Source: Rhodobacter sp. SGA-6-6 (lineage in GTDB: Bacteria > Pseudomonadota > Alphaproteobacteria > Rhodobacterales > Rhodobacteraceae). From it: DNA of 64,000 nt. The DNA is taken from the NCBI RefSeq assembly GCF_011043545.1, contig NZ_JAAKGP010000005.1, positions 124,001 to 188,000 of the forward strand. The letters run 5' to 3'. This document shows positions 1 to 64,000 of the stretch, piece after piece (positions within the stretch are counted from its first letter, which is position 1; every line of letters begins with the position of its first letter). The notes beneath the pieces were generated by a model. It saw only the letters and a program-made list of their open reading frames with translations, was not told the DNA's origin and did not search any database. The translations under genes and the position numbers were made by a program.

Positions 1-1517
1 GGGTCGATGGTGCCGTCGTCCCAGAGCCGGGCCGAGGCGTAAAGCGGATGCGACTGCCGCTCGAACATCTCGACCGTGGGGCGCTTGAATGCGGCCTCCT
101 CCTCGGCCGACCACTGGCCGCCCTTGCGCTCGATCGCCTCGCGCCGCACGGTGGCCAGCACCCCGGCCGCCTGTTCGCCGCCCATCACCGAAATCCGCGC
201 ATTAGGCCAGGTCCACAGGAACCGCGGCCCGTAGGCGCGGCCGCACATGCCGTAGTTGCCGGCCCCGAAGGAACCGCCGACGATCATGGTGACCTTCGGC
301 ACGCGGGTGGTGGCGACGGCGGTCACCAGCTTGGCCCCGTCCTTGGCGATGCCGCGGTTCTCGGCCGTGCGCCCGACCATGAAGCCCGAGATGTTTTGCA
401 GGAACACCAAGGGGATATTCCGCTGCGAACAGAGTTCGACGAAATGCGCGGCCTTCAGGGCGCTTTCCGAAAAGATCACCCCGTTGTTGCCGATGATCCC
501 GACCGGCATCCCCATCACATGGGCGAAGCCGCAGGCGATGGTGGCGCCGTAGCGCGGCTTGAACTCGTCGAAGCGCGAGCCGTCGGTGATGCGGGCGATG
601 ACCTCGCGGATGTCGTAGGGCGTCTTCACCTCGGGCGGCACGATCCCCAGGATGTCCTCGGGGTCGTAGAGCGGCTCTTCCGGCGCCTGCAGGGCCAGCT
701 GCGGCCGCTTCTGCCGGTTCAGGTTGGCCACCGCCCGCCGCGCCAGCGCCAGCGCCTGCAGGTCGTCCTCGGCCAGCAGGTCCGCCACGCCGGAGAGCCG
801 CGTATGCACATCGCCGCCGCCCAGGTCCTCGGCGCTGACCACCTCGCCGGTCGCCGCCTTCACCAAGGGCGGGCCGGCCAGGAAGATCGTGCCCTGATCG
901 CGCACGATGATGGTCACGTCCGACATCGCGGGCACATAGGCGCCGCCGGCGGTGCAGGAACCCATGACGACCGCGATCTGCGCGATCCCCGCCGCCGACA
1001 TGTTGGCCTGGTTGTAGAAGATGCGGCCGAAATGGTCGCGGTCGGGGAAGACTTCGTCCTGGTTGGGCAGGTTGGCGCCGCCGGAATCGACCAGATAGAC
1101 GCAGGGCAGCCGGTTCTCCGCGGCGATCTCCTGCGCGCGCAGGTGCTTCTTCACCGTCATCGGGAAATAGGTGCCGCCCTTCACGGTGGCGTCGTTGCAG
1201 AGGATCATCACCTCCTGCCCCTCGACCCGGCCGATGCCGGCGATCAGGCCCGCGGAAGGGCTGGCGCCGTCATAGAGGCCATGCGCGGCGAAAAGCCCGA
1301 CCTCCAGGAAAGGGGAGCCGGGGTCCAGGAGCCGCGCGATCCTCTCGCGCGGCAAGAGCTTGCCACGGCTGCGGTGCAAGTCGCGCGCCCTGTCGCCGCC
1401 GCCGGCCATGGCGAGGGCGGCGGCTTCGCGCACGGTCTCCAGCGCCGCCAGATTGGCAGCGCGGTTGGCGCGGTAGGTCTCCGAGCGGGGGGAGATGGCG
1501 GAAGTCAGGACACTCAT
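1..1517 (-). CDS. mccB: Methylcrotonoyl-CoA carboxylase carboxyltransferase (beta) subunit, 3' end outside window
   Basis: Carboxyltransferase subunit of 3-methylcrotonyl-CoA carboxylase, which moves carboxyl from biotin to methylcrotonyl-CoA in leucine breakdown. The minus-strand frame opens with [20 protein letters not shown] and runs 505 codons to the window edge; the family is about 535 residues, so roughly 30 C-terminal residues are missing. Visible family features are [20 protein letters not shown] and the glycine-rich [16 protein letters not shown] segment in the N-terminal crotonase-like half, and NISGFMVGR and [20 protein letters not shown] in the C-terminal half. Its ATG overlaps the stop of ivd in an ATGA, so the two are translationally coupled. 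A biotin-carrier alpha subunit (mccA) would be expected just beyond the left edge. Confidence 0.93.
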
Positions 1518-2680
1518 GCCCGCATCGCCCCCATCAGTTCCCGCCCGATCAGCATCCGGCGGATTTCGCTGGTGCCGGCGCCGATCTCCATCAGCTTGGC
1601 GTCGCGGAAGATGCGGCTGACCGGACTCTCGTTCATGAACCCCGCGCCGCCCATGGCCTGCACCGCCTGATGCGCCACCTGCATCGCGGCCTCCGAGGCA
1701 TAAAGCACACAGCCCGCCGCATCGGCCCGCGTCACCTGCCCGCGGTCGCAGGCCTTCGCCACTTCGTAGACATAGGCGCGGGCCGAGTTCAGCCTTGTGT
1801 AGATGTCGGCGATCTTGCCCTGCATCAGCTGGAAATCCCCGATGGCCTGGCCGAACTGCTTGCGCTCCGCCAGGTAGGGCATGATCTCGTCCAGGCAGGC
1901 GGCCATGATGCCGGTGCCGATGCCGGACAGCACCACCCGCTCGTAGTCGAGGCCGGACATCAGGACGCGGACGCCCTTGCCTTCGGCCCCCAGCACGTTC
2001 TCCGCCGGCACCTCCACGTTGTCGAACACCAGTTCGGCGGTGTTCGAGCCGCGCATCCCCAGCTTGTCGAAATGCGGGCTGGTGGAGAAGCCCGCCATGG
2101 TCTTCTCGACCAGAAAGGCGGTGATGCCCTTCGATCCCGCGGCGGGGTCGGTCTTGGCATAGACCACCAGCACATCGGCGTCGGGGCCGTTGGTGATCCA
2201 GAACTTGGTGCCGTTCAGGATGTAGCCATCGCCCCGCTTCTCGGCCCGCAGCCCCATCGACACCACGTCCGACCCCGCTCCGGCTTCGGACATCGCCAGC
2301 GCGCCGACATGGGTGCCGGCGATCAGGCCCGGCAGGTATCTGCGCTTTTGCGCCTCGGTGCCGTTCAGGGCGATCTGGTTGACGCAGAGGTTGGAATGGG
2401 CGCCGTAGCTGAGCGAGACCGAGGCCGAGGCGCGGGCGATCTCTTCCACCGCGACGACATGGGCGAGGTAGCCCATCCCGGCGCCGCCGTATTCCTCCGG
2501 CACGGTGATGCCGAGCAGGCCGAGGCGGCCCATCTCGGGCCAGAGCTCGGCGGGGAATGCGTTCCGCCGGTCGATCTCCGCGGCCATCGGCTTCACCCGC
2601 TCCTGCGCCCAGCGGTGCACGGTGTCGCGTAGCGCGTCGATCTCGTCGCCGAGGTCGAACCTCATGGATGCGTTGAACAT
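1514..2680 (-). CDS. ivd: Isovaleryl-CoA dehydrogenase
   Basis: FAD-dependent acyl-CoA dehydrogenase of 388 residues, oxidising isovaleryl-CoA to 3-methylcrotonyl-CoA, the substrate of the downstream MCC. N-terminal helical, central beta ([31 protein letters not shown]) and C-terminal helical domains follow each other without gaps. The segment [20 protein letters not shown] contains the glutamate that in isovaleryl-CoA dehydrogenases serves as catalytic base, unlike the position used in short/medium-chain enzymes. The C-terminal [20 protein letters not shown] and [16 protein letters not shown] match the family. It follows the indolepyruvate oxidoreductase by 10 nt and overlaps mccB by 4 nt. 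Other short branched-chain dehydrogenases are possible but the mccB neighbour favours ivd. Confidence 0.92.
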
Positions 2681-2690
2681 TTCTTCTCCC

Positions 2691-5600
2691 TCACTCCGCC
2701 GCGATGCGGGGCGCGTCGCCCTGCGCCAGGGCCGCGCGGATTTCGGCCCGCCGTTCCATCTGCTTTTCGTAAGCCGCCTCCTTCACCGGACCGTAGCCGC
2801 GAATCTGCTGCGGCAGCATCAGCAATTCGCGGATCAGCGGCAGGTTTTCCGGGGTCAGCGCGGTGCAGGCCAGCGCGAGGTCGTCCTCGTAGAGCCCGAT
2901 CAACTGCCGCTCCAGCTTGCGGTCGGCGCTGTGGCGGAACGGATCGGCCCAGGTGCCGCGCAGGCCCTTCAGCCGGGCAAGCAGGCGCAGTGCGGGCAGG
3001 ACCCAAGGCCCGAATTCGCGCTTCCTCGGCCGCCCGTCCGCCGCCTTGCCGGGCAGGAAGGGCGGGGCGAGGTTCAGGGAGAGACGGACATCGCCCTCGA
3101 AGGTCTCCTCCAGCGACCGGCGGACCTCGGGCGCGGAGAACAGCCGGGCGACCTCGTATTCGTCCTTGTAGGCCAGCACCCTGGCATAGCCGATCGCCAC
3201 CTGCCGGGGCAGGTCGGTGTCGCCGGCCACAGCGCCGATCCGCTCCACCCAGCCGCGGTAGCGGTCGGCCAGCCTCTGGCCCTGATACGCCCGCAGATGC
3301 GCGGCACGGTGGGCGACGATCTCCTCCGTGGTCATCTCCTCCAGCCCGCGCGGGGGCGCAGCGGCCTGCCACCGCGCGGGGTCGTGCGCCAGCACCCGGC
3401 CCCAGTTGAAGGCATCGGTGTTGGCGGCGACCGCCACCCCGTTCAGCGCGATGGCCTGCAGGATCGCCTCGCGGCCGAGCGGCACCAGCCCGCATTGCCA
3501 GGCGTAGCCCAGCATCATCAGGTTGGCGCCGATCTCGTCGCCGGTCAGCCGGGCGGCGAGGGTGGAGAAGTCGCGGAAATGCCGGGCGGAGCGGACCGAT
3601 CCGGCGACCGCCCGCTCCACGGTGCCGGTGCGGAAGTCGAAGTCGCGGTTGCGCACGAAGTCGGAGACCGGGGTCAGGCGGGTGTTCAGCACCGCCTCGG
3701 TGCGGTCCGGGTCGCAGAGCACGATGCTGTCCTTCGAGGCCGCCACCACCGCATCCGCCGCGATCAGCAGGTCGGCGCCGCCTGCGGCGATGCGGGGGGC
3801 GGCGACGGGGCGGTCGGGGCGCGAGATGCGGACATGGCTCATCACCGCGCCGCCCTTCTGCGCCAGCCCGGCCATGTCCAGCACCATCGGCACCTTGCCC
3901 TCGACATGCGCCGCCATGCCGAGGATGGCGCTGATCGTCAGCACGCCCGTCCCCCCGACCCCGGCCAGCGCCAGGTTCCAGGCGCGCTCGATCCGGGGCA
4001 GGGCGGGGTCGGGCAGGGCGGCGATGTCGGGGGCCTCGGCCCGGGGCTTGCGCAGGCGGCCGCCGCGGACGGTGACGAAGGAGGGGCAGAAGCCCTTCAG
4101 GCAGGAATAATCCTTGTTGCAGGAGGACTGGTTGATCCGCCGCTTGCGGCCCATCGGAGTTTCCTCGGGCTCCACCGCGATGCAGTTCGACTTCTCGGAA
4201 CAGTCGCCGCAGCCTTCGCAGACTTCCGGGTTGATCCAGAGCCGCAGGTCGGGGTCTTCCAGCGTGCCGCGCTTGCGCCGCCGCCGCCTTTCGGCCGCGC
4301 AGGTCTGCTCGTAGACGATGACGGTGACGCCCTGCACCTCGCGCAGCTCCAGCATCACCGCGTCGATGTCGTCGCGGTGGCGGATTTCGGTCCCCGGCGC
4401 CAGGTCGGCGGCGCGGTAGAGGTCGGGCCGGTCCGACATCAGCACGATCCGCGCCACCCGCTCGTGATGCATCAGATGGGTGATCTGCTGCGGCGTCAGC
4501 ACCCCGTCGATGGGCTGGCCGCCGGTCATCGCCACCGCGTCGTTCACCAGGATCTTGTAGGTGATGTTCGCCCCCGCCGCGACCGCCTGGCGGATCGCCA
4601 GATGGCCGGAGTGGAAGAAGGTGCCGTCGCCCAGGTTGACGAAACGGTGCTTCTCGTCGGTGAAGCGGGAAATCGCCGTCCAGGGCACGCCTTCGGCGCC
4701 CATATGGGTGAAGGTCTCGGTCCGCCGGTCCATCCATTGCGCCATGAAATGGCAGCCGATCCCGGCCATGGCCTTCGATCCCTCCGGCACCCGGGTCGAG
4801 GTGTTGTGCGGGCAGCCGGCACAGTAATGCGGCAGGCGGATCACCGGGGCGACATGGGCGGCGCCGCGGGCTTCGGCGGCATGAAGATGCTCGGCGCGGC
4901 GGCGCAGGCGGTCGGCCAGCCCTTCCGGCAGGTCCAGCCGCAACAGCCGCTCGGCGATGGCGCCGGCGACGCGGGCAACGGTCAGCCCGGCGGAAAGGCT
5001 GAGGAAGGGGCGGTCGCTTTCGTCGAATTTCCCCACGATGCGGGGGCGGACATCGGCGCGCCAGTTGAACAGCTGCTCCTTGATCTGGTTCTCGATGATC
5101 TCGCGGCGTTCCTCGACGACCAGCACCTCCTCCAGCCCTTCGGAGAAATGTCGGATGCCTTCCGGCTCCAGCGGCCAGGGCATCCGCACCTTGTAGAAGC
5201 GCAGGCCGAGGACGGCCCGTTCCTCGGGGCCGATCCCCAACTCGGCCAGCGCCTGCCGCACGTCCTCGTAAGCCTTGCCCGAGGCGACGATGCCGAAACG
5301 GGCGCGGGGGGTGTCGGAGACCACCATGTCCACCCCGTTGGCGCGGGCGAAGGCGATGGCGGCATAGCCCTTGTGTTCCTGCAACCTTTCGTCCTGCACC
5401 AGCGGCGGGTCGGGCCAGCGCAGATTCAGCCCGCCGGGCGGCAGGTCGAAATCCTGCGGCAGCACGAACTGCCGCTGTTCCTGTGCGAGGTCCACAACCG
5501 TGCTGATCTCGACGGTCTCGGAAATCACCTTGTAGCCGACCCAGCAGCCGGAAAATCGCGACATGGCAATGCCCAGAAGGCCCATCTCCAGGAATTCATG

Positions 5601-6119
5601 CACCGAGGACGGATACAGCATCGGCATCAGCGCCGAGATGAAGGCGTGGTCGGACTGGTGCGGGATCGAGGAGGACTTGCAGGTGTGGTCGTCGCCGGCG
5701 ATGGCCAGCACCCCGCCATAGGGCGCGGTCCCGGCGGCATTGGCGTGCTTGAACACGTCGCCGGACCGGTCCACCCCCGGTCCCTTGCCATACCAGATGC
5801 CGAGCATGCCCTGCTTGCGCGCGCCCGGCGACAGGTGCAGCTGCTGGCTGCCCCAAACGGCGGTGGCGGCCAGATCCTCGTTCAGCCCGGGCTGGAACAC
5901 CACGTCATGGCGGTCGAGGAACTTCCTCGCCTTCACCAGTTGCTGGTCGTAGGCCCCGAGCGGCGACCCCCGGTAGCCCGAGATGAAGGCGCCTGTGTCC
6001 AGCCCCGCCGCCCGGTCGCGGCGGACCTGCGTCATCGGCAGCCGCACCAGCGCCTGGGTTCCGGTCAGATAGACCGCGCCCTGCTCGGCAGTGTATTTGT
6101 CGTCGAGGGTGAGAACCAT
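2691..6119 (-). CDS. Indolepyruvate ferredoxin oxidoreductase, fused alpha/beta subunits
   Basis: Single-chain IorA-IorB-type 2-oxo acid:ferredoxin oxidoreductase (1142 residues), oxidatively decarboxylating aryl pyruvates, possibly also branched-chain oxo acids, to acyl-CoA. The N-terminal pyrimidine-binding half includes [14 protein letters not shown] and [20 protein letters not shown]; the TPP half has [28 protein letters not shown] and [14 protein letters not shown]; an Fe-S segment reads [14 protein letters not shown] with a following [17 protein letters not shown]; the gamma-like C-terminal domain starts at [15 protein letters not shown]. The start chosen ([13 protein letters not shown]) has AGGAGA 7 nt upstream; the open frame continues much further upstream but only by chance. 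Divergent from an Lrp-family regulator and co-directional with ivd-mccB, suggesting regulated amino-acid catabolism. Confidence 0.92.
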
Positions 6120-6233
6120 TGCCGCGTCTCCTCCCCAGGGCCGCGCCTTCCCGCTGTGTGCGATCATAGCCCGGCAAGGCGGAAACAAGGTCTCTATTGC
6201 TGACCTGCTTGCAGCCGTGCGGGGCACAGCATA

Positions 6234-6271
6234 CCCTTGCAGATGGAAATTCCCGCGCTTTGTTGCAAGGG
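6234..6271. promoter_or_regulatory. Inverted repeat between iorAB fusion and lrp-like gene
   Basis: CCCTTGCA (6234-6241) and TGCAAGGG (6264-6271) form an exact inverted repeat with 22 nt between arms, about three helical turns centre to centre, in the divergent intergenic region of the oxidoreductase and the Lrp-family regulator. Lrp/AsnC proteins bind such spaced dyads and often control the adjacent divergent gene. That it is the regulator's operator is inference. Confidence 0.4.
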
Positions 6272-6311
6272 CTTTCCCCATGCCGCGCCGCTGTAACCCA
6301 AGGAGGCTCCG

Positions 6312-6770
6312 ATGGAGCTGGACGATTCGGACCGCCGCATCCTGCGGGCCATCCAGGCCCGGCCCGAGATCACCATGCGCGAACTGGGCGAGGCCGCGGG
6401 CCTCAGCCATTCGCCCTGCTGGCGGCGGCTGCAAAGGCTGCAGGAGGAAGGCGCGGTCAGCCCCCGCCGCTTCGTCATCGACCCCGAGGCGGTGGGGTTC
6501 GAGATTCTGGTGCTGTGCTTCGTCAAGATCGCCCATCACCAGCGCGACCGGCTGCGCGCCTTCGAGGAGGCGGTTCAGGACGTGCCCGAGATCATGCAGT
6601 GCCATTCGCTGTCCGGCGAATACGACTATGTGCTGCAGGTCATCGCCACCAGCGTCCGCCACTACGAGGCGGTGGTTAAGAACGCCATCGTCGAGCTGCC
6701 GAACGTCCAGTCCGTCAACACCAGCTTCACCCTGAAGCGGGTGAAGCACAGCCTCAACGTCCCGGTCTGA
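6312..6770 (+). CDS. Lrp/AsnC family transcriptional regulator
   Basis: A 152-residue Lrp/AsnC regulator. An N-terminal winged helix-turn-helix (LDDSDRRILRAIQARPEIT, then ELGEAAGLSHSPCWRRLQRL) is followed by a RAM/AsnC ligand-binding domain ending NVQSVNTSFTLKRVKHS. AGGAGG lies 6 nt before the ATG. It is transcribed away from the indolepyruvate oxidoreductase gene, and the shared intergenic region carries a long inverted repeat, so it probably controls the iorAB-ivd-mcc operon in response to an amino acid or its oxo acid. The effector cannot be read from sequence. Confidence 0.92.
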   Translation: MELDDSDRRILRAIQARPEITMRELGEAAGLSHSPCWRRLQRLQEEGAVSPRRFVIDPEAVGFEILVLCFVKIAHHQRDRLRAFEEAVQDVPEIMQCHSLSGEYDYVLQVIATSVRHYEAVVKNAIVELPNVQSVNTSFTLKRVKHSLNVPV

Positions 6771-6784
6771 GGCGAGCGGCGGCC

Positions 6785-7468
6785 CTACAGCAGCGCCGCC
6801 ACCTTCTCCGCCGCCGCCCGGGCCGAGAACGGATTCTGCCCGGTCACCAGCCGGCCGTCGGCCACCATATGGGGGGCGAAGGGCAGCAGGGCCTTGGCGT
6901 AAAGCGCGCCGCGGCGTTTCATCTCGGCCTCGGCGTTGTAGGGCATCTTGCGGGCGCCCCCGGCCAGCACTTCCTCGGCCCAGGAAAACCCGGTCAGCCG
7001 CTTGCCCTCCACCAGCAGCCGCCCGTCCGACAGCCGCGTGTTCAGCAGCCCGCAGTAGCCGTGGCAGACCGCCGCCACGATGCCGCCGCGGTCCCAGATC
7101 GCCCGGGTGATCGCCTGGAGACCCGCGCTGTCGGGGAAGTCCCACATCACCGCATGGCCGCCGGTGAACCAGATCGCATCGTAGTCCGCCGGGTCGATGC
7201 CCTCGGGCGGCGCGGTCGAGGACAGCAGCGCCATCCGCGCGGGGTCCTCCAGCCAGGCCCTGGCCGAGCCGTCCAGCAGCGGCCATTTCAGCGCCCGCGG
7301 CTCCAGCGGCGCGGGGCCGCCCTTCGGGCTGACGATGCGCTGCCCGAACCCCCTGGCCGCGAACAGGTCCCAGGCATGGGTCAGTTCCGACAGCCACAGA
7401 CCCGTGGGCGTGGACCCGTCGGCATATTGGCCGACATTGCTGACGACATGAAGGATACGTCTGGCCAT
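6785..7468 (-). CDS. DJ-1/PfpI family type 1 glutamine amidotransferase-like protein
   Basis: A 227-residue protein of the DJ-1/PfpI superfamily, closest in layout to Hsp31-like glyoxalases/chaperones. The nucleophile elbow AAVCHGYCGLLN holds the Cys-His pair, and ADYDAIWFTGGHAVMWDFPD is the typical preceding segment. Many such proteins act on glyoxal-type electrophiles or as holdases; which applies here is unknown. The start at MARRILHVVSN has GGAGGT 7 nt upstream; in-frame sequence further upstream lacks a ribosome site. It converges on the Lrp gene and diverges from the peptide transporter operon. Confidence 0.85.
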   Translation of the reverse strand: MARRILHVVSNVGQYADGSTPTGLWLSELTHAWDLFAARGFGQRIVSPKGGPAPLEPRALKWPLLDGSARAWLEDPARMALLSSTAPPEGIDPADYDAIWFTGGHAVMWDFPDSAGLQAITRAIWDRGGIVAAVCHGYCGLLNTRLSDGRLLVEGKRLTGFSWAEEVLAGGARKMPYNAEAEMKRRGALYAKALLPFAPHMVADGRLVTGQNPFSARAAAEKVAALL

Positions 7469-7681
7469 CCGCCGAACCTCCAGCCCCGCCTCCGGTCGCA
7501 GCGTAACCTTTGCGCGGGGGGCGGAGTCAACCGGGGCATCGGCTGCGCCGGGCGGGGGCTGCTGCAACTTGCCGCACGGCGGGGCCGGCCGCCGCATCCC
7601 GGCCGGGCAAATCCGCGGGAATTGCCGTTCCGCCGCCTGCCGCCGTTCAGCCGGAGGTTGCGAAGTGACGCAAGGCGCCAT

Positions 7682-7709
7682 TTGACAGTTGTTCCGCCCG
7701 CGCTAGGCT
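7682..7709 (+). promoter_or_regulatory. Sigma-70-type promoter for the peptide ABC operon
   Basis: TTGACA (7682-7687) and TAGGCT (7704-7709) are separated by 16 nt and lie about 64 bp before the binding-protein start. The -35 is consensus; the -10 is a weak match. Confidence 0.5.
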
Positions 7710-7772
7710 GCCTGTCAGTAACCCGGTCCGGGCGTGCCTGCGCGCCGCCCGGCCAGCCACAGGGAGATCACC

Positions 7773-9347
7773 ATGACCAAGCATCTTCTGCTGTCCACCA
7801 CGGCGCTGCTGTTCAGCGCGGGGCTCGCCTCGGCCGAGGTGGTGCTGAACCGCGGCAACGACACCGATCCGGCGACGCTGGACCATCACCGCACCTCCAC
7901 GGTGGCCGAGGGCAATGTCCTGCGCGACCTCTACGAAGGGCTGACGGTGCAGAACGGCAAGGGCGAGGCGGTTCCCGGCGCGGCGGAAAGCTGGACGGTC
8001 TCGGACGACGGGCTGGTCTATACCTTCAAGCTGCGCGACGATGCGAAATGGTCGAACGGCGATCCGGTCACCGCCGAGGACTTCGCCTTCGCCTTCACCC
8101 GGATCATGGACCCGGCCACGGCCGCGGGCTATGCCTCGATCCTCTATGCGATCAAGAACGCCGAAGAGGTGAACACCGGCAAGCTGCCGCTGGACCAGCT
8201 GGGCGTGAAGGCGGTCGATGCGCAGACGCTGGAGATCACGCTGCACACGCCGACGCCCTATTTCCTGGAACTGCTGACGCACCAGACCGGCTATCCGCTG
8301 CACAAGGCCAGCGTGGAGGCGAACGGCGACAAGTATACCCAGGCCGGCACCATGGTGACGAACGGCGCCTACAAGCTGGTCTCGTTCCAGCCCAACGACA
8401 AGATCGTCATGGCGAAGAACGAGCATTTCCATGACGCCGCGAACGTGAAGATCGACACGGTGAACTGGATCCCCTTCGAGGACCGCGCCGCCTGCCTGCG
8501 CCGCTTCGAGGCGGGCGAGGTGCAGATCTGCTCCGACGTGCCGGGCGAGCAGATGGACTATGTGAAGGAGAAGCTGCCCGACGCGCTGCGGATCGCGCCC
8601 TACCTCGGCACCTATTATCTGCCGGTCAAGGGCAAGGAGGGCTCGCCCCTGAAGGACCCGAAGGTGCGGCAGGCGATTTCCATGGTGATCGACCGCGAGT
8701 TCCTTGCCTCCGAGGTCTGGCAGGACACCATGCTGCCCGGCTGGTCGCTGGTGCCGCCCGGCATCGTGAACTACGTCGATGACGCGCCGATGCTGCCCTA
8801 CAAGGACCAGGACCCGCTGGACCGCGAGGATGCGGCGAAGAAGCTTCTGGAAGAGGCGGGGGTGGCCGAGGGCAGCCTGTCGGTGGAACTGCTGTTCAAC
8901 ACCTCGGAGAACAACAAGAACACCATGGCGGCGGTGGCCGACGCGGTTTCCGCCATCGGCATCAAGGCCACGCTGAACGAGACCGAGGGCGCGACCTATT
9001 TCAACTACCTGCGCGAGGACGGCCCCTACGACATCGCCCGCGCCGGCTGGATCGGCGACTACAACGACCCGCAGAACTTCCTCTTCCTGATGCAGAGCGG
9101 GGTCAGCTTCAACTATCCGAAATGGTCGAATGCCGATTACGACGCGCTGATGGACAAGGCCGCCGTCACCGCCGACCTGACGGAACGGGCCAGGATCATG
9201 GCCGAGGCCGAGCAGATCTTCCTGAACGAGGTGCCGGCGATCCCGATCCTCTACTATTCCTCGCGCGCGCTGGTCGCGCCGCAGGTGGGGGGCTACGAGG
9301 ACAACCTGATGGATGCCCACGGCACCCGCTGGCTGTCGCTGAACTGA
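7773..9347 (+). CDS. Oligopeptide ABC transporter substrate-binding protein
   Basis: Periplasmic solute-binding protein family 5 (OppA/MppA type), 524 residues, capturing peptides for the membrane complex encoded downstream. The N-terminus MTKHLLLSTTALLFSAGLAS is a Sec signal peptide with a likely cut after AEV or ASA. Family hallmarks include NDTDPATLDHHRTSTVAEGN near the mature N-terminus, the YEGLTVQNGKGEAVPGAA block and KVRQAISMVIDREFLASEVW. The start at 7773 is preferred because GGGAG lies just upstream; an in-frame codon at 7734 would put residues in front of the signal peptide. First gene of a four-gene operon with permeases and a fused ATPase. Ligand class (peptide versus opine or other) is not fixed by sequence. 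Confidence 0.92.
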   Translation: MTKHLLLSTTALLFSAGLASAEVVLNRGNDTDPATLDHHRTSTVAEGNVLRDLYEGLTVQNGKGEAVPGAAESWTVSDDGLVYTFKLRDDAKWSNGDPVTAEDFAFAFTRIMDPATAAGYASILYAIKNAEEVNTGKLPLDQLGVKAVDAQTLEITLHTPTPYFLELLTHQTGYPLHKASVEANGDKYTQAGTMVTNGAYKLVSFQPNDKIVMAKNEHFHDAANVKIDTVNWIPFEDRAACLRRFEAGEVQICSDVPGEQMDYVKEKLPDALRIAPYLGTYYLPVKGKEGSPLKDPKVRQAISMVIDREFLASEVWQDTMLPGWSLVPPGIVNYVDDAPMLPYKDQDPLDREDAAKKLLEEAGVAEGSLSVELLFNTSENNKNTMAAVADAVSAIGIKATLNETEGATYFNYLREDGPYDIARAGWIGDYNDPQNFLFLMQSGVSFNYPKWSNADYDALMDKAAVTADLTERARIMAEAEQIFLNEVPAIPILYYSSRALVAPQVGGYEDNLMDAHGTRWLSLN

Positions 9348-9402
9348 TCCTTCGGGAGAGGCGGGCGGGCTGCGCAGGCCCGCCCGTTCGGGGGATACAT
9401 CC

Positions 9403-10326
9403 ATGCTGAGCTACACCCTGCGACGGCTGGCCGGGGCGATCCCGACCATCTTCATCATCGTCACGCTGACCTTCTTCATGATCCGGCTGGCGCCGGGCGG
9501 GCCCTTCGACCTGGAGCGCCCGATCGACCCCCTGATCATGCTGAACCTGCAGCGCGCCTACGGGCTGGACCAGCCGCTGTGGCAGCAATATCTGACCTAT
9601 CTGGGCAACCTGCTGCAGGGCGACCTCGGCCCCAGCTTCGCCCGGCGCGACTTCACCGTGAACGATCTCTTCGCCGCCGGCCTGCCGGTCTCGGTGATGC
9701 TGGGCGGACTGGCCCTGGGGCTGGCGGCGGTGCTGGGAACCTTCTTCGGCACCATCGCGGCGCTGCGGCAGAATTCCTGGCTGGATTACACCATCGTCGC
9801 GCTGGCCACCTTCGGCATCACCACGCCGAATTTCGTGGTGGCGCCGCTCTTGTCGCTGATCTTCGGGGTGATCCTGGGCGTCCTGCCCGCCGGCGGCTGG
9901 TCGGATGCCGATCCGCGCTACTGGGTGCTGCCCATCGTCACCCTGGCGCTGCCGCAGGTGGCGGTGATCGCCCGTCTGGTGCGCGGCGCCACGGTCGAGG
10001 CGCTGCGGGCGAACCACGTCCGCACCGCCCGCGCCTACGGCCTGCCCGCAAGGGTGGTGGTCGGCGTCCACGCGCTGCGGGCGGCGCTGTTGCCGGCGGT
10101 CTCCTACCTCGGCCCCACCGCGGCGGCGCTGATGACCGGCTCGGTGGTGGTGGAGACGATCTTCGGCATCCCCGGCATCGGCCGCTATTTCGTGCAGGGC
10201 GCGCTTGGCCGCGACTACACGCTGGTGATGGGCACGGTGGTGGTGATCGCCATCTTCGTGGTGGTGTTCAACCTGCTGGTGGACCTCGCCTATGCCTGGC
10301 TGGACCCGAGGGTGCGCTATGACTGA
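9403..10326 (+). CDS. Oligopeptide ABC transporter permease, OppB type
   Basis: Inner-membrane permease of 307 residues with about six transmembrane helices. The N-terminal MLSYTLRRLAGAIPTIFIIV helix, the conserved GLDQPLWQQYLTYL loop and the EAA-type ATPase contact loop around ARAYGLPARVVVGVHALRAA are typical of OppB/DppB. The gene starts 55 nt after the binding protein and its stop overlaps the start of the next permease by 8 nt, indicating translational coupling and a heterodimeric channel. Confidence 0.93.
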   Translation: MLSYTLRRLAGAIPTIFIIVTLTFFMIRLAPGGPFDLERPIDPLIMLNLQRAYGLDQPLWQQYLTYLGNLLQGDLGPSFARRDFTVNDLFAAGLPVSVMLGGLALGLAAVLGTFFGTIAALRQNSWLDYTIVALATFGITTPNFVVAPLLSLIFGVILGVLPAGGWSDADPRYWVLPIVTLALPQVAVIARLVRGATVEALRANHVRTARAYGLPARVVVGVHALRAALLPAVSYLGPTAAALMTGSVVVETIFGIPGIGRYFVQGALGRDYTLVMGTVVVIAIFVVVFNLLVDLAYAWLDPRVRYD

Positions 10327-11431
10327 TGCAACGCTTCCCGCCGTCAGCCGCTCGCTCTGGCAGGACGCCTGGCTTCGGTTGCGCAAGAACCGCGCCGCGG
10401 TCGCCAGCGCGGTGGTGCTGGCGGTGCTGGCGCTGGTCGGCATCTTCGGCCCGATGCTGTCGCCGCACAGCCATGCCACCATCTACCAGCAATATGTCCG
10501 CGTCGCCCCCAGCTTCGAGGCCTATCCCAAGGCCGAGGACATCCTGCCCGGCTTCGAGCGCGAGATGAAGCGCGCCCGGCTGACCGGGGCCGAGCCGGTG
10601 CTGGAGGGCAGCCGCCTCTCGGTCGCCCTGACCGCGGGGGAAAAGCCCATCGACCCGCGGGTGACCCGCTATTTCGAGCGGTCGGAACTGTTCTCGGCCC
10701 CGCAGCTGGACCTCGCCGAGGACGGGATGACCGGCACGCTGACCGTCAGCGTGAACCGGCAGTATTTCATCCTCGGCACCGACAACCTCGGCCGAGACAT
10801 GCTGACCCGGATCATGATCGGCATCCGCATCTCGCTGGCGATCGGCCTCCTCGCCTCGGTCATGGCGCTGATCATCGGCGTGGCCTGGGGGGCGACGGCG
10901 GGTTATCTGGGCGGGCGGATCGACAACGTGATGATGCGGATCGTCGACATCCTCTATTCGCTGCCCTTCATCTTCTTCGTCATCCTGCTGCTGGTGTTCT
11001 TCGGCCGAAGTCTGGTGATCATCTTCATCGCCATCGGCGCCACCGAATGGCTGGACATGGCCCGCATCGTCCGCGGCCAGACACTTTCCCTGAAGCGCCG
11101 CGAATTCGTGCAGGCGGCCGAGGCCCTGGGCGCCACCCGCCGCGGCATCCTGACCCGCCATATCGTGCCCAACCTCTTGGGCCCGGTGGTGGTCTTCGTC
11201 ACGCTGCTGGTGCCGAAGGCGATCCTCCTGGAGAGCCTGCTCTCCTTCCTGGGCCTCGGCGTCCAAGACCCGATGACCTCGCTTGGCCTCCTGATCTCGG
11301 AAGGCGCGCAGAACATGCGCGGCGCGGCCTGGCAGCTGATCGGCCCGGCGCTGACGCTGACCGCGATCCTGTTCGCGCTGAATTTCCTGGGCGACGGGTT
11401 GCGCGACAGCCTCGACCCGAAGGAGCGCTAG
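10319..11431 (+). CDS. Oligopeptide ABC transporter permease, OppC type
   Basis: Second permease, 370 residues. The start MTDATLPAVSRSLWQDAW fits OppC proteins, which begin with a cytoplasmic SLWQDAWLRLRKN-like segment. After the first helix there is a long periplasmic insertion of about 110 residues before ILGTDNLGRDMLTR, the typical OppC signature; the EAA loop is AAEALGATRRGILTRHIVPN. The insertion resembles larger OppC/YejE-type permeases. The ATPase gene begins directly after the stop. Confidence 0.93.
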   Translation: MTDATLPAVSRSLWQDAWLRLRKNRAAVASAVVLAVLALVGIFGPMLSPHSHATIYQQYVRVAPSFEAYPKAEDILPGFEREMKRARLTGAEPVLEGSRLSVALTAGEKPIDPRVTRYFERSELFSAPQLDLAEDGMTGTLTVSVNRQYFILGTDNLGRDMLTRIMIGIRISLAIGLLASVMALIIGVAWGATAGYLGGRIDNVMMRIVDILYSLPFIFFVILLLVFFGRSLVIIFIAIGATEWLDMARIVRGQTLSLKRREFVQAAEALGATRRGILTRHIVPNLLGPVVVFVTLLVPKAILLESLLSFLGLGVQDPMTSLGLLISEGAQNMRGAAWQLIGPALTLTAILFALNFLGDGLRDSLDPKER

Positions 11432-13066
<1,635 letters not shown>

Positions 13067-13070
13067 GCGG

Positions 13071-14015
13071 TCAACCGGGCAGGGCCACCCGGAACCCCAT
13101 GTGGCCGGTCGAGCTGCCGGGGGTGTTCTGGCTGCGGGAATGGACGAAATACCGCTCGCAATAGGAGGCGCAGCAGAGGTGGGAGCCGCCGCGGATCACC
13201 CGGGCCTCGCCCTCGTCCGGCCCGGCGGGGTTCGGCACCGGCGGGATGCGGGCCGGGGGCAGGTCGCCGAACCAGTCCGCCACCCATTCCCAGACATTGC
13301 CGGTCATGTTGAAGAGGCCGTAGCCGTTGGGCTGGTAGCTTTCCGCCGGGGCGGTGCCGGCATGGCCGTCCTCGGCGCTGTTCTCCATCGGGAAGCGGCC
13401 CTGCCAGGTGTTGTGGCGGTGGACGCCGCCGGGCGTCATCTCGTTGCCCCAGGGAAACTTCATCCGCTTCAGCCCGCCGCGCGCGGCATGTTCCCATTGC
13501 GCCTCGGTCGGCAGGGCGGTGCCGGTGAAGCGGGCGAAGGCGGCGGCATCCTCCCAGGACACATGCACCACCGGATGATCGGTGCGGTCCTCGATGCTGC
13601 TGCCCGGGCCCTCGGGATGGGCCCAGTCGGCGCCCTGCACCTGCCGCCACCAGGGGGTGCCGGGCGGGTGGACGGGATGCAGCGCCGCATCCTTCAGCCG
13701 GAGGTGGAAGACGAAGGACCAGCCCTCCCGCTCTGCGGTGGTGCGATGGCCGCTTTCCTGCACGAAGCGGGCAAAGAGGGCGTTGGTCACCGTGGTTGCG
13801 CCGATGCGGAACGGGTCCAGCCGGATGCGCCGCCGCGGGCTGTCGCGGTCGGGCGCATAGCGGGACCGGAGGGCGCCCATCTCGGCGAAGCCGCCGGGGA
13901 TCGGGCGCAGGGTGGCGAGCACCGCCTGCCGCAGCGCCTTTGAGGCGCCGCCGGCGGGCGGGTCGTCGCCCGGCGCCGGTTGCGGCCCTGCCGCGGGAGA
14001 GCAGCGGCAGGTCAT
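13071..14015 (-). CDS. Formylglycine-generating enzyme (SUMF1/FGE family)
   Basis: Copper-type FGE family protein, 314 residues, that would oxidise the active-site cysteine of a sulfatase to C-alpha-formylglycine. Recognisable are PTEAQWEHAARGG, NMTGNVWEWVADWFG and, near the C-terminus, IRGGSHLCCASYCERY followed by SRSQNTPGSSTGHMGFRV. The two cysteines in the L-C-x-x-x-Y-C arrangement match the catalytic pair of true FGEs rather than non-catalytic family members. The ATG overlaps the TGA of the upstream sulfatase by 4 nt, so enzyme and presumed substrate are made together. No signal peptide, consistent with cytoplasmic maturation. Confidence 0.9.
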   Translation of the reverse strand: MTCRCSPAAGPQPAPGDDPPAGGASKALRQAVLATLRPIPGGFAEMGALRSRYAPDRDSPRRRIRLDPFRIGATTVTNALFARFVQESGHRTTAEREGWSFVFHLRLKDAALHPVHPPGTPWWRQVQGADWAHPEGPGSSIEDRTDHPVVHVSWEDAAAFARFTGTALPTEAQWEHAARGGLKRMKFPWGNEMTPGGVHRHNTWQGRFPMENSAEDGHAGTAPAESYQPNGYGLFNMTGNVWEWVADWFGDLPPARIPPVPNPAGPDEGEARVIRGGSHLCCASYCERYFVHSRSQNTPGSSTGHMGFRVALPG

Positions 14016-15361
14016 TCGGCGCCTGCGTCGGGGACCGGGTCCTCCGACCGGGAAAACGCGTAGCCCTCCGCTGCCGCCCAATCCTCCAGCGCCCGGCGCA
14101 TCGGCGCGAAGGCGGGATGGTCCGGGCCGAGGTTGCGCAACTGCCAGTAATCGGTCCGCAGGTCGAAAAGCTGCCAGTCCTCCACCCCCGGGGCCGAGGC
14201 GTAACGGATGATCCGGTAGTCGCCCTTCCGGATCGTCACGCTGTGGCCGTAGAAGGAGGGGATCGCCCGATCGGGATCGCGCGCGCCCTGCATCATCGGC
14301 CGCAGCGAACGGCCCGCTGCCGCCGGCGGCGGCGCGAGGCCGGCGAAATCCAGCAGGGTCGGGCCGAGATCGACCAGCGCCACCGGGTCCTCGACCACCC
14401 GGCCGGCGGGTTGCGTCGGGTCGAAGATCACGAAGGGGACGTGCAGCGCCTGTTCCCACAGCGTGGTCTTGCGGTAGAGGTTGCGGTTGCCGAGGTGGAA
14501 GCCGTGGTCGGCCACCACCACGATCACCGTGTTTTCGGCATGGCGCGAGGCGCGCAGCGCGGCAAGCACCCGGCCCAGCTGGTGGTCGCCGTGGCTGTAG
14601 GCCGAGAAGTAGTTGCGGACGCTTTTCTGCCAGTAGTCCTCGTCCCGGAAATCCGTGTTCTCGGGGATGTGGCTGGTGACATAGGGGCTGTCGGCCAGAT
14701 AGCCGGTCCAGTCGGCGGGCCGCCGGAAGTTGCCGGGGTCATAGGCTTCCTTGAAGCGGGCGGGGGTGATGTGGGGGCCGTGCGGGCTGAAGAAGCCGAC
14801 CTCGCGGTAGAACGGTTGGTCGCCCTGATAGCTTTCCAGGAAGTCGATGGTGGAATTCGCCACCTGCTGGTCGAAGAAGAAATCGTCGTCCGCCCCGTCC
14901 AGCGTGCCGCGGCCGAGCCGGTGGCCGCCGTAGGCGCGGGAGCGCTTGCGCAAGTCCCGCGGCAGCCGCATGTCGACATCGAAGCTCTTGCGCGCGTCGG
15001 AGTAGAGCGCCTTGTGATGCGGCCGCGACAGCGCGGGCTTGTGGTGGATCTTGCCGCCGGACGAGCAGAACCAGCCGTTTTCCCGCAGCGTGTGGATCCA
15101 GCAGGCCTGCGGCTCCACCCGGTCGAAGACGAAGGTGGAATTGTCCAGGATGTCCAGGCTGTGCGGCAGCCGCGAGGTCATCATGCTGGCGCGCGAGGGG
15201 CCGCAGATCGGCGCCTGCGCATAGGCGGTCTGGAACACCGTGGCCAGGGCGCAGAGTTCTTCCAGATTGGGCAGCTTCAAGGGTTCGTTGAAGGCGGTCC
15301 GGTAGGGCCAGGGCGCGACCGCATCGTCGAAGGAGACAAGCAGGATGTTCTTTGCGGTCAT
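14012..15361 (-). CDS. Type I sulfatase, cysteine-type, iduronate-sulfatase-like
   Basis: Sulfatase family protein of 449 residues, hydrolysing a sulfate ester of unknown substrate. It begins MTAKNILLVSFDDAVAPWPY with the metal-binding Asp pair, has the C-x-P-x-R maturation motif in APICGPSRASMMTSRLP, so it needs formylglycine formation, and later VVVADHGFHLGNRNLYRK with further metal and sulfate ligands. Overall layout resembles iduronate-2-sulfatase-like and choline-sulfatase-like bacterial enzymes. No secretion signal is seen. The start is not supported by a strong ribosome site. It is followed by a translationally coupled FGE gene. The region just upstream (15362-15543) holds no gene I can recognise. 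Confidence 0.9.
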   Translation of the reverse strand: MTAKNILLVSFDDAVAPWPYRTAFNEPLKLPNLEELCALATVFQTAYAQAPICGPSRASMMTSRLPHSLDILDNSTFVFDRVEPQACWIHTLRENGWFCSSGGKIHHKPALSRPHHKALYSDARKSFDVDMRLPRDLRKRSRAYGGHRLGRGTLDGADDDFFFDQQVANSTIDFLESYQGDQPFYREVGFFSPHGPHITPARFKEAYDPGNFRRPADWTGYLADSPYVTSHIPENTDFRDEDYWQKSVRNYFSAYSHGDHQLGRVLAALRASRHAENTVIVVVADHGFHLGNRNLYRKTTLWEQALHVPFVIFDPTQPAGRVVEDPVALVDLGPTLLDFAGLAPPPAAAGRSLRPMMQGARDPDRAIPSFYGHSVTIRKGDYRIIRYASAPGVEDWQLFDLRTDYWQLRNLGPDHPAFAPMRRALEDWAAAEGYAFSRSEDPVPDAGAE

Positions 15362-15543
15362 GGCGTGCACTCTTACGGCATCGGCCCGCTGCCCCCTGCG
15401 GGAGGCGCGCCCGGAGGCTACATCGTCCCATCCCGCCGGCCGTTCAACCCGTCCCGCGTGCGAGCGCGGGGCCGTGTTGCCATATTGCCCGGGGGTGTCC
15501 GGGGGAGACCGACACATCCGACCCCGGAAAGCCCGCGGCCCGG

Positions 15544-15758
15544 CCCGGGCGGGAGAAGGCGAGGCACCGCCTCGCCCCCGCCCGTGCGGATGGGTTCACC
15601 CGGAGACGGCGGTGGCTTTAAACCCCGAGAGGCCAGCGCCCGACCCGGCGGGCGAGAAGCGCCCGCCGAGGGCGGGGCGGGCGCTGGCCGGGCCATTGAG
15701 GCCCGGCCGGGACAAGGGGAAGCGTTACGCTGTGGCGAAGGCGATGGCCTTCGCCAAG
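15544..15758 (+). repeat. Four-hairpin intergenic element, copy 1
   Basis: Copy 1 of six in the window. In this orientation the order is: nested hairpin around GGCGAGGCACCGCCTCGCC; conserved linker ending AAACCCCGAGAG; long nested hairpin with outer arms GCCAGCGCCCG / CGGGCGCTGGC; hairpin GGCCGGGCC / GGCCCGGCC; terminal hairpin GGCGAAGGC / GCCTTCGCC. It fills the space between the sulfatase start and the DUF1501 stop (15795). No reading frame in it is believable as coding. Confidence 0.88.
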
Positions 15759-15794
15759 GGGATCGCGGATGAAGGCGCCGGACACCGACCCGGA

Positions 15795-16967
15795 CTACAG
15801 GATCAGCCCCGGATCGCGGCCGAGGTCCAGCCCCGGGAAGACCACCTCCTCCAGCTGCCGCGCCTCCAGCCCGAACAGCGCCCGCAGCGCATGGGCGGGG
15901 TAGCGGCGCAGGTCGTCCACCGGCATCAGGTCGCGCCGGTCCAGCAGGTCCGCCTCGGCCAGGCCCGGCCAGTCGCCGAAGGCCCGTCCCCCGCGCAACA
16001 GGCCGCCGGCCGCCAGCATCACCCCGCCGGTGCCGTGGTCCGTCCCGCCCGAGCCGTTCTCGCGGGCGGTGCGGCCGAATTCGGTCATGGTCAGCACCAG
16101 CGTCCTGCCCCAGGCCTCGCCGAGCGCGGCCCGCAAGGACAGGATCACCCGGGCCAGCAGCGGCAGGCGTTCGCCGATCAGGTGGGTCTGGCGCTGGTGG
16201 GTGTCCCAGCCGTTCAGCGCGAAGGCGGCGATCCGGGCCGGGCCGAGCAGCTGCCGCGCCAGCTCCTGCCCGAGCAGGTCATACATCTCGGCCTCGCGCA
16301 GGATCTTGCCCTTGCCGCCCGCCGTCGCCAGTTCCATCGCGGCGGCGAAGGCGGGGCCGGTCAGCGGGTCCTCCCGGTGCAGCCGGTCCAGCAGGCTGCG
16401 GCCCTGCGCCGAAAGCTGGTTCTCCTCGACCGGGAACCAGTGGCCGGTCGGCACGCCGCCTTCCATGATCATCAGCCGCTCCTGCCCGACCGAAAGCCCG
16501 GTGCCGCCGTCGGCGCCCGGGATCAGCCCGATCGCCCGGTTCAGCCAGCCGTCGCGGGCCGGCCCCACCGCGCCGTCGGCGCGGCCCGAGCCGTGTTCCA
16601 GCGCGTCCTGGCCGATGAAATGGCTGCGCCCCTTGCGGTAGGGCAGGGCCAGCGCATGGGCGAAGGCGAATTCGCCGCTCTGCCACAGCGGATGCAGCGC
16701 CTCCAGCGCCGGATGCAGGGCGAAGCGGTCGTCCAGCGGCAGGCCGCCGGGGGCCTGCGACAGCAGCGTCGGCCGCAGCCCGGCATAGTCCGGGTCGCCG
16801 AGCGGGCGGATCACGTCCAGCCCGTCCATCGCCCCGCGCAAGAGGATGGTGACCAGGCGGTTCTCGGACCCGGCGGCGGCGAAGACGACCTCGCTGACCA
16901 TGCTGCCGAGCGCGGCGGCGCCGGCGCAGGTCAGGAAGCTGCGGCGCGTGAGATGCAGCAGGGCCAT
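15795..16967 (-). CDS. DUF1501 family protein with Tat signal
   Basis: 390-residue DUF1501 protein, an alkaline-phosphatase/sulfatase-fold family of unknown function usually paired with DUF1800. The N-terminus LTRRSFLTCAGAAALGSMV carries the twin-arginine motif followed by a hydrophobic core, predicting Tat export. Conserved blocks are VTILLRGAMDGLDVIRPLGD, a WDTHQRQ segment, TMTEFGRTARENGSGGTDHG and a closing region of metal-ligand-like residues. The start lies 1 nt from the stop of DUF1800. Biological role not known; frequently linked to surface or polysaccharide functions, but that is association only. Confidence 0.88.
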   Translation of the reverse strand: MALLHLTRRSFLTCAGAAALGSMVSEVVFAAAGSENRLVTILLRGAMDGLDVIRPLGDPDYAGLRPTLLSQAPGGLPLDDRFALHPALEALHPLWQSGEFAFAHALALPYRKGRSHFIGQDALEHGSGRADGAVGPARDGWLNRAIGLIPGADGGTGLSVGQERLMIMEGGVPTGHWFPVEENQLSAQGRSLLDRLHREDPLTGPAFAAAMELATAGGKGKILREAEMYDLLGQELARQLLGPARIAAFALNGWDTHQRQTHLIGERLPLLARVILSLRAALGEAWGRTLVLTMTEFGRTARENGSGGTDHGTGGVMLAAGGLLRGGRAFGDWPGLAEADLLDRRDLMPVDDLRRYPAHALRALFGLEARQLEEVVFPGLDLGRDPGLIL

Positions 16968-16968
16968 G

Positions 16969-18315
16969 TCATCTCCTCATGAATTCGGGCGAGCCGAGCA
17001 GCACCGCCACCCCTTCCCACCGCTGTTCGGCGCCCTGCACGGCAAAGCGCAGCGCCGGGCTGGCCAGATCGCCGAGGACGAGGTCGGTCACCGCCAGCGG
17101 GTCCTTGGTCTCGGCGGCGGCGCGGGCCGCGTCGACGGCGAAGTCGATGCGGGCGGCCATCATCGGCGGGGTCAGCCAGTCCTCCGCCATCTCGGGCCAG
17201 CCGTCCGGCCCGCGCGGGCGGAAGATCGGCTGCCCCATCCGCATCAGCGCCTCCGGCAGGCGGAAGCCCTGCTTGCCGTGCAGGCCGGGCAGCCCGGTCT
17301 CGCGGCCGGTCAGGCCGAGCGCCCGCAGGCAGGCCGCCGCATATTCCTGCGGGCTGCGCAGCTTGGCCAGCACCGGGTCCTGCGCCGCGGGATGGTCCAG
17401 CAGCACCCGGTAAAGCGCGGGCAGGTCGCCGCCCTCGCGCAGATAGGCCTGCGTCAGCGCCTCCACCAGATCGGCGGGCGGGTCGTCGCTGATGAAATGC
17501 CGTGCCAGCAGCCGGGCCACCGACAGCGCCGTCTCGGGCCGGGCGGCGACGACCGAGACCAGCCGGTCGATCTCGGCCACCGGGTCGTCGTCGCCGAAGC
17601 GCTGGCCGAGGATGGTCTTCGCCCCCGGCTCCACCGCCGCGGTGTTGAGGCCCGGCCCGTTCGCATCCGGCTGCATCCCGGCCAGCAGCCGCGCCAGTTC
17701 GGTCACGTCGGCCTGGGTATAGCCGGTGCCCATCGAATGCAGTTCCAGGAATTCCCGGGCGAGGTTCTCGTTCAGGCCCAGGCCCTTGCGCAGCCCGAGG
17801 CTGGAATTCGGGCCGATGGAGCGTTTCTGGTCGAGATAGACCTGCATCGCCGGATGCCAGAGCGAGGCGCGCAGCATGTCCTCGAAGCGCCCGGCCAGAT
17901 GCGCCCGCGCCACCTCGGTCCGGAAGGGCTCGATCAGCAGCCCGGCGTTGCCGACCACGCCCACGGTCAGCCGGTTGGCCCAGAGGTTGGCCAGCCGCTC
18001 GACGAAGCCGTTCCGCGCCGCCACCGGGCGCAGGACGAAGGCCAGCTGATCCTCGGCGAAGATGGTCTTCAGCTGGCGGCCGGGCGCATTCTCGTCCTGA
18101 TCCGACATGTCGCCGGTCTTGCGGCGGCGCCTGACCTCGGCGCGGTGCCGGTCCATCAGCGCCTGGCGCGTGGCGCCGTCGGGCCGGGCGAAGCGGTCGC
18201 TCTCGGGGTCCGGGGCGGTCAGCTGCGCCATCAGCTCCCCGGGCGCGAAGGCCTCCGCCCCGGTGTTCCCGGCGGCGGGGCCGTAGCCGAAGCGGATCTG
18301 CGCAAGCGGGGTCAT
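16969..18315 (-). CDS. DUF1800 family protein
   Basis: 448-residue DUF1800 protein. The start MTPLAQIRFGYGPAAGNTG is typical for these proteins, which begin with an FGYGP-like motif; other conserved stretches are LWANRLTVG, SIGPNSSLGLRKGLGLNENL and AREFLELHSMGTGYTQADVT. Function unknown. It precedes and nearly touches the Tat-exported DUF1501 gene, the standard genomic pairing. No signal peptide is evident with this start. Confidence 0.87.
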   Translation of the reverse strand: MTPLAQIRFGYGPAAGNTGAEAFAPGELMAQLTAPDPESDRFARPDGATRQALMDRHRAEVRRRRKTGDMSDQDENAPGRQLKTIFAEDQLAFVLRPVAARNGFVERLANLWANRLTVGVVGNAGLLIEPFRTEVARAHLAGRFEDMLRASLWHPAMQVYLDQKRSIGPNSSLGLRKGLGLNENLAREFLELHSMGTGYTQADVTELARLLAGMQPDANGPGLNTAAVEPGAKTILGQRFGDDDPVAEIDRLVSVVAARPETALSVARLLARHFISDDPPADLVEALTQAYLREGGDLPALYRVLLDHPAAQDPVLAKLRSPQEYAAACLRALGLTGRETGLPGLHGKQGFRLPEALMRMGQPIFRPRGPDGWPEMAEDWLTPPMMAARIDFAVDAARAAAETKDPLAVTDLVLGDLASPALRFAVQGAEQRWEGVAVLLGSPEFMRR

Positions 18316-18342
18316 CCCGGATCGCCTCCTCTGCGGACCCGA

Positions 18343-19218
18343 TCAGTGCTGCTTGGAGAACTGGGCCAGCCGCCGCACGCCTGCATGTCGTTCCAGCATG
18401 TCCTTGGCCTGCCGCGACAGGCCGGTTTCCTTGACGATATCCCAGATCCGGTAGTGGACGGTGAAGATTTCCCGGTCGGTCGGCAAGGGTTTGCCGCGCT
18501 CGCGCCCGCCGAGGATGAAATGCTGCTCGTCGCCGAGCAGGTTCCAGTCCAGCCCCGCCTTGCGGATGGCCAGCGGCATCGACATCTGGTCCAGGTAGGG
18601 CCGCTTCTTCGGCAGGTCGGGATCGGCGTCGATCCTTTGCGCGACCTGCATCCAGACCTGCGGGAAGGTCAGCCCCTCGGCGTTGCGGTGCCGTTCGGGA
18701 AAGCTGAACAGGCCCGAGGAGAAATAGGGAACCCGCTCCTGCCCCTTGCGCTGCTTCATCAGCTTGAACCGCTCGGAAGGCAGCTCCATCCCGCAGGTGG
18801 CGTAGATCCGGTCCCAGATGCTTTGCGGCGCCCAGTTCATCGAGGCGGCCTTGGACAGGGTGACATGCCCCTCGCGGACGATGTTCTCCACCCGGTTGGG
18901 GCGCAGGCAGAGGATGTCGGAATCCATGAAGCAGGAGAAGTCGGTGTCGCGCGGCTCCAGCGTGGCGAGAAGCTTGTTGCCGTGCGGGTAGGGCGGGTCG
19001 AAGCGGCCCTCGGTCGCAAAGCCGCGCAGGTCCACGTCCATGAGGCGCAGCGCCTGCTTCACATCGGCCTGCACGCTGTCCAGCTTCTGCTCGGGGCAGT
19101 AGCCGACCAGCTTCACCGCCTTGCCGAACTGCTCGCGGATCGAGGCGGCAAGGTAGCAGGCCATCAGCTGGTAGTCCGGCGGCTCGACGATGAAATAGAT
19201 GGTCAGGCTGGGCGGCAT
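18343..19218 (-). CDS. Glycosyltransferase-like protein (GT-A, DxD)
   Basis: 291-residue protein beginning MPPSLTIYFIVEPPDYQLMA, a nucleotide-sugar transferase-like opening. FSCFMDSDILCLRP contains the D-x-D metal/sugar-nucleotide motif, and PYLDQMSMPLAIRKAGLDWN resembles the acceptor-side segment of GT8-like or alpha-1,4 glycosyltransferases. First gene 3' of the GT61 fusion on the same strand, overlapping it by 16 nt, so part of one polysaccharide-type operon. Sugar and acceptor are unknown. Confidence 0.65.
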   Translation of the reverse strand: MPPSLTIYFIVEPPDYQLMACYLAASIREQFGKAVKLVGYCPEQKLDSVQADVKQALRLMDVDLRGFATEGRFDPPYPHGNKLLATLEPRDTDFSCFMDSDILCLRPNRVENIVREGHVTLSKAASMNWAPQSIWDRIYATCGMELPSERFKLMKQRKGQERVPYFSSGLFSFPERHRNAEGLTFPQVWMQVAQRIDADPDLPKKRPYLDQMSMPLAIRKAGLDWNLLGDEQHFILGGRERGKPLPTDREIFTVHYRIWDIVKETGLSRQAKDMLERHAGVRRLAQFSKQH

Positions 19219-21284
19219 CCGTCGTCCTCCTGTGCCTCGGGCTCGTCCTGCCGCAGCGGGCGGAAGGGCTGGCCGCGCTTGTCCTGGATCTGGTCGAGCA
19301 GGGCGCGGATCCCGGCCGGGTCCGGCAGGTCGGGACGGAACTCCTCGGGGACATAGCCGGATGCGGCCAGCCGGGCGAAGAGGGCGTCGAAGTCCAGCTC
19401 GCCCACCGACTTGTAGTCGGATCGCGTCGCGCCCTCGGCCACCCAGTCGGTGCGCACCACGTCGATCACGTCGATGTCGACGCCGCAGAACGACCGGAAC
19501 TGCAGCAGGTAGTCGTCCACGTTCGCCCGCGACCGCCGCTTGATCATCGCGACCCGGGCGCCCGGCGGCAGCACATAGGCGGCCAGATGCAGGGCCGAGC
19601 CGTCCAGCGCCACGATCCGCCGCGCGGCCTTGTAGCGGGCGACCTGCACCTCCAGCGGGTGGCGTTCGGGGTGGAAAATCTCGTAGCCGAGGCGGGCGAG
19701 GTTCTCCTCGATCACCGTCTCGCCCAGTATGCCGCCGCGCTGCGCGTTCAGCCTTGCGCGCGAGATGTAGAGGAGGTCCGAGCCTTCGGCCGCGGCTGCC
19801 GCATTCAGCCGGCGCTGCATGAAGGCGCGGTAGGCGGCCGAGCCGGCATAGCGGTCGCCCCAGCCGAAGCCGAGTTCCGGCACGATCAGCCGCTCGACCC
19901 GCAGCACGCTGCCATGGGTGCGGACCGGCAGGTCGATGTCCAGCAGGCGGAAGAACGGTGCGAGGTCCTGGATCGCGCGCTCGATGGCGGCGACCTGGCC
20001 GCGGTAGGGCAGGTAGAGGATGCTGTCGGGCGGCTGGTCCAGATGGTCCAGCGCCCAGAGCCGCGCGGTGGCCTCCACCAGGAAATGCCCGAAATGGCCG
20101 CGGAAATGGCCGGCGTAGAGATGGGTGCCGGGCAGGTCGACGATCTTCTCGCGCGGGCCGAGCGCGGGCTGCGGATAGGATTTCCGCGCCCGGATCCAGC
20201 CCTTCGACAGCGGGCACCATGCGCCGGAGGCATCCAGCACGCCGCAGGCCAGCGGCCGGTCGGTCTTGCGCTCGGGGATGACCAGCGCCTGCGACAGGAT
20301 CGCCATTTCGCCCCGGAACGGCCGCAGGGGCGGCGGCTCGGTGATGAAAAGCGTCTCGTCGTCGGCGGCGGGCATGGGGGGCGGCCCGGCCATGGCGGCC
20401 TTCAGCCGCCGGGCGGCGCGGCGGGCGAAGCGGCTGTCGGGGTCGCTGCGGGCCAGCTGCCGGGCGGCGGCCAGCGCCAGCCGCAGGTGGCCGCGCCGCT
20501 CGGCCTCGGCCAGCAGCGCCTTCTGCCAGGCCGGCTGCTGCCGCCGCGCCCGCAGGCCGCGCGCCAGCGCCAGGGGGTCCGGCGTTCCGCGCGCCACGCC
20601 CTCGATCAGCGCCTGCAGCGCCCCGGTCGACTTGATCTGGCGGATGGCGCGGTGGCCCATGTGGCCGACCCGCAGGTGGCGGACATTGGGGCCGTCGATC
20701 CGCCGGGCATGGGCGGCATCCTCGGGCACGAAGGGATCGTAGACCAGATGCACCTCGGCCGCCGATTTCGCACCCGCCGCGGCGTCGAGGAAATCGGGGC
20801 TCTGCCAGTCCCATTTGCGCGAGGCATAGCGGTAGCGTTTCTCGAACGGCACCAGCGCCGGGGCGAGGCTGGACTGCGGGCTGAAGGCCAGCACCACCGA
20901 TCCGGGCACCAGCGCCGAATAGGCCAGCGCCGCGAAACCGCCCATCGAGGCGCCCACGAAGACCACCCGGCGGAAGCCCTGGAACAGCCCGGCATCGCGC
21001 AGCGCCGCGATCAGCCGCGGGGTGTCCGCGTTGCGATACCAGTCCTTGCGCGAGGCCATCAGCCCCAGGATCGAGAAGCCGCCCTTCGCCGCCCGTCCCT
21101 GCAGCCAGGGCTGCGGCGGGTCGTATTCCCCGATCGAGCCGAGGTTGTCGAAGGTCACCAGCAGCACGTCCGAGCGGCGGATGAACCAGGCATCGACCAG
21201 CCCGCCGCGGAAGAGGAAACCGTCGCGCCCGGCCAGATCGGCAAGGTCCGCCAGTTCCGGCGGCGGGGGGAAGATCGCCGGCAT
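19203..21284 (-). CDS. Alpha/beta hydrolase-like domain fused to GT61-type glycosyltransferase
   Basis: 693-residue two-domain protein. The N-terminal ~250 residues carry a hydrolase-like nucleophile elbow VFVGASMGGFAALAYSAL (Ser in G-A-S-M-G). The C-terminal ~350 residues look like GT61/DUF563 glycosyltransferases: GHFGHFLVEATARLWALDHL, ISRARLNAQRGG and IVALDGSALHLAAYVLPPGA. The start at 21284 (MPAIFPPPPEL) is preferred because the preceding acidic run is actually a strong GGAGGAGGAGAAG ribosome site; longer starts run into the upstream gene. The order suggests one enzyme that modifies and transfers, but no substrate can be named. Confidence 0.75.
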   Translation of the reverse strand: MPAIFPPPPELADLADLAGRDGFLFRGGLVDAWFIRRSDVLLVTFDNLGSIGEYDPPQPWLQGRAAKGGFSILGLMASRKDWYRNADTPRLIAALRDAGLFQGFRRVVFVGASMGGFAALAYSALVPGSVVLAFSPQSSLAPALVPFEKRYRYASRKWDWQSPDFLDAAAGAKSAAEVHLVYDPFVPEDAAHARRIDGPNVRHLRVGHMGHRAIRQIKSTGALQALIEGVARGTPDPLALARGLRARRQQPAWQKALLAEAERRGHLRLALAAARQLARSDPDSRFARRAARRLKAAMAGPPPMPAADDETLFITEPPPLRPFRGEMAILSQALVIPERKTDRPLACGVLDASGAWCPLSKGWIRARKSYPQPALGPREKIVDLPGTHLYAGHFRGHFGHFLVEATARLWALDHLDQPPDSILYLPYRGQVAAIERAIQDLAPFFRLLDIDLPVRTHGSVLRVERLIVPELGFGWGDRYAGSAAYRAFMQRRLNAAAAAEGSDLLYISRARLNAQRGGILGETVIEENLARLGYEIFHPERHPLEVQVARYKAARRIVALDGSALHLAAYVLPPGARVAMIKRRSRANVDDYLLQFRSFCGVDIDVIDVVRTDWVAEGATRSDYKSVGELDFDALFARLAASGYVPEEFRPDLPDPAGIRALLDQIQDKRGQPFRPLRQDEPEAQEDDGCRPA

Positions 21285-21321
21285 CGGCGCGGCCTTCTCC
21301 TCCTCCTCGCGGTCCCGGTCC

Positions 21322-22005
21322 TCAGCTGCGGCGATAGACATGCACGCCCGCCTTGCTGGTGCTTTCGTCGAAGGCCAGCCCGGCCGCCTCCAGCAGGCGG
21401 CGGCATTCCCGCATCCCCTCGCGGCCGTAGATGTCGCGATGCATCTCGGCGACGAAGACATCCACTCCGGTCAGGTCGGCATGGCGCAGGAAGTCCAGCT
21501 CGCCGCCCTCGATGTCCATCATGATCGCGTCATGCGGGAAGGTCTTCTTCACCTCCTCGTAGCTCAGCACCGGGACCTGCACCTGCCGGGTGTGCTTTTC
21601 CGGGCGGTCGTGCAGGCTGGAGCCGAGGAAGTTCCCGGTCACGTTGAAGGTGACGGTTTCCGGCGCGTCCGGCGCGCTGAGCACGACACCGTGGCGCAGG
21701 GTGATGCCGTCGCTCAGCCCGTTGTGCGCGTGCAGTTTCTCGATCCAGGGCAGCAGGTCGGGGTTGGCCTCGACCGACAGCGTGGCGGCGCAGCCCAGAT
21801 TGCGGTGCAGCGCGGCGCCGACGACGCCGGTGCCGGCCCCGAGTTCCAGCAGGCGCGCGCCCCGCGGGATCGCCGCCAGGCCGCAGGCGACCTCGCGCCG
21901 CTCGTAGGTGCCCTCGTTCAGGGACTGGATCATCCGCGCGCTCAGCATCGGGGCCTGCAGGACCTCGATGCCGTGGTATGTCGCCACGACCGGCACGTCA
22001 TTCAT
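21322..22005 (-). CDS. FkbM family methyltransferase
   Basis: SAM-dependent methyltransferase of the FkbM family, 227 residues from the ATG at 22005 (a GTG at 22050 would add 15 residues; neither has a good ribosome site). The SAM-binding motif is RLLELGAGTGVVGAAL and motif II/III follow as LSVEANPDLLPWIEKL and DAIMMDIEGGELDFLRHADL, both diagnostic of FkbM. Such enzymes O-methylate sugars of surface glycans or secondary metabolites. It lies in a row of glycosyltransferase and methyltransferase genes on the same strand. Confidence 0.85.
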   Translation of the reverse strand: MNDVPVVATYHGIEVLQAPMLSARMIQSLNEGTYERREVACGLAAIPRGARLLELGAGTGVVGAALHRNLGCAATLSVEANPDLLPWIEKLHAHNGLSDGITLRHGVVLSAPDAPETVTFNVTGNFLGSSLHDRPEKHTRQVQVPVLSYEEVKKTFPHDAIMMDIEGGELDFLRHADLTGVDVFVAEMHRDIYGREGMRECRRLLEAAGLAFDESTSKAGVHVYRRS

Positions 22006-22110
22006 GGCTGCGACCCCGGGGTTGCGGGCTGGTGGCGCGGATGGTCGCACAAGGGGTCTGGTCTGTCACTGGCAATGCTCCTCACTGATGATGGTCCGGG
22101 GCGCGTTCTG

Positions 22111-22812
22111 TCAGTCCCGGGCGTAGTGGCCCTGGATGGGCGGCGCATAGGGGGGATTGGCCAGGGGCCGGCGGCAGGCGTAGACCAGCATGTGCGGCCC
22201 GCTCAGCGCCATTTCGCCGCCGCGCGGGCGGCCGGTGGGATCGGGGACCGGGATCGTCTCCAGGGGCGACTTGCGCGGCGCCAGCGAGACCTCCAGCATC
22301 TCGTAGCCGCGGGCGTGGTGCCAGTAGCGCCAGGGCACGTCCGGCCCGGTCTGGAAGAAGCCGTGGCCGAACCAGCCGTCGCCGGCGACGAAGGACATGA
22401 ACAGGCCGCCGGGGGCGAGAAGGTGGTGGCAGGTGTCCAGCGCCTGACCGAGGTGGAAGATGTGCTCGGTGGTGCCGCCGTCGATCACCAGATCGAACTT
22501 GCCGCGCAGCGCCTCGGGGCAGGGCAGGTTCAGGTCGTGGATGTGCTGCGCGCCCTCGGCGTCGGTAAAATCCATCGCCTCGATGGGCGGATAGCCGAGC
22601 CGGGCGAAGAACGCTTCGGAAAAGCCGTCGGCCTGGGTGATGTCGGCCCCGGTCGCCGGGACGCCCATCTTCGCCAGCGCCGCGACGAAGCGCTTCAGCC
22701 GGGCGGGCTGCATGTGGATCTTCTGCCGGCCCAGGATGATGCCGCGCTTCGCTTCGGCTGCCGCCGCGCGGTGGCGGGCCAGGAACAGCCCGGGGATTAT
22801 GCTGATGCCCAT
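22111..22812 (-). CDS. Class I SAM-dependent methyltransferase-like protein
   Basis: 233-residue protein starting MGISIIPGLFLARHRAAA. The segment KFDLVIDGGTTEHIFHLGQA followed by LLAPGGLFMSFV resembles post-motif-I parts of class I methyltransferases, although the classical E/D-x-G-x-G motif is not obvious, so catalytic activity is uncertain. Similar proteins occur in bacterial surface glycan clusters. Its neighbours on both sides are an FkbM methyltransferase and a DxD glycosyltransferase on the same strand. Confidence 0.65.
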   Translation of the reverse strand: MGISIIPGLFLARHRAAAAEAKRGIILGRQKIHMQPARLKRFVAALAKMGVPATGADITQADGFSEAFFARLGYPPIEAMDFTDAEGAQHIHDLNLPCPEALRGKFDLVIDGGTTEHIFHLGQALDTCHHLLAPGGLFMSFVAGDGWFGHGFFQTGPDVPWRYWHHARGYEMLEVSLAPRKSPLETIPVPDPTGRPRGGEMALSGPHMLVYACRRPLANPPYAPPIQGHYARD

Positions 22813-22835
22813 CGGGATGCCCCTTTCCGGGCCGC

Positions 22836-23651
22836 CTATTCCTCGAGGGCCTGCGCCGGGTCGATACCGATCTCGGCGCACATCCGCGCGGCATAGGAAT
22901 TGGGAAGCGGCACGTTCTTGCGCCACCAGGGCCGGGTGCCGTTGGTGTAGAGATGCACCGACAGCGTGTTGTCGGTGAAATGCCCCTCGACGCTTCCATG
23001 CGGATCGTAGAACACGTCGTTCAGCTGGAACGGCACCGGGTAGAGGTAATCGTGGCTCAGCGCCTTGTCGTAGTCGCCGGTCTGCTGCGCGAACCAGGTG
23101 AAGGCCTGCGGCCCGAAGGCCGTGCGCTCGGCGTTGTAGATGCGGACGGCCTGCGGCAGGGACGTGTCCTGCTTGTCGATCCGCTTGCGCTGCTGCTTGT
23201 TGAACCAGGCCGGCGCGGCGGGCAGGTTGTCGTAATAGTCCAGCAGCTGGTCGATCAGCTCGCCCTTCGGCGGAATGTAGACCACGCCGCAGTTCAGCGC
23301 CCCGCGGAAGCCGTGGCCGGCGTAGATATGGGTCATCTCGTCGGGGAAGGGGCGGTAGCAGAAGGCGTCGCAGTCGATCCAGACCGCATCGGTCTGCTGG
23401 ATCATCCGGTAGCGGAAGACGTTGGACAGGAAGCTTTCCGAGGTCTGGCGCACGATGTCCATGTCGATCGACATGATCTCGGTCGCCGGCCGCACCTCGA
23501 CCCCCTCGGGGACGTTGGTCACCGTGTCGGTGCAGTAGAGGGTTGTGGGATGGCCGTGCCGCACATGCGACATCAGGCAAAGCTGGTTGAGGTAATGCAA
23601 CTTCTCGCCGATCCACAGCGATGCGACGGGTCTGCGCTTGGGGGATGCCAT
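22836..23651 (-). CDS. Glycosyltransferase-like protein (DxD sugar-binding region)
   Basis: 271-residue protein with IGEKLHYLNQLCLMSHVRHG near the N-terminus and the D-x-D motif in DAVWIDCDAFCYRPFP, resembling glycosyltransferases with a Gly_transf_sug/alpha-1,4-GlcNAc/galactosyl fold used in capsule or LPS decoration. The terminal LPNSYAARMCAEIGIDP tail has no recognised role. Most upstream gene of the minus-strand glycan operon, divergent from the GT2-methyltransferase fusion at 23831. Confidence 0.65.
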   Translation of the reverse strand: MASPKRRPVASLWIGEKLHYLNQLCLMSHVRHGHPTTLYCTDTVTNVPEGVEVRPATEIMSIDMDIVRQTSESFLSNVFRYRMIQQTDAVWIDCDAFCYRPFPDEMTHIYAGHGFRGALNCGVVYIPPKGELIDQLLDYYDNLPAAPAWFNKQQRKRIDKQDTSLPQAVRIYNAERTAFGPQAFTWFAQQTGDYDKALSHDYLYPVPFQLNDVFYDPHGSVEGHFTDNTLSVHLYTNGTRPWWRKNVPLPNSYAARMCAEIGIDPAQALEE

Positions 23652-23830
23652 GTTCTGCCCTGGTCAACTCGTTATTCTTCTTGCCCCGCTTATGGCCCGG
23701 CGGGGGTTGCAAGTCCAGCCATTTGAATGCGCTGCGGCCTGTGTCCGCACAGGGTTTGCCGCTGTTGTGCGAAGCGGCCCGCATGGGATAGAACCCGGGC
23801 GGACCGTGGTAAAGTGCAGCAGGGGTGATC

Positions 23831-25708
23831 GTGAGCAAGGCAGAGCGCAAGGCGGACGCCCCCCCGGAACCTCCCCGCGGCGCATCGGAGATCTTCGGCA
23901 CCGTCCCCTTCGCCCTGAAGCGCCACGCCAGCCCGCACGGCCAGGTCACGGCGGTGTCGATGATGAAGGACGAGGGGCCCTATGTCATCGAATGGGTGGC
24001 GCATCACCTGGCCATCGGCTTCACCGACCTGGTGGTCTACACCAACGACTGTTCCGACGGCACCGACGACATGCTGATCCGGCTGGAGGAACTGGGCCTC
24101 TGCCACCACCGCCGCAACGTCATCCCCGAGGGGCTGCGGCCGCAGCCCTCGGCGCTGAAATACGCGCAGGAAGAGCCGGTGGTCTGCCGGTCGGACTGGG
24201 TGATGGTCTTCGACGCCGACGAGTTCCTGTCGATCCGCTACGGCGACGGCACGCTGGACGACCTGATCGGCGCGGCCAAGGCGCAGGACATGAACGGCAT
24301 CGTGGTGACCTGGCGCATCTTCGGCTCGGGCGGAGTGGTGGACTGGTCGCGCGCGCCGGTGACCGAGCAATACCTGATGGCCGCCCCGCAAAGCTGGAAC
24401 AAGGGCTGGGGGGTGAAGACGCTGTTCACGTTCGACCCCGACTACTGGAAGCTGGGCATCCACCGGCCGAAGATGAAGACCCGCCACATCAAGACCGATT
24501 TCCCCGACCGGGTAAGATGGCTGAACGGCTCGGGCCGGCCGATGGAGGACTACTTCAAGTTCCGCGGCTGGCGGTCGATCACCCGGACGGTGGGCTACGA
24601 CTGGGTGCAGCTGAACCACTATGCGGTGAAGTCGGTGGACAGCTACGCGATCCGCAAGCTGCGCGGCAACGTCAACAACAAGGCCGACAAATACAACAGC
24701 GACTACTGGAGCCTGCAGGACCGCAACGAGGAACGCGACGACACCATGCTGCGCTACAGCGCGCGTCGCAACCGCATCATCGCCCAGCTGCTGGAGGACG
24801 AGGTGCTGAACCGGCTGCACTTCGCCGCGCTCGACCGGGTGGAGGGGCGGCTGGCCGAGCTGAAGCAGACCGAGGCCTATCGCCGGCTGGTCGCCGATCT
24901 GGCGGCGGCCTCGCAGGTGCCGATCTCGCAGATCGTGGCCAAGCCGCCGCAGGCCCGCGACAAGGAGAAGATCGCCGCGCTGATGAGCGAGGTCGAGAAG
25001 CAACGGATGCAGAAGGCGCGGGAAGACCGGCTCTCCCAGCCCCGCGCCCCGGCCGAGACGGTTCCGCTGGGGTCCTACGTCCCGGCGGCGGCGGTGCCGG
25101 AGGGCGACGGCGGGGTCGCGGTCTTCGCCAACCATACGATGAAGCTGCCGCGCGACCCGCGGATCTTCGCGCCGCATGTGCTGCCGCTGATCGAGGCCGG
25201 CAAGTTCGAGCGCGGCCTGGCCCGCAAGATGCCCGCCGTGCTGGCCAAGGGCGCAAGGGTGCTGGAGATCGGCTCGGCGGTGGGCTTCCTCGCCGGGCAT
25301 TGCGCCAACATCCGGCCGGACCTGACCATCGTCATGCAGGAGGACGACCCGGCCCTGCGCGCGATGATGGAGCGGGTGCTGTCGCTGTCGCAGCGCCCCT
25401 TCACCGACAGGTTCCGCCTGTCGCCCACGCGGCTGGAGGCGGTGGAGCCCGACCTCGCCGCGCTGGTCGCGGCCGAGCGGCCGGAGGCGCTGCTGCTGGC
25501 GGACGCGCGGCTGTCGCCCGAGGTGCTGGCGGGGCTGGCCGGAACATTGTCCGCCGCGCCTCCCCGGCAGGTGTTCCTCTACGGCCGGCTGATCGAGCGC
25601 TGGCATTCCCGGCTCGGCGACCTGACGGACCTGCTCCGCGCCAACGGCTATGCGCCGGACTACGACTTCGACCCGAACATCTGCCGCGGGTTCCTGCTGG
25701 CCGGTTGA
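23831..25708 (+). CDS. Glycosyltransferase family 2/92-like domain with C-terminal methyltransferase-like domain
   Basis: 625-residue protein. N-terminal residues about 35-330 resemble the Glyco_tranf_2_4/GT92 group: TAVSMMKDEGPYVIEWVAHH, VVYTNDCSDGTDDMLIRLEE and WVMVFDADEFLSIRYGDGTL with the DxD. A charged linker (QARDKEKIAALMSEVEKQ) joins it to about 200 residues with GARVLEIGSAVGFLAGHCAN, a SAM-binding-like motif I. GTG at 23831 follows AGGGG by 5 nt and is taken as start; an in-frame GTG two codons earlier is possible. Likely part of the same surface-glycan locus as the divergent operon. Confidence 0.72.
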   Translation: MSKAERKADAPPEPPRGASEIFGTVPFALKRHASPHGQVTAVSMMKDEGPYVIEWVAHHLAIGFTDLVVYTNDCSDGTDDMLIRLEELGLCHHRRNVIPEGLRPQPSALKYAQEEPVVCRSDWVMVFDADEFLSIRYGDGTLDDLIGAAKAQDMNGIVVTWRIFGSGGVVDWSRAPVTEQYLMAAPQSWNKGWGVKTLFTFDPDYWKLGIHRPKMKTRHIKTDFPDRVRWLNGSGRPMEDYFKFRGWRSITRTVGYDWVQLNHYAVKSVDSYAIRKLRGNVNNKADKYNSDYWSLQDRNEERDDTMLRYSARRNRIIAQLLEDEVLNRLHFAALDRVEGRLAELKQTEAYRRLVADLAAASQVPISQIVAKPPQARDKEKIAALMSEVEKQRMQKAREDRLSQPRAPAETVPLGSYVPAAAVPEGDGGVAVFANHTMKLPRDPRIFAPHVLPLIEAGKFERGLARKMPAVLAKGARVLEIGSAVGFLAGHCANIRPDLTIVMQEDDPALRAMMERVLSLSQRPFTDRFRLSPTRLEAVEPDLAALVAAERPEALLLADARLSPEVLAGLAGTLSAAPPRQVFLYGRLIERWHSRLGDLTDLLRANGYAPDYDFDPNICRGFLLAG

Positions 25709-25752
25709 GCAAGGGCAAGGGTCCTGCCGGGCGGCCGCCGCGCAGCGAAGCG

Positions 25753-25772
25753 CCCGTGCGGTCCTGCACGGG
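25753..25772 (+). terminator. Hairpin after the GT/methyltransferase gene
   Basis: CCCGTGC / GCACGGG with a six-base loop, 45 nt after the stop. There is no clear T-run, so termination is only suggested. Confidence 0.35.
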
Positions 25773-25805
25773 TGGCGGGTCTCTCGGCGGTAGGTCGTCA
25801 AGGAT

Positions 25806-25823
25806 ATGGACATTAATGTCCAT
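25806..25823. promoter_or_regulatory. Palindromic operator O1 (upstream of mttB-like gene)
   Basis: ATGGACATTAATGTCCAT is an exact 18-bp palindrome 38 bp before the mttB-like start. Its core recurs as TGTTCATTTATGTCCA (27509) and TGTTCATATATGTCCA (29335), each upstream of another transcription unit of the methylamine island. The shared position indicates one DNA-binding regulator; which family is unknown and no regulator gene is nearby. Confidence 0.68.
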
Positions 25824-25861
25824 CTTGCTACGATCCCCCCTGCACAGGGGAGGAGAAGCGC

Positions 25862-27409
25862 ATGGAGAAGCCGGAAACTGGTCGTCAGGGGCGCGTGCGT
25901 CCGCGCAGGGCAGGGGGCGGCGAGGGCGGCCGGCCCGAGGCGGCCTATATGCGGATGCAGAATCCCTTCGCTCCGCAGCTGGCCTATTCGCAGGACCGGA
26001 TCGAGGCGATGCACGACGGCGCCCTGCGGGTTCTGGAGGAACTGGGCATTCGCGTCCTGCTGGACGAGGCGCGGCAGATCCTGCGCGCCGCGGGCGCTCT
26101 GGTGGACGAGGACAGCCAGATGGTCCGCATCGGCCGCGACCTGGTGGCCTCGGCCCTTTCGACGGCCCCCCGGTCCATCCGCCTGCGCGCGGCCAATCCG
26201 GTGCGGGAGCAGGACTATGCCCTCGGCTCGATGCTGTTCATGGCGGGCGCAGGCTGCCCCAACGCCTGTGACCGCGAGCGCGGGCGGCGGCCCGGCGACC
26301 TGACCGACTATCTGGAAACCTTGCGCCTGCAGCAGACATTCGACGTGATCCACATGCACGGCCCCTCGGTCGAGCCGCAGGACGTGCCGATCCACCTGCG
26401 CCACTACGCGATGATGAAGGGCCAGCTTGAGAACTGCGACAAGCCGCTCTTCGTCTATGCCCGCGGTCGGCATCAGGTCGAGGAAAGCTTCGAGATGATC
26501 CGGCTGGCCTGCGGGCTGGACGAGGCGGGCTTCGCCGACGGGGTCTGGGCGACGACGGTGATCAACTCCAACTCGCCGCGGCAGCTGGACATCCCGATGT
26601 CGCGCGGCATCATCGACTTCGCCCGCGCCGGGCAGATGACCATCATCACCCCGTTCTGCCTGGCCGGCGCGATGGCGCCGATCACCGTGGCGGGCGCCCT
26701 GATGCTGCAACATGCCGAGGCGCTGGCGGGCATCACGCTAGCGCAGATGGCGAGACCCGGGGCGCCGGTCAGCTACGGCGGCTTCCTGTCCAACGTCGAC
26801 ATGAAGTCGGGCTCGCCGGCCTTCGGCACGCCGGAACATATCCGCGCCTGCATCGCCTCCGGCCAGCTGGCGCGGCACATCGGCCTGCCCTGGCGCTCGG
26901 CGACCGGAGCGGCCGCGAACACCGCGGACGCGCAGGGGGCGACGGAAACCGTGATGGCGCTCTGGGGCGCGGTGCTGGGCGGGGCCACCGTCACCGTCCA
27001 TGCCGCGGGCTGGCTGGAGGGCGGGCTGACGCTGGGCTACGAGAAGTTCATCCTCGACATCGAGGCGTTGCAGACCATCGCCGAACTGGCCCGGCCGGCG
27101 CCGGCGGACGAGGCGGCGCTCGGCTTCGACGCCATCGCCGAGGTGCAGCCCGGCGGCCATTTCTTCGCCACGGCGCATACGATGGAACGCTACCAGACCG
27201 CCTTCTACCGGCCGCTGGTCGCCGACCTGTCGAACCACGGCAGTTGGACCGAGGCCGGCGCTCTGCGGGCCGACGAACGCGCCACCACGATCTGGCAGCA
27301 GAAGCTGGCCGACTTCACCCCGCCCGTCGCCTGCGAGGGCGTGGCGGAGCGGCTGGAGGATTTCGTCCGAAGCCGCAGCGAGGCGGGCGGGGCAAGGCCG
27401 GAGGACTGA
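25862..27409 (+). CDS. Trimethylamine methyltransferase (MttB) superfamily protein, non-pyrrolysine
   Basis: 515-residue MttB-family protein (COG5598), corrinoid-dependent methyltransferases of quaternary or tertiary amines such as glycine betaine, carnitine or proline betaine. The TIM-barrel core shows IHMHGPSVEPQDVPIHLRHY, ITPFCLAGAMAPITVAGALM and GLPWRSATGAAANTADAQG. The frame is open throughout with no in-frame TAG, so it is not the pyrrolysine enzyme. A Lys/Arg/Gly-rich N-terminal tail of about 30 residues precedes the conserved part. Operator O1 sits just upstream and AGGAGAAG precedes the ATG. Neighbouring demethylation genes suggest it initiates betaine-type breakdown; the corrinoid protein partner is not in the window. 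Confidence 0.85.
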   Translation: MEKPETGRQGRVRPRRAGGGEGGRPEAAYMRMQNPFAPQLAYSQDRIEAMHDGALRVLEELGIRVLLDEARQILRAAGALVDEDSQMVRIGRDLVASALSTAPRSIRLRAANPVREQDYALGSMLFMAGAGCPNACDRERGRRPGDLTDYLETLRLQQTFDVIHMHGPSVEPQDVPIHLRHYAMMKGQLENCDKPLFVYARGRHQVEESFEMIRLACGLDEAGFADGVWATTVINSNSPRQLDIPMSRGIIDFARAGQMTIITPFCLAGAMAPITVAGALMLQHAEALAGITLAQMARPGAPVSYGGFLSNVDMKSGSPAFGTPEHIRACIASGQLARHIGLPWRSATGAAANTADAQGATETVMALWGAVLGGATVTVHAAGWLEGGLTLGYEKFILDIEALQTIAELARPAPADEAALGFDAIAEVQPGGHFFATAHTMERYQTAFYRPLVADLSNHGSWTEAGALRADERATTIWQQKLADFTPPVACEGVAERLEDFVRSRSEAGGARPED

Positions 27410-27508
27410 CCCACCCGGCCGGTCCCGCCGCGGGGCGCGGACGGCAGCGCAGCGTCGCTGCCGGCGCAAGGGGCGGGCCGAAAATTCCCGTATACATAAC
27501 TGACCATA

Positions 27509-27524
27509 TGTTCATTTATGTCCA
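27509..27524. promoter_or_regulatory. Palindromic operator O2
   Basis: TGTTCATTTATGTCCA, 45 bp before the start of the transporter remnant. It shares 13 of 16 bases with the core of O1 and lies in an AT-rich patch. A partly overlapping second dyad is formed by TGACCATATGTTCA. Confidence 0.62.
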
Positions 27525-27568
27525 CAACCAGGCGCCAGAGATCGCCCGACCAGCACAGGGAGTGCAGC

Positions 27569-27858
27569 ATGACCAGCATCCATGGATTGTCCCGTCGCGG
27601 TTTCCTGCGGAACGCTGGCGCATTGGGGTTGATCGCCGCCACGCCGCTGCCGACATGGCCGACGAATGGCCGGTCATCCCGCTGCACCCGGACTGGTCGG
27701 ACCGCACCATGGCGGGGGAGTTCCAGCCGGGCATGGTGGTCTGCGTCGAAAGCCTGATGGCCGAAGAAGGCAGCGGGTCGGTCAAGCTGGAGACCCAGGT
27801 GCTGGTGACCGAGACCGGGCATCTCCGGCTCGACAGCTTCCCCTTCGAGGAGGTCTAG
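27569..27858 (+). pseudogene. Chimeric remnant: Tat-type solute-binding protein N-terminus joined to M24 peptidase C-terminus
   Basis: The frame from the ATG at 27569 gives MTSIHGLSRRGFLRNAGALG, a twin-arginine signal peptide typical of an ABC binding protein, but it makes sense only to about 27655. From about 27660 a different frame reads VIPLHPDWSDRTMAGEF, then QPGMVVCVESLMAEEGSGS and VKLETQVLVTETGHLRL, the C-terminus of an M24 metallopeptidase (creatinase/Xaa-Pro peptidase fold), ending at 27858. A deletion has removed almost all of the binding protein and most of a peptidase and fused the ends out of frame. Confidence 0.78.
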
Positions 27859-27900
27859 CCGAATGCCCCTCCGGCCTTTCTCCGGCTCAAGGTCCGCCTG

Positions 27901-28622
27901 ATGCGCAAGATTCGTCTCCGGTCCTCGCCCGTAACGGGTTTCGTGGTGTCCCGTGCGGTATCGGGGGCGGTGTCGCTGCTCCTCGTCACCGGCCTGATCT
28001 CCGCCGGCACCGCCATGCTTCCTGGCGACACCGCCAGCGCGCTTCTGGGACAGAACGCGACGCCCGAGGCGCTGGAGGCGCTGCGGCGCGACCTGCGGCT
28101 GGACGATCCGCTGCTGCAGCGCTACCTCGGCTGGCTGGCCGATGTGCTGCGGGGCGATTTCGGCACCTCGCTTGCCAGCGGCCGGCCCGTGACCGAGGTG
28201 CTGCTGCCGCGGCTGGAGAATTCGATGGTGCTGGCACTGGCGGCGGCGGTCCTGCTGCTGCCGGTCGCCATCGGCGGCGGCATCCTGGCGGCGATCCGGC
28301 AGGACGGCTGGCTGGATCGTTTGCTGGGCTTCGGCTCGATGCTGTTCCTGGCGATGCCGGCCTTTCTGGTCGGCTATGTCCTGATTTACGTCTTCGCCGT
28401 CCGGCTGGGATGGTTCCCCTCGATGTCGGTGGCGCCGCTGATGGGCGGGGCAGGGGCCTGGGCCTGGGTGCTGGCGCTGCCGGTGCCGGCGCTCGTGATC
28501 ATCGGCCAGGCCCATACGATGAAGCTGACGCGGACGGCGATCCTTTCGGTGCTGGCCTCGGACTACATCCTGATGGCCGAGGTGAAGGGCATCCCGCGCC
28601 GCCGCATCATAACCCGCGCCAG
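27901..28622 (+). pseudogene. ABC permease (DppB/OppB type), 3' truncated
   Basis: Begins MRKIRLRSSPVTGFVVSRAV and reads as a normal peptide-type permease with several transmembrane helices up to DYILMAEVKGIPRRRIITRA, which lies in the EAA loop. At about 28622 the sequence switches to an ATPase gene in another frame, so roughly the last 80 residues and any second permease are gone. The open frame continues to 29172 but the added residues are frame-shifted ATPase sequence. Confidence 0.85.
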
Positions 28623-29314
28623 CGCGTTCCGTCGCTCTGGTCGGCGAATCCGGCAGCGGCAAGACCACGCTGGCGCGCACCATCGCCGGGCTGGTGGACT
28701 TGCACGCCGGCACGATGGAGATGAAGGGTGCGCCGCTGTCCGGCCGGATCGAGGACCGCAGCTTCGAGGCCCGGCGGCGGCTGCAATACATCCACCAGCT
28801 GCCCGACCTGGCGCTGAACCCGCGCCAGAGGGTGCGCGAGATCGTCGGCCGGCCCTTGGCGAAGTTCGGGGGCCTGCGCGGTGCGGCGGCCGAGGCCCGG
28901 CTGCGCGAGCTGATGCGCGACGTGGAACTGCCCGAAGCCTTCCTCGACCGGGTGCCCGGCGCGCTGTCCGGCGGGCAGAAGCAGCGGGTCTGCATCGCCC
29001 GGGCGCTGGCGGCGGAACCGGGGCTGCTGATCTGCGACGAGGCGACCTCGGCACTGGACCCGCTGGTCGAGGAAAGCGTGATCAAGCTCTTGCTGCGGCT
29101 GATGGCCGAACGTCCGCTGACCATGCTGTTCATCACCCACAACCTGCTGCTGACCCGCCGCTTCGCCCATGAGGTGGTGGTGATGCAGGGCGGCAGGATC
29201 GTCGAGGAGGGCCCGGCCAGCCGTATCTTCCAGGCCCCGCAGCAGGCCTATACCGGCAAGCTGCTGGACTCCACGCCGCTGATGGAACGCGGCTGGCTGG
29301 AGGCGCGGCTGTGA
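28623..29314 (+). pseudogene. ABC transporter ATPase (peptide type), 5' truncated
   Basis: From about 28626 one frame reads SVALVGESGSGKTTLARTI (Walker A), then LSGGQKQRVCIARAL and LLICDEATSALDPLVEES (Walker B) and FITHNLLLTRRFAHEV, finishing with the oligopeptide-subfamily tail AYTGKLLDSTP. The ~30 residues before Walker A and the start codon are missing because of the fusion to the permease fragment, so no functional ATPase is expected unless an internal start (28694) were used, which would lack Walker A. Confidence 0.83.
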
Positions 29315-29334
29315 GGGCAGCTTGCAGATTTTTC

Positions 29335-29350
29335 TGTTCATATATGTCCA
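29335..29350. promoter_or_regulatory. Palindromic operator O3 (upstream of dimethylglycine dehydrogenase-like gene)
   Basis: TGTTCATATATGTCCA, 49 bp before the flavoprotein start, followed at 29351-29364 by a second half-site-like TGACGCTAATGTCC. Nearly identical to O2 and related to O1, implying that this gene became a separately controlled unit of the same regulon. Confidence 0.65.
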
Positions 29351-29398
29351 TGACGCTAATGTCCTCCGGCCGGCCGGGGTGAAACGAAGGGGAGAACC

Positions 29399-31807
29399 AT
29401 GAAGGCTCGTTATCGCGTTGTGATCATCGGCGGCGGCGTCGTCGGCGCCTCGGTCGCCTGGCACCTGACCCGGCTGGGCTGGACCGACATCGCCATCCTG
29501 GAGCGCAGCGTGCTGACTGCCGGCTCCTCCTGGCACGCCGCGGGCGGCTTCCACACCCTGAACGCCGACCCCAACATCTCGGCGCTGCAGGCCTATACCA
29601 TCGACCTCCTGCCGAAGATCGAGGCGGAATCCGGCATCAGCATCGGGATGCACATGACCGGCGGCCTGATGCTGGCCCGCGACCCCGACCGCTGGGACTG
29701 GCTGAAGGGCAGCTTCCGGGTGATGCAGTCGATGGGGATCGACGACAACCGCCTGGTCTCGCCCGAGGAGATCAAGGCGCTTTGCCCGCTGGTGCATACC
29801 GACGACCTGCTGGGCGGCATGGTGTCGGACCGCGAGGGGTATATCGACCCCTCGGGCGTGGTCCATGCCTATGCCCGCGCGGCCAAGAACCGCGGGGCGG
29901 ACATCATCGAGCACAACCGGGTGCTGGCGCTGACCCAGCTGCCCTCGCTGGAATGGCGGGTGGAGACCGAGCAGGGCACGATCCTGGCCGAGCATGTGGT
30001 CAACGCCGGCGGTCTCTGGGCCAAGCAGCTTGGGCGGATGGTCGGGGTGGACCTGCCGGTCACGCCGATGGAGCACCATTACCTGGTCACCGAGACCATC
30101 CCCGAAGTCGCCGCCCTGCCTAAGGAGATGCCGACCATCGTCGACCTCGACGGCTTTTCCTACATGCGGCAGGAGCAGCACGGGATGCTGCTCGGCATCT
30201 ACGAGATCAACCACAAGCACTGGCAGATGGACGGCGCCCCCTGGGACTACGGCATGGAGCTGATCCAGGAGGACACCGACCGCATCTCGGACGAGCTGGC
30301 GCTGGCCTTCCACCGCTATCCCGTGCTGGAAACGGCGGGCATCAGGCGCTGGGTGAACGGCGCCTTCACCTTCTCGCCCGACGGCAACCCGCTGGTCGGC
30401 CCGGTGCGCGGGTTGCGCAACTACTGGGTGGCCTGCGGGGTGATGGCGGGCTTCCTGCAAGGCGGCGGCGTCGGCAAGTCGCTGGCGGAATGGATGGTGC
30501 AGGGCGAGGCCGAGGCCGACATCTTCGGCATGGACATCGCCCGCTACGGCGATTTCGCGGAGAACCGCGAATACATCCGCCAGACGACCGGCCAGTTCTA
30601 TTCGCGCCGCTTCATCATGACCTACCCGAACGAGCAACTGCTCGCCGGCCGCCCGCTGAAGACGCCGGGGGCCTACGAGGGGATGACGTCGGCGGGTGCA
30701 GTCTGGGGCGCCAACTGGGGGCTGGAAGTGCCGCTCTACTTCGCGCCCAAGGGGTTCACGGAAAAACCCAGCCTGCGCCGCTCGGACGCCTTCGGCATCA
30801 TCGGCGCCGAGGCGCGGGCGGTGCGGGAAAGGGCGGGTCTTCTCGATATCACCGGCTTCTCGCGCTACGAGGTTTCCGGCGAGGGGGCAGAAGCCTGGCT
30901 CGACCGCCTCTTCGCCAGCCGGTTGCCGAAGCCCGGCCGGGCGCGGCTGGCGCCGATGCTGGGCGAGGACGGGCGGCTGAAGGGCGACCTGACGCTGCTG
31001 AACTGGGGCGACGGGTCCTGGTGGATCATGGGGTCCTACTACCTGCGCGAATGGCACATGCGCTGGTTCCAGGACCACATGGCCGAGGGCGTGGCGCTGC
31101 GCGACATCTCGGACATCGTCACCGGCTTCGCCCTGGCCGGACCGCGGTCGCGCGACATCCTGCAGAAGCTGACGCATCGGGATGTGGCCGCAATCCCGCT
31201 GCTCGGATGCACCGAGATGGACGTGGGCCTGATCCGCGCCCGGGTCGCCCGGATGTCGATCACCGGCGAACTGGGCTACGAGATCAACTGCGGGGCGCTG
31301 GAACACGCCACCCTGCGCCGCATCCTGCTGGAGGCGGGGGCGGAGCACGGGCTGATCGAGTTCGGCTTCGCCTCGGGCAACGCCCTGCGGCTGGAAAAGA
31401 GCTTCGGCATCTGGTCGCGCGAATTCACCCAAGGCTATACCCCCGGCCAGACCGGGCTGGACCGATTCATCGACTGGAGCAAGACCGGCTTCATCGGCGA
31501 GGCCGCCGCCCGCGCGGAGCGCGACGGCAAGCCCTCGGTGCAGGTGCTGGTGATGCTGGAGATCGACGCCAGGGACGCCGATTGCAGCGGCTACGAGCCG
31601 GTCTGGCAGGAGGGCAGGCTGGTCGGCTACGTCACCTCGGGCGGCTATGGCCATACCGTCGGCAAGAGCCTTGCCCTTGCCATGGTGGACCGCGCCGCCG
31701 CGGCCGAGGGCACCGTGCTGTCCACCCACATCACCGGCGAGGAACGCCGCGCCGTGGTGATCCCGGCCTCGCCCCGCGATCCCGAGGGCAGGGCGATGCG
31801 CGGATGA
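29399..31807 (+). CDS. FAD-dependent dimethylglycine dehydrogenase-like oxidoreductase with GcvT domain
   Basis: 802-residue flavoprotein that would oxidatively demethylate dimethylglycine or a related N-methyl amine, passing the methyl group to tetrahydrofolate. The N-terminal DAO domain starts RYRVVIIGGGVVGASVAWHL (Rossmann), with GSSWHAAGGFHTLNADPN, the region of covalent flavin attachment in this family, and VNGAFTFSPDGNPLVGP. The C-terminal half is a glycine-cleavage T-protein-like domain: GLLDITGFSRYEVSG, ITGELGYEINC and GASGYGHTVGKS-like VTSGGYGHTVGKSLALAM. The gene is intact and of usual length (about 800-850). It sits between wrecked transporter and sox genes and is preceded by operator O3. 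Confidence 0.88.
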   Translation: MKARYRVVIIGGGVVGASVAWHLTRLGWTDIAILERSVLTAGSSWHAAGGFHTLNADPNISALQAYTIDLLPKIEAESGISIGMHMTGGLMLARDPDRWDWLKGSFRVMQSMGIDDNRLVSPEEIKALCPLVHTDDLLGGMVSDREGYIDPSGVVHAYARAAKNRGADIIEHNRVLALTQLPSLEWRVETEQGTILAEHVVNAGGLWAKQLGRMVGVDLPVTPMEHHYLVTETIPEVAALPKEMPTIVDLDGFSYMRQEQHGMLLGIYEINHKHWQMDGAPWDYGMELIQEDTDRISDELALAFHRYPVLETAGIRRWVNGAFTFSPDGNPLVGPVRGLRNYWVACGVMAGFLQGGGVGKSLAEWMVQGEAEADIFGMDIARYGDFAENREYIRQTTGQFYSRRFIMTYPNEQLLAGRPLKTPGAYEGMTSAGAVWGANWGLEVPLYFAPKGFTEKPSLRRSDAFGIIGAEARAVRERAGLLDITGFSRYEVSGEGAEAWLDRLFASRLPKPGRARLAPMLGEDGRLKGDLTLLNWGDGSWWIMGSYYLREWHMRWFQDHMAEGVALRDISDIVTGFALAGPRSRDILQKLTHRDVAAIPLLGCTEMDVGLIRARVARMSITGELGYEINCGALEHATLRRILLEAGAEHGLIEFGFASGNALRLEKSFGIWSREFTQGYTPGQTGLDRFIDWSKTGFIGEAAARAERDGKPSVQVLVMLEIDARDADCSGYEPVWQEGRLVGYVTSGGYGHTVGKSLALAMVDRAAAAEGTVLSTHITGEERRAVVIPASPRDPEGRAMRG

Positions 31808-31814
31808 GGCGGCG

Positions 31815-33065
31815 ATGACCCGCCATTACTCCGCCCTCTCGCTGCTGAAAGAGGGCTGACCGGCCAGAAGGGCTGGCGCCCGCCTGGCGCAGCCCCGAGC
31901 CGAAAAAGCGCTACGATGTGGTGATCATCGGCGGCGGCGGGCAGGGGCTGGCCACCGCCTATTACCTGGCGAGACCCACGGCCTCCGCAACGTCGCGGTA
32001 ATCGAGCGCGGCTGGCTGGGCGGCGGTAACACCGGGCGGAACACCACCGCGATCCGCTCGAACTACTTCTACCCGGAAAGCACCGCGCTCTACGACCTGT
32101 CGCTGCGGCTCTACGAAACGCTCGGCCGCGAGTTGAACTACAACATCATGCTGTCGCAGCGCGGCATGATGCAGATCGTCTCCAGCCCCGGCGAGATGGA
32201 GATGGCCGCCCGTATGGTCAACGCCATGCAGGTCAACGGAGTGCAGGCGGAACTCCTCGACCGGGCCGAAGTGCAGCGGCGGGTGCCGATCTTCAACTTC
32301 GCGCCTGATGCCCGCTATCCGGTTTACGGTGCCATCCTCCAGCAGCGCGCCGGGGTGGCTCGCCACGATGCCGTGGCCTGGGGCTATGCCCGCGCTGCCG
32401 ACCGTTTCGGCATCGACATCATCCAGCAATGCGAGGTTCAGGCGTTTCTGATCGAGGGCGGGCGCTGCGTCGGCGTCGCCACCTCGCGCGGAGAAATCCG
32501 CGCCGACCGGGTCGGCATGGCGGTGGCGGGCAATTCCGGCGCGCTGGCGGCGAAGGCCGGGTTCCGCCTGCCGATCACCTCCTACACGCTGCAAGCCTGC
32601 GTTTCCGAGCCGGTGAAGCCGATCTTCGACACCGTGCTGGTCTCGCCGATGACCGGCACCTATGTCAGCCAGTCCGACAAGGGCGAGATGGTGATCGGCG
32701 GGGACCTCGACCGCGTGCCCTCCTACGGCCAGCGCGGCAACCTTCCGCAACTGGAGACCGTGCTATCGGGCCTGCTGGAGATGTTCCCGGTCTTCCGCCA
32801 GTTGCGGCTGTTGCGGCAATGGGGCGGCACGGTGGACGTGACCCCGGACAGTTCGCCCATCCTCGGCGAAAGCCCGCTGGCGGGGCTATTCGTCAACGGC
32901 GGCTGGGGGACGGGCGGCTTCAAGGGCATCCCGGCCGGCGGCACCGTCTTCGCCCATATCCTCGCCACCGGCAGCCATCACCAGATCAGCCGGCCCTTCG
33001 ACCTGTCCCGCTTCCGCAGCGGCCACATGATCGACGAGGCCGCGGGTGCCGGCATCGCGCATTGA
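31815..33065 (+). pseudogene. soxB: Sarcosine oxidase beta subunit, frameshifted
   Basis: The ATG at 31815 gives [14 protein letters not shown] then TGA (31857). Continuing in shifted frames, [26 protein letters not shown] and [20 protein letters not shown] appear, which is the expected SoxB N-terminus. The phase changes at about 31857, 31881 and 31972 are each explained by one missing base; after three losses the original phase is restored and the rest to 33065 is intact, including GDLDRVPSYGQRGNLPQLET. Only an internal Met (32133) would give an open product, without the FAD-binding domain. Confidence 0.87.
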
Positions 33066-33077
33066 AAGAGGCCTGAG

Positions 33078-33341
33078 ATGCAGCTCTTCACCTGTCCCTT
33101 CTGCGGCCCCCGGGCCGAGGGCGAGTTCCATTTCGGCGGCGACGCCGGCAACCTGCGCCCCGAGGGCGAGGTCACGGCCGAAGCCTGGACCGACTACCTT
33201 TACTTCCGCCACAACCGTCGCGGCCCGGCGCGCGAGATCTGGATGCACCTGCCCTGCCGCGAGGTCTTCGTGATGGAACGCTACACGCTGACCCATGAGG
33301 TCACGGCGACCGAGGCGCTGCTGCCGGAGGCTCGGGCATGA
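33078..33341 (+). CDS. soxD: Sarcosine oxidase delta subunit
   Basis: 87-residue SoxD, the small zinc-binding subunit of heterotetrameric sarcosine oxidase, which sits at the subunit interface. MQLFTCPFCGPRAEGEF provides the C-P-x-C part of the zinc site and WMHLPCREVFVMERYT the remaining H/C ligands. Intact, with 4-nt overlap to soxA. Both large subunits flanking it are broken, so it is probably without a working complex. Confidence 0.87.
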   Translation: MQLFTCPFCGPRAEGEFHFGGDAGNLRPEGEVTAEAWTDYLYFRHNRRGPAREIWMHLPCREVFVMERYTLTHEVTATEALLPEARA

Positions 33342-35096
33342 CCGGCTGGCGCGTCGATACCCACGGCTGGGCGCTGGACCGCAGTCGGCCGGTTTCCTTC
33401 ACCTTCGATGGCCGCCGCGTTCAGGGCTTCCACGGTGGCAGCCTCGCCTCGGCGTTGCTGGCCTCGGGCACCACCATCGTCGGGCGCAGCTTCAAATATC
33501 ACCGCCCGCGCGGCTTCTGGAGCGCCGGGCCGAGGAGCCGAACGGCATCGCCGACATCCACGGTGCGCAGCACCGGCCCAACGTGCAGATGACGGTGGAA
33601 CCGGCGCGGGACGGCACGGTGCTGCGGTCGATCAACGGAAGCCCCTCGGCCGAGCGCGACCGCAGCGCCTTCCTCGACCGTTTCGCCCGTTTCATCCCGG
33701 CGGCCTTCTACTACAAGACCTTCATGTTCCCCGACTGGCACCTGTTCGAGCCGCGCATCCGCGCCATGGCCGGGCTGGGGCGGCTGGATCGCGATGCGCA
33801 GGGTTTCGGCCCTGCCGCCCCGGCCAATGCCTTCTGCGATGTGCTGGTGATCGGTGCCGGGCCGGCCGGTCTGACGGCGGCGCTGGCGGCGGCAGGGCAG
33901 GGGCGCAGGGTGATCCTCTGCGACGACCAGCCGGTGCCGGGCGGCAGCCTGCTTTACCGCGAACCGCGGATCGAGGGCTTGGAGGGGCGCGACTGGGCGG
34001 CGCAGGCCGTCGCGCGGCTGCGTGAGTTCGGCGCCCGGGTGATGCTCCGCACCACCGCCTTCGCCGTTACGAGCACGGGTCGACCGGGCTGGCCGAGGAC
34101 GATGGAGAAGACAGGGCGCCGCGCCTCTGGCGGGTGCGCGCGGCAGAGACCGTGCTGGCGGCCGGCGCCGTCGAGTGCGGCCTGCCGTTTGCGAACAACG
34201 ACCGGCCGGGGGTGATGTCGGCCATGGCGGGACTGCACTACCTGACCCGCTATGGCGTGGCGGTGGGGCGGCGGGTGGTGGTCGCCACCAACAACGGCCT
34301 CGCTTACGAGGCCGCCACCGCCCTGTCCCGGGCAGGGGTTGAGGGCCGCTTCGACCGCAGCCGGGTGGTCATACACGACGCCACCGCGCGCTATGCCACG
34401 CTGACCGTGACCGGCCCGAAGTCGCGGGCCTTGCTGCAGGCGGTGGGGCTGGGGGTCGATCTGGACGATGCCGCGCTGCCGCATATGGCGCTGGCCTGGG
34501 GCGGCTTCGGCGGCGTAGCCGTGCGGGTGACGCGGGTCAGCTTCACCGGCGACCGTTCCTATGAACTGTCGATCCGCGCCGACCGGGCGCTGCCCTTGTG
34601 GCGGGCGCTGAAGGAGGCGGGGCGGGCGTTCGATGCCGTCCTGCTGGGCGGCGAGGCGCTGATGATCCTGCGGGCCGAGAAGGGCTATATCGTCATCGGC
34701 AAGGACACCGACGGACGCACCCGGCCGATGGACCTTGGCGTCAGCGGGCCGTTCGAGAGGAAGAAGGGCTAATACATCGGCCGCCGGTCGCTGTCGCTGC
34801 CCGCGGCGGCGGATCAGGCCCGGGCGCTGGTCGGGCTGGAAAGCCCGGACGGCACGGTGCTGCCGCCCGGCGCCCACGCGGTGGAGCGTCGGGGCACGGA
34901 CAAGCGCAGCATCGGCTTCGTCACCACCAGCCATTTCAGCCCCAACTTGAACCGCCCCATCGCGCTGGCGCTGGTCGAGAACGGCGCGGAGCGGATGGGC
35001 GAGACGGTGGAATTGCAGCACCTGGGCCAGCGCCTGACGGCGCGGATCGCGCCCGCCTGCGCCTTCGATCCAGAGGGAGGACGTCTCCATGCTTGA
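33338..35096 (+). pseudogene. soxA: Sarcosine oxidase alpha subunit, multiply disrupted
   Basis: Starts MTGWRVDTHGWALDRSRPVS with the SoxA N-terminal domain up to YHRPRGFWSAG; a one-base loss near 33530 shifts to EEPNGIADIHGAQHRPNVQM and the NAD-binding VLVIGAGPAGLTAALAAAG. A second loss near 34067 shifts to AAETVLAAGAVECGLPF. Near 34365 the reading jumps in frame from the dinucleotide domain (VEGRFDRSRVV) straight to the folate-binding domain (ATLTVTGPKSRALLQ), dropping about 400 residues. A TAA at 34770 interrupts before YIGRRSLSLPAA; the frame then runs to 35096. About 586 codons remain versus roughly 980 in the family. Confidence 0.88.
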
Positions 35097-35613
35097 CCAT
35101 GCCGCGAAATGGGACGCCGCGCCCGACTGGGCCACCGCCGTTCTGGAGGCCGCAGGCGTAACCGTCCGCAGCCTGGACCTGCCGGACATGGCGCTGGTCA
35201 GCGGCGACCTGAGGGCCTTCGGGCGCGCCTCGGGCCTCGATCCGCAGGGGGCAGGAGCCTTGGGCGCGGTCCAGGGAGACAGCTACACCGTCCGGCTGGC
35301 CCGGGACCGGCTCTTGGCCGTCGGCCCGCTGCCCGGGATGGTGCAGGAAAGCTGGAACGACGCGGGCTTTGCAGTCACCGCCTTGGGCGGGGCCGACCAT
35401 GGCTTCGCCCTCACCGGCGACGGCCTGCCGGACCTGCTGTCCCGCGCCACCACCCTGGACCCGGCGAACCCCGGACCCTGCGCCGCCATCGGCTTCGCCG
35501 GTGTTCCGGCGGTGCTCTACCGCCACGACCCCTCCGGCGCCCTGCGGCTGCATGTCGAGCGCGGCCTCGCCGTCTATCTCCGGTCCTGGCTGGACCAGAT
35601 GCTGGCGGAGTGA
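35089..35613 (+). CDS. soxG: Sarcosine oxidase gamma subunit
   Basis: 174-residue SoxG-like protein, starting MLDHAAKWDAAPDWATAVL and overlapping the end of soxA by 8 nt. FALTGDGLPDLLSRATTLDP and RHDPSGALRLHVERGLAVYL match the gamma subunit, which has a GcvT-like fold and is needed for assembly. Intact, but with soxA and soxB broken its product probably has no partner. The region ahead of the next gene carries a stress-type promoter, marking the end of the methylamine island. Confidence 0.8.
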   Translation: MLDHAAKWDAAPDWATAVLEAAGVTVRSLDLPDMALVSGDLRAFGRASGLDPQGAGALGAVQGDSYTVRLARDRLLAVGPLPGMVQESWNDAGFAVTALGGADHGFALTGDGLPDLLSRATTLDPANPGPCAAIGFAGVPAVLYRHDPSGALRLHVERGLAVYLRSWLDQMLAE

Positions 35614-35635
35614 GGGCGCCCTCCGCCGGGACGCC

Positions 35636-35661
35636 GGAACAATTCCCCTCCCGCAGCGGTT
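35636..35661 (+). promoter_or_regulatory. EcfG-type promoter for SDR stress gene
   Basis: GGAAC (35636-35640), 17 nt, GGTT (35658-35661); the start codon is 39 bp downstream. Matches the GGAAC-N16/17-cGTT pattern known for EcfG general-stress sigma factors in Alphaproteobacteria. Confidence 0.65.
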
Positions 35662-35700
35662 TGACGCGGGCCGGACCGGCAGTCCAAGGAGGATATGTCC

Positions 35701-36762
35701 ATGCAAGACCGCAGCTCCCCCGTCACGCCCCCCGTGATGCCCAATGCATCCCTGCGCGAGCCCGATCCGGGCGTGGTGGACCAGCGCCAGGGCCAGATCG
35801 ACCCCGCCGGGCAGCACCGGGTGGACCCGAACCGGCGCGGCGACGACAACACCAAGCAGCCCGGCGGCAGCAATCCCGACCGGGGCGAGCGCCCGGCGCC
35901 GGCCCGCCCGGACTATCCCAAGCCGCCCTTCCCCGAGCAGCGGCAGGAGCTTCCCGGCACCTTCCGCGCCATGGACCCCCGCCCCGACCATGGCGAGGAC
36001 AGCTGGCGCGGCGCCGGGCGGCTGGAGGGGATGGCGGCGCTGATCACCGGCGGCGACAGCGGCATCGGCCGGGCCGTCGCCATCGCCTATGCCCGCGAGG
36101 GGGCGGATGTGGCGATCTCCTACCTGACCGAGACCGGCGATGCGGCGGACACCGCCGAGATCGTCCGCGCGGCCGGGCGGCGCTGCCTGCTCCTGCCCGG
36201 CGATGTCGGCGATCCGGCGCATTGCCGCAGCATCGTCGACCGCACGGTGCAGGAATTCGGCCGCATCGACATCCTGGTCAACAACGCCGCCCATCAGGAC
36301 ACTTTCGAGAACATCGAGGACATCACCGACGGCGAATGGCAGCGCACCTTCGCCACCAACATCCATGCGATGTTCTACCTCGCCAAGGCGGCGGTGCCGC
36401 ATATGGCGGCGGGGGGCGCGATCATCAACACCGCCTCGATCAACGCCGACATGCCCAATCCGACGCTGCTGGCCTATGCCACCACCAAGGGGGCGATCCA
36501 GAACTTCACCGGCGGGCTGGCGCAGATGCTGGCGGAGAAGGGAATCCGGGTGAACTGCGTGGCCCCCGGGCCGGTCTGGACGCCGCTGATCCCGGCCAGC
36601 ATGTCGGCCGAGAAGGTGGCGAAATTCGGCGAGAGCTACCCGATGAAGCGCCCGGCGCAGCCGGTGGAACTGGCTGCGGCCTATGTCATGCTGGCCGAGC
36701 CGATGGCCTCCTATGTCTCGGGCGCGACGCTGGCGGTGACCGGGGGCAAGCCGCTGATCTGA
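35701..36762 (+). CDS. YghA-like short-chain dehydrogenase/reductase, stress-associated
   Basis: 353-residue SDR oxidoreductase. A proline-rich N-terminal tail of about 100 residues with PKPPFPEQRQELPGTFRAMD precedes the Rossmann motif ALITGGDSGIGRAVAIAYAR (TGxxxGIG). The catalytic triad is visible as TASINADM (Ser), and AYATTKGAIQNFTGGLAQML (Tyr-x-x-x-Lys). The layout matches YghA/GsP39-type general stress SDRs, whose substrate is not established. ATG 35701 is chosen because AAGGAGG lies 8 nt before it; the ATG at 35695 is only 2 nt from that site. An EcfG-type promoter precedes it and a strong terminator follows. Confidence 0.9.
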   Translation: MQDRSSPVTPPVMPNASLREPDPGVVDQRQGQIDPAGQHRVDPNRRGDDNTKQPGGSNPDRGERPAPARPDYPKPPFPEQRQELPGTFRAMDPRPDHGEDSWRGAGRLEGMAALITGGDSGIGRAVAIAYAREGADVAISYLTETGDAADTAEIVRAAGRRCLLLPGDVGDPAHCRSIVDRTVQEFGRIDILVNNAAHQDTFENIEDITDGEWQRTFATNIHAMFYLAKAAVPHMAAGGAIINTASINADMPNPTLLAYATTKGAIQNFTGGLAQMLAEKGIRVNCVAPGPVWTPLIPASMSAEKVAKFGESYPMKRPAQPVELAAAYVMLAEPMASYVSGATLAVTGGKPLI

Positions 36763-36783
36763 GCGGCGGCCCGGCCTGACCGG

Positions 36784-36810
36784 AAGGGCGGGGCATTGCC
36801 CCGCCCTTTT
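36784..36810 (+). terminator. Rho-independent terminator after SDR gene
   Basis: GGGCGGGGC-ATT-GCCCCGCCC followed by TTTT, 22 nt after the stop codon. Confidence 0.85.
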
Positions 36811-36865
36811 CCGTTCGCCGGGTGCAGCCGGAACCCCGAGCGATCCCAAGACCCTCCGAAAAGGA

Positions 36866-36895
36866 CGCGGCCCGCAGCGGAAACTGCGGGCCGCG
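36866..36895 (-). terminator. Terminator-like hairpin after DUF883-like gene
   Basis: CGCGGCCCGCAG and CTGCGGGCCGCG pair over 12 bp with a six-base loop; on the minus strand the stem is followed by TCCTTTTC, placing it 57 nt beyond the minus-strand stop. Confidence 0.7.
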
Positions 36896-36951
36896 CGGGG
36901 CCGGGGGAAGGGGAGGGAGCACCCGGTCCGGCCCCGGAACGGCGCCGGTAT

Positions 36952-37269
36952 TCAGCGCCGGCTGCCGCCCGCGAACATGCCGCCCAGCATCAGCCCGGCG
37001 GCAAGGCCCAGAAGGGCGACGGTCGACAGAACCGTTGCGGTGGTGACGGGGTTCTCGCGCGCCACGTCGGCGGCGAAGTGGATCTGGTCGCCCACCCCGC
37101 GCGCCGTCCGGCGCATCCGGCCCCGGCCCTGCTCGTAAAGGTCGGCCGCCTCTTCGATCGCGTCCTCGGCCCCCTCGGCGATGGAGCGGCTGATCCGGGA
37201 CATCTCCTTCCTCAGCTCGTCGATCTGCTCTTCCAGGGAGTCGCGCATTTCCTCGACGATATCGGCCAT
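36952..37269 (-). CDS. DUF883/YqjD-ElaB-like membrane-anchored helical protein
   Basis: 105-residue protein with a long N-terminal amphipathic/coiled-coil helix (DSLEEQIDELRKEMSRISRS), a glutamate-rich middle (EGAEDAIEEAADLYEQ) and one C-terminal transmembrane segment (VLSTVALLGLAAGLMLGGMF) ending in arginines. This is the architecture of YqjD/ElaB, tail-anchored proteins that bind ribosomes in stationary-phase E. coli; function here is inferred only. Co-directional with the upstream PRC-barrel gene (64 nt gap), probably one stress operon. Confidence 0.75.
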   Translation of the reverse strand: MADIVEEMRDSLEEQIDELRKEMSRISRSIAEGAEDAIEEAADLYEQGRGRMRRTARGVGDQIHFAADVARENPVTTATVLSTVALLGLAAGLMLGGMFAGGSRR

Positions 37270-37333
37270 CGGGAATCCTCCGTTGCAGGATTGCAGGATG
37301 CCGGGGGCGGAGGGCCGCCCCCGGCGAGGTCGG

Positions 37334-38281
37334 TCACGGGGTCATCAGCGGAGCGCCCAGGGTCGCCGGGTCGTTCTCGTCATACTCGGGCAGCGCGGTC
37401 ATCTGATCGCGCGTCCAGGGCAGGTAGACCCGCAGGTCGCTGTCCGAACGGTAGATCCGCAGGTCCGAGACCGGCAGCGCGATGCGGTGCTGGCCCATCC
37501 CCAGGAAGCCGCCGATGTCCAGGATGGCATGGGTGATCTGCCCGGCCTGTTCGCCCGAGGAGGCCATCGTGTCGCTGCCGGTGGCCGGGGCGGTGGCGGT
37601 GTCGGCCGCGGTGTCGCCGGCGTCCGGCATCGTGGAGGCATCGGGCGCGGTGGTGGCGTCCGGCGCCGTGGTGGACTCGGGCATGGTGCCGGACTCGCCC
37701 GTGGTCGCGTCCGGAGCCGTCGTGCTGTCCGGCGCGGTCGCATCCGGGGTCGTGGTCGCGTCCGGGGCTGTCGCATCCGGTGCGGTGGTGCTGTCGGGCG
37801 CGGTCGCGTCCGGCGTGGTGGTCGCATCGGGAGCGGTGGTGCTGTCCGGTGCGGTCGCGTCCGGGGCCGTCGCATCCGGGGCGGTGGTGCCGTCGGGCGC
37901 GGTGGCATCCGGCGTGGTGGTCGCGTCCGGAGCCGTCGTGCTGTCGGGCGCGGTCGCATCCGGGGCGGTCGTCGCATCCGGCGCAGCGGTGCTGTCGGGC
38001 GCGGCGCCCGGCGTGGCGCCGGTGGCTCCGGCCTCGGGCGCGGCGAAGACGAGGTCGTGCACCTCGCCGATGGAATCGCCGCTGCTGTCGTAGATGGTGG
38101 CGCCCAGCAGTTCCTCGGCCGTCAGCGGCGTGGTCTGCAGGGTGAAGCCTTCTGGGATCACCATCTCCACCGGCGCGGTGGGAGCGGCCGGATCGGTCGC
38201 CGGATCGGTGGTGGTCTGGGCCTGGGCCAGGCCACCGGTCAGGCAGACGGCGAATGCGCCGAGCGCGAGTTTCCTGTGCAT
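37334..38281 (-). CDS. Secreted PRC-barrel protein interrupted by a long Ala-Pro-Asp-Thr repeat
   Basis: 315 residues. A signal peptide (MHRKLALGAFAVCLTGGLAQ, cut near AQA) is followed by the first half of a PRC-barrel, LLGATIYDSSGDSIGEVHDL, then about 130 residues of TTAPDAT / TAPDST-type repeat (DNA about 37616-38010), and then the second half AILDIGGFLGMGQHRIALPV with WTRDQMTALPEYD. The repeat is placed where the barrel turn should be. ATG 38281 has AAGGAGGAACC upstream. Probably periplasmic. The repeat makes all six frames open here and should be expected to vary in length between isolates. Confidence 0.8.
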   Translation of the reverse strand: MHRKLALGAFAVCLTGGLAQAQTTTDPATDPAAPTAPVEMVIPEGFTLQTTPLTAEELLGATIYDSSGDSIGEVHDLVFAAPEAGATGATPGAAPDSTAAPDATTAPDATAPDSTTAPDATTTPDATAPDGTTAPDATAPDATAPDSTTAPDATTTPDATAPDSTTAPDATAPDATTTPDATAPDSTTAPDATTGESGTMPESTTAPDATTAPDASTMPDAGDTAADTATAPATGSDTMASSGEQAGQITHAILDIGGFLGMGQHRIALPVSDLRIYRSDSDLRVYLPWTRDQMTALPEYDENDPATLGAPLMTP

Positions 38282-38406
38282 CTTGGTTCCTCCTTGGTGT
38301 TTTCGGGACATGCGATAACCCCTCAACCGGAGCGGGGCGGATTTGTTTCAGCGCCACGGGAGGATGGGGATTTTCGGGCTTGGGAGCGCCTGGGATTTAC
38401 CCGTGC

Positions 38407-38620
38407 TTTGGCGAAGGCGCGTGCCTTCGCCACCGCGCAACGGTTGTAGCCGGGACCGGCCGGGCCTCAATGGCCCGGCCAGCGCCCGCCCCGCCCTCGG
38501 CGGGCGCTTCTCGCCCGCCGGGTCGGGCGCTGGCCTCTCGGGGTTGAGAGCTGACAGGTCTCCGGTTGATCCGCCGCGCACGAGCGGGGGCGAGGCAGTG
38601 CCTCGCCTGTTCCCGCCCGC
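38407..38620 (-). repeat. Four-hairpin intergenic element, copy 2
   Basis: Copy in the opposite orientation to copy 1: GGCGAAGGC / GCCTTCGCC hairpin first, then GGCCGGGCC / GGCCCGGCC, the long nested hairpin with GCCAGCGCCCG / CGGGCGCTGGC arms, the linker, and GGCGAGGCAGTGCCTCGCC with CCCGCCCG. It occupies most of the 358-bp gap between the PRC-barrel start and the 38640 stop; the remainder (38282-38406) shows no gene. Confidence 0.88.
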
Positions 38621-38639
38621 GGAAACCGTGGAAAAGGGT

Positions 38640-38906
38640 TCACCCCGCCGCGCTGCCGCCCTGCACCCCTTCGCACAGCCGGGAAATCCGCCGCAGCTCG
38701 TCGGAGAGCGCCAGTTCCACCGCCAGCCCCTCGCCGGGGACGGCGCCCGGGTCCTCCTGGCCGTCGGGCATCACCTCCTGCCCGGCCAGCCAGTCGGCGA
38801 TGGCGGCGCGGCTGTCCTCCGGGCTGCCCGCCAGCAGCCGCGCCAGCAGCTTGCGATGCGCCAGAAGCCGGCCCTCCAGCGCGGCCACGGTCTGTTCGAT
38901 GCTCAT
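38640..38906 (-). CDS. Small hypothetical helical protein next to GlgC-like gene
   Basis: 88 residues, starting MSIEQTVAALEGRLLAHRKL; predicted largely helical, no signal or membrane segment, no family I recognise. The sequence SDELRRISRLCEGVQGG closes it. It starts 13 nt after the stop of the GlgC-like gene on the same strand, so it is probably co-transcribed with it from the stress promoter at 40009. Confidence 0.55.
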   Translation of the reverse strand: MSIEQTVAALEGRLLAHRKLLARLLAGSPEDSRAAIADWLAGQEVMPDGQEDPGAVPGEGLAVELALSDELRRISRLCEGVQGGSAAG

Positions 38907-38919
38907 CCCGCCCTCCCGG

Positions 38920-39942
38920 TCACAGCGCCGCCAGCATTTCGGCCGTCACCAGCGTGGTGCCGCCGGGCGCGCGGCGGAACAGCCGGGCATCGACCGCGGC
39001 GTCCTGGCCGATCACCATCCCGTCCGGCACATGCGCCCCCGGCGCGATGATCGCGCGCGAGACGAAGGCGCGCTCGCCGACGCTGGCGCCGGGCATGATC
39101 ACGCTGTCGCGGACATTGGTGCGGGGGCCGGCCTCCAGCACCCGCATTCCGACATGGTCGGGCGGCACCGGCAGGCTGCAGGGCAGCCGCGGCCCGCAGA
39201 TGAAGTCCAGCCAGGTGACGCGAAAGGCGTCCAGCCCGTCGACCCGCCGCCAGTAGCGCCCGGCGTCGGCGGTGCGGTGGACCTGCAGTCCGGCCTCGCG
39301 CGCCGCCGCCGTCACCGCCTGCCGCGGCAGGTCGGCCGGCACCTCGGGCAGCTGCGCCAGCCAGCGGCGGAACCAGTGCCAGTCCAGCGCCACCATGCCG
39401 ATCCCGGCGCTTTCGCCGCCGTTGATCGCGGCGATCCACTGTTTCAGCGGGTCCGTCGCGGCGCCGTCCTCCTCGTCCCCCTCGGGATGGGCGCCCAGCG
39501 TCACCAGATTGCGCTCGCCCTGGTGGAAGGCCAGCATCCCGGCCAGGTCGGTCTCGCAGACATGATCGGCCGACAGGAGCAGCAGGTCGTCGGGATCGAC
39601 GCCCTCGACCAGCGCCAGGAAGCGGTTGATCCCGCCCGGGTCGCTGGCGATGGAGGCGTTCATCCCCAGGCAGGCGATCCGCCGGAACACCGGCCGCCAG
39701 ACCTGCCGGATATGGTTGCGCAGGCCGGAATGCCCGGCGCCGGGCTGCAGCACGATCACCTCGCCGATGCCCGCCCGCATCAGGTTGGCCAGCTGGAAGT
39801 CGATCACCCGCAGCCCCCAGGCGAAGGGCAGGGCGGCGCTGCAGTCGGTCAGCTCGTGGAAGGCGCCCCGCCGTTCCGGCGCGACCAGAAGGGCCAGCGT
39901 CCGGCGCGGCGGCGGCAGGGCGGGATCGAGGGAGAGGGGCAT
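38920..39942 (-). CDS. Degenerate GlgC-like nucleotidyltransferase paralogue
   Basis: 340-residue protein with the fold of ADP-glucose pyrophosphorylase: DLLLLSADHVCETDLAGMLA, the WRRVDGLDAFRVTWLDF segment before the C-terminal beta-helix and SVIMPGASVGERAFVSRAII / APGAHVPDGMVIGQDA. The N-terminal GGxGTRL phosphate-binding motif, intact in the paralogue at 49210, is replaced by LVAPERRGAFHELTD, so catalysis is doubtful; a regulatory GlgD-like role is possible. Start supported by GGAGGT 6 nt upstream. An EcfG-type promoter (40009-40034) lies 67 bp upstream. Confidence 0.75.
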   Translation of the reverse strand: MPLSLDPALPPPRRTLALLVAPERRGAFHELTDCSAALPFAWGLRVIDFQLANLMRAGIGEVIVLQPGAGHSGLRNHIRQVWRPVFRRIACLGMNASIASDPGGINRFLALVEGVDPDDLLLLSADHVCETDLAGMLAFHQGERNLVTLGAHPEGDEEDGAATDPLKQWIAAINGGESAGIGMVALDWHWFRRWLAQLPEVPADLPRQAVTAAAREAGLQVHRTADAGRYWRRVDGLDAFRVTWLDFICGPRLPCSLPVPPDHVGMRVLEAGPRTNVRDSVIMPGASVGERAFVSRAIIAPGAHVPDGMVIGQDAAVDARLFRRAPGGTTLVTAEMLAAL

Positions 39943-40008
39943 CGCAGACCTCCGTGGGGCGGGCAGGGGAAAGGGGGCCGACCCGGCAGGAGGGCGGCCT
40001 GCGCGGAC

Positions 40009-40034
40009 AACGCCGCAGCGGGCCGGATTGTTCC
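40009..40034 (-). promoter_or_regulatory. EcfG-type promoter for GlgC-like gene
   Basis: On the minus strand GGAAC (40034-40030), 17 nt, CGTT (40012-40009); the start codon is 67 bp downstream. Confidence 0.68.
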
Positions 40035-40185
40035 CGGCCTTTTTCGCGTTTTCAAAACAAGGAAGGATGGCCCCGCCGGGCGGGACCATCCCGGCCCCGG
40101 CCGCGCGTCCCCGAGGGAGAGGCAGGGCGCGCGGCGGGGCCTCCGGGCGGACAGGGCCGCCGCCCGGAAGAACGGCGGAGGCGGA

Positions 40186-40818
40186 TCAGCCCAGGCGGTC
40201 GCGCAGGGCGGCCCTGGCCCGGCTGACCCGGCTCTTGACCGTGCCGATGTCGCAGCCCAGGATCTCGGCCGCCTGGATGTAGCTTTCGCCCAGAACCGTC
40301 ACCAGGATGATGGTCTCGCGGTAGTGGCGGGGCAGGTCCTGCAGCGCCTCCTCCATCTCCTGCATCCTGAGGTGCCAGAACTGCCCGTCGGTGATGGCGA
40401 CCGGGATCGCGGAGACGCAGTCCGCATCCCCCGTGCGTTCCCGCTTCCGCTTGGCCCAGCTGGAATAGAAGCGGTTGCGCAGGATGGTGAACAGCCAGGC
40501 CCGCAGGTTGGTTCCGGGCTCGAAGCGGTCGATGTTCTCGATGGCGCGCAGCAGGGTCTCCTGCACCAGGTCGTCCGCCTCGGTCCGGTCGCGGCAGAGC
40601 GAGCGGGCGAAGACCCGCAGCGCCGGGATGTAGCTGATGATCTCCTCGCCGCAGCCGCCGCGGGCGGGGGGCGGCTCGGGCGTCTTCGCGGCGGCGGGGC
40701 GGGAGGGCCGGGCCTGCACCTGTGCCGGACCGGCCGGTCGCGGGCCGGAGCGGGGGCCGGACCAGCTGTCGACGGGGGACGGGGGGTCGGGTCTGGCGAG
40801 TCTCATGCAGTCGGTCAT
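40186..40818 (-). CDS. EcfG-type ECF sigma factor with Pro-rich N-terminal extension
   Basis: RNA polymerase sigma factor of about 210 residues. Region 2 (IPALRVFARSLCRDRTEADD through NLRAWLFTILRNRFYSSWAK) and region 4 (LPRHYRETIILVTVLGESYI, AAEILGCDIGTVKSRVSRAR) are complete and of the EcfG/ECF15 type. Ahead of region 2 there is an unusual ~60-residue Pro/Arg/Ala-rich extension (RPDPPSPVDSWSGPRSG) if ATG 40818 is used; ATG 40806 would shorten it by four. A related sigma factor is at 58274. The upstream GGAAC-N16-CATT element suggests control by itself or by the other EcfG. No anti-sigma gene is adjacent. Confidence 0.88.
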   Translation of the reverse strand: MTDCMRLARPDPPSPVDSWSGPRSGPRPAGPAQVQARPSRPAAAKTPEPPPARGGCGEEIISYIPALRVFARSLCRDRTEADDLVQETLLRAIENIDRFEPGTNLRAWLFTILRNRFYSSWAKRKRERTGDADCVSAIPVAITDGQFWHLRMQEMEEALQDLPRHYRETIILVTVLGESYIQAAEILGCDIGTVKSRVSRARAALRDRLG

Positions 40819-40918
40819 CCCTCTCTTGGCCGCCACAAGAGAGACCCTTCCGTCCCGTCTCTGGACGGAGGAGACTTCCCTTGGTGGAGCATTGCGCTGG
40901 CGTCCTGTCGCCCCTCTA

Positions 40919-40944
40919 CAATGCGCGGCGGCGGGGATTGTTCC
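40919..40944 (-). promoter_or_regulatory. EcfG-type promoter (weaker -10) for sigma-factor gene at 40186
   Basis: Minus strand GGAAC (40944-40940) followed after 16 nt by CATT (40923-40920), one mismatch to CGTT. It lies about 100 bp before the sigma gene. The surrounding 40819-41035 holds no other gene I can support. Confidence 0.5.
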
Positions 40945-41035
40945 CCTTCCACCGCCGCCCGGCCGGCCGGGCGGCGGATTACCGCGAAGGCCCGGCCCGC
41001 TTCTTCCCGCGGGAGAGGGACATCGCCTTTTCCGG

Positions 41036-41060
41036 GGAACAATCCGAAGCGCCCGGCGTT
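41036..41060 (+). promoter_or_regulatory. EcfG-type promoter for epimerase operon
   Basis: GGAAC (41036-41040), 16 nt, CGTT (41057-41060). The predicted transcription start is around 41067-41070, at the ATG of a 69-codon frame. Confidence 0.68.
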
Positions 41061-41068
41061 GAGGCGGG

Positions 41069-41278
41069 ATGCAGGACAAGGTTCCCCCGCCCGCACCTTC
41101 CCCCGGCAGGCCCCGCAAGCCGCCGCGCGCCGCCTATGGCGTCGGCGAGGGATTCCCGCCGCGCGCGCCGGAGCGCGCCGTCTTCCCCGACATCAGGCCC
41201 GATGAGCAGGAAGACCGTGCGGCCGGGGACCGCGGGCCGGAGGGCCGCGGCGGCGCAACAGGGGAGGCGAAGCGATGA
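41069..41278 (+). CDS. Possible leaderless small Pro/Arg-rich protein
   Basis: 69-codon frame starting MQDKVPPPAPSPGRPRKPPR. Its ATG lies 8 nt after the -10 of an EcfG-type promoter, so the mRNA would be nearly or fully leaderless, and its TGA overlaps the ATG of the epimerase gene in an ATGA. Those two facts favour translation; the composition (mostly P, R, G, E) and absence of a known family argue for caution, and it may simply be a 5' leader. Confidence 0.35.
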   Translation: MQDKVPPPAPSPGRPRKPPRAAYGVGEGFPPRAPERAVFPDIRPDEQEDRAAGDRGPEGRGGATGEAKR

Positions 41279-42339
41279 TCCCGGTTCTGGTGACCCATGC
41301 CCATGGCTATCTCGGCCGCCATGTCGTGGCCCACCTGCAGGCGCAGGGGCATGAGGTGATCGCCCGCGATACCCTGCGGCCGGCGGAGGATCTGGAACAG
41401 GCGCTGCGCGGGGTGCAGGCGGTGGTCCATCTGACCGATCCGCTGCATCCGCTGGATTGCGACGGCGACCGTCTCGAAGGGGGGCCGGCCGAGGGGCTGG
41501 ACCCGCTGCACGGCCTGCTCCGCGCGATGTGTGCGGCGGGGGTGGGGCGGCTGGTGCTGCAATCCAGCCTCGGCGTCTACGGCGAGGGCCGCTATGTCGA
41601 CGAGGACGGACGGCCCCATGCGGTCTGGCGCACGCCATCGGACCTGAAGGTCGGGGTCTGGGAGGCGCGGGGCTTCCACAACCAGCCGCTGGCGCCGATG
41701 CCGACGCCCGAGGATGCGGCGCCGGCGCCCCTGTCGCCCGAGGCGCGGCTCTGCCACCTGCGCGAGCGGCTGGCGCGGCGGTGGGCAAGGGTCGCCGGGG
41801 CCGAGATCGCCGTCCTGCGCATGGGCCGCCTGTTCGGCCCGCCGATGGGCGGAGAGGGCTTCTGCGGCGGCATCGGCATGATGGTGGCCAGCCTGCTGGC
41901 CGGCAAGCCGCCGCTCCTGATGGAGGACGGCGGCCAGACCGAGGACTGGCTGCACGTCCGCGACGCCGCCCGGGCGGTCGGGCTGGCGGTGATGAACTGC
42001 GACCGGCGGATGCCGCCCCTGAACATCTCCACCGGCGAGGGCCATACCGCCCGTGAGGCGGCGCGTCTCGCCGGCATGGCCGCCTTCGACTACGGCACCG
42101 CGCCGAAGGAGGCGCGGGTGGCCTGCCCGGGCACCAGCCGCCATCTGGTCGGCGCGCCGGGCGCCGCCGCCGAGCGGATCGGCTTCACCGCCGAGACCCG
42201 GCTGGCGAACGGCCTGGGCGAGCTGGTCCAGTGGACCAGGGACCGCGGCATCCCGCACCACGACCGCCTGCACCTGCGGAAATTGCAGGCGGCGGGCCGG
42301 CTGGTCGGGCCGGGCAGGGCGGAGCTGGTTCAGGCCTGA
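41275..42339 (+). CDS. NAD-dependent epimerase/dehydratase-like extended SDR, active-site degenerate
   Basis: 354-residue protein of the extended SDR family. The dinucleotide motif is altered (VTHAHGYLGRHVVAHLQAQG in place of TGxxGxxG), yet RLVLQSSLGVYGEGRYVDED and VLRMGRLFGPPMG, the substrate-side segments, are conserved. Where Y-x-x-x-K is expected the sequence reads ARLCHLRERLARRW, with no tyrosine, so reductive chemistry is doubtful. WLHVRDAARAVGLAV and LNISTGEGHTAREAARLA close the core. GAGGCG precedes the ATG. It is downstream of an EcfG-type promoter, hence probably stress-induced; its role is unknown. Confidence 0.75.
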   Translation: MIPVLVTHAHGYLGRHVVAHLQAQGHEVIARDTLRPAEDLEQALRGVQAVVHLTDPLHPLDCDGDRLEGGPAEGLDPLHGLLRAMCAAGVGRLVLQSSLGVYGEGRYVDEDGRPHAVWRTPSDLKVGVWEARGFHNQPLAPMPTPEDAAPAPLSPEARLCHLRERLARRWARVAGAEIAVLRMGRLFGPPMGGEGFCGGIGMMVASLLAGKPPLLMEDGGQTEDWLHVRDAARAVGLAVMNCDRRMPPLNISTGEGHTAREAARLAGMAAFDYGTAPKEARVACPGTSRHLVGAPGAAAERIGFTAETRLANGLGELVQWTRDRGIPHHDRLHLRKLQAAGRLVGPGRAELVQA

Positions 42340-42545
42340 CGGGGCTTCGGCTTGGCCCTGGCGGATTTGCGCATCTTGCGGACGGTGCCGGCATCGAGGC
42401 CATAGGCATCCTGCGCCGCGATCTCGGCCACCGCCTGGGTCCAGTGCCGCTCGGCCTGGCCGGAGGGGCGGCCCTCCTGCTCCCACAGCGCATAGGCGCG
42501 GTCGCGGATGCGCTGGACATTGGCGTCGTCGATGCGGTCTTCCAT
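42330..42545 (-). CDS. DUF2934 family protein
   Basis: 71-residue protein, VQRIRDRAYALWEQEGRPSG followed by ERHWTQAVAEIAAQDAYG: the DUF2934 motif, short helical proteins of unknown function in Alphaproteobacteria. The 3' end overlaps the epimerase gene by 10 nt on the other strand. A consensus-like EcfG promoter lies 31-55 bp upstream, so it belongs to the stress set. Confidence 0.85.
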   Translation of the reverse strand: MEDRIDDANVQRIRDRAYALWEQEGRPSGQAERHWTQAVAEIAAQDAYGLDAGTVRKMRKSARAKPKPRQA

Positions 42546-42575
42546 CGGTCTCTCCCCCGGGTCTCCTGCGGCCGG

Positions 42576-42600
42576 AACCGCGGCGGAGGGCGATTGTTCC
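42576..42600 (-). promoter_or_regulatory. EcfG-type promoter for DUF2934 gene
   Basis: Minus strand GGAAC (42600-42596), 16 nt, GGTT (42579-42576), 31 bp before the start codon. Confidence 0.65.
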
Positions 42601-42626
42601 AGGGCGAGGCCTCCTGCCAAGCTTTC

Positions 42627-42838
42627 CTTGGCGAAGGCCCGTGCCTTCGCCACGGTGGAACGCTTCCCCTTGTCCGGCCGGGACCATAAGTCCCGGCCAG
42701 CGCCCGCCCCGCCTCCGGCGGGCGCTTCTCGCCCGCCGGGTCGGGCGCTGGCCTCCCGGGGTTTATAACTGCCACCGTCTCCGGGTGAGACCGTCCGCAC
42801 GGGCGGGGGCGAGGCAGTGCCTCGCCTGTTCCCGCCCG
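42627..42838 (-). repeat. Four-hairpin intergenic element, copy 3
   Basis: Same orientation as copy 2. Its second hairpin is GGCCGGGAC-CATAA-GTCCCGGCC, where copies 1 and 2 have GGGCC/GGCCC: a paired base change. It lies between two divergent genes, upstream of both DUF2934 and mscS, so it cannot be a simple 3' terminator here. 42839-42980 holds nothing else I can identify. Confidence 0.88.
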
Positions 42839-42980
42839 GCTCCATCGCGGACATCGACACCACGAATCGGCCAGCAATGGTTCTCGCTGCCACCGTCTCC
42901 GCTGGACCGTCCCGCATGGCCCGGTTGCGGATCGTGACGCCGCGGACCCGGCTATCCCTGCCCATCTTCTGGAAATTCCG

Positions 42981-43005
42981 GGAACATTCCCCTTCCGCAG
43001 GCGTT
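42981..43005 (+). promoter_or_regulatory. EcfG-type promoter for mscS
   Basis: GGAAC (42981-42985), 16 nt, CGTT (43002-43005). It sits so close to the gene that the first in-frame initiation codon after the expected transcript start is a CTG. Confidence 0.7.
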
Positions 43006-43035
43006 GCCGCAGGGCAACCGCAGAGGGAGGCCGTC

Positions 43036-44883
43036 CTGCCCATCCGATCCCCGGTCCTGCGCGGCCTCGTCCGGCTGCTGCCCGTCCTTGCGCCCGGCCC
43101 GGTGCTGGCGCAGCCCCTGTCGCTGCCCGGGCCGGAGACCCTGCGGCTCTGGCGCGACCTGCTCGATCCCGTCTGGCCGGGAGCGTTGCTGGCCGTCGCC
43201 GTCCTGCTGGCCGGCTGGATCGGCCTGACCCGCTGGCGCAGCACGATCGCCGCCCGGTTGCGCGAGACCGGGGGCCTGCGCCGCCGGCTGACCCAGTGGC
43301 TGCGCTACCTCGCCGCCGCGCTGCTGCCGCTGCTGGCCGCGCTCCTCGCCCTGCTGGTCTGGGCGGCGCTGGCGCGGCCCGACCGGCCGGAGCTGGAGCG
43401 GCTGCTGCGCCTTCTCCTGCCGGTGCTGGCGGCAGCGGCGGTGCTGGCGCTGGTCAACTGCGCCTTCACCCTTCTCTCCGCCTTCGGCCGCCGGGCGACG
43501 CGCGAGATCACCCGCCGCCTGCCGCCGCAGCTCGGCCTCGCCGCCGGGCTGATGGTCGCGGCGCTGCTGCTGCGGCAGGGGGTGCCCGGGCTGACCTCCG
43601 GGCCGGCCGGGGCCGCCGCGCTGGCGCTGGAGACCGCCGCGGCGCTGATCGGCCTGCGGGCGGCCTGGCAGCAGCGGCAGACGCTGCGGCAGCTGCTGAA
43701 GGGCGAAAGCGCCACCCCCGACGAGGACCCGCCGACCCTGCCGGAGCGGGTCACCGGCTGGGTCGCCGACCATTGGCATCTTCTCGCCATCGGGCTGATC
43801 CTGGCCGGCATGGCCGGGCGCTACGGCCTGTTCGGCCCCGACCACCGCACCGGCCTTTTCGCCGACCTGCTGCTGGCGCTGGCGCTGCTGGCGATTGCCG
43901 GGGTCGGCATCCTGCTGGCCGAAAGGCTGCACGGCCATATCCTCGGCCGGATGCAGGTGGTCGCGGGGACCGGGCTGCGCGACCGGCTGGCGCTGCGGCT
44001 CGGCCGGGTGATCCGCACCGGGGTGCAGATCGCGGTGGCGCTGTGGACCGCCAGCGCCATCGCCGCGCTGTGGTGGCCGGGGCTGCGGCAGGACGGCACC
44101 GCGGTCACCGCCGGGCTGACCACGCTGGTGGCGCTTTATGCGCTGTGGGTGATCTGGACGCTGGTCGACACGCTGCTGGACTGGTCGGCCTCGCACAGCA
44201 TGGGCCGCGGCACCCGCATCCGCACCCTGCTGCCCTTCCTGCGCAACTTCGCTTTCATCGTCGTCGCCACGCTGGCGGCGATCTCGGTGCTGTCGAACCT
44301 GGGCGTGGACGTGGCGCCGCTGCTGGCGGGGGCGGGGGTGGTCGGCATCGCCATCGGCATCGGCGCGCAGAAGCTGGTGGGCGACGTGATCACCGGCATC
44401 TTCATCATCTTCGAGGACAGCATCGCCATCGGCGAGACGGTGGAGGCCGCCGGCAAGACCGGCGTGGTGGAAGGGCTGACCATCCGCACCCTGAAGCTGC
44501 GCGACGGCGACGGGGCGCTGCATTCGATCCCCTTCTCCTCGATCACCACGCTGAAGAACAACTCGCGCGGTTACGGCGCCTATACGATCAGCGCCACCAT
44601 CCTGAACCCCGAGGACACCGACCGCGCCCTGGCCGAGATCGGCCGCATCGGCCGCGAGATCGCGCAGGAGCCGGAGTGGCAATCGCTGGTCACCGGGCCG
44701 TTCTCGCTGTGGGGGGTGGACCAGATCACGCCCACGGGGGTGGTGATCAAGGGCAACATCCGCTCGCACCCGAATGCGCAATGGGCCCTGGGGCGCGAGA
44801 TCAACCGCCGGATCGCGCTGCGCTTCAGCGAGTTGGGGATCGCGCAGGTGCAGACCCAGCCGCTGCCGCCTCCTCCGGTCTGA
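43036..44883 (+). CDS. MscS-family mechanosensitive channel, large form
   Basis: 615-residue inner-membrane channel that would open on hypo-osmotic shock. The N-terminus LPIRSPVLRGLVRLLPVLAP looks like a signal peptide (cut near VLAQ), followed by many transmembrane helices, then the MscS core: pore helix VVGIAIGIGAQKLVGDVITG, and the beta-domain FEDSIAIGETVEAAGKTGVV with RTLKLRDGDGALHSIPFSSI. No ATG or GTG lies between the expected transcription start and conserved sequence; CTG at 43036 has GGAGG 5 nt upstream and is the best start. Preceded by an EcfG-type promoter and followed by repeat copy 4. Confidence 0.88.
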   Translation: MPIRSPVLRGLVRLLPVLAPGPVLAQPLSLPGPETLRLWRDLLDPVWPGALLAVAVLLAGWIGLTRWRSTIAARLRETGGLRRRLTQWLRYLAAALLPLLAALLALLVWAALARPDRPELERLLRLLLPVLAAAAVLALVNCAFTLLSAFGRRATREITRRLPPQLGLAAGLMVAALLLRQGVPGLTSGPAGAAALALETAAALIGLRAAWQQRQTLRQLLKGESATPDEDPPTLPERVTGWVADHWHLLAIGLILAGMAGRYGLFGPDHRTGLFADLLLALALLAIAGVGILLAERLHGHILGRMQVVAGTGLRDRLALRLGRVIRTGVQIAVALWTASAIAALWWPGLRQDGTAVTAGLTTLVALYALWVIWTLVDTLLDWSASHSMGRGTRIRTLLPFLRNFAFIVVATLAAISVLSNLGVDVAPLLAGAGVVGIAIGIGAQKLVGDVITGIFIIFEDSIAIGETVEAAGKTGVVEGLTIRTLKLRDGDGALHSIPFSSITTLKNNSRGYGAYTISATILNPEDTDRALAEIGRIGREIAQEPEWQSLVTGPFSLWGVDQITPTGVVIKGNIRSHPNAQWALGREINRRIALRFSELGIAQVQTQPLPPPPV

Positions 44884-44897
44884 AGCGGAGTCCGCGG

Positions 44898-45113
44898 CCC
44901 GGGCGGAATAGGCGAGGCATTGCCTCGCCCCGCCCGTGCGTGACATATCACCCGGAAACATTGGTCACGCTAAACCCCGAGAGGCCAGCGCCCGCCCGGG
45001 CGGGCGAGAAGCGCCCGCCGAGGGGCGGGCGGGCGCTGGCCGGGTGCTTTGGGCACCCGGCCGGTCCATGCGGAACCGTTGCGCTGTGGCGAAGGCACGC
45101 GCCTTCGCCAAGG
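44898..45113 (+). repeat. Four-hairpin intergenic element, copy 4
   Basis: Same orientation as copy 1, between the convergent mscS and cio operons; the GGCGAAGGC / GCCTTCGCC hairpin ends 1-2 nt from the DUF2474 stop. Its second hairpin arms are GGGTGC / GCACCC, a third compensated variant. Confidence 0.88.
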
Positions 45114-45215
45114 TTACGGCACCACCGCCCGCAGCAGCAGCGCCAGAGCCCCCGCCGCCGCCAGCCCGGCACACCACAGCAGGGCGAACCAGCCCAGCCG
45201 GCGCAGCCAGCGCAT
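45114..45215 (-). CDS. DUF2474 small membrane protein of the cytochrome oxidase operon
   Basis: 33-residue single-pass peptide, MRWLRRLGWFALLWCAGLAA then a hydrophobic tail ending RAVVP. DUF2474 peptides occur directly after cioB, analogous to CydX, and probably stabilise the oxidase. Its ATG overlaps the cioB stop. It is too short for most gene callers. Confidence 0.78.
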   Translation of the reverse strand: MRWLRRLGWFALLWCAGLAAAGALALLLRAVVP

Positions 45216-46222
45216 CAGTGATAGCCCTCGTCCGGGTCGACCTTGCCGCGGAACACCCAGTAGGCGAAGGCGGTATAGGCCAGGATCACCGGGATCAGCA
45301 CCGCGGTGCCGTAAAGCGCGAAGCGCAGGCTGGCGTCGGGGGCGGCGGCCTCGGCGATGGTGAGGGCGGGCGGCACGATCATCGGGTAGAAGCTGATGCC
45401 GATGCCCACGAAGGCCAGCACGAACAGCCCCTGCGCGCAGAGGAAGGGCGCCAGTTCCTCGCCCCGCTGCAACCCGCGCCAGAGCCGCAGCGCCGTCAGC
45501 GCCACCAGCGCCGGCACCGCCAGCGACCAGGCGGCATTCGGCCAGCTGAACCAGCGCTCGGCATAGACCGGGTCCTGCAGCGGCGTCAGCAGGCTGACCA
45601 GCCCCAGCATCGCCAGCGTCCCCGCCAGCGCCGGCTGCGCCAGCCGCCGCATCCGGTCCTGCACCGCGCCGGTCAGCTTCAGGTTCAGCCAGGTCGCCCC
45701 CAGCAGCGCATAGCCGAGCGGCAGCGCGATCCCGGTGACCAGCGAGAAGGGCGTCAGCCAGTCCCACCAGCCGCCGGCATAGGCGCGGCCCTGCACCTCG
45801 ATCCCCTGCACCAGCGCGCCGAGGGCAATGCCCTGCGCCAGCGCCGCCGCCAGCGAGCCGCCGAAGAAGCCGAAGTCCCAGACCCGCTTCCAGCCTTGCG
45901 TCCGCCAGCGGTATTCGAAGGCGACGCCGCGGAAGATCAGCGCCAGCAGCATCGCGATGATCGGCACGTAAAGCGCCGGCATCACCACCGCATAGGCCAG
46001 CGGGAAGACCGCGAACAGCCCGCCGCCGCCGAGGACCAGCCAGGTCTCGTTGCCGTCCCAGACCGGCGCGACCGAGTTCATCATCCGGTCCCGCTCCTCC
46101 TCGTCGCGGGCGAAGGGGAAGAGGATGCCGACGCCGAGGTCGAAGCCGTCCATCAGCACATAGACCAGCACCGCGAAGGCGACGATCCCGGCCCAGATGA
46201 AGGAGAGTTCCATGCCCCACAT
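45215..46222 (-). CDS. cioB: Cytochrome bd-type (cyanide-insensitive) quinol oxidase subunit II
   Basis: 335-residue CydB/CioB protein, membrane-bound partner of subunit I in the quinol oxidase. Start MWGMELSFIWAGIVAFAVLV with GLDLGVG-like FDLGVGILFPFARDEEERDR and the conserved NSVAPVWDGNETWLVLGGGG; about eight transmembrane helices. GGAGGAG lies 6 nt upstream of the ATG. It begins 3 nt before the end of the spacer after cioA and overlaps the DUF2474 gene, so all three are coupled. Confidence 0.93.
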   Translation of the reverse strand: MWGMELSFIWAGIVAFAVLVYVLMDGFDLGVGILFPFARDEEERDRMMNSVAPVWDGNETWLVLGGGGLFAVFPLAYAVVMPALYVPIIAMLLALIFRGVAFEYRWRTQGWKRVWDFGFFGGSLAAALAQGIALGALVQGIEVQGRAYAGGWWDWLTPFSLVTGIALPLGYALLGATWLNLKLTGAVQDRMRRLAQPALAGTLAMLGLVSLLTPLQDPVYAERWFSWPNAAWSLAVPALVALTALRLWRGLQRGEELAPFLCAQGLFVLAFVGIGISFYPMIVPPALTIAEAAAPDASLRFALYGTAVLIPVILAYTAFAYWVFRGKVDPDEGYH

Positions 46223-46224
46223 GA

Positions 46225-47625
46225 TCACTCCTCCGTCGCCTGGGGGTCTTCGGCCGGACCGGGGGTGATGCCGGCGGTGCGGATCGGGCCCTCGCGCAGC
46301 CGGGGGCCGGGCGCGCCGGGCGGGGCGGCCATCATCCGCAGGAGATACCAGATCCCGGCGCCGAAGATGAAGAAATAGACCACCACGAAGGCGGTCAGCG
46401 AGGCCGCCACCGCCTCCGCCGCCAAGGGCGAGCGGCTCTCGGCGGTGCGCATCAGCCCGTAGACGGTGAAGGGCTGGCGGCCGACCTCGGTGGTGATCCA
46501 GCCCGCCAGCACTGCGACGAATCCCGCGGGCCCCATCAGCACCGCGGCCCGGTGCAGCCCGGGCGAGGCGTAGAGCACCCCTTTCCAGCGCGCCCAAAGG
46601 CCCCAGAGCGCCAGCCCCAGCATGGCGAGGCCGAGCGCGACCATGACGCGGAACGACCAGAACACCACCGCCACCGGCGGCTCGTCCGCGTCGGGGATGG
46701 TGTCCAGCCCGGCCAGCGGGCCGTTCAGGTCATGGGTCAGGATCAGGCTCGACAGCTTCGGGATCTCCACCGCGTAATGCACGGTCTTCGCCTGCTGGTC
46801 GGGCCAGCCGATGAGGATCAGCGGCGCACCCTCTGGGTGGCTGTCGAAATGCCCCTCCATCGCCATGACCTTGGCCGGCTGGTGCTCCAGCGTGTTCAGC
46901 CCGTGCAGGTCGCCGGCGACGATCTGCAGCGGCGCCACCGCCGCCAGCATCCCCATCGCCATCGAGAACATCCGCCGCACCGCCGGGTTGTCGTTGCGCT
47001 CCTTCAAGAGGTGCCAGCCGCCGGCGGCGCCGACCACCAGCGCGGTGGTCAGGTAGGCGGCCAGCACCATGTGCACCAGCCGGTAGGGGAAGGAGGGGTT
47101 GAAGACGATCTCAAGCCAGTCGACCGGCACGAACTGGCCGTTTTCGGCGACGGCAAAGCCCGCCGGCGTGTGCATCCAGCTGTTCGCCGCCAGAATCCAG
47201 GTCGCCGAGACCAGGGTGCCGACCGCGACCAGCACCGTGGCCAGCATGTGCAGCCCGTCGCCGACCCGGGCGCGGCCGAACAGCATGATGCCCAGGAAGC
47301 CGGCCTCCAGGAAGAAGGCGGTCAGCACCTCGTAGGCCATCAGCGGCCCGATCACCGGCCCGGCCCGGTCGGAGAACACCGACCAGTTGGTGCCGAACTG
47401 GTAGGACATCACGATGCCGGAGACGACGCCCATGCCGAAGGCGACGGCGAAGATCTTCTTCCAGTGGTCGAAGAGCACCAGGTAGCTGCGGTCGCCGCTG
47501 CGCAGCCAGAGCGCGTTCAGGACGGCCAGATAGCTGGCCAGCCCGATCGAGAAGGCCGGGAAGACGATGTGGAAGGACACCGTGAAGGCGAACTGCAGCC
47601 TCGCCAGCATTTCGGCCGAATACAT
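46225..47625 (-). CDS. cioA: Cytochrome bd-type (cyanide-insensitive) quinol oxidase subunit I
   Basis: 466-residue CydA/CioA protein carrying the haems. MYSAEMLARLQFAFTVSFHI has the N-terminal histidine haem ligand; ILAANSWMHTPAGF and ILIGWPDQQAKTVHYAVEIP flank a short Q-loop, and GWITTEVGRQPFTVYGLMRT is the GRQP quinol motif (F in place of the usual W). The short Q-loop and DUF2474 partner indicate the CIO branch, which lowers oxygen tension without proton pumping. A consensus-like EcfG promoter 31 bp upstream places it under general stress control, divergent from a DUF892 gene. Confidence 0.93.
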   Translation of the reverse strand: MYSAEMLARLQFAFTVSFHIVFPAFSIGLASYLAVLNALWLRSGDRSYLVLFDHWKKIFAVAFGMGVVSGIVMSYQFGTNWSVFSDRAGPVIGPLMAYEVLTAFFLEAGFLGIMLFGRARVGDGLHMLATVLVAVGTLVSATWILAANSWMHTPAGFAVAENGQFVPVDWLEIVFNPSFPYRLVHMVLAAYLTTALVVGAAGGWHLLKERNDNPAVRRMFSMAMGMLAAVAPLQIVAGDLHGLNTLEHQPAKVMAMEGHFDSHPEGAPLILIGWPDQQAKTVHYAVEIPKLSSLILTHDLNGPLAGLDTIPDADEPPVAVVFWSFRVMVALGLAMLGLALWGLWARWKGVLYASPGLHRAAVLMGPAGFVAVLAGWITTEVGRQPFTVYGLMRTAESRSPLAAEAVAASLTAFVVVYFFIFGAGIWYLLRMMAAPPGAPGPRLREGPIRTAGITPGPAEDPQATEE

Positions 47626-47655
47626 CTTCCGCCCCCCGCGGCCGTATCGGGGGAC

Positions 47656-47680
47656 AACGGGGCGGGGCGGCAAAGGTTCC
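47656..47680 (-). promoter_or_regulatory. EcfG-type promoter for cioAB
   Basis: Minus strand GGAAC (47680-47676), 16 nt, CGTT (47659-47656), 31 bp before cioA. Its -35 is 6 bp from the -35 of the divergent promoter at 47687. Confidence 0.68.
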
Positions 47681-47686
47681 GCCCTT

Positions 47687-47711
47687 GGAACAATCCCCGG
47701 CCCCGTCCGTT
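47687..47711 (+). promoter_or_regulatory. EcfG-type promoter for DUF892 gene
   Basis: GGAAC (47687-47691), 16 nt, CGTT (47708-47711), perfect match; start codon 33 bp downstream. Confidence 0.72.
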
Positions 47712-47743
47712 CAGGCCGGGACCCAAGAGGAAAGGACGGAACG

Positions 47744-48250
47744 ATGGAAGAGACCCGCGAGCACTACCTGGCCTGGCTGCGCGATGCCCATGCCATGGAG
47801 GAACAGGCCCTGACGATGATGCGCGGGATGCGGTCGCGCCTGGAGAACTATCCCGATCTCAGCGCCCGCATCGACCGCCACATCGCCGAGACCGAGGGCC
47901 AGGCCGAGGACCTGCGCCGGCTCTTGGAGGGGCAGGACACCGGCAGCTCGGTGATGAAGGACGCTATGGCGCGGATGACCGCCACCGGCCAGGCGCTGAG
48001 CGGGATGTTCGTCGGCGACGAGGTGGTGAAGGGCAGCATGGCCAGCTACACCTTCGAGCATATGGAGATCGCCGCCTACAAGGTGCTGATCGCGGCGGCG
48101 AAGCAGCTGGGCGAGACCGGCGCGGTGGCGGTGTTCGAAAGGATCCTGGTGCAGGAGCAGGACATGGCCGACTGGCTGTTCGACCACCTCGACCAGACCA
48201 CGCAGATCTTCCTGGCGCGGGACGAGGCGAATTTGCAGGCGAAAAGGTAG
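47744..48250 (+). CDS. DUF892 (YciE-like) ferritin-like protein A
   Basis: 168-residue four-helix ferritin-like protein. HYLAWLRDAHAMEEQALTMM carries the E/H metal ligands of helix A/B; FEHMEIAAYKVLIAAAKQLG and FERILVQEQDMADWLFDHL carry those of helices C/D. DUF892 proteins bind di-iron and are induced by stress; the biochemical role is unknown. It is a close paralogue of the protein at 61482. Expression from a consensus EcfG promoter; followed by repeat copy 5. Confidence 0.88.
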   Translation: MEETREHYLAWLRDAHAMEEQALTMMRGMRSRLENYPDLSARIDRHIAETEGQAEDLRRLLEGQDTGSSVMKDAMARMTATGQALSGMFVGDEVVKGSMASYTFEHMEIAAYKVLIAAAKQLGETGAVAVFERILVQEQDMADWLFDHLDQTTQIFLARDEANLQAKR

Positions 48251-48271
48251 GGGCAGGGAACTGCTCCGCTG

Positions 48272-48486
48272 CCTTGGCGAAGGCGCGTGCCTTCGCCACA
48301 GCGCAACGGCTCACCTTGTCCCGGCCGGGACCATAAGTCCCGGCCAGCGCCCGCCCCGCCCTCGGCGGGCGCTTCTCGCCCGCCGGGTCGGGCGCTGGCC
48401 TCTCGGGGTTATGTGCTGCCACCGTCTCCGGGTGCAACCGCCGCGAGCGGGCGGGGGCGAGGCAGTGCCTCGCCTGTTCCCGCCCG
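48272..48486 (-). repeat. Four-hairpin intergenic element, copy 5
   Basis: Same orientation as copies 2, 3 and 6, beginning 22 nt after a stop codon and lying before the 3-methyladenine glycosylase gene. Second hairpin is the GGGAC/GTCCC type. Confidence 0.88.
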
Positions 48487-48564
48487 GTAGAGCGCCGTTT
48501 CATGCCTGATATGATCGCAAGGCCCCGGGTTGCACCGGGCCGCCATCTTCGTCACTCTACCCCC

Positions 48565-49122
48565 ATGCCACCCTTCCTCCCGCCCTTCGACCCGGAGCTT
48601 CCGGCCGCTGACCTTGCCCGCGCCCTGATCGGGGCGGAACTCGTGGTCCGCGGCGCCGGCGGCATCGTGGTCGAGACCGAGGCCTATGCCGCCGACGACC
48701 CGGCCTCGCACAGCTTCCGCGGCCCGACGCCGCGCAACGCCGCGATGTTCGGCCCGGCCGGGCACGCCTATGTCTACCGCTCCTACGGGCTGCATCTCTG
48801 CCTCAACGTGGTCGGGCGGCCCGGGGAGGCGGTGCTGATCCGGGCGCTTTCCCCCTCGGTCGGGGTTGAGACCATGCGGCAGCGGCGCCCCGTCGGCCCG
48901 CTCTGCGCCGGGCCGGGGCGGCTGGGGCAGGCGCTGGACATCCGGCTGACGGACAGCGGCCGCCCCTTCGACGGCAGCGAGCTGGCCCTGCGCCCCGCCC
49001 CGATGCCGCCCGGCCGCATCCTGACCGGCCCGCGCATCGGCATCTCGCGGGCCACCGAACTGCCCTGGCGCTTCGGCCTTGCCGGGTCGCCCGACCTCAG
49101 CCGCGGCTTTCCCGGCAGCTGA
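48565..49122 (+). CDS. 3-methyladenine DNA glycosylase (AAG/MPG family)
   Basis: 185-residue alkyladenine DNA glycosylase, removing alkylated and deaminated purines. DLARALIGAELVVRG, VVETEAYAADDPASHSFRGP (catalytic Glu and following Tyr), AMFGPAGHAYVYRSYGLHLC and CAGPGRLGQALDI are all diagnostic of the MPG family. The start at 48565 is chosen for alignment with the family; no strong ribosome site is seen. No EcfG-type promoter was recognised directly upstream. Confidence 0.92.
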   Translation: MPPFLPPFDPELPAADLARALIGAELVVRGAGGIVVETEAYAADDPASHSFRGPTPRNAAMFGPAGHAYVYRSYGLHLCLNVVGRPGEAVLIRALSPSVGVETMRQRRPVGPLCAGPGRLGQALDIRLTDSGRPFDGSELALRPAPMPPGRILTGPRIGISRATELPWRFGLAGSPDLSRGFPGS

Positions 49123-49154
49123 CCGGCGAGGCTCTGCCGGTTCCGCCGGGGCCG

Positions 49155-49180
49155 GGAACAATTCCCCGGCGCGGGAATTG
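49155..49180 (+). promoter_or_regulatory. EcfG-type promoter (weak -10) for glgC-glgX-treZ operon
   Basis: GGAAC (49155-49159) with AATTG (49176-49180) after 16 nt. The bases after the -35 (AATTCCCC) are the same as in the promoter at 35636, but the -10 is poor. Confidence 0.48.
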
Positions 49181-49209
49181 ATCCGGGCAGGTGCAACCAG
49201 AGGTCTGCC

Positions 49210-50325
49210 ATGCCCGATACCCTTCTCCCTTCCCCGACCACCTTCTGCGTGCTGCTGGCCGGGGGCAAGGGAACACGTCTGCACGAACTGACCCATGCGG
49301 AATCGAAGCCCGCGCTGCCCTTCGCCGGCGGCCGGCTGGTCGATTTCGCGCTGGAGAACGCCGCCCGCTCCGGCCTGCCGCAGGTGATGGCCGCGACGCA
49401 ATACCAAGGCGAGGGGCTGGCCAGCTACCTGCAGCGCCATTGGGCGGGCCGGTTCCGGCAGGGGGTGCAGATCCGCGACGGCCGGCGGCTGACCCCGCGC
49501 GGCTATCTCGGCACCGCCGACGCGCTGCGGGCGAACCTGGCCGAGATTGGGGCCAGCGGGGCGGAGCTGGTGCTGGTGCTCTCGGCCGACCACGTCTACC
49601 GGATGGACTACCGCGCGATGATCGCCGACCACCTGGCCTCGGGGCGCAGCGTGACGGTGGCCGCCGATACCGTGTCGGTCGACCGCGCCTCGGCCTTCGG
49701 GGTGTTGTCGGTGGACCGGCAGGGCGGCATCACCGCCTTCGCCGAGAAGCCGGCGTGGCCGGTGCCGATGCCGGGCGATCCCGGCCGCGCCCTGATCAGC
49801 ATGGGCGTCTATGTTTTCGACCGGCGCTGGCTGGAGCAGGCGCTGGCCGACCCGGATTGCAACGACTTCGGCCACGACATCCTGCCGATGGCGGTGACCG
49901 AAGGCGCGGCGCAGGTCCACCGCCCGGCGGAAGCGGATTTCTACTGGCGCGACGTGGGCACGCTGGACGGCTACCGGCTGGCGCATCTGGACTTCCTGCG
50001 CGACGAGGCGCTGAGACCCTTCCCGCTGGACTGGCGCACTCCGCCGCAGGCGCGGCTGGCCGCCGCCCGCGGCACCGTGCTGCTGCCGGGCGCCACCCTC
50101 GGCGCGGGGGTGCGGCTCAGCCGCTGCATCGTCGCCCCCGGCGCGCATGTGCCGGACGGCCTGACCGCCGGCCGCGACCCGGAGGAGGATGCCCGCTGGT
50201 TCCGCATCACCCCCGGCGGCACCGTGCTGATCACCGCCGCCATGGCCGACCGCTGGCGTGCGGCCCATGCCCGGCGGCGGGCGGTGGTGGTCTGGCGGCC
50301 CTGTCCCGGCCTGCAGGAGGCCTGA
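49210..50325 (+). CDS. glgC: Glucose-1-phosphate adenylyltransferase-like (ADP-glucose pyrophosphorylase)
   Basis: 371-residue nucleotidyltransferase making ADP-glucose for glycogen. CVLLAGGKGTRLHELTHAES has the intact phosphate-binding GGxGTRL; PALPFAGGRLVDFALEN, LVLVLSADHVYRMDYRAMI, GITAFAEKP (catalytic Lys) and YWRDVGTLDGYRLAHLDFL complete the catalytic set. The C-terminal beta-helix (LPGATLGAGVRLSRCIVAPG) is shorter than in the 420-residue housekeeping enzymes. First gene of an operon with glgX, a cysteine hydrolase and treZ, behind an EcfG-type promoter. Another sugar nucleotide as substrate cannot be excluded. Confidence 0.82.
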   Translation: MPDTLLPSPTTFCVLLAGGKGTRLHELTHAESKPALPFAGGRLVDFALENAARSGLPQVMAATQYQGEGLASYLQRHWAGRFRQGVQIRDGRRLTPRGYLGTADALRANLAEIGASGAELVLVLSADHVYRMDYRAMIADHLASGRSVTVAADTVSVDRASAFGVLSVDRQGGITAFAEKPAWPVPMPGDPGRALISMGVYVFDRRWLEQALADPDCNDFGHDILPMAVTEGAAQVHRPAEADFYWRDVGTLDGYRLAHLDFLRDEALRPFPLDWRTPPQARLAAARGTVLLPGATLGAGVRLSRCIVAPGAHVPDGLTAGRDPEEDARWFRITPGGTVLITAAMADRWRAAHARRRAVVVWRPCPGLQEA

Positions 50326-50326
50326 G

Positions 50327-52372
<2,046 letters not shown>

Positions 52373-52393
52373 CCGCCGCGAAGGGGGAAGACC

Positions 52394-53008
52394 ATGGCCA
52401 AGCCCGGATTGATCCACGGCCCGCTGAGGCCGGATGCCGTGCATCTCTGCGTCGACATGCAGCGCCTCTTCGCCGAGGGCTCGCCCTGGGAGGTGCCCTG
52501 GCTGGCCCGCATCCTGCCCGCGGTCGAGGCGGTCTGCGCCCATCGGCCGGACCGCACCGTCTTCACCCGCTTCATCCCTCCGGCCACGCCCGGGGAAGCC
52601 GGCGGCAGCTGGCGGCTCTACTGGCGCAAGTGGGAGGAGATGACGCTGAAGGCCAAGGGCGGCGGGATGGTCGGGCTGGTGCCAGCGCTGGACCGCTTCG
52701 CGCCGCCGGCGCGGGTGGTGGACAAGAAGGTCTATTCCCCCTGGCTGGACCCGGCGCTGGATGCCGCGCTGCGCGAGATGGGCACCGACACCCTGATCGT
52801 CACCGGCGGCGAGACCGATGTCTGCGTGCTGGCCACCGCGCTTGGCGCCATCGACCGGGGGTTCCGGCTGGTCATGGTGACCGATGCGCTGTGCAGTTCC
52901 TCCGACCGCACCCACGACGACCTGATGGAGGTCTACCTGCACCGCTTCTCGGTCCAGATCGAGACCGCCGAGACCGAAGAGGTGCTGGCGGCCTGGGGGC
53001 GGGCATGA
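52394..53008 (+). CDS. Isochorismatase-like cysteine hydrolase
   Basis: 204-residue protein of the isochorismatase superfamily. Catalytic Asp lies in AVHLCVDMQRLFAEGSPWEV, Lys in VVDKKVYSPWLDP, and Cys in VTGGETDVCVLATALGAID. Family members act on amides, nicotinamide or related compounds; substrate unknown. Its position between glgX and treZ (ATGA overlap with treZ) shows co-expression with trehalose genes, though no biochemical link is evident. Confidence 0.85.
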   Translation: MAKPGLIHGPLRPDAVHLCVDMQRLFAEGSPWEVPWLARILPAVEAVCAHRPDRTVFTRFIPPATPGEAGGSWRLYWRKWEEMTLKAKGGGMVGLVPALDRFAPPARVVDKKVYSPWLDPALDAALREMGTDTLIVTGGETDVCVLATALGAIDRGFRLVMVTDALCSSSDRTHDDLMEVYLHRFSVQIETAETEEVLAAWGRA

Positions 53009-54843
53009 TTCCGGCTCCGCCCTCGCCGCAGGCCCGCCGCCACCGGATGCGCTTCGGCGCCGAGGTCCACGACGGCGGCACCCGCTTCCGCCTCTGGGCG
53101 CCGAAATGCCGCCGGGTCCGGCTGCAGGTCGAGGCGCAGGTGCCGCTGACGATGGAGCGCGACGACGAGGGCTGGCATTGGACCGATGTCGAAGGCGTGG
53201 GGGCCGGTGCGCGCTATGCCTTCCTGTTGCCGCGCGGCAAGAAGCCCTTCGCCGATCCCGCCTCGCGCTTCCAGCCCGAGGGGCTGGAGGGGCCGAGCGA
53301 GGTGATCGACCCCGCCGCCTACCGCTGGCGCCACCGTGACTGGCGCGGCCGGCCCTGGGAAGAGGCGGTGATCTACGAAATCCACCCCGGCGCCTTCACG
53401 CAGGAGGGCAGCTGGTCGGCGGCGGCGAAGCGGCTGGACCACCTTGCCGCGCTCGGCGTCACCGCGGTGCAGCTGATGCCGCTGGCGCAATGCTACGGCG
53501 ACTTCAACTGGGGCTACGACGGCGCGCTGTGGTTCGCGCCCTTTGCCGCCTACGGCCGGCCCGAGGCGCTGAAGGCTTTCGTCGACGCCGCCCATGGCCG
53601 CGGGATCATGGTCTTCCTCGATGTGGTCTACAACCATTTCGGCCCGGTCGGGAACATCCTGCCGCAGCTGGCGCCGATCTTCACCGCGCGCCACCGCAGC
53701 CCCTGGGGCCAGGCGATCAACTTCGACGGCCGCGGCTCGGCGGTGGTGCGGGAATTCGTGGTGGAGAACGCGCTTTACTGGCTGACCGAGTTCAATCTGG
53801 ACGGGCTGCGCTTCGATGCCACCCATGTCTATGCCGACGACAGCAACACCCATATCCTGGAACTGCTGGCGGCGCGGCTGCGCGCGGCCGATCCGCTGCG
53901 GCATGTCCACCTGATCGCCGAGAATTCCGAGAACCGCGAGCGGTGGATCCGCCGCGACGCGCTGCTGCGCCCGGTGCATTGCACCGCGCAATGGAACGAC
54001 GACCTGCACCATGTCCTCCACGCCGCGGCGACCGGCGAGACCGGCGGCTACTACGCCGATTACGACAAGGGGACCCCGGCCTTCGAGAAGCTGGGCCGCG
54101 CGCTGGCCGAGGGCTTCGCCTATCAGGGCGAGGTCAAGCCGCACGAGGGCGGGCGGCGGGGCGAGCCGTCCGAGGGGCTGCCGCCGACGGCCTTCGTGGC
54201 CTATGTGCAGAACCACGACCAGATCGGCAACCGGGTGCGCGGCGACCGCATCCACACCCTCGCCCCGCCCGCGGCGGTGGAGGCCTTCGCAGCGGTCTGC
54301 CTGCTGTCGCCGCAGATTCCGCTGATCTTCATGGGCGAGGACTTCCGAGCCTCCACCCCGTTCCCCTTCTTCTCGGCCATGCCCGAGGAGATGCGGGAGC
54401 AGACCCTGAAGGGCCGGCGGGAGGAGTTGCGCAAGACCCCCGAACCGCACGAAGCCGGCAAGCCCGACGAGGAGGAAACCCCCGATCCCACCCGGCGCGA
54501 GACCTTCCTGTCGGCGAAACTGGACTGGCGCGAAGTGGTGCGGGCCGAGGGGCAGGCGGCGCTGCGGCTCTACCGCGCGCTCCTCGACCTGCGGCGGCAC
54601 GAGATCGTGCCGCGGCTGGCGGGGATGGGGGGGTTCGCCGGCTCCTACCGGCGGCTGGGAAAGGATGCGGTCGCTGTCAGCTGGCGGATGGGCGACGGCG
54701 CGCTTTTGCACCTGCGGCTGAACATGAACGACCGGCCGCAGGACGGCGCGGGGGATTGCCCCGGCCGCCGGCTGTGGCTGAGCGGTGCGGTGGAGGGCGG
54801 CCGGATGGCGCCCTGGACCGTGCTCTGGATGCTGGAGAGCTGA
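53005..54843 (+). CDS. treZ: Malto-oligosyltrehalose trehalohydrolase
   Basis: 612-residue GH13 enzyme releasing trehalose from maltooligosyl-trehalose. N-terminal CBM48-type domain (FGAEVHDGGTRFRLWAPKCR), barrel motifs IYEIHPGAFTQEGSWSAAAK and LDVVYNHFGPVGNIL, nucleophile in DGLRFDATHVYADD, acid in HLIAENSENRERW, and stabiliser in VQNHDQIGNRVRGDR. The insertion NDDLHHVLHAAATGE is characteristic of TreZ rather than glycogen branching enzyme. The partner TreY (malto-oligosyltrehalose synthase) is not in the window. ATG overlaps the previous stop. Confidence 0.92.
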   Translation: MIPAPPSPQARRHRMRFGAEVHDGGTRFRLWAPKCRRVRLQVEAQVPLTMERDDEGWHWTDVEGVGAGARYAFLLPRGKKPFADPASRFQPEGLEGPSEVIDPAAYRWRHRDWRGRPWEEAVIYEIHPGAFTQEGSWSAAAKRLDHLAALGVTAVQLMPLAQCYGDFNWGYDGALWFAPFAAYGRPEALKAFVDAAHGRGIMVFLDVVYNHFGPVGNILPQLAPIFTARHRSPWGQAINFDGRGSAVVREFVVENALYWLTEFNLDGLRFDATHVYADDSNTHILELLAARLRAADPLRHVHLIAENSENRERWIRRDALLRPVHCTAQWNDDLHHVLHAAATGETGGYYADYDKGTPAFEKLGRALAEGFAYQGEVKPHEGGRRGEPSEGLPPTAFVAYVQNHDQIGNRVRGDRIHTLAPPAAVEAFAAVCLLSPQIPLIFMGEDFRASTPFPFFSAMPEEMREQTLKGRREELRKTPEPHEAGKPDEEETPDPTRRETFLSAKLDWREVVRAEGQAALRLYRALLDLRRHEIVPRLAGMGGFAGSYRRLGKDAVAVSWRMGDGALLHLRLNMNDRPQDGAGDCPGRRLWLSGAVEGGRMAPWTVLWMLES

Positions 54844-55800
54844 TCAGCCCAAGGCCGGCAGCACCTTTTCCCCGAAGGTCTCGATGAAGGCCCGCTGGTT
54901 GCGGCCGACGCAATGCAGGTGCACCACGTCGCCAAGCGCGCAGAGCGCGGCGATGCGGTCGCGGTGCCAGCCGGGATCGGCCGAGATCGCGACGCAGGCC
55001 CGCATCGCCGGTTCGGAGACCAGCCCGCCGATGCGGTCGAAATCGGCCGGGCGGCGCAGGTCCCAGTTCGCCTCGCCCCCCGCCACCACCGGCGCCCACT
55101 GGTCCATCGCCAGCGCCAGCGCCTCGGATTCCTCCGCGGCCCAGGACAGCGAGTGCTGGATATGGACCGGCTTGCCTTCGCCGCCGCCATCGCGGAACGC
55201 CTCCACCACCCGGGAGACATCCTCGGGCCGGCCGCCGGTGGTCAGCAGCCCGTCGGCCCATCCGGCCACCTCCCGCGCCGTCTCGGGGCTGACGGCGGCG
55301 CCGTAAAGCGGCACCGGATCGGCGGGAAGGGTGTAGAGCCGCGCCTCCACCACCGTCACCCGGCCGCGGTGGGTGACGGTCTCGCCATCGAACAGCGCGC
55401 GGATGACGGCGGCGCATTCGCGCAGGCGGGCGTTGCGTTCGGGCTTGTCGGGCCAGTATTCCCCCAGGATCGCCTCGTTGATCGCCTCGCCGCTGCCGAG
55501 CGCCAGCCAGAACCGGCCGGGGAACATCTCGGCCAGCGTCGCTGCGCCCTGCGCCACCAGGGCGGGGTGATAGCGCCAGCCGGGGGCGGTGATCAGGCCG
55601 AAGGGCAGGGCGGTCGCCTGCATCGCGGCGCCGAGCCAGCTCCAGGCGAAGCCGGACTGGCCCTGCCGCGCGCTCCAGGGGTGGAAATGGTCGGAGGACT
55701 TCGCCTCCGCGAACCCGGCTTCCTCGGCCAGGCGGACGAGACCCAGCAGGTCCCCGGGCGAAAACTGTTCGTGCGAGGCGTGATAGCCGATCCGTGGCAA
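54844..55800 (-). CDS. LLM-class flavin-dependent oxidoreductase
   Basis: 318-residue bacterial luciferase-like monooxygenase-family protein. PRIGYHASHEQFSPGDLLGL, SDHFHPW and GFAWSWLGAAMQAT, and ALGSGEAINEAILGEYW are family motifs of the F420/FMN-binding group (TIGR03885-like). The frame is best begun at TTG 55800 (MPRIGYHASHEQ) with AGGGAGA upstream; the nearby ATG at 55805 is out of frame. A minus-strand EcfG-type promoter lies 27-51 bp upstream, divergent from the yciF-like gene. Substrate unknown. Confidence 0.83.
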   Translation of the reverse strand: MPRIGYHASHEQFSPGDLLGLVRLAEEAGFAEAKSSDHFHPWSARQGQSGFAWSWLGAAMQATALPFGLITAPGWRYHPALVAQGAATLAEMFPGRFWLALGSGEAINEAILGEYWPDKPERNARLRECAAVIRALFDGETVTHRGRVTVVEARLYTLPADPVPLYGAAVSPETAREVAGWADGLLTTGGRPEDVSRVVEAFRDGGGEGKPVHIQHSLSWAAEESEALALAMDQWAPVVAGGEANWDLRRPADFDRIGGLVSEPAMRACVAISADPGWHRDRIAALCALGDVVHLHCVGRNQRAFIETFGEKVLPALG

Positions 55801-55826
55801 GGCATTCTCCCTGGCGTTCCGGTCCC

Positions 55827-55851
55827 AACCCGCGGCGGCAGGGGTTGTTCC
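55827..55851 (-). promoter_or_regulatory. EcfG-type promoter for LLM oxidoreductase
   Basis: Minus strand GGAAC (55851-55847), 16 nt, GGTT (55830-55827). The -35 pairs head to head with the divergent one at 55854 in the sequence GTTCCGGGGAAC. Confidence 0.65.
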
Positions 55852-55853
55852 GG

Positions 55854-55878
55854 GGAACAATCGGCCCGCGGCGCGGTT
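55854..55878 (+). promoter_or_regulatory. EcfG-type promoter for yciF-like gene
   Basis: GGAAC (55854-55858), 16 nt, GGTT (55875-55878); start codon 30 bp downstream. Confidence 0.66.
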
Positions 55879-55907
55879 GCGGGAAGGCCAAGTCAAAGGA
55901 GGACGTC

Positions 55908-56405
55908 ATGGCCGAGAAAACCCTGGACACCCTGTTCCACGACACGCTGCGCGACATCTACTATGCCGAGCGCAAGATCCTCTCCGCCCTGCCCAAGATG
56001 GCGCGGGGGGCGCAGGACCCGAAGCTGAAGGAAGCCTTCCAGCTGCACCGCGAGCAGACCGAAGGCCATGTCGAGCGCCTGAACCGGGTGTTCGAGATCA
56101 TCGGCAAGACCCCCCGCGGCAAGACCTGCCCGGCGATCGACGGCATCATCGAGGAAGGCTCGGAAATCCTTGAGGAATACAAGGGCGCCCCGGCGCTGGA
56201 TGCGGGCCTTCTGGCGGCGGCGCAGGCGGTGGAGCATTACGAGATCACCCGCTACGGCACGCTGCGGACCTGGGCGAACCAGCTGGGGCTGAAGGAGGCC
56301 GTCAGCCTGCTGGAGCAGACGCTGGAGGAGGAAAGCCAGACCGACGAGCAGCTGACCCAGCTGGCGCAGACCGCGGTGAACGCGGCGGCCGAGATGGCGG
56401 GGTAG
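55908..56405 (+). CDS. YciF-like DUF892 ferritin-like protein
   Basis: 165-residue YciF-type four-helix protein: TLDTLFHDTLRDIYYAERKI, LPKMARGAQDPKLKEAFQLH, and AVEHYEITRYGTLRTWANQL with the conserved E/H metal ligands, TLEEESQTDEQLTQLAQ at the end. YciF proteins are stress-induced and form dimers with a dinuclear site. AAAGGAGG precedes the ATG at 55908. Controlled by an EcfG-type promoter; followed 19 nt later by repeat copy 6. Confidence 0.92.
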   Translation: MAEKTLDTLFHDTLRDIYYAERKILSALPKMARGAQDPKLKEAFQLHREQTEGHVERLNRVFEIIGKTPRGKTCPAIDGIIEEGSEILEEYKGAPALDAGLLAAAQAVEHYEITRYGTLRTWANQLGLKEAVSLLEQTLEEESQTDEQLTQLAQTAVNAAAEMAG

Positions 56406-56423
56406 GGCGGAACCCGCCCCTGA

Positions 56424-56633
56424 CTGGCGAAGGCCATCGCCTTCGCCACAGTGCAACGCTTCCCCTTATCCCGGCCGGGACCATAAGTCCCGGCCAGCGC
56501 CCGCCCCGCCCTCGGCGGGCGCTTCTCGCCCGCCGGGTCGGGCGCTGGCCTCCCGGGTTATGTGCTGCCACCGTCTCCGGGTGCAACCGCCGCGCACGGG
56601 CGGGGCGAGGCAATGCCTCGCCTTGTCCCGCCC
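56424..56633 (-). repeat. Four-hairpin intergenic element, copy 6
   Basis: Between the convergent yciF-like and DUF421 genes, 19 nt from one stop and 22 nt from the other. First hairpin loop is CATC, second is the GGGAC/GTCCC type, last is GGCGAGGCAATGCCTCGCC. Confidence 0.88.
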
Positions 56634-56655
56634 GACCAAGCGTCGCCTGCTCCCC

Positions 56656-57336
56656 TCACCTCCACCGCGGTGCCGGTTCCGCCGGCAGCCGCTGGTGGAA
56701 GCCGCAGTTGCCGCAGGGGCCGGTCAGTTCTCCGGTATGGCCGCAGTTGCTGCAGCAGCCGGTCTCGCCCTCCTCGCCCCGCTGAGCGCGGAACTCCACC
56801 GGCGGCACGATCGGCAGGCCCGGCTGCGGCGGGTCGGCGCAGAAGACCGAGACCTGGCCCGAGGGCTCCAGATAGGCCCGCCGGATCGAGCCGAGGTTTT
56901 CCACCCCCCGCAGCCGCAGCAGCTCCATCAGCTCCAGGCTGCCCATCTTCAGCTGGCTCAGCCCGCCGGTCTGGATGGTGCCGTCGCGCACCACCTCGAC
57001 CGGGTGGCCGTCGATCAGCCGCTTGGCCAGCCGATAGCGGCGGATCGCCATGTCGACGATCTTGTCGAGGAAGACCACCACCAGGATCGCCAGCATGGCG
57101 TGCAGGAGCGGCACCTCGGGGATGAAGAGCGAATCCCCGACGGCCGAGCCGAGCGCGATCACCAGCAGGAACTCCACCAGCGACAGCTGCGAGATGCTGC
57201 GCCCGCCGATCCAGCGCAGAAGCAGCATGGTCCAGGGCCAGATCACCAGAATGCGGAAGACGATCTCCAGCAGGAACAGCGGCGGCTCCTCGCCGATCAA
57301 CATGCGCTGCCAGTCGAAGGCGGTGATCTGGTCCAT
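56656..57336 (-). CDS. DUF421 (YetF-like) membrane protein with C-terminal zinc ribbon
   Basis: 226-residue protein. Three N-terminal transmembrane helices (LLEIVFRILVIWPWTMLLLR, LSLVEFLLVIALGSAVGDSL, LLHAMLAILVVVFLDKIVDM) precede the conserved cytoplasmic DUF421 domain (DGHPVEVVRDGTIQTGGLSQ, LRLRGVENLGSIRRAYLEPS). Unusually, the C-terminus adds a cysteine-rich CCSNCGHTGELTGPCGNCGF, a zinc-ribbon-like module. Start 57336 has AGGACC upstream; a promoter of EcfG type is 30 bp further. Function unknown; DUF421 proteins are linked to sporulation and stress in other bacteria. Confidence 0.82.
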   Translation of the reverse strand: MDQITAFDWQRMLIGEEPPLFLLEIVFRILVIWPWTMLLLRWIGGRSISQLSLVEFLLVIALGSAVGDSLFIPEVPLLHAMLAILVVVFLDKIVDMAIRRYRLAKRLIDGHPVEVVRDGTIQTGGLSQLKMGSLELMELLRLRGVENLGSIRRAYLEPSGQVSVFCADPPQPGLPIVPPVEFRAQRGEEGETGCCSNCGHTGELTGPCGNCGFHQRLPAEPAPRWR

Positions 57337-57365
57337 GGCGGTCCTGCGGTGTCGGGGCATGGCTC

Positions 57366-57390
57366 AACGCCGCAGGGCGCCGGACGTTCC
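57366..57390 (-). promoter_or_regulatory. EcfG-type promoter for DUF421 gene
   Basis: Minus strand GGAAC (57390-57386), 16 nt, CGTT (57369-57366); perfect spacing and sequence. Confidence 0.7.
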
Positions 57391-57402
57391 GCGGGGCCGG
57401 TG

Positions 57403-57428
57403 GGAACAACAGCGGCCTCCCGTGCGTT
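57403..57428 (+). promoter_or_regulatory. EcfG-type promoter for small membrane protein gene
   Basis: GGAAC (57403-57407), 17 nt, CGTT (57425-57428), divergent from the DUF421 promoter with 12 bp between the two -35 elements. Confidence 0.68.
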
Positions 57429-57459
57429 CCCTTGGGAACCACAAGGAAGGGAGGCCGGC

Positions 57460-57783
57460 ATGTCTGCGCCACAAACCAATCTGGAGAAGCAGCGGCGGCG
57501 GCATTGGGCGCCGCTTCTGGGCATCGCGGCCGTCACGCTGTTCGCGCTGGCGGTGATCGTCTACTGGCTGATGGAGGAGGCGGCGAATTCCGATCCGCCG
57601 CCGCCCGCCGGCACCGATGCGGGCACCGTCGAGGAACCGGCGCAATCCACCATCCCCGCCGAGACCATCGAGCCCGAGATGCAGGTCGGCGAGCCCGGCG
57701 ACACCGGCGCCGCCCCGCCGCGCGACCCGGTGCAGCAGGAAACCGTCCCGGCGCCGGACACGCCCGAAGCGCCGGCGGAATAG
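57460..57783 (+). CDS. Single-pass membrane protein with acidic Pro-rich tail
   Basis: 107 residues: short basic cytoplasmic start (LEKQRRRHWAPLL), one transmembrane helix (GIAAVTLFALAVIVYWLM) and an extracytoplasmic low-complexity acidic/proline tail (GTVEEPAQSTIPAETIEPEM). No known family. AAGGAAGGGAGG lies just before the ATG and an EcfG-type promoter precedes it. The next membrane protein gene starts 4 nt after the stop, so the two are co-transcribed. Confidence 0.75.
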   Translation: MSAPQTNLEKQRRRHWAPLLGIAAVTLFALAVIVYWLMEEAANSDPPPPAGTDAGTVEEPAQSTIPAETIEPEMQVGEPGDTGAAPPRDPVQQETVPAPDTPEAPAE

Positions 57784-57787
57784 GCCG

Positions 57788-58273
57788 ATGCTGCCGGAGA
57801 TCAGGACCCACCTGCGCACCGTCGCCCTGTCCGGCCTGGCCGCTGCGGTCCTGGCCGGGGCGGGGCTGGGGCTGATGTCGGCGGCGGAGAACGGATCGTT
57901 CCTCGCGCCTCTGAACGCCACCAGCCACTGGCTGTTCGGCGCCGAGGATGCGGCGCGGCCCGGCCTGCGGGCGGGGCCGACCACGGTCGGGCTGGCCACC
58001 CATGTCGCGGCCAGCCTGTTCTGGGCCGCGGTGATGGCGCTGGCGCTGTGGCGCTGGCGGATGACCCGCCCCCTGCCGCTGATGGCGGCGGGGCTGGCCA
58101 CCGCGGCGCTGGCGGGGCTGATCGACTACGGCATCCTGCCGCGGGCGCTGTCGCCCGGCTGGCATCTGGTGCTGCCGCCGGCGGCGGTGGCGGCGGGCTT
58201 CGCCTGTCTGGGGCTGGGAGCCGGGGCCTGGATGGCGCGCGAGGCTCCGGCCGAGCAGTCGCCGCCGCTGTGA
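57788..58273 (+). CDS. Four-helix integral membrane protein, unknown function
   Basis: 161 residues with about four transmembrane helices (ALSGLAAAVLAGAGLGLMSA, HVAASLFWAAVMALALWRW, LMAAGLATAALAGLIDYGIL, LVLPPAAVAAGFACLGLGAG). No family recognised. The helix pair around LIDYGILPRALSPGWHLV is a motif seen in small bacterial membrane proteins of stress loci, but no function can be assigned. Second gene of the operon from the 57403 promoter; its stop abuts the stop of convergent ecfG. Confidence 0.72.
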   Translation: MLPEIRTHLRTVALSGLAAAVLAGAGLGLMSAAENGSFLAPLNATSHWLFGAEDAARPGLRAGPTTVGLATHVAASLFWAAVMALALWRWRMTRPLPLMAAGLATAALAGLIDYGILPRALSPGWHLVLPPAAVAAGFACLGLGAGAWMAREAPAEQSPPL

Positions 58274-58792
58274 TCAGCCGGCCAGCGGGATCATCTCGGC
58301 CACCGAGGTTGCGCCGAGATCGGCCATGATCATCGCGCGCGCCCGGCTGACCCGGCTCTTGATCGTGCCGACCGGGCAGCCGCACAGCCGCGCCGCCTCG
58401 TCATGGCTCTTCTCCATCAGGAACACCACCACCAGCGCCTCGCGGTAGGGGTCCGGCAGGCGGCGGATGGCGGCGAGCAGCTGGGCGCGGCAGATGCCGA
58501 GGTCGTGGGCCGGCTGGCAGACCGTCTCCGCATCCGGCTCCCCGGCCTGTGCCCGGCGGATGCGGCGCAGGTCGGACCGCAGGCTGTTGCGCATGATGGT
58601 GAAAAGCCAGGCCCGCAGGTCGGTGCCGGGGGTGAAGCCGGAAATCCCGGCCAGGGCCTTGACCAGGGTGTCCTGCACCAAGTCGTCGGCGGCGTCGGAC
58701 TCGTGCATGAAGCTCCGCGCCAGAAGGCGCAGGGAGGGGATCAGTTCGAGGATTTCATCCGTGGTGTTCCCGCCCACCCCCTGCCGGGACAT
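58274..58792 (-). CDS. ecfG: EcfG-type general stress ECF sigma factor
   Basis: 172-residue sigma factor. Region 2 spans about residues 15-75 (ELIPSLRLLARSFMHESDAA, DLVQDTLVKALAGISGFTPG, DLRAWLFTIMRNSLRSDLRR) and region 4 about 105-160 (REALVVVFLMEKSHDEAARL, GCPVGTIKSRVSRARAMI). It directs transcription of GGAAC/cGTT promoters in Alphaproteobacteria. ATG 58792 has AAGGGGGAG 7 nt upstream. It follows the NepR-like gene by 98 bp, and an EcfG-type promoter lies in that gap, so it is probably autoregulated and held by NepR. Confidence 0.9.
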   Translation of the reverse strand: MSRQGVGGNTTDEILELIPSLRLLARSFMHESDAADDLVQDTLVKALAGISGFTPGTDLRAWLFTIMRNSLRSDLRRIRRAQAGEPDAETVCQPAHDLGICRAQLLAAIRRLPDPYREALVVVFLMEKSHDEAARLCGCPVGTIKSRVSRARAMIMADLGATSVAEMIPLAG

Positions 58793-58830
58793 CCGCCGCT
58801 CCCCCTTTTTGCCGATAGCATCCAAGGCGA

Positions 58831-58855
58831 AACCCGCAACCCGGCGATCGGTTCC
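58831..58855 (-). promoter_or_regulatory. EcfG-type promoter for ecfG (autoregulation)
   Basis: Minus strand GGAAC (58855-58851), 16 nt, GGTT (58834-58831), 39 bp before ecfG and 36 bp after the nepR-like stop. Confidence 0.66.
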
Positions 58856-58890
58856 CGCCAGGGTTGAAATTTTCTTGGATGGGCCGGGGC

Positions 58891-59118
58891 TCAGTCGGCC
58901 TCGCCCGTCTCCGGGGTCCGGCCGGCGGAGGCCGCGATGCGCTGGCGCTCCAGCGCCTGTTCCAGGGCAAGGGCGAGGCTGCGCAACCGTTCGGGAACCG
59001 GCTCGGCCGCCACGGCATCGAGCAGCTGGCGGGCGCAGGCCCGCAGGGCCTGGGTTTCGGCATCGTCTGCCGTGTCGTCCTCCCCGATTGCGGCAGGGGA
59101 CTTTTCGTTGCTGAACAT
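58891..59118 (-). CDS. nepR: NepR-like anti-sigma factor
   Basis: 75-residue acidic protein. An intrinsically disordered-looking N-terminus (EKSPAAIGEDDTADDAETQ) is followed by the helical core RACARQLLDAVAAEPVPERL / RSLALALEQALERQR. The EPVPERL-helix is the hallmark of NepR, which wraps around EcfG regions 2 and 4 and is titrated by phosphorylated PhyR. Position directly before ecfG on the same strand is the canonical order. GGAAGGG precedes the ATG. The similarity is confined to a short core, so the assignment rests on motif plus context. Confidence 0.68.
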   Translation of the reverse strand: MFSNEKSPAAIGEDDTADDAETQALRACARQLLDAVAAEPVPERLRSLALALEQALERQRIAASAGRTPETGEAD

Positions 59119-59163
59119 TGCGCCCTTCCAAATCGGCAAAGGTCCGTCGGGACAGTATAGATC

Positions 59164-59196
59164 GGTCCGGGCGGGATAGACCAGCCCGCCCGGACC
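59164..59196. promoter_or_regulatory. Strong hairpin upstream of nepR
   Basis: GGTCCGGGCGGG and CCCGCCCGGACC pair over 12 bp with a nine-base loop, between the BON-domain gene stop (59258) and nepR. No T-run follows on the minus strand; TATACT (59160-59155 on the minus strand) beyond it resembles a -10 box for nepR. It may terminate BON transcription or act on nepR initiation. Confidence 0.5.
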
Positions 59197-59257
59197 ACAT
59201 TGCGGAAACAGTCTTTGCGTCCCCCGCCGCGCCGGCTGCGGGCGGCGGGTGCGGGTC

Positions 59258-59776
59258 TCAGCTGCCGCGGACATGCAGGTGGTTCTGCACATCGGCGACG
59301 CCCGCCGAGTCCCGGGCGCAACGCTCGGCCGCCTGCTTCATCCGCTGCGACCCGACATGGCCGTGCAGGGTGACCAGACCCTCCGAGACGGTGACGAGGA
59401 TGCCGCGGGCGTCGATGGTGTCGGCATCGGTCAGCCGGTCGCAGACATCCTCGCGGATGCGGTCGTCGCTGCGCCGGTAGCCGCGGGGGCCGAGCCCGCG
59501 GAAGCCGCCGTCGGCGGGACCCCGCGGCGGCAGGCCGGGATCGGCGCCGCCGCCGCGGCGGCCATACCAGTCCTGATCGTCGTAATGGCGCTGGTGCCGC
59601 ACGAAACCGTAGGCATGGCCCTCGTCCTGCCGGGGGGTGTAGTCGTCATGCGCCCGGCCCGGCGCCCTGTCCTGCCCGCTGTCCAGCCCCCGCATCCGCT
59701 GGGCGGGCAACCGGAGATCGAGATCCTCGGGGTAACCGAACCTTTCGCGCCGCGGCCCGAAACGTGACTGCGCCAT
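59258..59776 (-). CDS. BON domain protein with Arg/Gly/Asp-rich N-terminal region
   Basis: 172 residues. The N-terminal 95 residues are charged and disordered (FGPRRERFGYPEDLDLRLPA, YDDQDWYGRRGGGADPG). The C-terminal 65 residues are a BON domain: DRIREDVCDRLTDADTIDAR, ILVTVSEGLVTLHGHVGSQR and AGVADVQNHLHVRGS. BON domains bind phospholipid or surfaces in OsmY-like stress proteins; no signal peptide is visible here, so a cytoplasmic place is likely. ATG 59776 has GGAGCAGGA upstream; EcfG-type promoter at 59816. Confidence 0.84.
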   Translation of the reverse strand: MAQSRFGPRRERFGYPEDLDLRLPAQRMRGLDSGQDRAPGRAHDDYTPRQDEGHAYGFVRHQRHYDDQDWYGRRGGGADPGLPPRGPADGGFRGLGPRGYRRSDDRIREDVCDRLTDADTIDARGILVTVSEGLVTLHGHVGSQRMKQAAERCARDSAGVADVQNHLHVRGS

Positions 59777-59815
59777 GTCCTGCTCCTGCTGTCTGTCATG
59801 GTCCAAGGCAGGAGG

Positions 59816-59840
59816 AACCGGGCAGGGGAAGGAATGTTCC
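59816..59840 (-). promoter_or_regulatory. EcfG-type promoter for BON gene
   Basis: Minus strand GGAAC (59840-59836), 16 nt, GGTT (59819-59816). Confidence 0.66.
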
Positions 59841-59861
59841 GGCGCAGGAGGCGGCCGTGGG

Positions 59862-60536
59862 TCAGATCATGTAGCCGCGGCCGTTGCGGCAGAATTCGTA
59901 TTCCAGCCGGGCCAGCAGCCAGTCGGACAGGCCATGGGGCGGGCAATCCTCGACCTCGCGGATCGCCTCGACCAGCACCGCCTCAATCAGCCGGTCGGCG
60001 GCGGCGCTGTCGTGGACCAGCTGGCACGCCAGCACCCGCAGCTGCGGGATCAGATCGCAGGGGCCGGGCAGGGGAACGGCCGGCCGGGCCTGGCCGTGCA
60101 GGTCGGCCAGCAGATCGGCGGTGGGGCTGGGCTTGCGGTGCAGGCTGGCGTGCTTCAGCCGGACCGGCAGCGCGCTGGCCGGCAGGCCGGTGTGGAACAG
60201 GAACGGCCGCTGCCGGGCCTGGAACCTGTCGGCCAGCGGGAAGGACAGTTCCTGACCGACCTCGATGTCCAGGATCGCCGCATCCGCCCGGTCCTCGATC
60301 CGCAGCGCCGCCCCGACCGAGGAGAACGGGCCGATCACCATGTCGCCCGAGCGGCGGATCTCCCGCGCCAGCTGGCCGGCCAGCAGGAGGTCGCCCTCCA
60401 GCACCAGGATGCGCAGCCCCTCGCCGGGGCGGGGAGCGGCATCGCCGGACTGGCTTTCGCCCGGCGGAGCGGGCAGGCCCTTGGACGAGGGTTCGATCGC
60501 AAGGCGGTTCAGCGGATCAGGTGCCGGCCGGTTCAT
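59862..60536 (-). CDS. Response regulator: receiver domain followed by sigma-region-2-like domain (reversed PhyR-like)
   Basis: 224 residues. About residues 41-146 form a receiver domain (LRILVLEGDLLLAGQLAREI, ADAAILDIEVG with phospho-acceptor Asp90, Thr116 in FLFHTGLP, Lys135 in HRKPSP); one of the two usual N-terminal acidic residues is Gly (L-E-G-D). Residues about 161-215, DLIPQLRVLACQLVHDSAAA and DRLIEAVLVEAIREVE, align with region 2 of the EcfG at 58274 (ELIPSLRLLARSFMHESDAA, DLVQDTLVKALAGIS): about 20 identities in 60 including LIP.LR.LA, H.S.AAD and the W-L after the loop. PhyR has the sigma-like part first and the receiver last; here it is reversed and region 4 is absent. GGAGGACCG precedes the ATG. 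Confidence 0.75.
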   Translation of the reverse strand: MNRPAPDPLNRLAIEPSSKGLPAPPGESQSGDAAPRPGEGLRILVLEGDLLLAGQLAREIRRSGDMVIGPFSSVGAALRIEDRADAAILDIEVGQELSFPLADRFQARQRPFLFHTGLPASALPVRLKHASLHRKPSPTADLLADLHGQARPAVPLPGPCDLIPQLRVLACQLVHDSAAADRLIEAVLVEAIREVEDCPPHGLSDWLLARLEYEFCRNGRGYMI

Positions 60537-60711
60537 CGGTCCTCCATGGCCGCGGTCCGCGGCATGTCAGGGCGCCGGAGCGCGGGCGGGGACAGTGAGG
60601 TGACCGGCCATGCGGAAGGGCGCGGTCGGGAAAGCATGGCGGATATGGCCCCGGCGGGGGCTCTTCGCAACAGCGGAAGGCGGAAGCCCCGCAGTCATGG
60701 GCGGAGTCTTG

Positions 60712-60993
60712 CTAGCCCGAGACCGCGAAGCCCAGGAAGATCGCCGCCACCAGCAGGACCAGCACCACGACGCCCAGCAGGACGGGCGATACCGGCGGCG
60801 ACACCGGAGGCAGCACGGGGGGCTCTCCGGGCTGCGGCATCGCTTCGCCGGCCGGCGGAGGCGGCGGTCCGGGGGCGATCTTGTCCTCGGTGCCGCGGAC
60901 GGGCGCCGCCGGATCGGGCGGGATTTCCGTTGCGGCGGTCCGCGGCCGGGCGGCGATGTCTTCCTCGCGCGGGGTGGTCGGGGGTTGGGCCAT
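60712..60993 (-). CDS. Pro-rich tail-anchored membrane protein
   Basis: 93 residues: about 65 residues of proline/acidic low complexity (IAPGPPPPPAGEAMPQPGEP) then a C-terminal transmembrane helix (VLLGVVVLVLLVAAIFLGFA) ending in VSG. No family recognised. It begins 15 nt after the Nudix gene stop on the same strand. The following 175 bp to the response regulator show no further gene. Confidence 0.62.
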   Translation of the reverse strand: MAQPPTTPREEDIAARPRTAATEIPPDPAAPVRGTEDKIAPGPPPPPAGEAMPQPGEPPVLPPVSPPVSPVLLGVVVLVLLVAAIFLGFAVSG

Positions 60994-61008
60994 GTCTTGG
61001 GTCCTCCT

Positions 61009-61473
61009 TCACAGTCGGGCGACCAAGGCGGCAAGGCCGGGGTCGCCGATGACGGAGCGGGCCTCGCCCGCGCCGATCCACAGTCGCTCGCGTTCCGCCG
61101 CCTCCTTCCACTGGGGAAGCAGAAGCCCCACCCGCAGCGGAAAGACGGTGACCTGCACCGGCACGGCGACCGGCGGGCCGGCGGAGCCGGGCGGAGTTTC
61201 CAGCAGCTTGTCGTAGCGGTAGCTGCCCAGGGGAACCGGCCCGGTGGTGCCGTAGACGCCGGCTTCCTCCATCGCCTCGATCTCGGCGGCGCGGTCCGGG
61301 GCGCAGCCCGCCATCGGCCAGCCCTTGGGGATGATCAGGCGGCGGGTGCGGCGGCTGGTCACCAGCAGCACCTCGGTCCGTCCGCGCTGCTGCCGCCAGG
61401 GCAGGGCGGCGACCTGGAGTGCGGGCTGCCCGCTGTGCAGCGCCCTGCGGATCATCCTCGCCTTCGCGCCCAT
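61009..61473 (-). CDS. Nudix hydrolase, diphosphoinositol-polyphosphate-phosphohydrolase-like
   Basis: 154-residue Nudix protein. After a strand-rich start (VAALPWRQQRGRTEVLLVTS) comes RLIIPKGWPMAGCAPDRAAE-IEAMEEAGVYG, the Nudix box with the E-x3-EE metal ligands kept but the usual Arg replaced by Glu, as in DIPP-like members. YRYDKLLETPP then VTVFPLRVGLLLPQWKEAAE continue the fold. Acts on nucleoside diphosphates linked to another moiety; substrate unknown. It starts 8 nt after the DUF892-B stop; ribosome site weak. Confidence 0.84.
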   Translation of the reverse strand: MGAKARMIRRALHSGQPALQVAALPWRQQRGRTEVLLVTSRRTRRLIIPKGWPMAGCAPDRAAEIEAMEEAGVYGTTGPVPLGSYRYDKLLETPPGSAGPPVAVPVQVTVFPLRVGLLLPQWKEAAERERLWIGAGEARSVIGDPGLAALVARL

Positions 61474-61481
61474 CGGTCCGG

Positions 61482-61991
61482 TCAGCCCCCCATCGGGGCG
61501 GCTTCCTGCGCGCGGGCGAGGAACTGCCGGGTGGTCTCGTCGAGATGCTCGCGCAGCCATTCTGCCATCGAAAGCTCTTCGGCGAGGTTGCGCTCGAAGG
61601 CCGCGATGGCGCGTCGGTCGCCCAGAAGCGTGGCGGCAGAGATCAGCACCCGGTAGGCGGCGATCTCCATCTGCTCGAAGGTGTAGCCGGCCATCGCGCC
61701 CTTCACCACCTCGTCGGCGGCGAAGAGCCCGCTCATCGCCTGGCTGGCGCCGGTGACCTTGCCGAGCGTGTCCTTCAGCAGCGAGGGGCCGCCGTCCGTC
61801 GCCTCCAGCAGGTGGCGCAACTCGCGGGCCTGCCGCTCGGTTTCGAGGATGTGTTCGCCTATGCGGGCGCGCAGGGCGGGATAGTCCTCCAGCCGGCCTT
61901 CCATGGCGCGCATCATGCTGAGCGCCTGTTCCTCCATCGCATGGGCGTCGCGGAGCCAGTCGAGATAATGCTTGCGGATGATGTCCATCAT
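61482..61991 (-). CDS. DUF892 (YciE-like) ferritin-like protein B
   Basis: 169 residues, a clear paralogue of protein A (47744): HYLDWLRDAHAMEEQALSMM, FEQMEIAAYRVLISAATLLG and FERNLAEELSMAEWLREHLD keep the metal-ligand spacing. Preceded by AAAGGACAGC. No EcfG-type promoter was found in the short gap upstream, which instead holds the terminator of the neighbouring gene, so its own promoter is unclear. Co-directional with the Nudix gene. Confidence 0.88.
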   Translation of the reverse strand: MMDIIRKHYLDWLRDAHAMEEQALSMMRAMEGRLEDYPALRARIGEHILETERQARELRHLLEATDGGPSLLKDTLGKVTGASQAMSGLFAADEVVKGAMAGYTFEQMEIAAYRVLISAATLLGDRRAIAAFERNLAEELSMAEWLREHLDETTRQFLARAQEAAPMGG

Positions 61992-62017
61992 GCTGTCCTT
62001 TCCCCTGCGCCGGGGAA

Positions 62018-62045
62018 GGAAAGAGGGGCCGCAGCCCCTCTTTCC
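62018..62045 (-). terminator. Terminator after RG/RD-rich repeat protein gene
   Basis: GGAAAGAGGGGC and GCCCCTCTTTCC pair over 12 bp with loop CGCA; on the minus strand the stem runs into CTTTCC. It lies 10 nt after the minus-strand stop. Confidence 0.72.
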
Positions 62046-62054
62046 GGTTCCGCC

Positions 62055-62786
62055 TCAGCGCCGGCCGCGCCCGTAGGAGCGGTCGTCGTCATCGTCGCGG
62101 CGGCTGTCCCAGCCGCGGCGCGCCGCTTCGGCATGGCCTTCACGGTCGCCGAACCAGCCCTGCCCGCGCGAGGAACCGCCGCTGCGGTCGTCGTCGTAAC
62201 GGCTGCTGCTGCTGCCGCGCCGGCCGCGGTCGTCGTCGTAGCCGCGGGAGGAGTGGCGGTCGTCGTCGTCGTAACGGCGATGCTCCCATCCCAGCCGGGC
62301 CGCTTCGGCATGGCCGCGCGAGTCGCCGAACCAGCCGCCCTGGCCGCGGTCGCGATCGTCGTCGTCCCGGCGCGAGGAATAGCGGCGGTCGTCGTCGTCA
62401 TAGCGCGACGAAGCCCGGCTGCCGCCGCGGCGGTCGTCGTCGCTGGTAAAACGCCCGCGGTCGTCGCGCTCGCGCCCGCTGCGGTCGTCGTAACCGCCCC
62501 GCCCGCCGCCGGAGCGTCCGCCGCGGTCGTCGTCGCTCATGAAGCGGCCGCGGTCGTCACGCTCGCGCCCGCTGCGGTCGTCCGAGCCGCCGCGCCCGCC
62601 GCCATAGGAACGGCTGCCGCCGCGGTCATCGTCGCTCATGAAACGGCCGCGGTCGTCGCGCTCGCGTCCGCTGCGGTCGTCATAGCCGCCGCGTCCGCCG
62701 CCGTAGGACCGTCCGCCGCCGCGGTCGTCATCGCTGACGAAGCGGCCGCGCTCGTCGCGCTCGGGCATGTCGGAATATCTCGGCAT
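62055..62786 (-). CDS. Arg/Asp/Gly-rich tandem-repeat stress protein with KGG-like C-terminus
   Basis: 243 residues. Four tandem copies of an about 33-residue unit (99 bp period, third copy 6 bp shorter) with core RDERGRFVSDDDRGGGRSYG / GGRGGYDDRSGRE fill the first half; two copies of WFGDSRGHAEAARLGWEHRR / WFGDREGHAEAARRGWDSRR lie in the second half. The latter resemble the GHAEAARKGG-type stress (YciG/con-10-like) repeats. Strongly charged, no membrane segment, likely disordered. AAGGAGG lies 6 nt before the ATG. Probably in one operon with the Q/N-rich gene upstream, under the promoter at 63094. Confidence 0.72.
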   Translation of the reverse strand: MPRYSDMPERDERGRFVSDDDRGGGRSYGGGRGGYDDRSGRERDDRGRFMSDDDRGGSRSYGGGRGGSDDRSGRERDDRGRFMSDDDRGGRSGGGRGGYDDRSGRERDDRGRFTSDDDRRGGSRASSRYDDDDRRYSSRRDDDDRDRGQGGWFGDSRGHAEAARLGWEHRRYDDDDRHSSRGYDDDRGRRGSSSSRYDDDRSGGSSRGQGWFGDREGHAEAARRGWDSRRDDDDDRSYGRGRR

Positions 62787-62827
62787 CACGTCCTCCTTGA
62801 TTGCCGTGTCTTCGGATGGCGGCGGGA

Positions 62828-63037
62828 TCAGCCGCGCTGCGGATCGCGGTTGCGGTCCTGCTGGCCCGGCTGCTGCCGGTTGCGGTCGTTTTCCTGCTGC
62901 TACTGCTTGTTGCGGTCGTTCTCCTGCTGGGGCTGGCGGTTGCGGTCCTGCCCCTGACCGCCCTGCTGCGCGGGATTGTCCCGGCCGCCCTGGGTCTGGT
63001 TGCGGTCCTTCGGGTTGTTGTTTTGCTGGTTGGCCAT
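62828..63037 (-). pseudogene. Small Gln/Asn/Arg-rich protein, interrupted by in-frame TAG
   Basis: ATG 63037 (GGAGG 9 nt upstream) gives MANQQNNNPKDRNQTQGGRD, then QPQQENDRNKQ and a TAG at 62902-62900 after 45 residues. The same frame continues QQENDRNRQQPGQQDRNRDP to a TGA at 62828. The pieces before and after the TAG are near-duplicates (QQENDRNK / QQENDRNR), so a CAG-to-TAG change in a tandem repeat is likely. Either a shortened 45-residue protein is made or the gene is broken. Behind an EcfG-type promoter. Confidence 0.6.
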
Positions 63038-63093
63038 GGGTCTTTCCTCCTTGGGAGAGCAGGCAGCCGCTCCATTGCGGCGTGCCCGGAATG

Positions 63094-63118
63094 AACCGCC
63101 GGCCCGGGGGGATGTTCC
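63094..63118 (-). promoter_or_regulatory. EcfG-type promoter for Q/N-rich and RG/RD-rich genes
   Basis: Minus strand GGAAC (63118-63114), 16 nt, GGTT (63097-63094), 57 bp before the ATG at 63037. Confidence 0.66.
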
Positions 63119-63227
63119 GGCGAAAAATGCCCGGATGCGGCGGGCGGGGCAAAGCGGCGGAACCCCGCCGGATGCGAAAGGGCGGCCCCCGAGGGGACCG
63201 CCCGCCCGTCCTGAAGCTGCGCCCGCA

Positions 63228-63524
63228 TCAGTGGTGATGCGCCGGCATCTCCTTCAGCTGCTCCTTGGTCCAGGCGGTGACGCCGTGGACATTGCCGTTC
63301 TCGTCGCGCATCAGGTTCAACTGGTCGACGCTCAGCAGCACCGGCTTCGAGCCGATGCCGAGGAAACCGCCGACATCCACCACGACATCGGTCGTCGCGC
63401 CCGAGCCGTGGACATGTGAGATGGTGCCGATCTTGCGGTCGTCGGCGCCGTAGACCGGCGCGTTGGCAAGCACGGCTTCGTTCAGCTCCTGCCGGGTCAG
63501 CGGGGTGTGTTTGCTGTGATCCAT
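63228..63524 (-). CDS. PRC-barrel domain protein
   Basis: 98-residue protein that is almost only a PRC-barrel: ANAPVYGADDRKIGTISHVH, TTDVVVDVGGFLGIGSKPVL and LSVDQLNLMRDENGNVHGV, ending KEQLKEMPAHHH. No signal peptide. PRC-barrels bind RNA-processing factors, photosynthetic reaction centres or are stress proteins; context suggests stress. The first barrel half resembles that of the longer secreted protein at 37334. Upstream gap 63525-63853 holds a hairpin and no gene. Confidence 0.85.
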   Translation of the reverse strand: MDHSKHTPLTRQELNEAVLANAPVYGADDRKIGTISHVHGSGATTDVVVDVGGFLGIGSKPVLLSVDQLNLMRDENGNVHGVTAWTKEQLKEMPAHHH

Positions 63525-63690
63525 GATGTTCTCCTCTGGGGGACCGGGATAGGCGGGTGAAAATGCCGCCGCGCAAACGGGACAGAAGCTCGTCTGCCGA
63601 TGCGTCGGCCAGGGCGGGAAACCGGGAAAACCGCCGTGTTCTCCATACCGTTGCGCCCGGTTGACATGCCGGCGGCATCTTCACGCTGGA

Positions 63691-63713
63691 AACCCCCGGG
63701 CGCGCCGGGGGTT
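63691..63713. other. Hairpin in the 63525-63853 intergenic region
   Basis: AACCCCCGG and CCGGGGGTT pair over 9 bp with loop GCGCG, between the divergent PRC-barrel and MgtC-like genes; it is not at a gene end, so a terminator role is unlikely. TTGACA at 63661 precedes it but no good -10 follows. Confidence 0.5.
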
Positions 63714-63772
63714 CCGCGCAGCGGCGGAGGATCGGCGGGTGCCCGCCGGGCCGCGCCTCCGCCGCCACCCCG

Positions 63773-63798
63773 GGAACCTTGCCGTGCGCCCGCGCATT
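63773..63798 (+). promoter_or_regulatory. Weak EcfG-type promoter candidate for mgtC-like gene
   Basis: GGAAC (63773-63777), 17 nt, CATT (63795-63798), one mismatch in the -10; 56 bp before the start. Confidence 0.35.
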
Positions 63799-63853
63799 GT
63801 GCCGCTGGCGGGGATCGTCCCGTCCCCCAGCCCGTCCCTCAGCCGGAGTCCGC

Positions 63854-64000
63854 ATGTTCGACACCATGTTTTCCCTTCTCGCCGCCGAATTCCGCGATCC
63901 CTTCTCCGCCGTCAGCGCCGAGGTGGCGCTCTTGCGGCTGGGGGGCGCGGCGCTGCTCGGCGCCGCCATCGGCTTCGAGCGCGAGCTGCACGCCAGCTCC
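63854..64000 (+). CDS. MgtC/SapB family membrane protein, 5' part only
   Basis: The first 49 codons of a gene running off the right edge: MFDTMFSLLAAEFRDPFSAV then VALLRLGGAALLGAAIGFER-EL. The GAAIGFERE motif is the N-terminal signature of the MgtC/SapB/SrpB family, membrane proteins tied to magnesium limitation and intracellular or acid stress. CGGAGTCCGC precedes the ATG. Confidence 0.75.
   Translation, partial: MFDTMFSLLAAEFRDPFSAVSAEVALLRLGGAALLGAAIGFERELHASS

Follow-up and report, generated by a model that had tools for sequence, protein, structure and literature searches.

The open reading frame at 59862..60536 (minus strand) raises the question of why a response-regulator receiver should carry a sigma-factor region 2 at its C-terminus, close to the gene of an EcfG sigma factor. 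The frame lies within a 64-kb stretch of DNA from Rhodobacter sp. SGA-6-6, analysed as a whole and referred to here as the window (positions 1-64000), and its 224-residue product joins a receiver to an EcfG region-2-like domain, as judged from the homology of both halves; the gene is called RR-sigma2, or simply the fusion gene. The original prediction saw in it a reversed PhyR, and proposed that it acts either as a phospho-controlled decoy for the nearby NepR-like protein or as a competitor or anti-sigma factor for region 2 binding.

Architecture of the fusion protein

Comparison with known proteins confirms the 224-residue product as an SdrG-type receiver followed by a homologue of EcfG region 2, without region 4. 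The receiver occupies residues 40-144 (60105..60419, minus strand), where the closest solved receivers by sequence are 2lpm (E=8.9e-8) and SdrG 5ieb (E=6.3e-7), and the region-2-like domain occupies residues 159-220 (59877..60062, minus strand), assigned by HMM, profile and pairwise homology and reading DRLIE where EcfG has DDLVQ. The predicted order of receiver first and region 2 second is thus correct, as is the absence of region 4, for the protein stops just after region 2 and has no Sigma70_r4 match. Asp90, Thr116 and Lys135 are found at the positions first given, the acidic pair reads Glu47-Gly48, with the glycine that had been noted in place of one acidic residue, and the EcfG said to lie about 1.1 kb away starts at a distance of 1.07 kb.

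The protein departs from PhyR, in which the sigma-like part is N-terminal and the receiver C-terminal, both in this order and in the loss of region 4 from the pair of regions 2 and 4. With region 4 absent and the contact positions replaced, it does not qualify as an ECF15/EcfG sigma factor either. What it shares with PhyR is its setting beside nepR and ecfG, as a NepR-like protein (58891-59118, under the Pfam cut-off) and an EcfG (58274-58792) are encoded at the same locus.

Distribution of the family

Twenty-two full-length members were read, all with the same domain order. They comprise the window copy and a second copy in the same genome (G000:C55), four from the same genus (G001, G007 with two, G012), five from the same family (G030, G324 with two, G103, G269), two from other families (G074, G091) and plasmid genes from eight genera, namely Ketogulonicigenium, Paracoccus (two), Martelella, Tistrella, Mesorhizobium, Shinella, Ensifer and Roseivivax. 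There are near copies among the members, with G001, both G007 genes and G012 lying together and G091 lying with Tistrella, so the member counts given below are not independent. In their annotations the plasmid members appear as a response regulator (or its receiver protein), a hypothetical protein or a histidine kinase. Ten of the 30 plasmid matches listed were examined and nine of these were fusions. Rhizobium sp. BG4 (H49), considered as a member, has a single receiver adjoining an EcfG and no fusion, and stands outside the 22.

Among the matches listed, a full-length fusion is present in at least 5 of 394 genomes of the same family and at least 4 of 385 genomes across the class, these being lower bounds with the best 7 or 8 candidates per genome scored in most genomes; within the genus it is found in 4 of 13 genomes. 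No full-length relatives were met in scans of genome contigs (protein; alignment A3, three receiver-only loci) or of viral contigs. The spread is patchy, like that of an accessory gene. Two long open reading frames in G074 (L156:6462-8105 and L157:4953-6464) end in a region-2-like part with no recognisable receiver and look like duplicated remnants.

The receiver

Over the 22 members Asp90 is kept in 21, Lys135 in all 22, Thr/Ser116 in 21 and Asp48 in 20, and because these residues are near-universal the family looks phosphorylatable. Gly48 is confined to the window copy and G030, with Asp in the other 20 of 22, and given this glycine the phosphorylation of the window copy may be weak. The Response_reg model matches at E<=1 in 17 of the 20 members of alignment A4, from which two near copies were omitted. 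The stretch between the receiver and region 2 varies from 23 to 51 residues across the family, which argues for a flexible rather than a rigid coupling of the two domains.

In the receiver tree, which included one wrong-strand row (SRR_L117), the PhyR receivers form a separate clade (100/100) and the family receivers lie outside it. In a corrected tree, with the PhyR rows and Tistrella left out, a single clade for the family was not rejected (p-AU 0.506).

Origin of the region-2 domain

The likeness first reported between the C-terminal domain and the nearby EcfG holds up well, with 20/50 identities over residues 161-209 (E=1e-7) and none of 5000 shuffles scoring as high. An EcfG region-2 HMM, built from 23 EcfG domains, was run over the 491 open reading frames of the window and ranked the fusion third with 27.6 bits, behind two EcfGs, the next frame reaching 3.7 bits. 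With the same HMM, 21 of the 22 members score above the best of 4400 shuffles (10.3 bits), the exception being Paracoccus marcusii at 9.4 bits. At the level of profiles, hhalign matches the family region 2 to EcfG region 2 with a probability of 98.8 (E=1.1e-16, 66 columns) and to PhyR region 2 with a probability of 95.4 (E=1.8e-8), and four unrelated pairings used as negative controls gave 0.08-0.38 %. A profile of 13 domains searched against the PDB found the sigma factor 5uxx (1.1e-6), 9cb6 (2.4e-5), SigR region 2 1h3l (1.8e-4) and the PhyR SL structure 2lfw (0.038); 9cb6 is given as a PhyR of Rubellimicrobium (PMC12148442).

In the comparison with sigma profiles that was first suggested, the EcfG region-2 HMM gives the isolated window domain 31.1 bits, and the Pfam model PhyR_sigma2 (PF22029) matches the window copy weakly, with 13.6 bits against a cut-off of 27. 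Across the family the Pfam model does match at E<=1 in 18 of the 20 members of A4 (best 5.6e-8), with five fusion genes over the cut-off. It does not tell PhyR from EcfG, however, the window EcfG itself scoring 45.7 bits. Given the weak match of the window copy alone, its region-2 identity is drawn from the EcfG comparison and from the family. The single-sequence structure models, of low to middling confidence, place three helices in the region-2-like domain, and the structure matches of both models are non-specific and do not single out sigma region 2.

The EcfG region-2 HMM outscores a PhyR HMM for the C-terminal domain of all 22 members, a comparison that leans towards EcfG because the PhyR set holds 9 sequences from close genomes and the EcfG set 23 diverse ones, with six further EcfG ORFs left out because the selection pattern did not catch them. 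Descent by simple permutation of PhyR is disfavoured by these 22/22 scores, even with the sampling bias towards EcfG. The term reversed PhyR is apt as an analogy of function; as a statement of descent it is not supported, with region 2 nearer to EcfG and the PhyR receivers in a clade of their own. The probable source of the mimic is an EcfG region 2 and not a rearranged PhyR.

Replaced and conserved positions

In the window numbering, the EcfG set has Asp at 182 (23/23), Gln at 185 (23/23), Asp or Glu at 186 (22/23) and Asn at 213 (23/23). In sigma70 the Asp, Gln and Glu of this motif are contacts of the beta-prime coiled coil of RNA polymerase. In the family the same positions read Arg at 182 (19/22) and Glu at 185 (19/22), with no Gln at 185, no acid at 186 and, as read from the printed alignment, no Asn at 213 in any member; Asp at 182 is found in one member only, the second copy in the same genome. 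PhyRs are alike in being without Asp182, Gln185 and the acid at 186 (0/9), and a review describes the promoter- and polymerase-binding regions of PhyR as apparently degenerate (PMC8103513).

The core is kept in the family, with Ala170 in 21/22, Leu183 in 21/22, Trp206 in 18/22 and Leu207 in 19/22, and conserved residues such as Gly219 (17/22) lie in the tail. The C-terminal domain, as it appears in the alignment, is kept across alphaproteobacterial orders with a new conserved signature. Because the replacements are themselves conserved, we infer that they point to a new binding surface and not to decay.

The locus and its neighbours

Three further genes on the minus strand accompany the fusion. 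A BON-domain protein (59258..59776; PF04972, E=7.4e-17) is followed by the NepR-like protein (58891..59118), of 75 residues from its ATG, and by an EcfG sigma factor of 172 residues (58274..58792), over the cut-off for both Sigma70_r2 and Sigma70_r4_2 and placed by trees among the non-canonical EcfGs, which is the presumed target of the switch. The NepR-like protein scores 15.2 bits with the family model PF18557 and does not reach the cut-off of 25.7; a profile of 12 module NepR-like proteins matches canonical NepR with E=9.5e-6 and a probability of 82.7. No HWE kinase is encoded in the 64-kb window, and four HWE matches are found elsewhere in the genome. A plasmid location of the window contig is not supported, since the only RepC match in the genome is on another contig.

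Within 4.5 kb of the 22 fusion genes (less at locus ends) there is a NepR-like ORF in 12, an EcfG in 11 and an HWE kinase in 12. Seven proteins from these loci served to train the NepR-like HMM, and 7 of the 12 matches lie outside this training set, the weakest of them being that of Tistrella (3.1e-4). No match at E<=10 was found in 258 kb of control DNA with 3242 ORFs, made up of window positions 1-55000, 35 kb of R. etli p42f and 51 loci surrounding other receivers, whether single or part of a kinase. Within the shorter distance of 1.5 kb, a NepR-like ORF occurs at 10/22 fusion loci and an EcfG at 5/22 (the Ensifer match, being the fusion itself, was excluded), as against 0/51 control loci in each case. 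In G001 and at one of the two G007 loci (G007a) the NepR-like ORF lies just beyond 4.5 kb. The kinases at the G000:C55, G007 and Ketogulonicigenium loci combine HWE and PAS with CheB or CheB-CheR domains, and a separate single receiver adjoins several members.

The published EcfG promoter consensus, GGAAC-N16/17-[C/G]GTT, is matched 15 times in the window, compared with a mean of 1.0 and a maximum of 4 in 40 first-order Markov resamples. Two pattern matches of the form GGAAC-N16-GGTT lie at the locus, one just upstream of the module ecfG (58831..58855, minus strand) and the other upstream of the BON gene (59816..59840, minus strand). Inspection by eye places a match before the module ecfG in G007 (two), G012, G001, G030 and Martelella, and before the fusion gene in Shinella; there is none before the fusion gene of the window. 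With these 15 matches where about 1 is expected, two DUF892 genes, and PRC-barrel and BON genes, the window has the look of a stress-gene island.

In the EcfG tree the module EcfGs are split from the PhyR-linked EcfGs with supports of 97/95 and 98/96, rising to 100/100 when five long-branched orphan EcfGs are left out. Thirteen rows are labelled as module, one of which, that of Rhizobium BG4, has no fusion beside its EcfG. The module EcfGs are not one clade, as orphan EcfGs of the same genomes or plasmids lie among them, and two such orphans are separated from a fusion gene by 5.5 kb (L150) and 6.6 kb (L130). A second EcfG-like sigma factor of the window (40189-41118, minus strand) groups with the Ketogulonicigenium module EcfG (98/93). 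Another EcfG-like sigma factor of the genome (L003:1144-1731, on G000:C8) sits on a long branch among the PhyR-linked EcfGs, with an HWE match about 2 kb away.

A proposed mechanism and its alternatives

The logic of sigma mimicry runs from a kinase through a receiver and a mimic to NepR and EcfG (PMC4598750, PMC5898713). The identities of both domains, the neighbours that recur, the changes at the polymerase-contact positions and the promoter matches are there to be read in the sequences, and we propose that the parts match this logic, with a mimic that is reversed and halved and a NepR-like partner that has diverged. On balance we favour the reading that the fusion is a reversed, region-2-only sigma mimic, an anti-anti-sigma factor that would take its own NepR-like partner away from a non-canonical EcfG. 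In unstressed cells the NepR-like protein (58891-59118) would hold the neighbouring EcfG (58274-58792). Under stress an HWE-type kinase would phosphorylate the receiver at Asp90, and this is presumed to expose the C-terminal mimic, which would then bind the NepR-like protein; both the binding and the direction of the switch are postulated. The EcfG so freed would transcribe its own gene and the BON gene, presumably from their GGAAC-N16-GGTT promoters.

Of the mechanisms first put forward, a decoy role towards the nearby NepR-like protein, under the control of phosphorylation, has the best support, because NepR-like ORFs recur beside the family (12/22) and are absent from the control. The interface between the mimic and the NepR-like protein is suggested to be reduced on both sides, since region 4 is missing from the mimic and the QIDENL stretch is mostly missing from the NepR-like proteins. 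Several observations weigh against the sigma-mimic reading. Region 4, the companion of region 2 in the sigma-like domain of PhyR, is missing; within 4.5 kb, 10/22 members have no NepR-like match and 11/22 no EcfG; the window copy is without one acidic receiver residue, and the window is without an HWE kinase; no EcfG-type promoter match precedes its fusion gene; and the structure models did not single out sigma region 2.

The alternative that survives best, although we consider it unlikely, is that the fusion acts on the canonical NepR, as an accessory stress input to the main PhyR-NepR-EcfG response or as a buffer of it. A canonical PhyR, named beforehand as one of two findings that together would speak against the original prediction, is present elsewhere in the genome, at a complete locus (G000:C23) with PhyR (87.5 bits), NepR (51.2 bits), EcfG and a kinase. 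Among the 11 G genomes searched, a PhyR ORF occurs in nine (G000, G001, G003, G007, G012, G030, G103, G269 and G324), eight of which also carry the fusion, G003 being without it; in most of these genomes, therefore, the fusion is an addition and not a replacement. The second copy at G000:C55 (L078:2739-7338) also fits a canonical target, as it adjoins a CheB-CheR-PAS-HWE kinase and a single receiver, with no NepR-like ORF or EcfG within 4.5 kb. Set against this, 12 of the 22 fusion genes have within 4.5 kb their own NepR-like ORF, which has diverged from canonical NepR, and in two of the 11 genomes, G074 and G091, both of which carry the fusion, no PhyR ORF was found. The best PhyR_sigma2 match of G074 (77.8 bits) was rejected as a PhyR, this 197-residue ORF fitting EcfG better.

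It is quite improbable that the receiver serves mainly as a phosphate sink or relay for neighbouring kinases, with the sigma domain a relic. The single receivers adjoining several members and the defective acidic pair of the window copy would suit such a role, but the C-terminal domain is kept across orders and shares Arg182 (19/22), Glu185 (19/22) and Gly219 (17/22), and the gain of a shared signature is not what one would expect of a relic. Least probable of all, and very much so, is the competitor or anti-sigma reading of the original prediction, in which the region-2 domain would contend with EcfG for binding to RNA polymerase or promoter DNA, or would itself be the anti-sigma factor; it can draw on the clear EcfG region-2 homology and the kept Trp206-Leu207 core (18/22 and 19/22), and is disfavoured because almost every member has other residues in place of the EcfG-invariant Asp182, Gln185, acid at 186 and Asn213.

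Comparison with known systems

Among open-licence papers, a scope outside which most of the subscription-journal literature falls, no account of a receiver-first, region-2-last order was found. To our knowledge, PhyR is the only response regulator known to mimic a sigma factor. It is possible, and we suggest it tentatively, that the fusion represents a second, separately evolved sigma-mimicry switch, in which a receiver acquired its region 2 from a non-canonical EcfG and was paired with a reduced NepR-like protein of its own. Such a stress module would be portable and often carried on plasmids, and would supply the missing control of at least some of the EcfG2-type sigma factors, whose regulation has gone unexplained. 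If so, the occurrence of such a mimic, with the receiver first and region 2 alone, across several alphaproteobacterial orders would mean that sigma mimicry can be built in another way, and the reversed mimic would tell which part of a mimic NepR needs.

The EcfG2 of R. etli, a non-canonical sigma factor, is described as plasmid-borne and largely independent of EcfG1, lying near neither a response regulator gene nor an anti-sigma gene, in a paper that also sees no satisfactory explanation for how widely extra EcfG factors occur (PMC3892343). It falls on the module side of the 100/100 split from the PhyR-linked EcfGs. Unlike the module loci, p42f of R. etli has no full-length RR-sigma2 and no NepR-like match in the 35 kb around EcfG2; therefore R. 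etli itself is not explained by the fusion module. For the extra, often plasmid-borne EcfG factors more widely, the fusion is a concrete candidate controller.

The small proteins of the module share with NepR the P[DE]R..xL..L stretch, within the profile match noted above, whereas the NepR-like protein of the window is without the QIDENL.RV[YF] stretch of nine canonical NepRs; that of Ketogulonicigenium keeps a trace of it, IRDNLR. The closest solved relatives of the fusion receiver, SdrG and 2lpm, belong to the single-domain receivers given the family name FAT GUY (PMC5898713). Those proteins are single domains, whereas the fusion adds a sigma region 2 and its corresponding stretch reads F-[YLFHC]-[TSA]-[GAS].

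PhyR remains the closest parallel. Both proteins fuse a receiver to a sigma-like domain in which the EcfG polymerase-contact positions have been replaced, and the fusion family is likewise often linked to genes for NepR-like proteins, EcfG and HWE kinases. In contrast to PhyR, in which regions 2 and 4 precede the receiver, the fusion has the receiver followed by region 2 without region 4; moreover, its region 2 scores nearer to EcfG and its receivers fall outside the PhyR clade.
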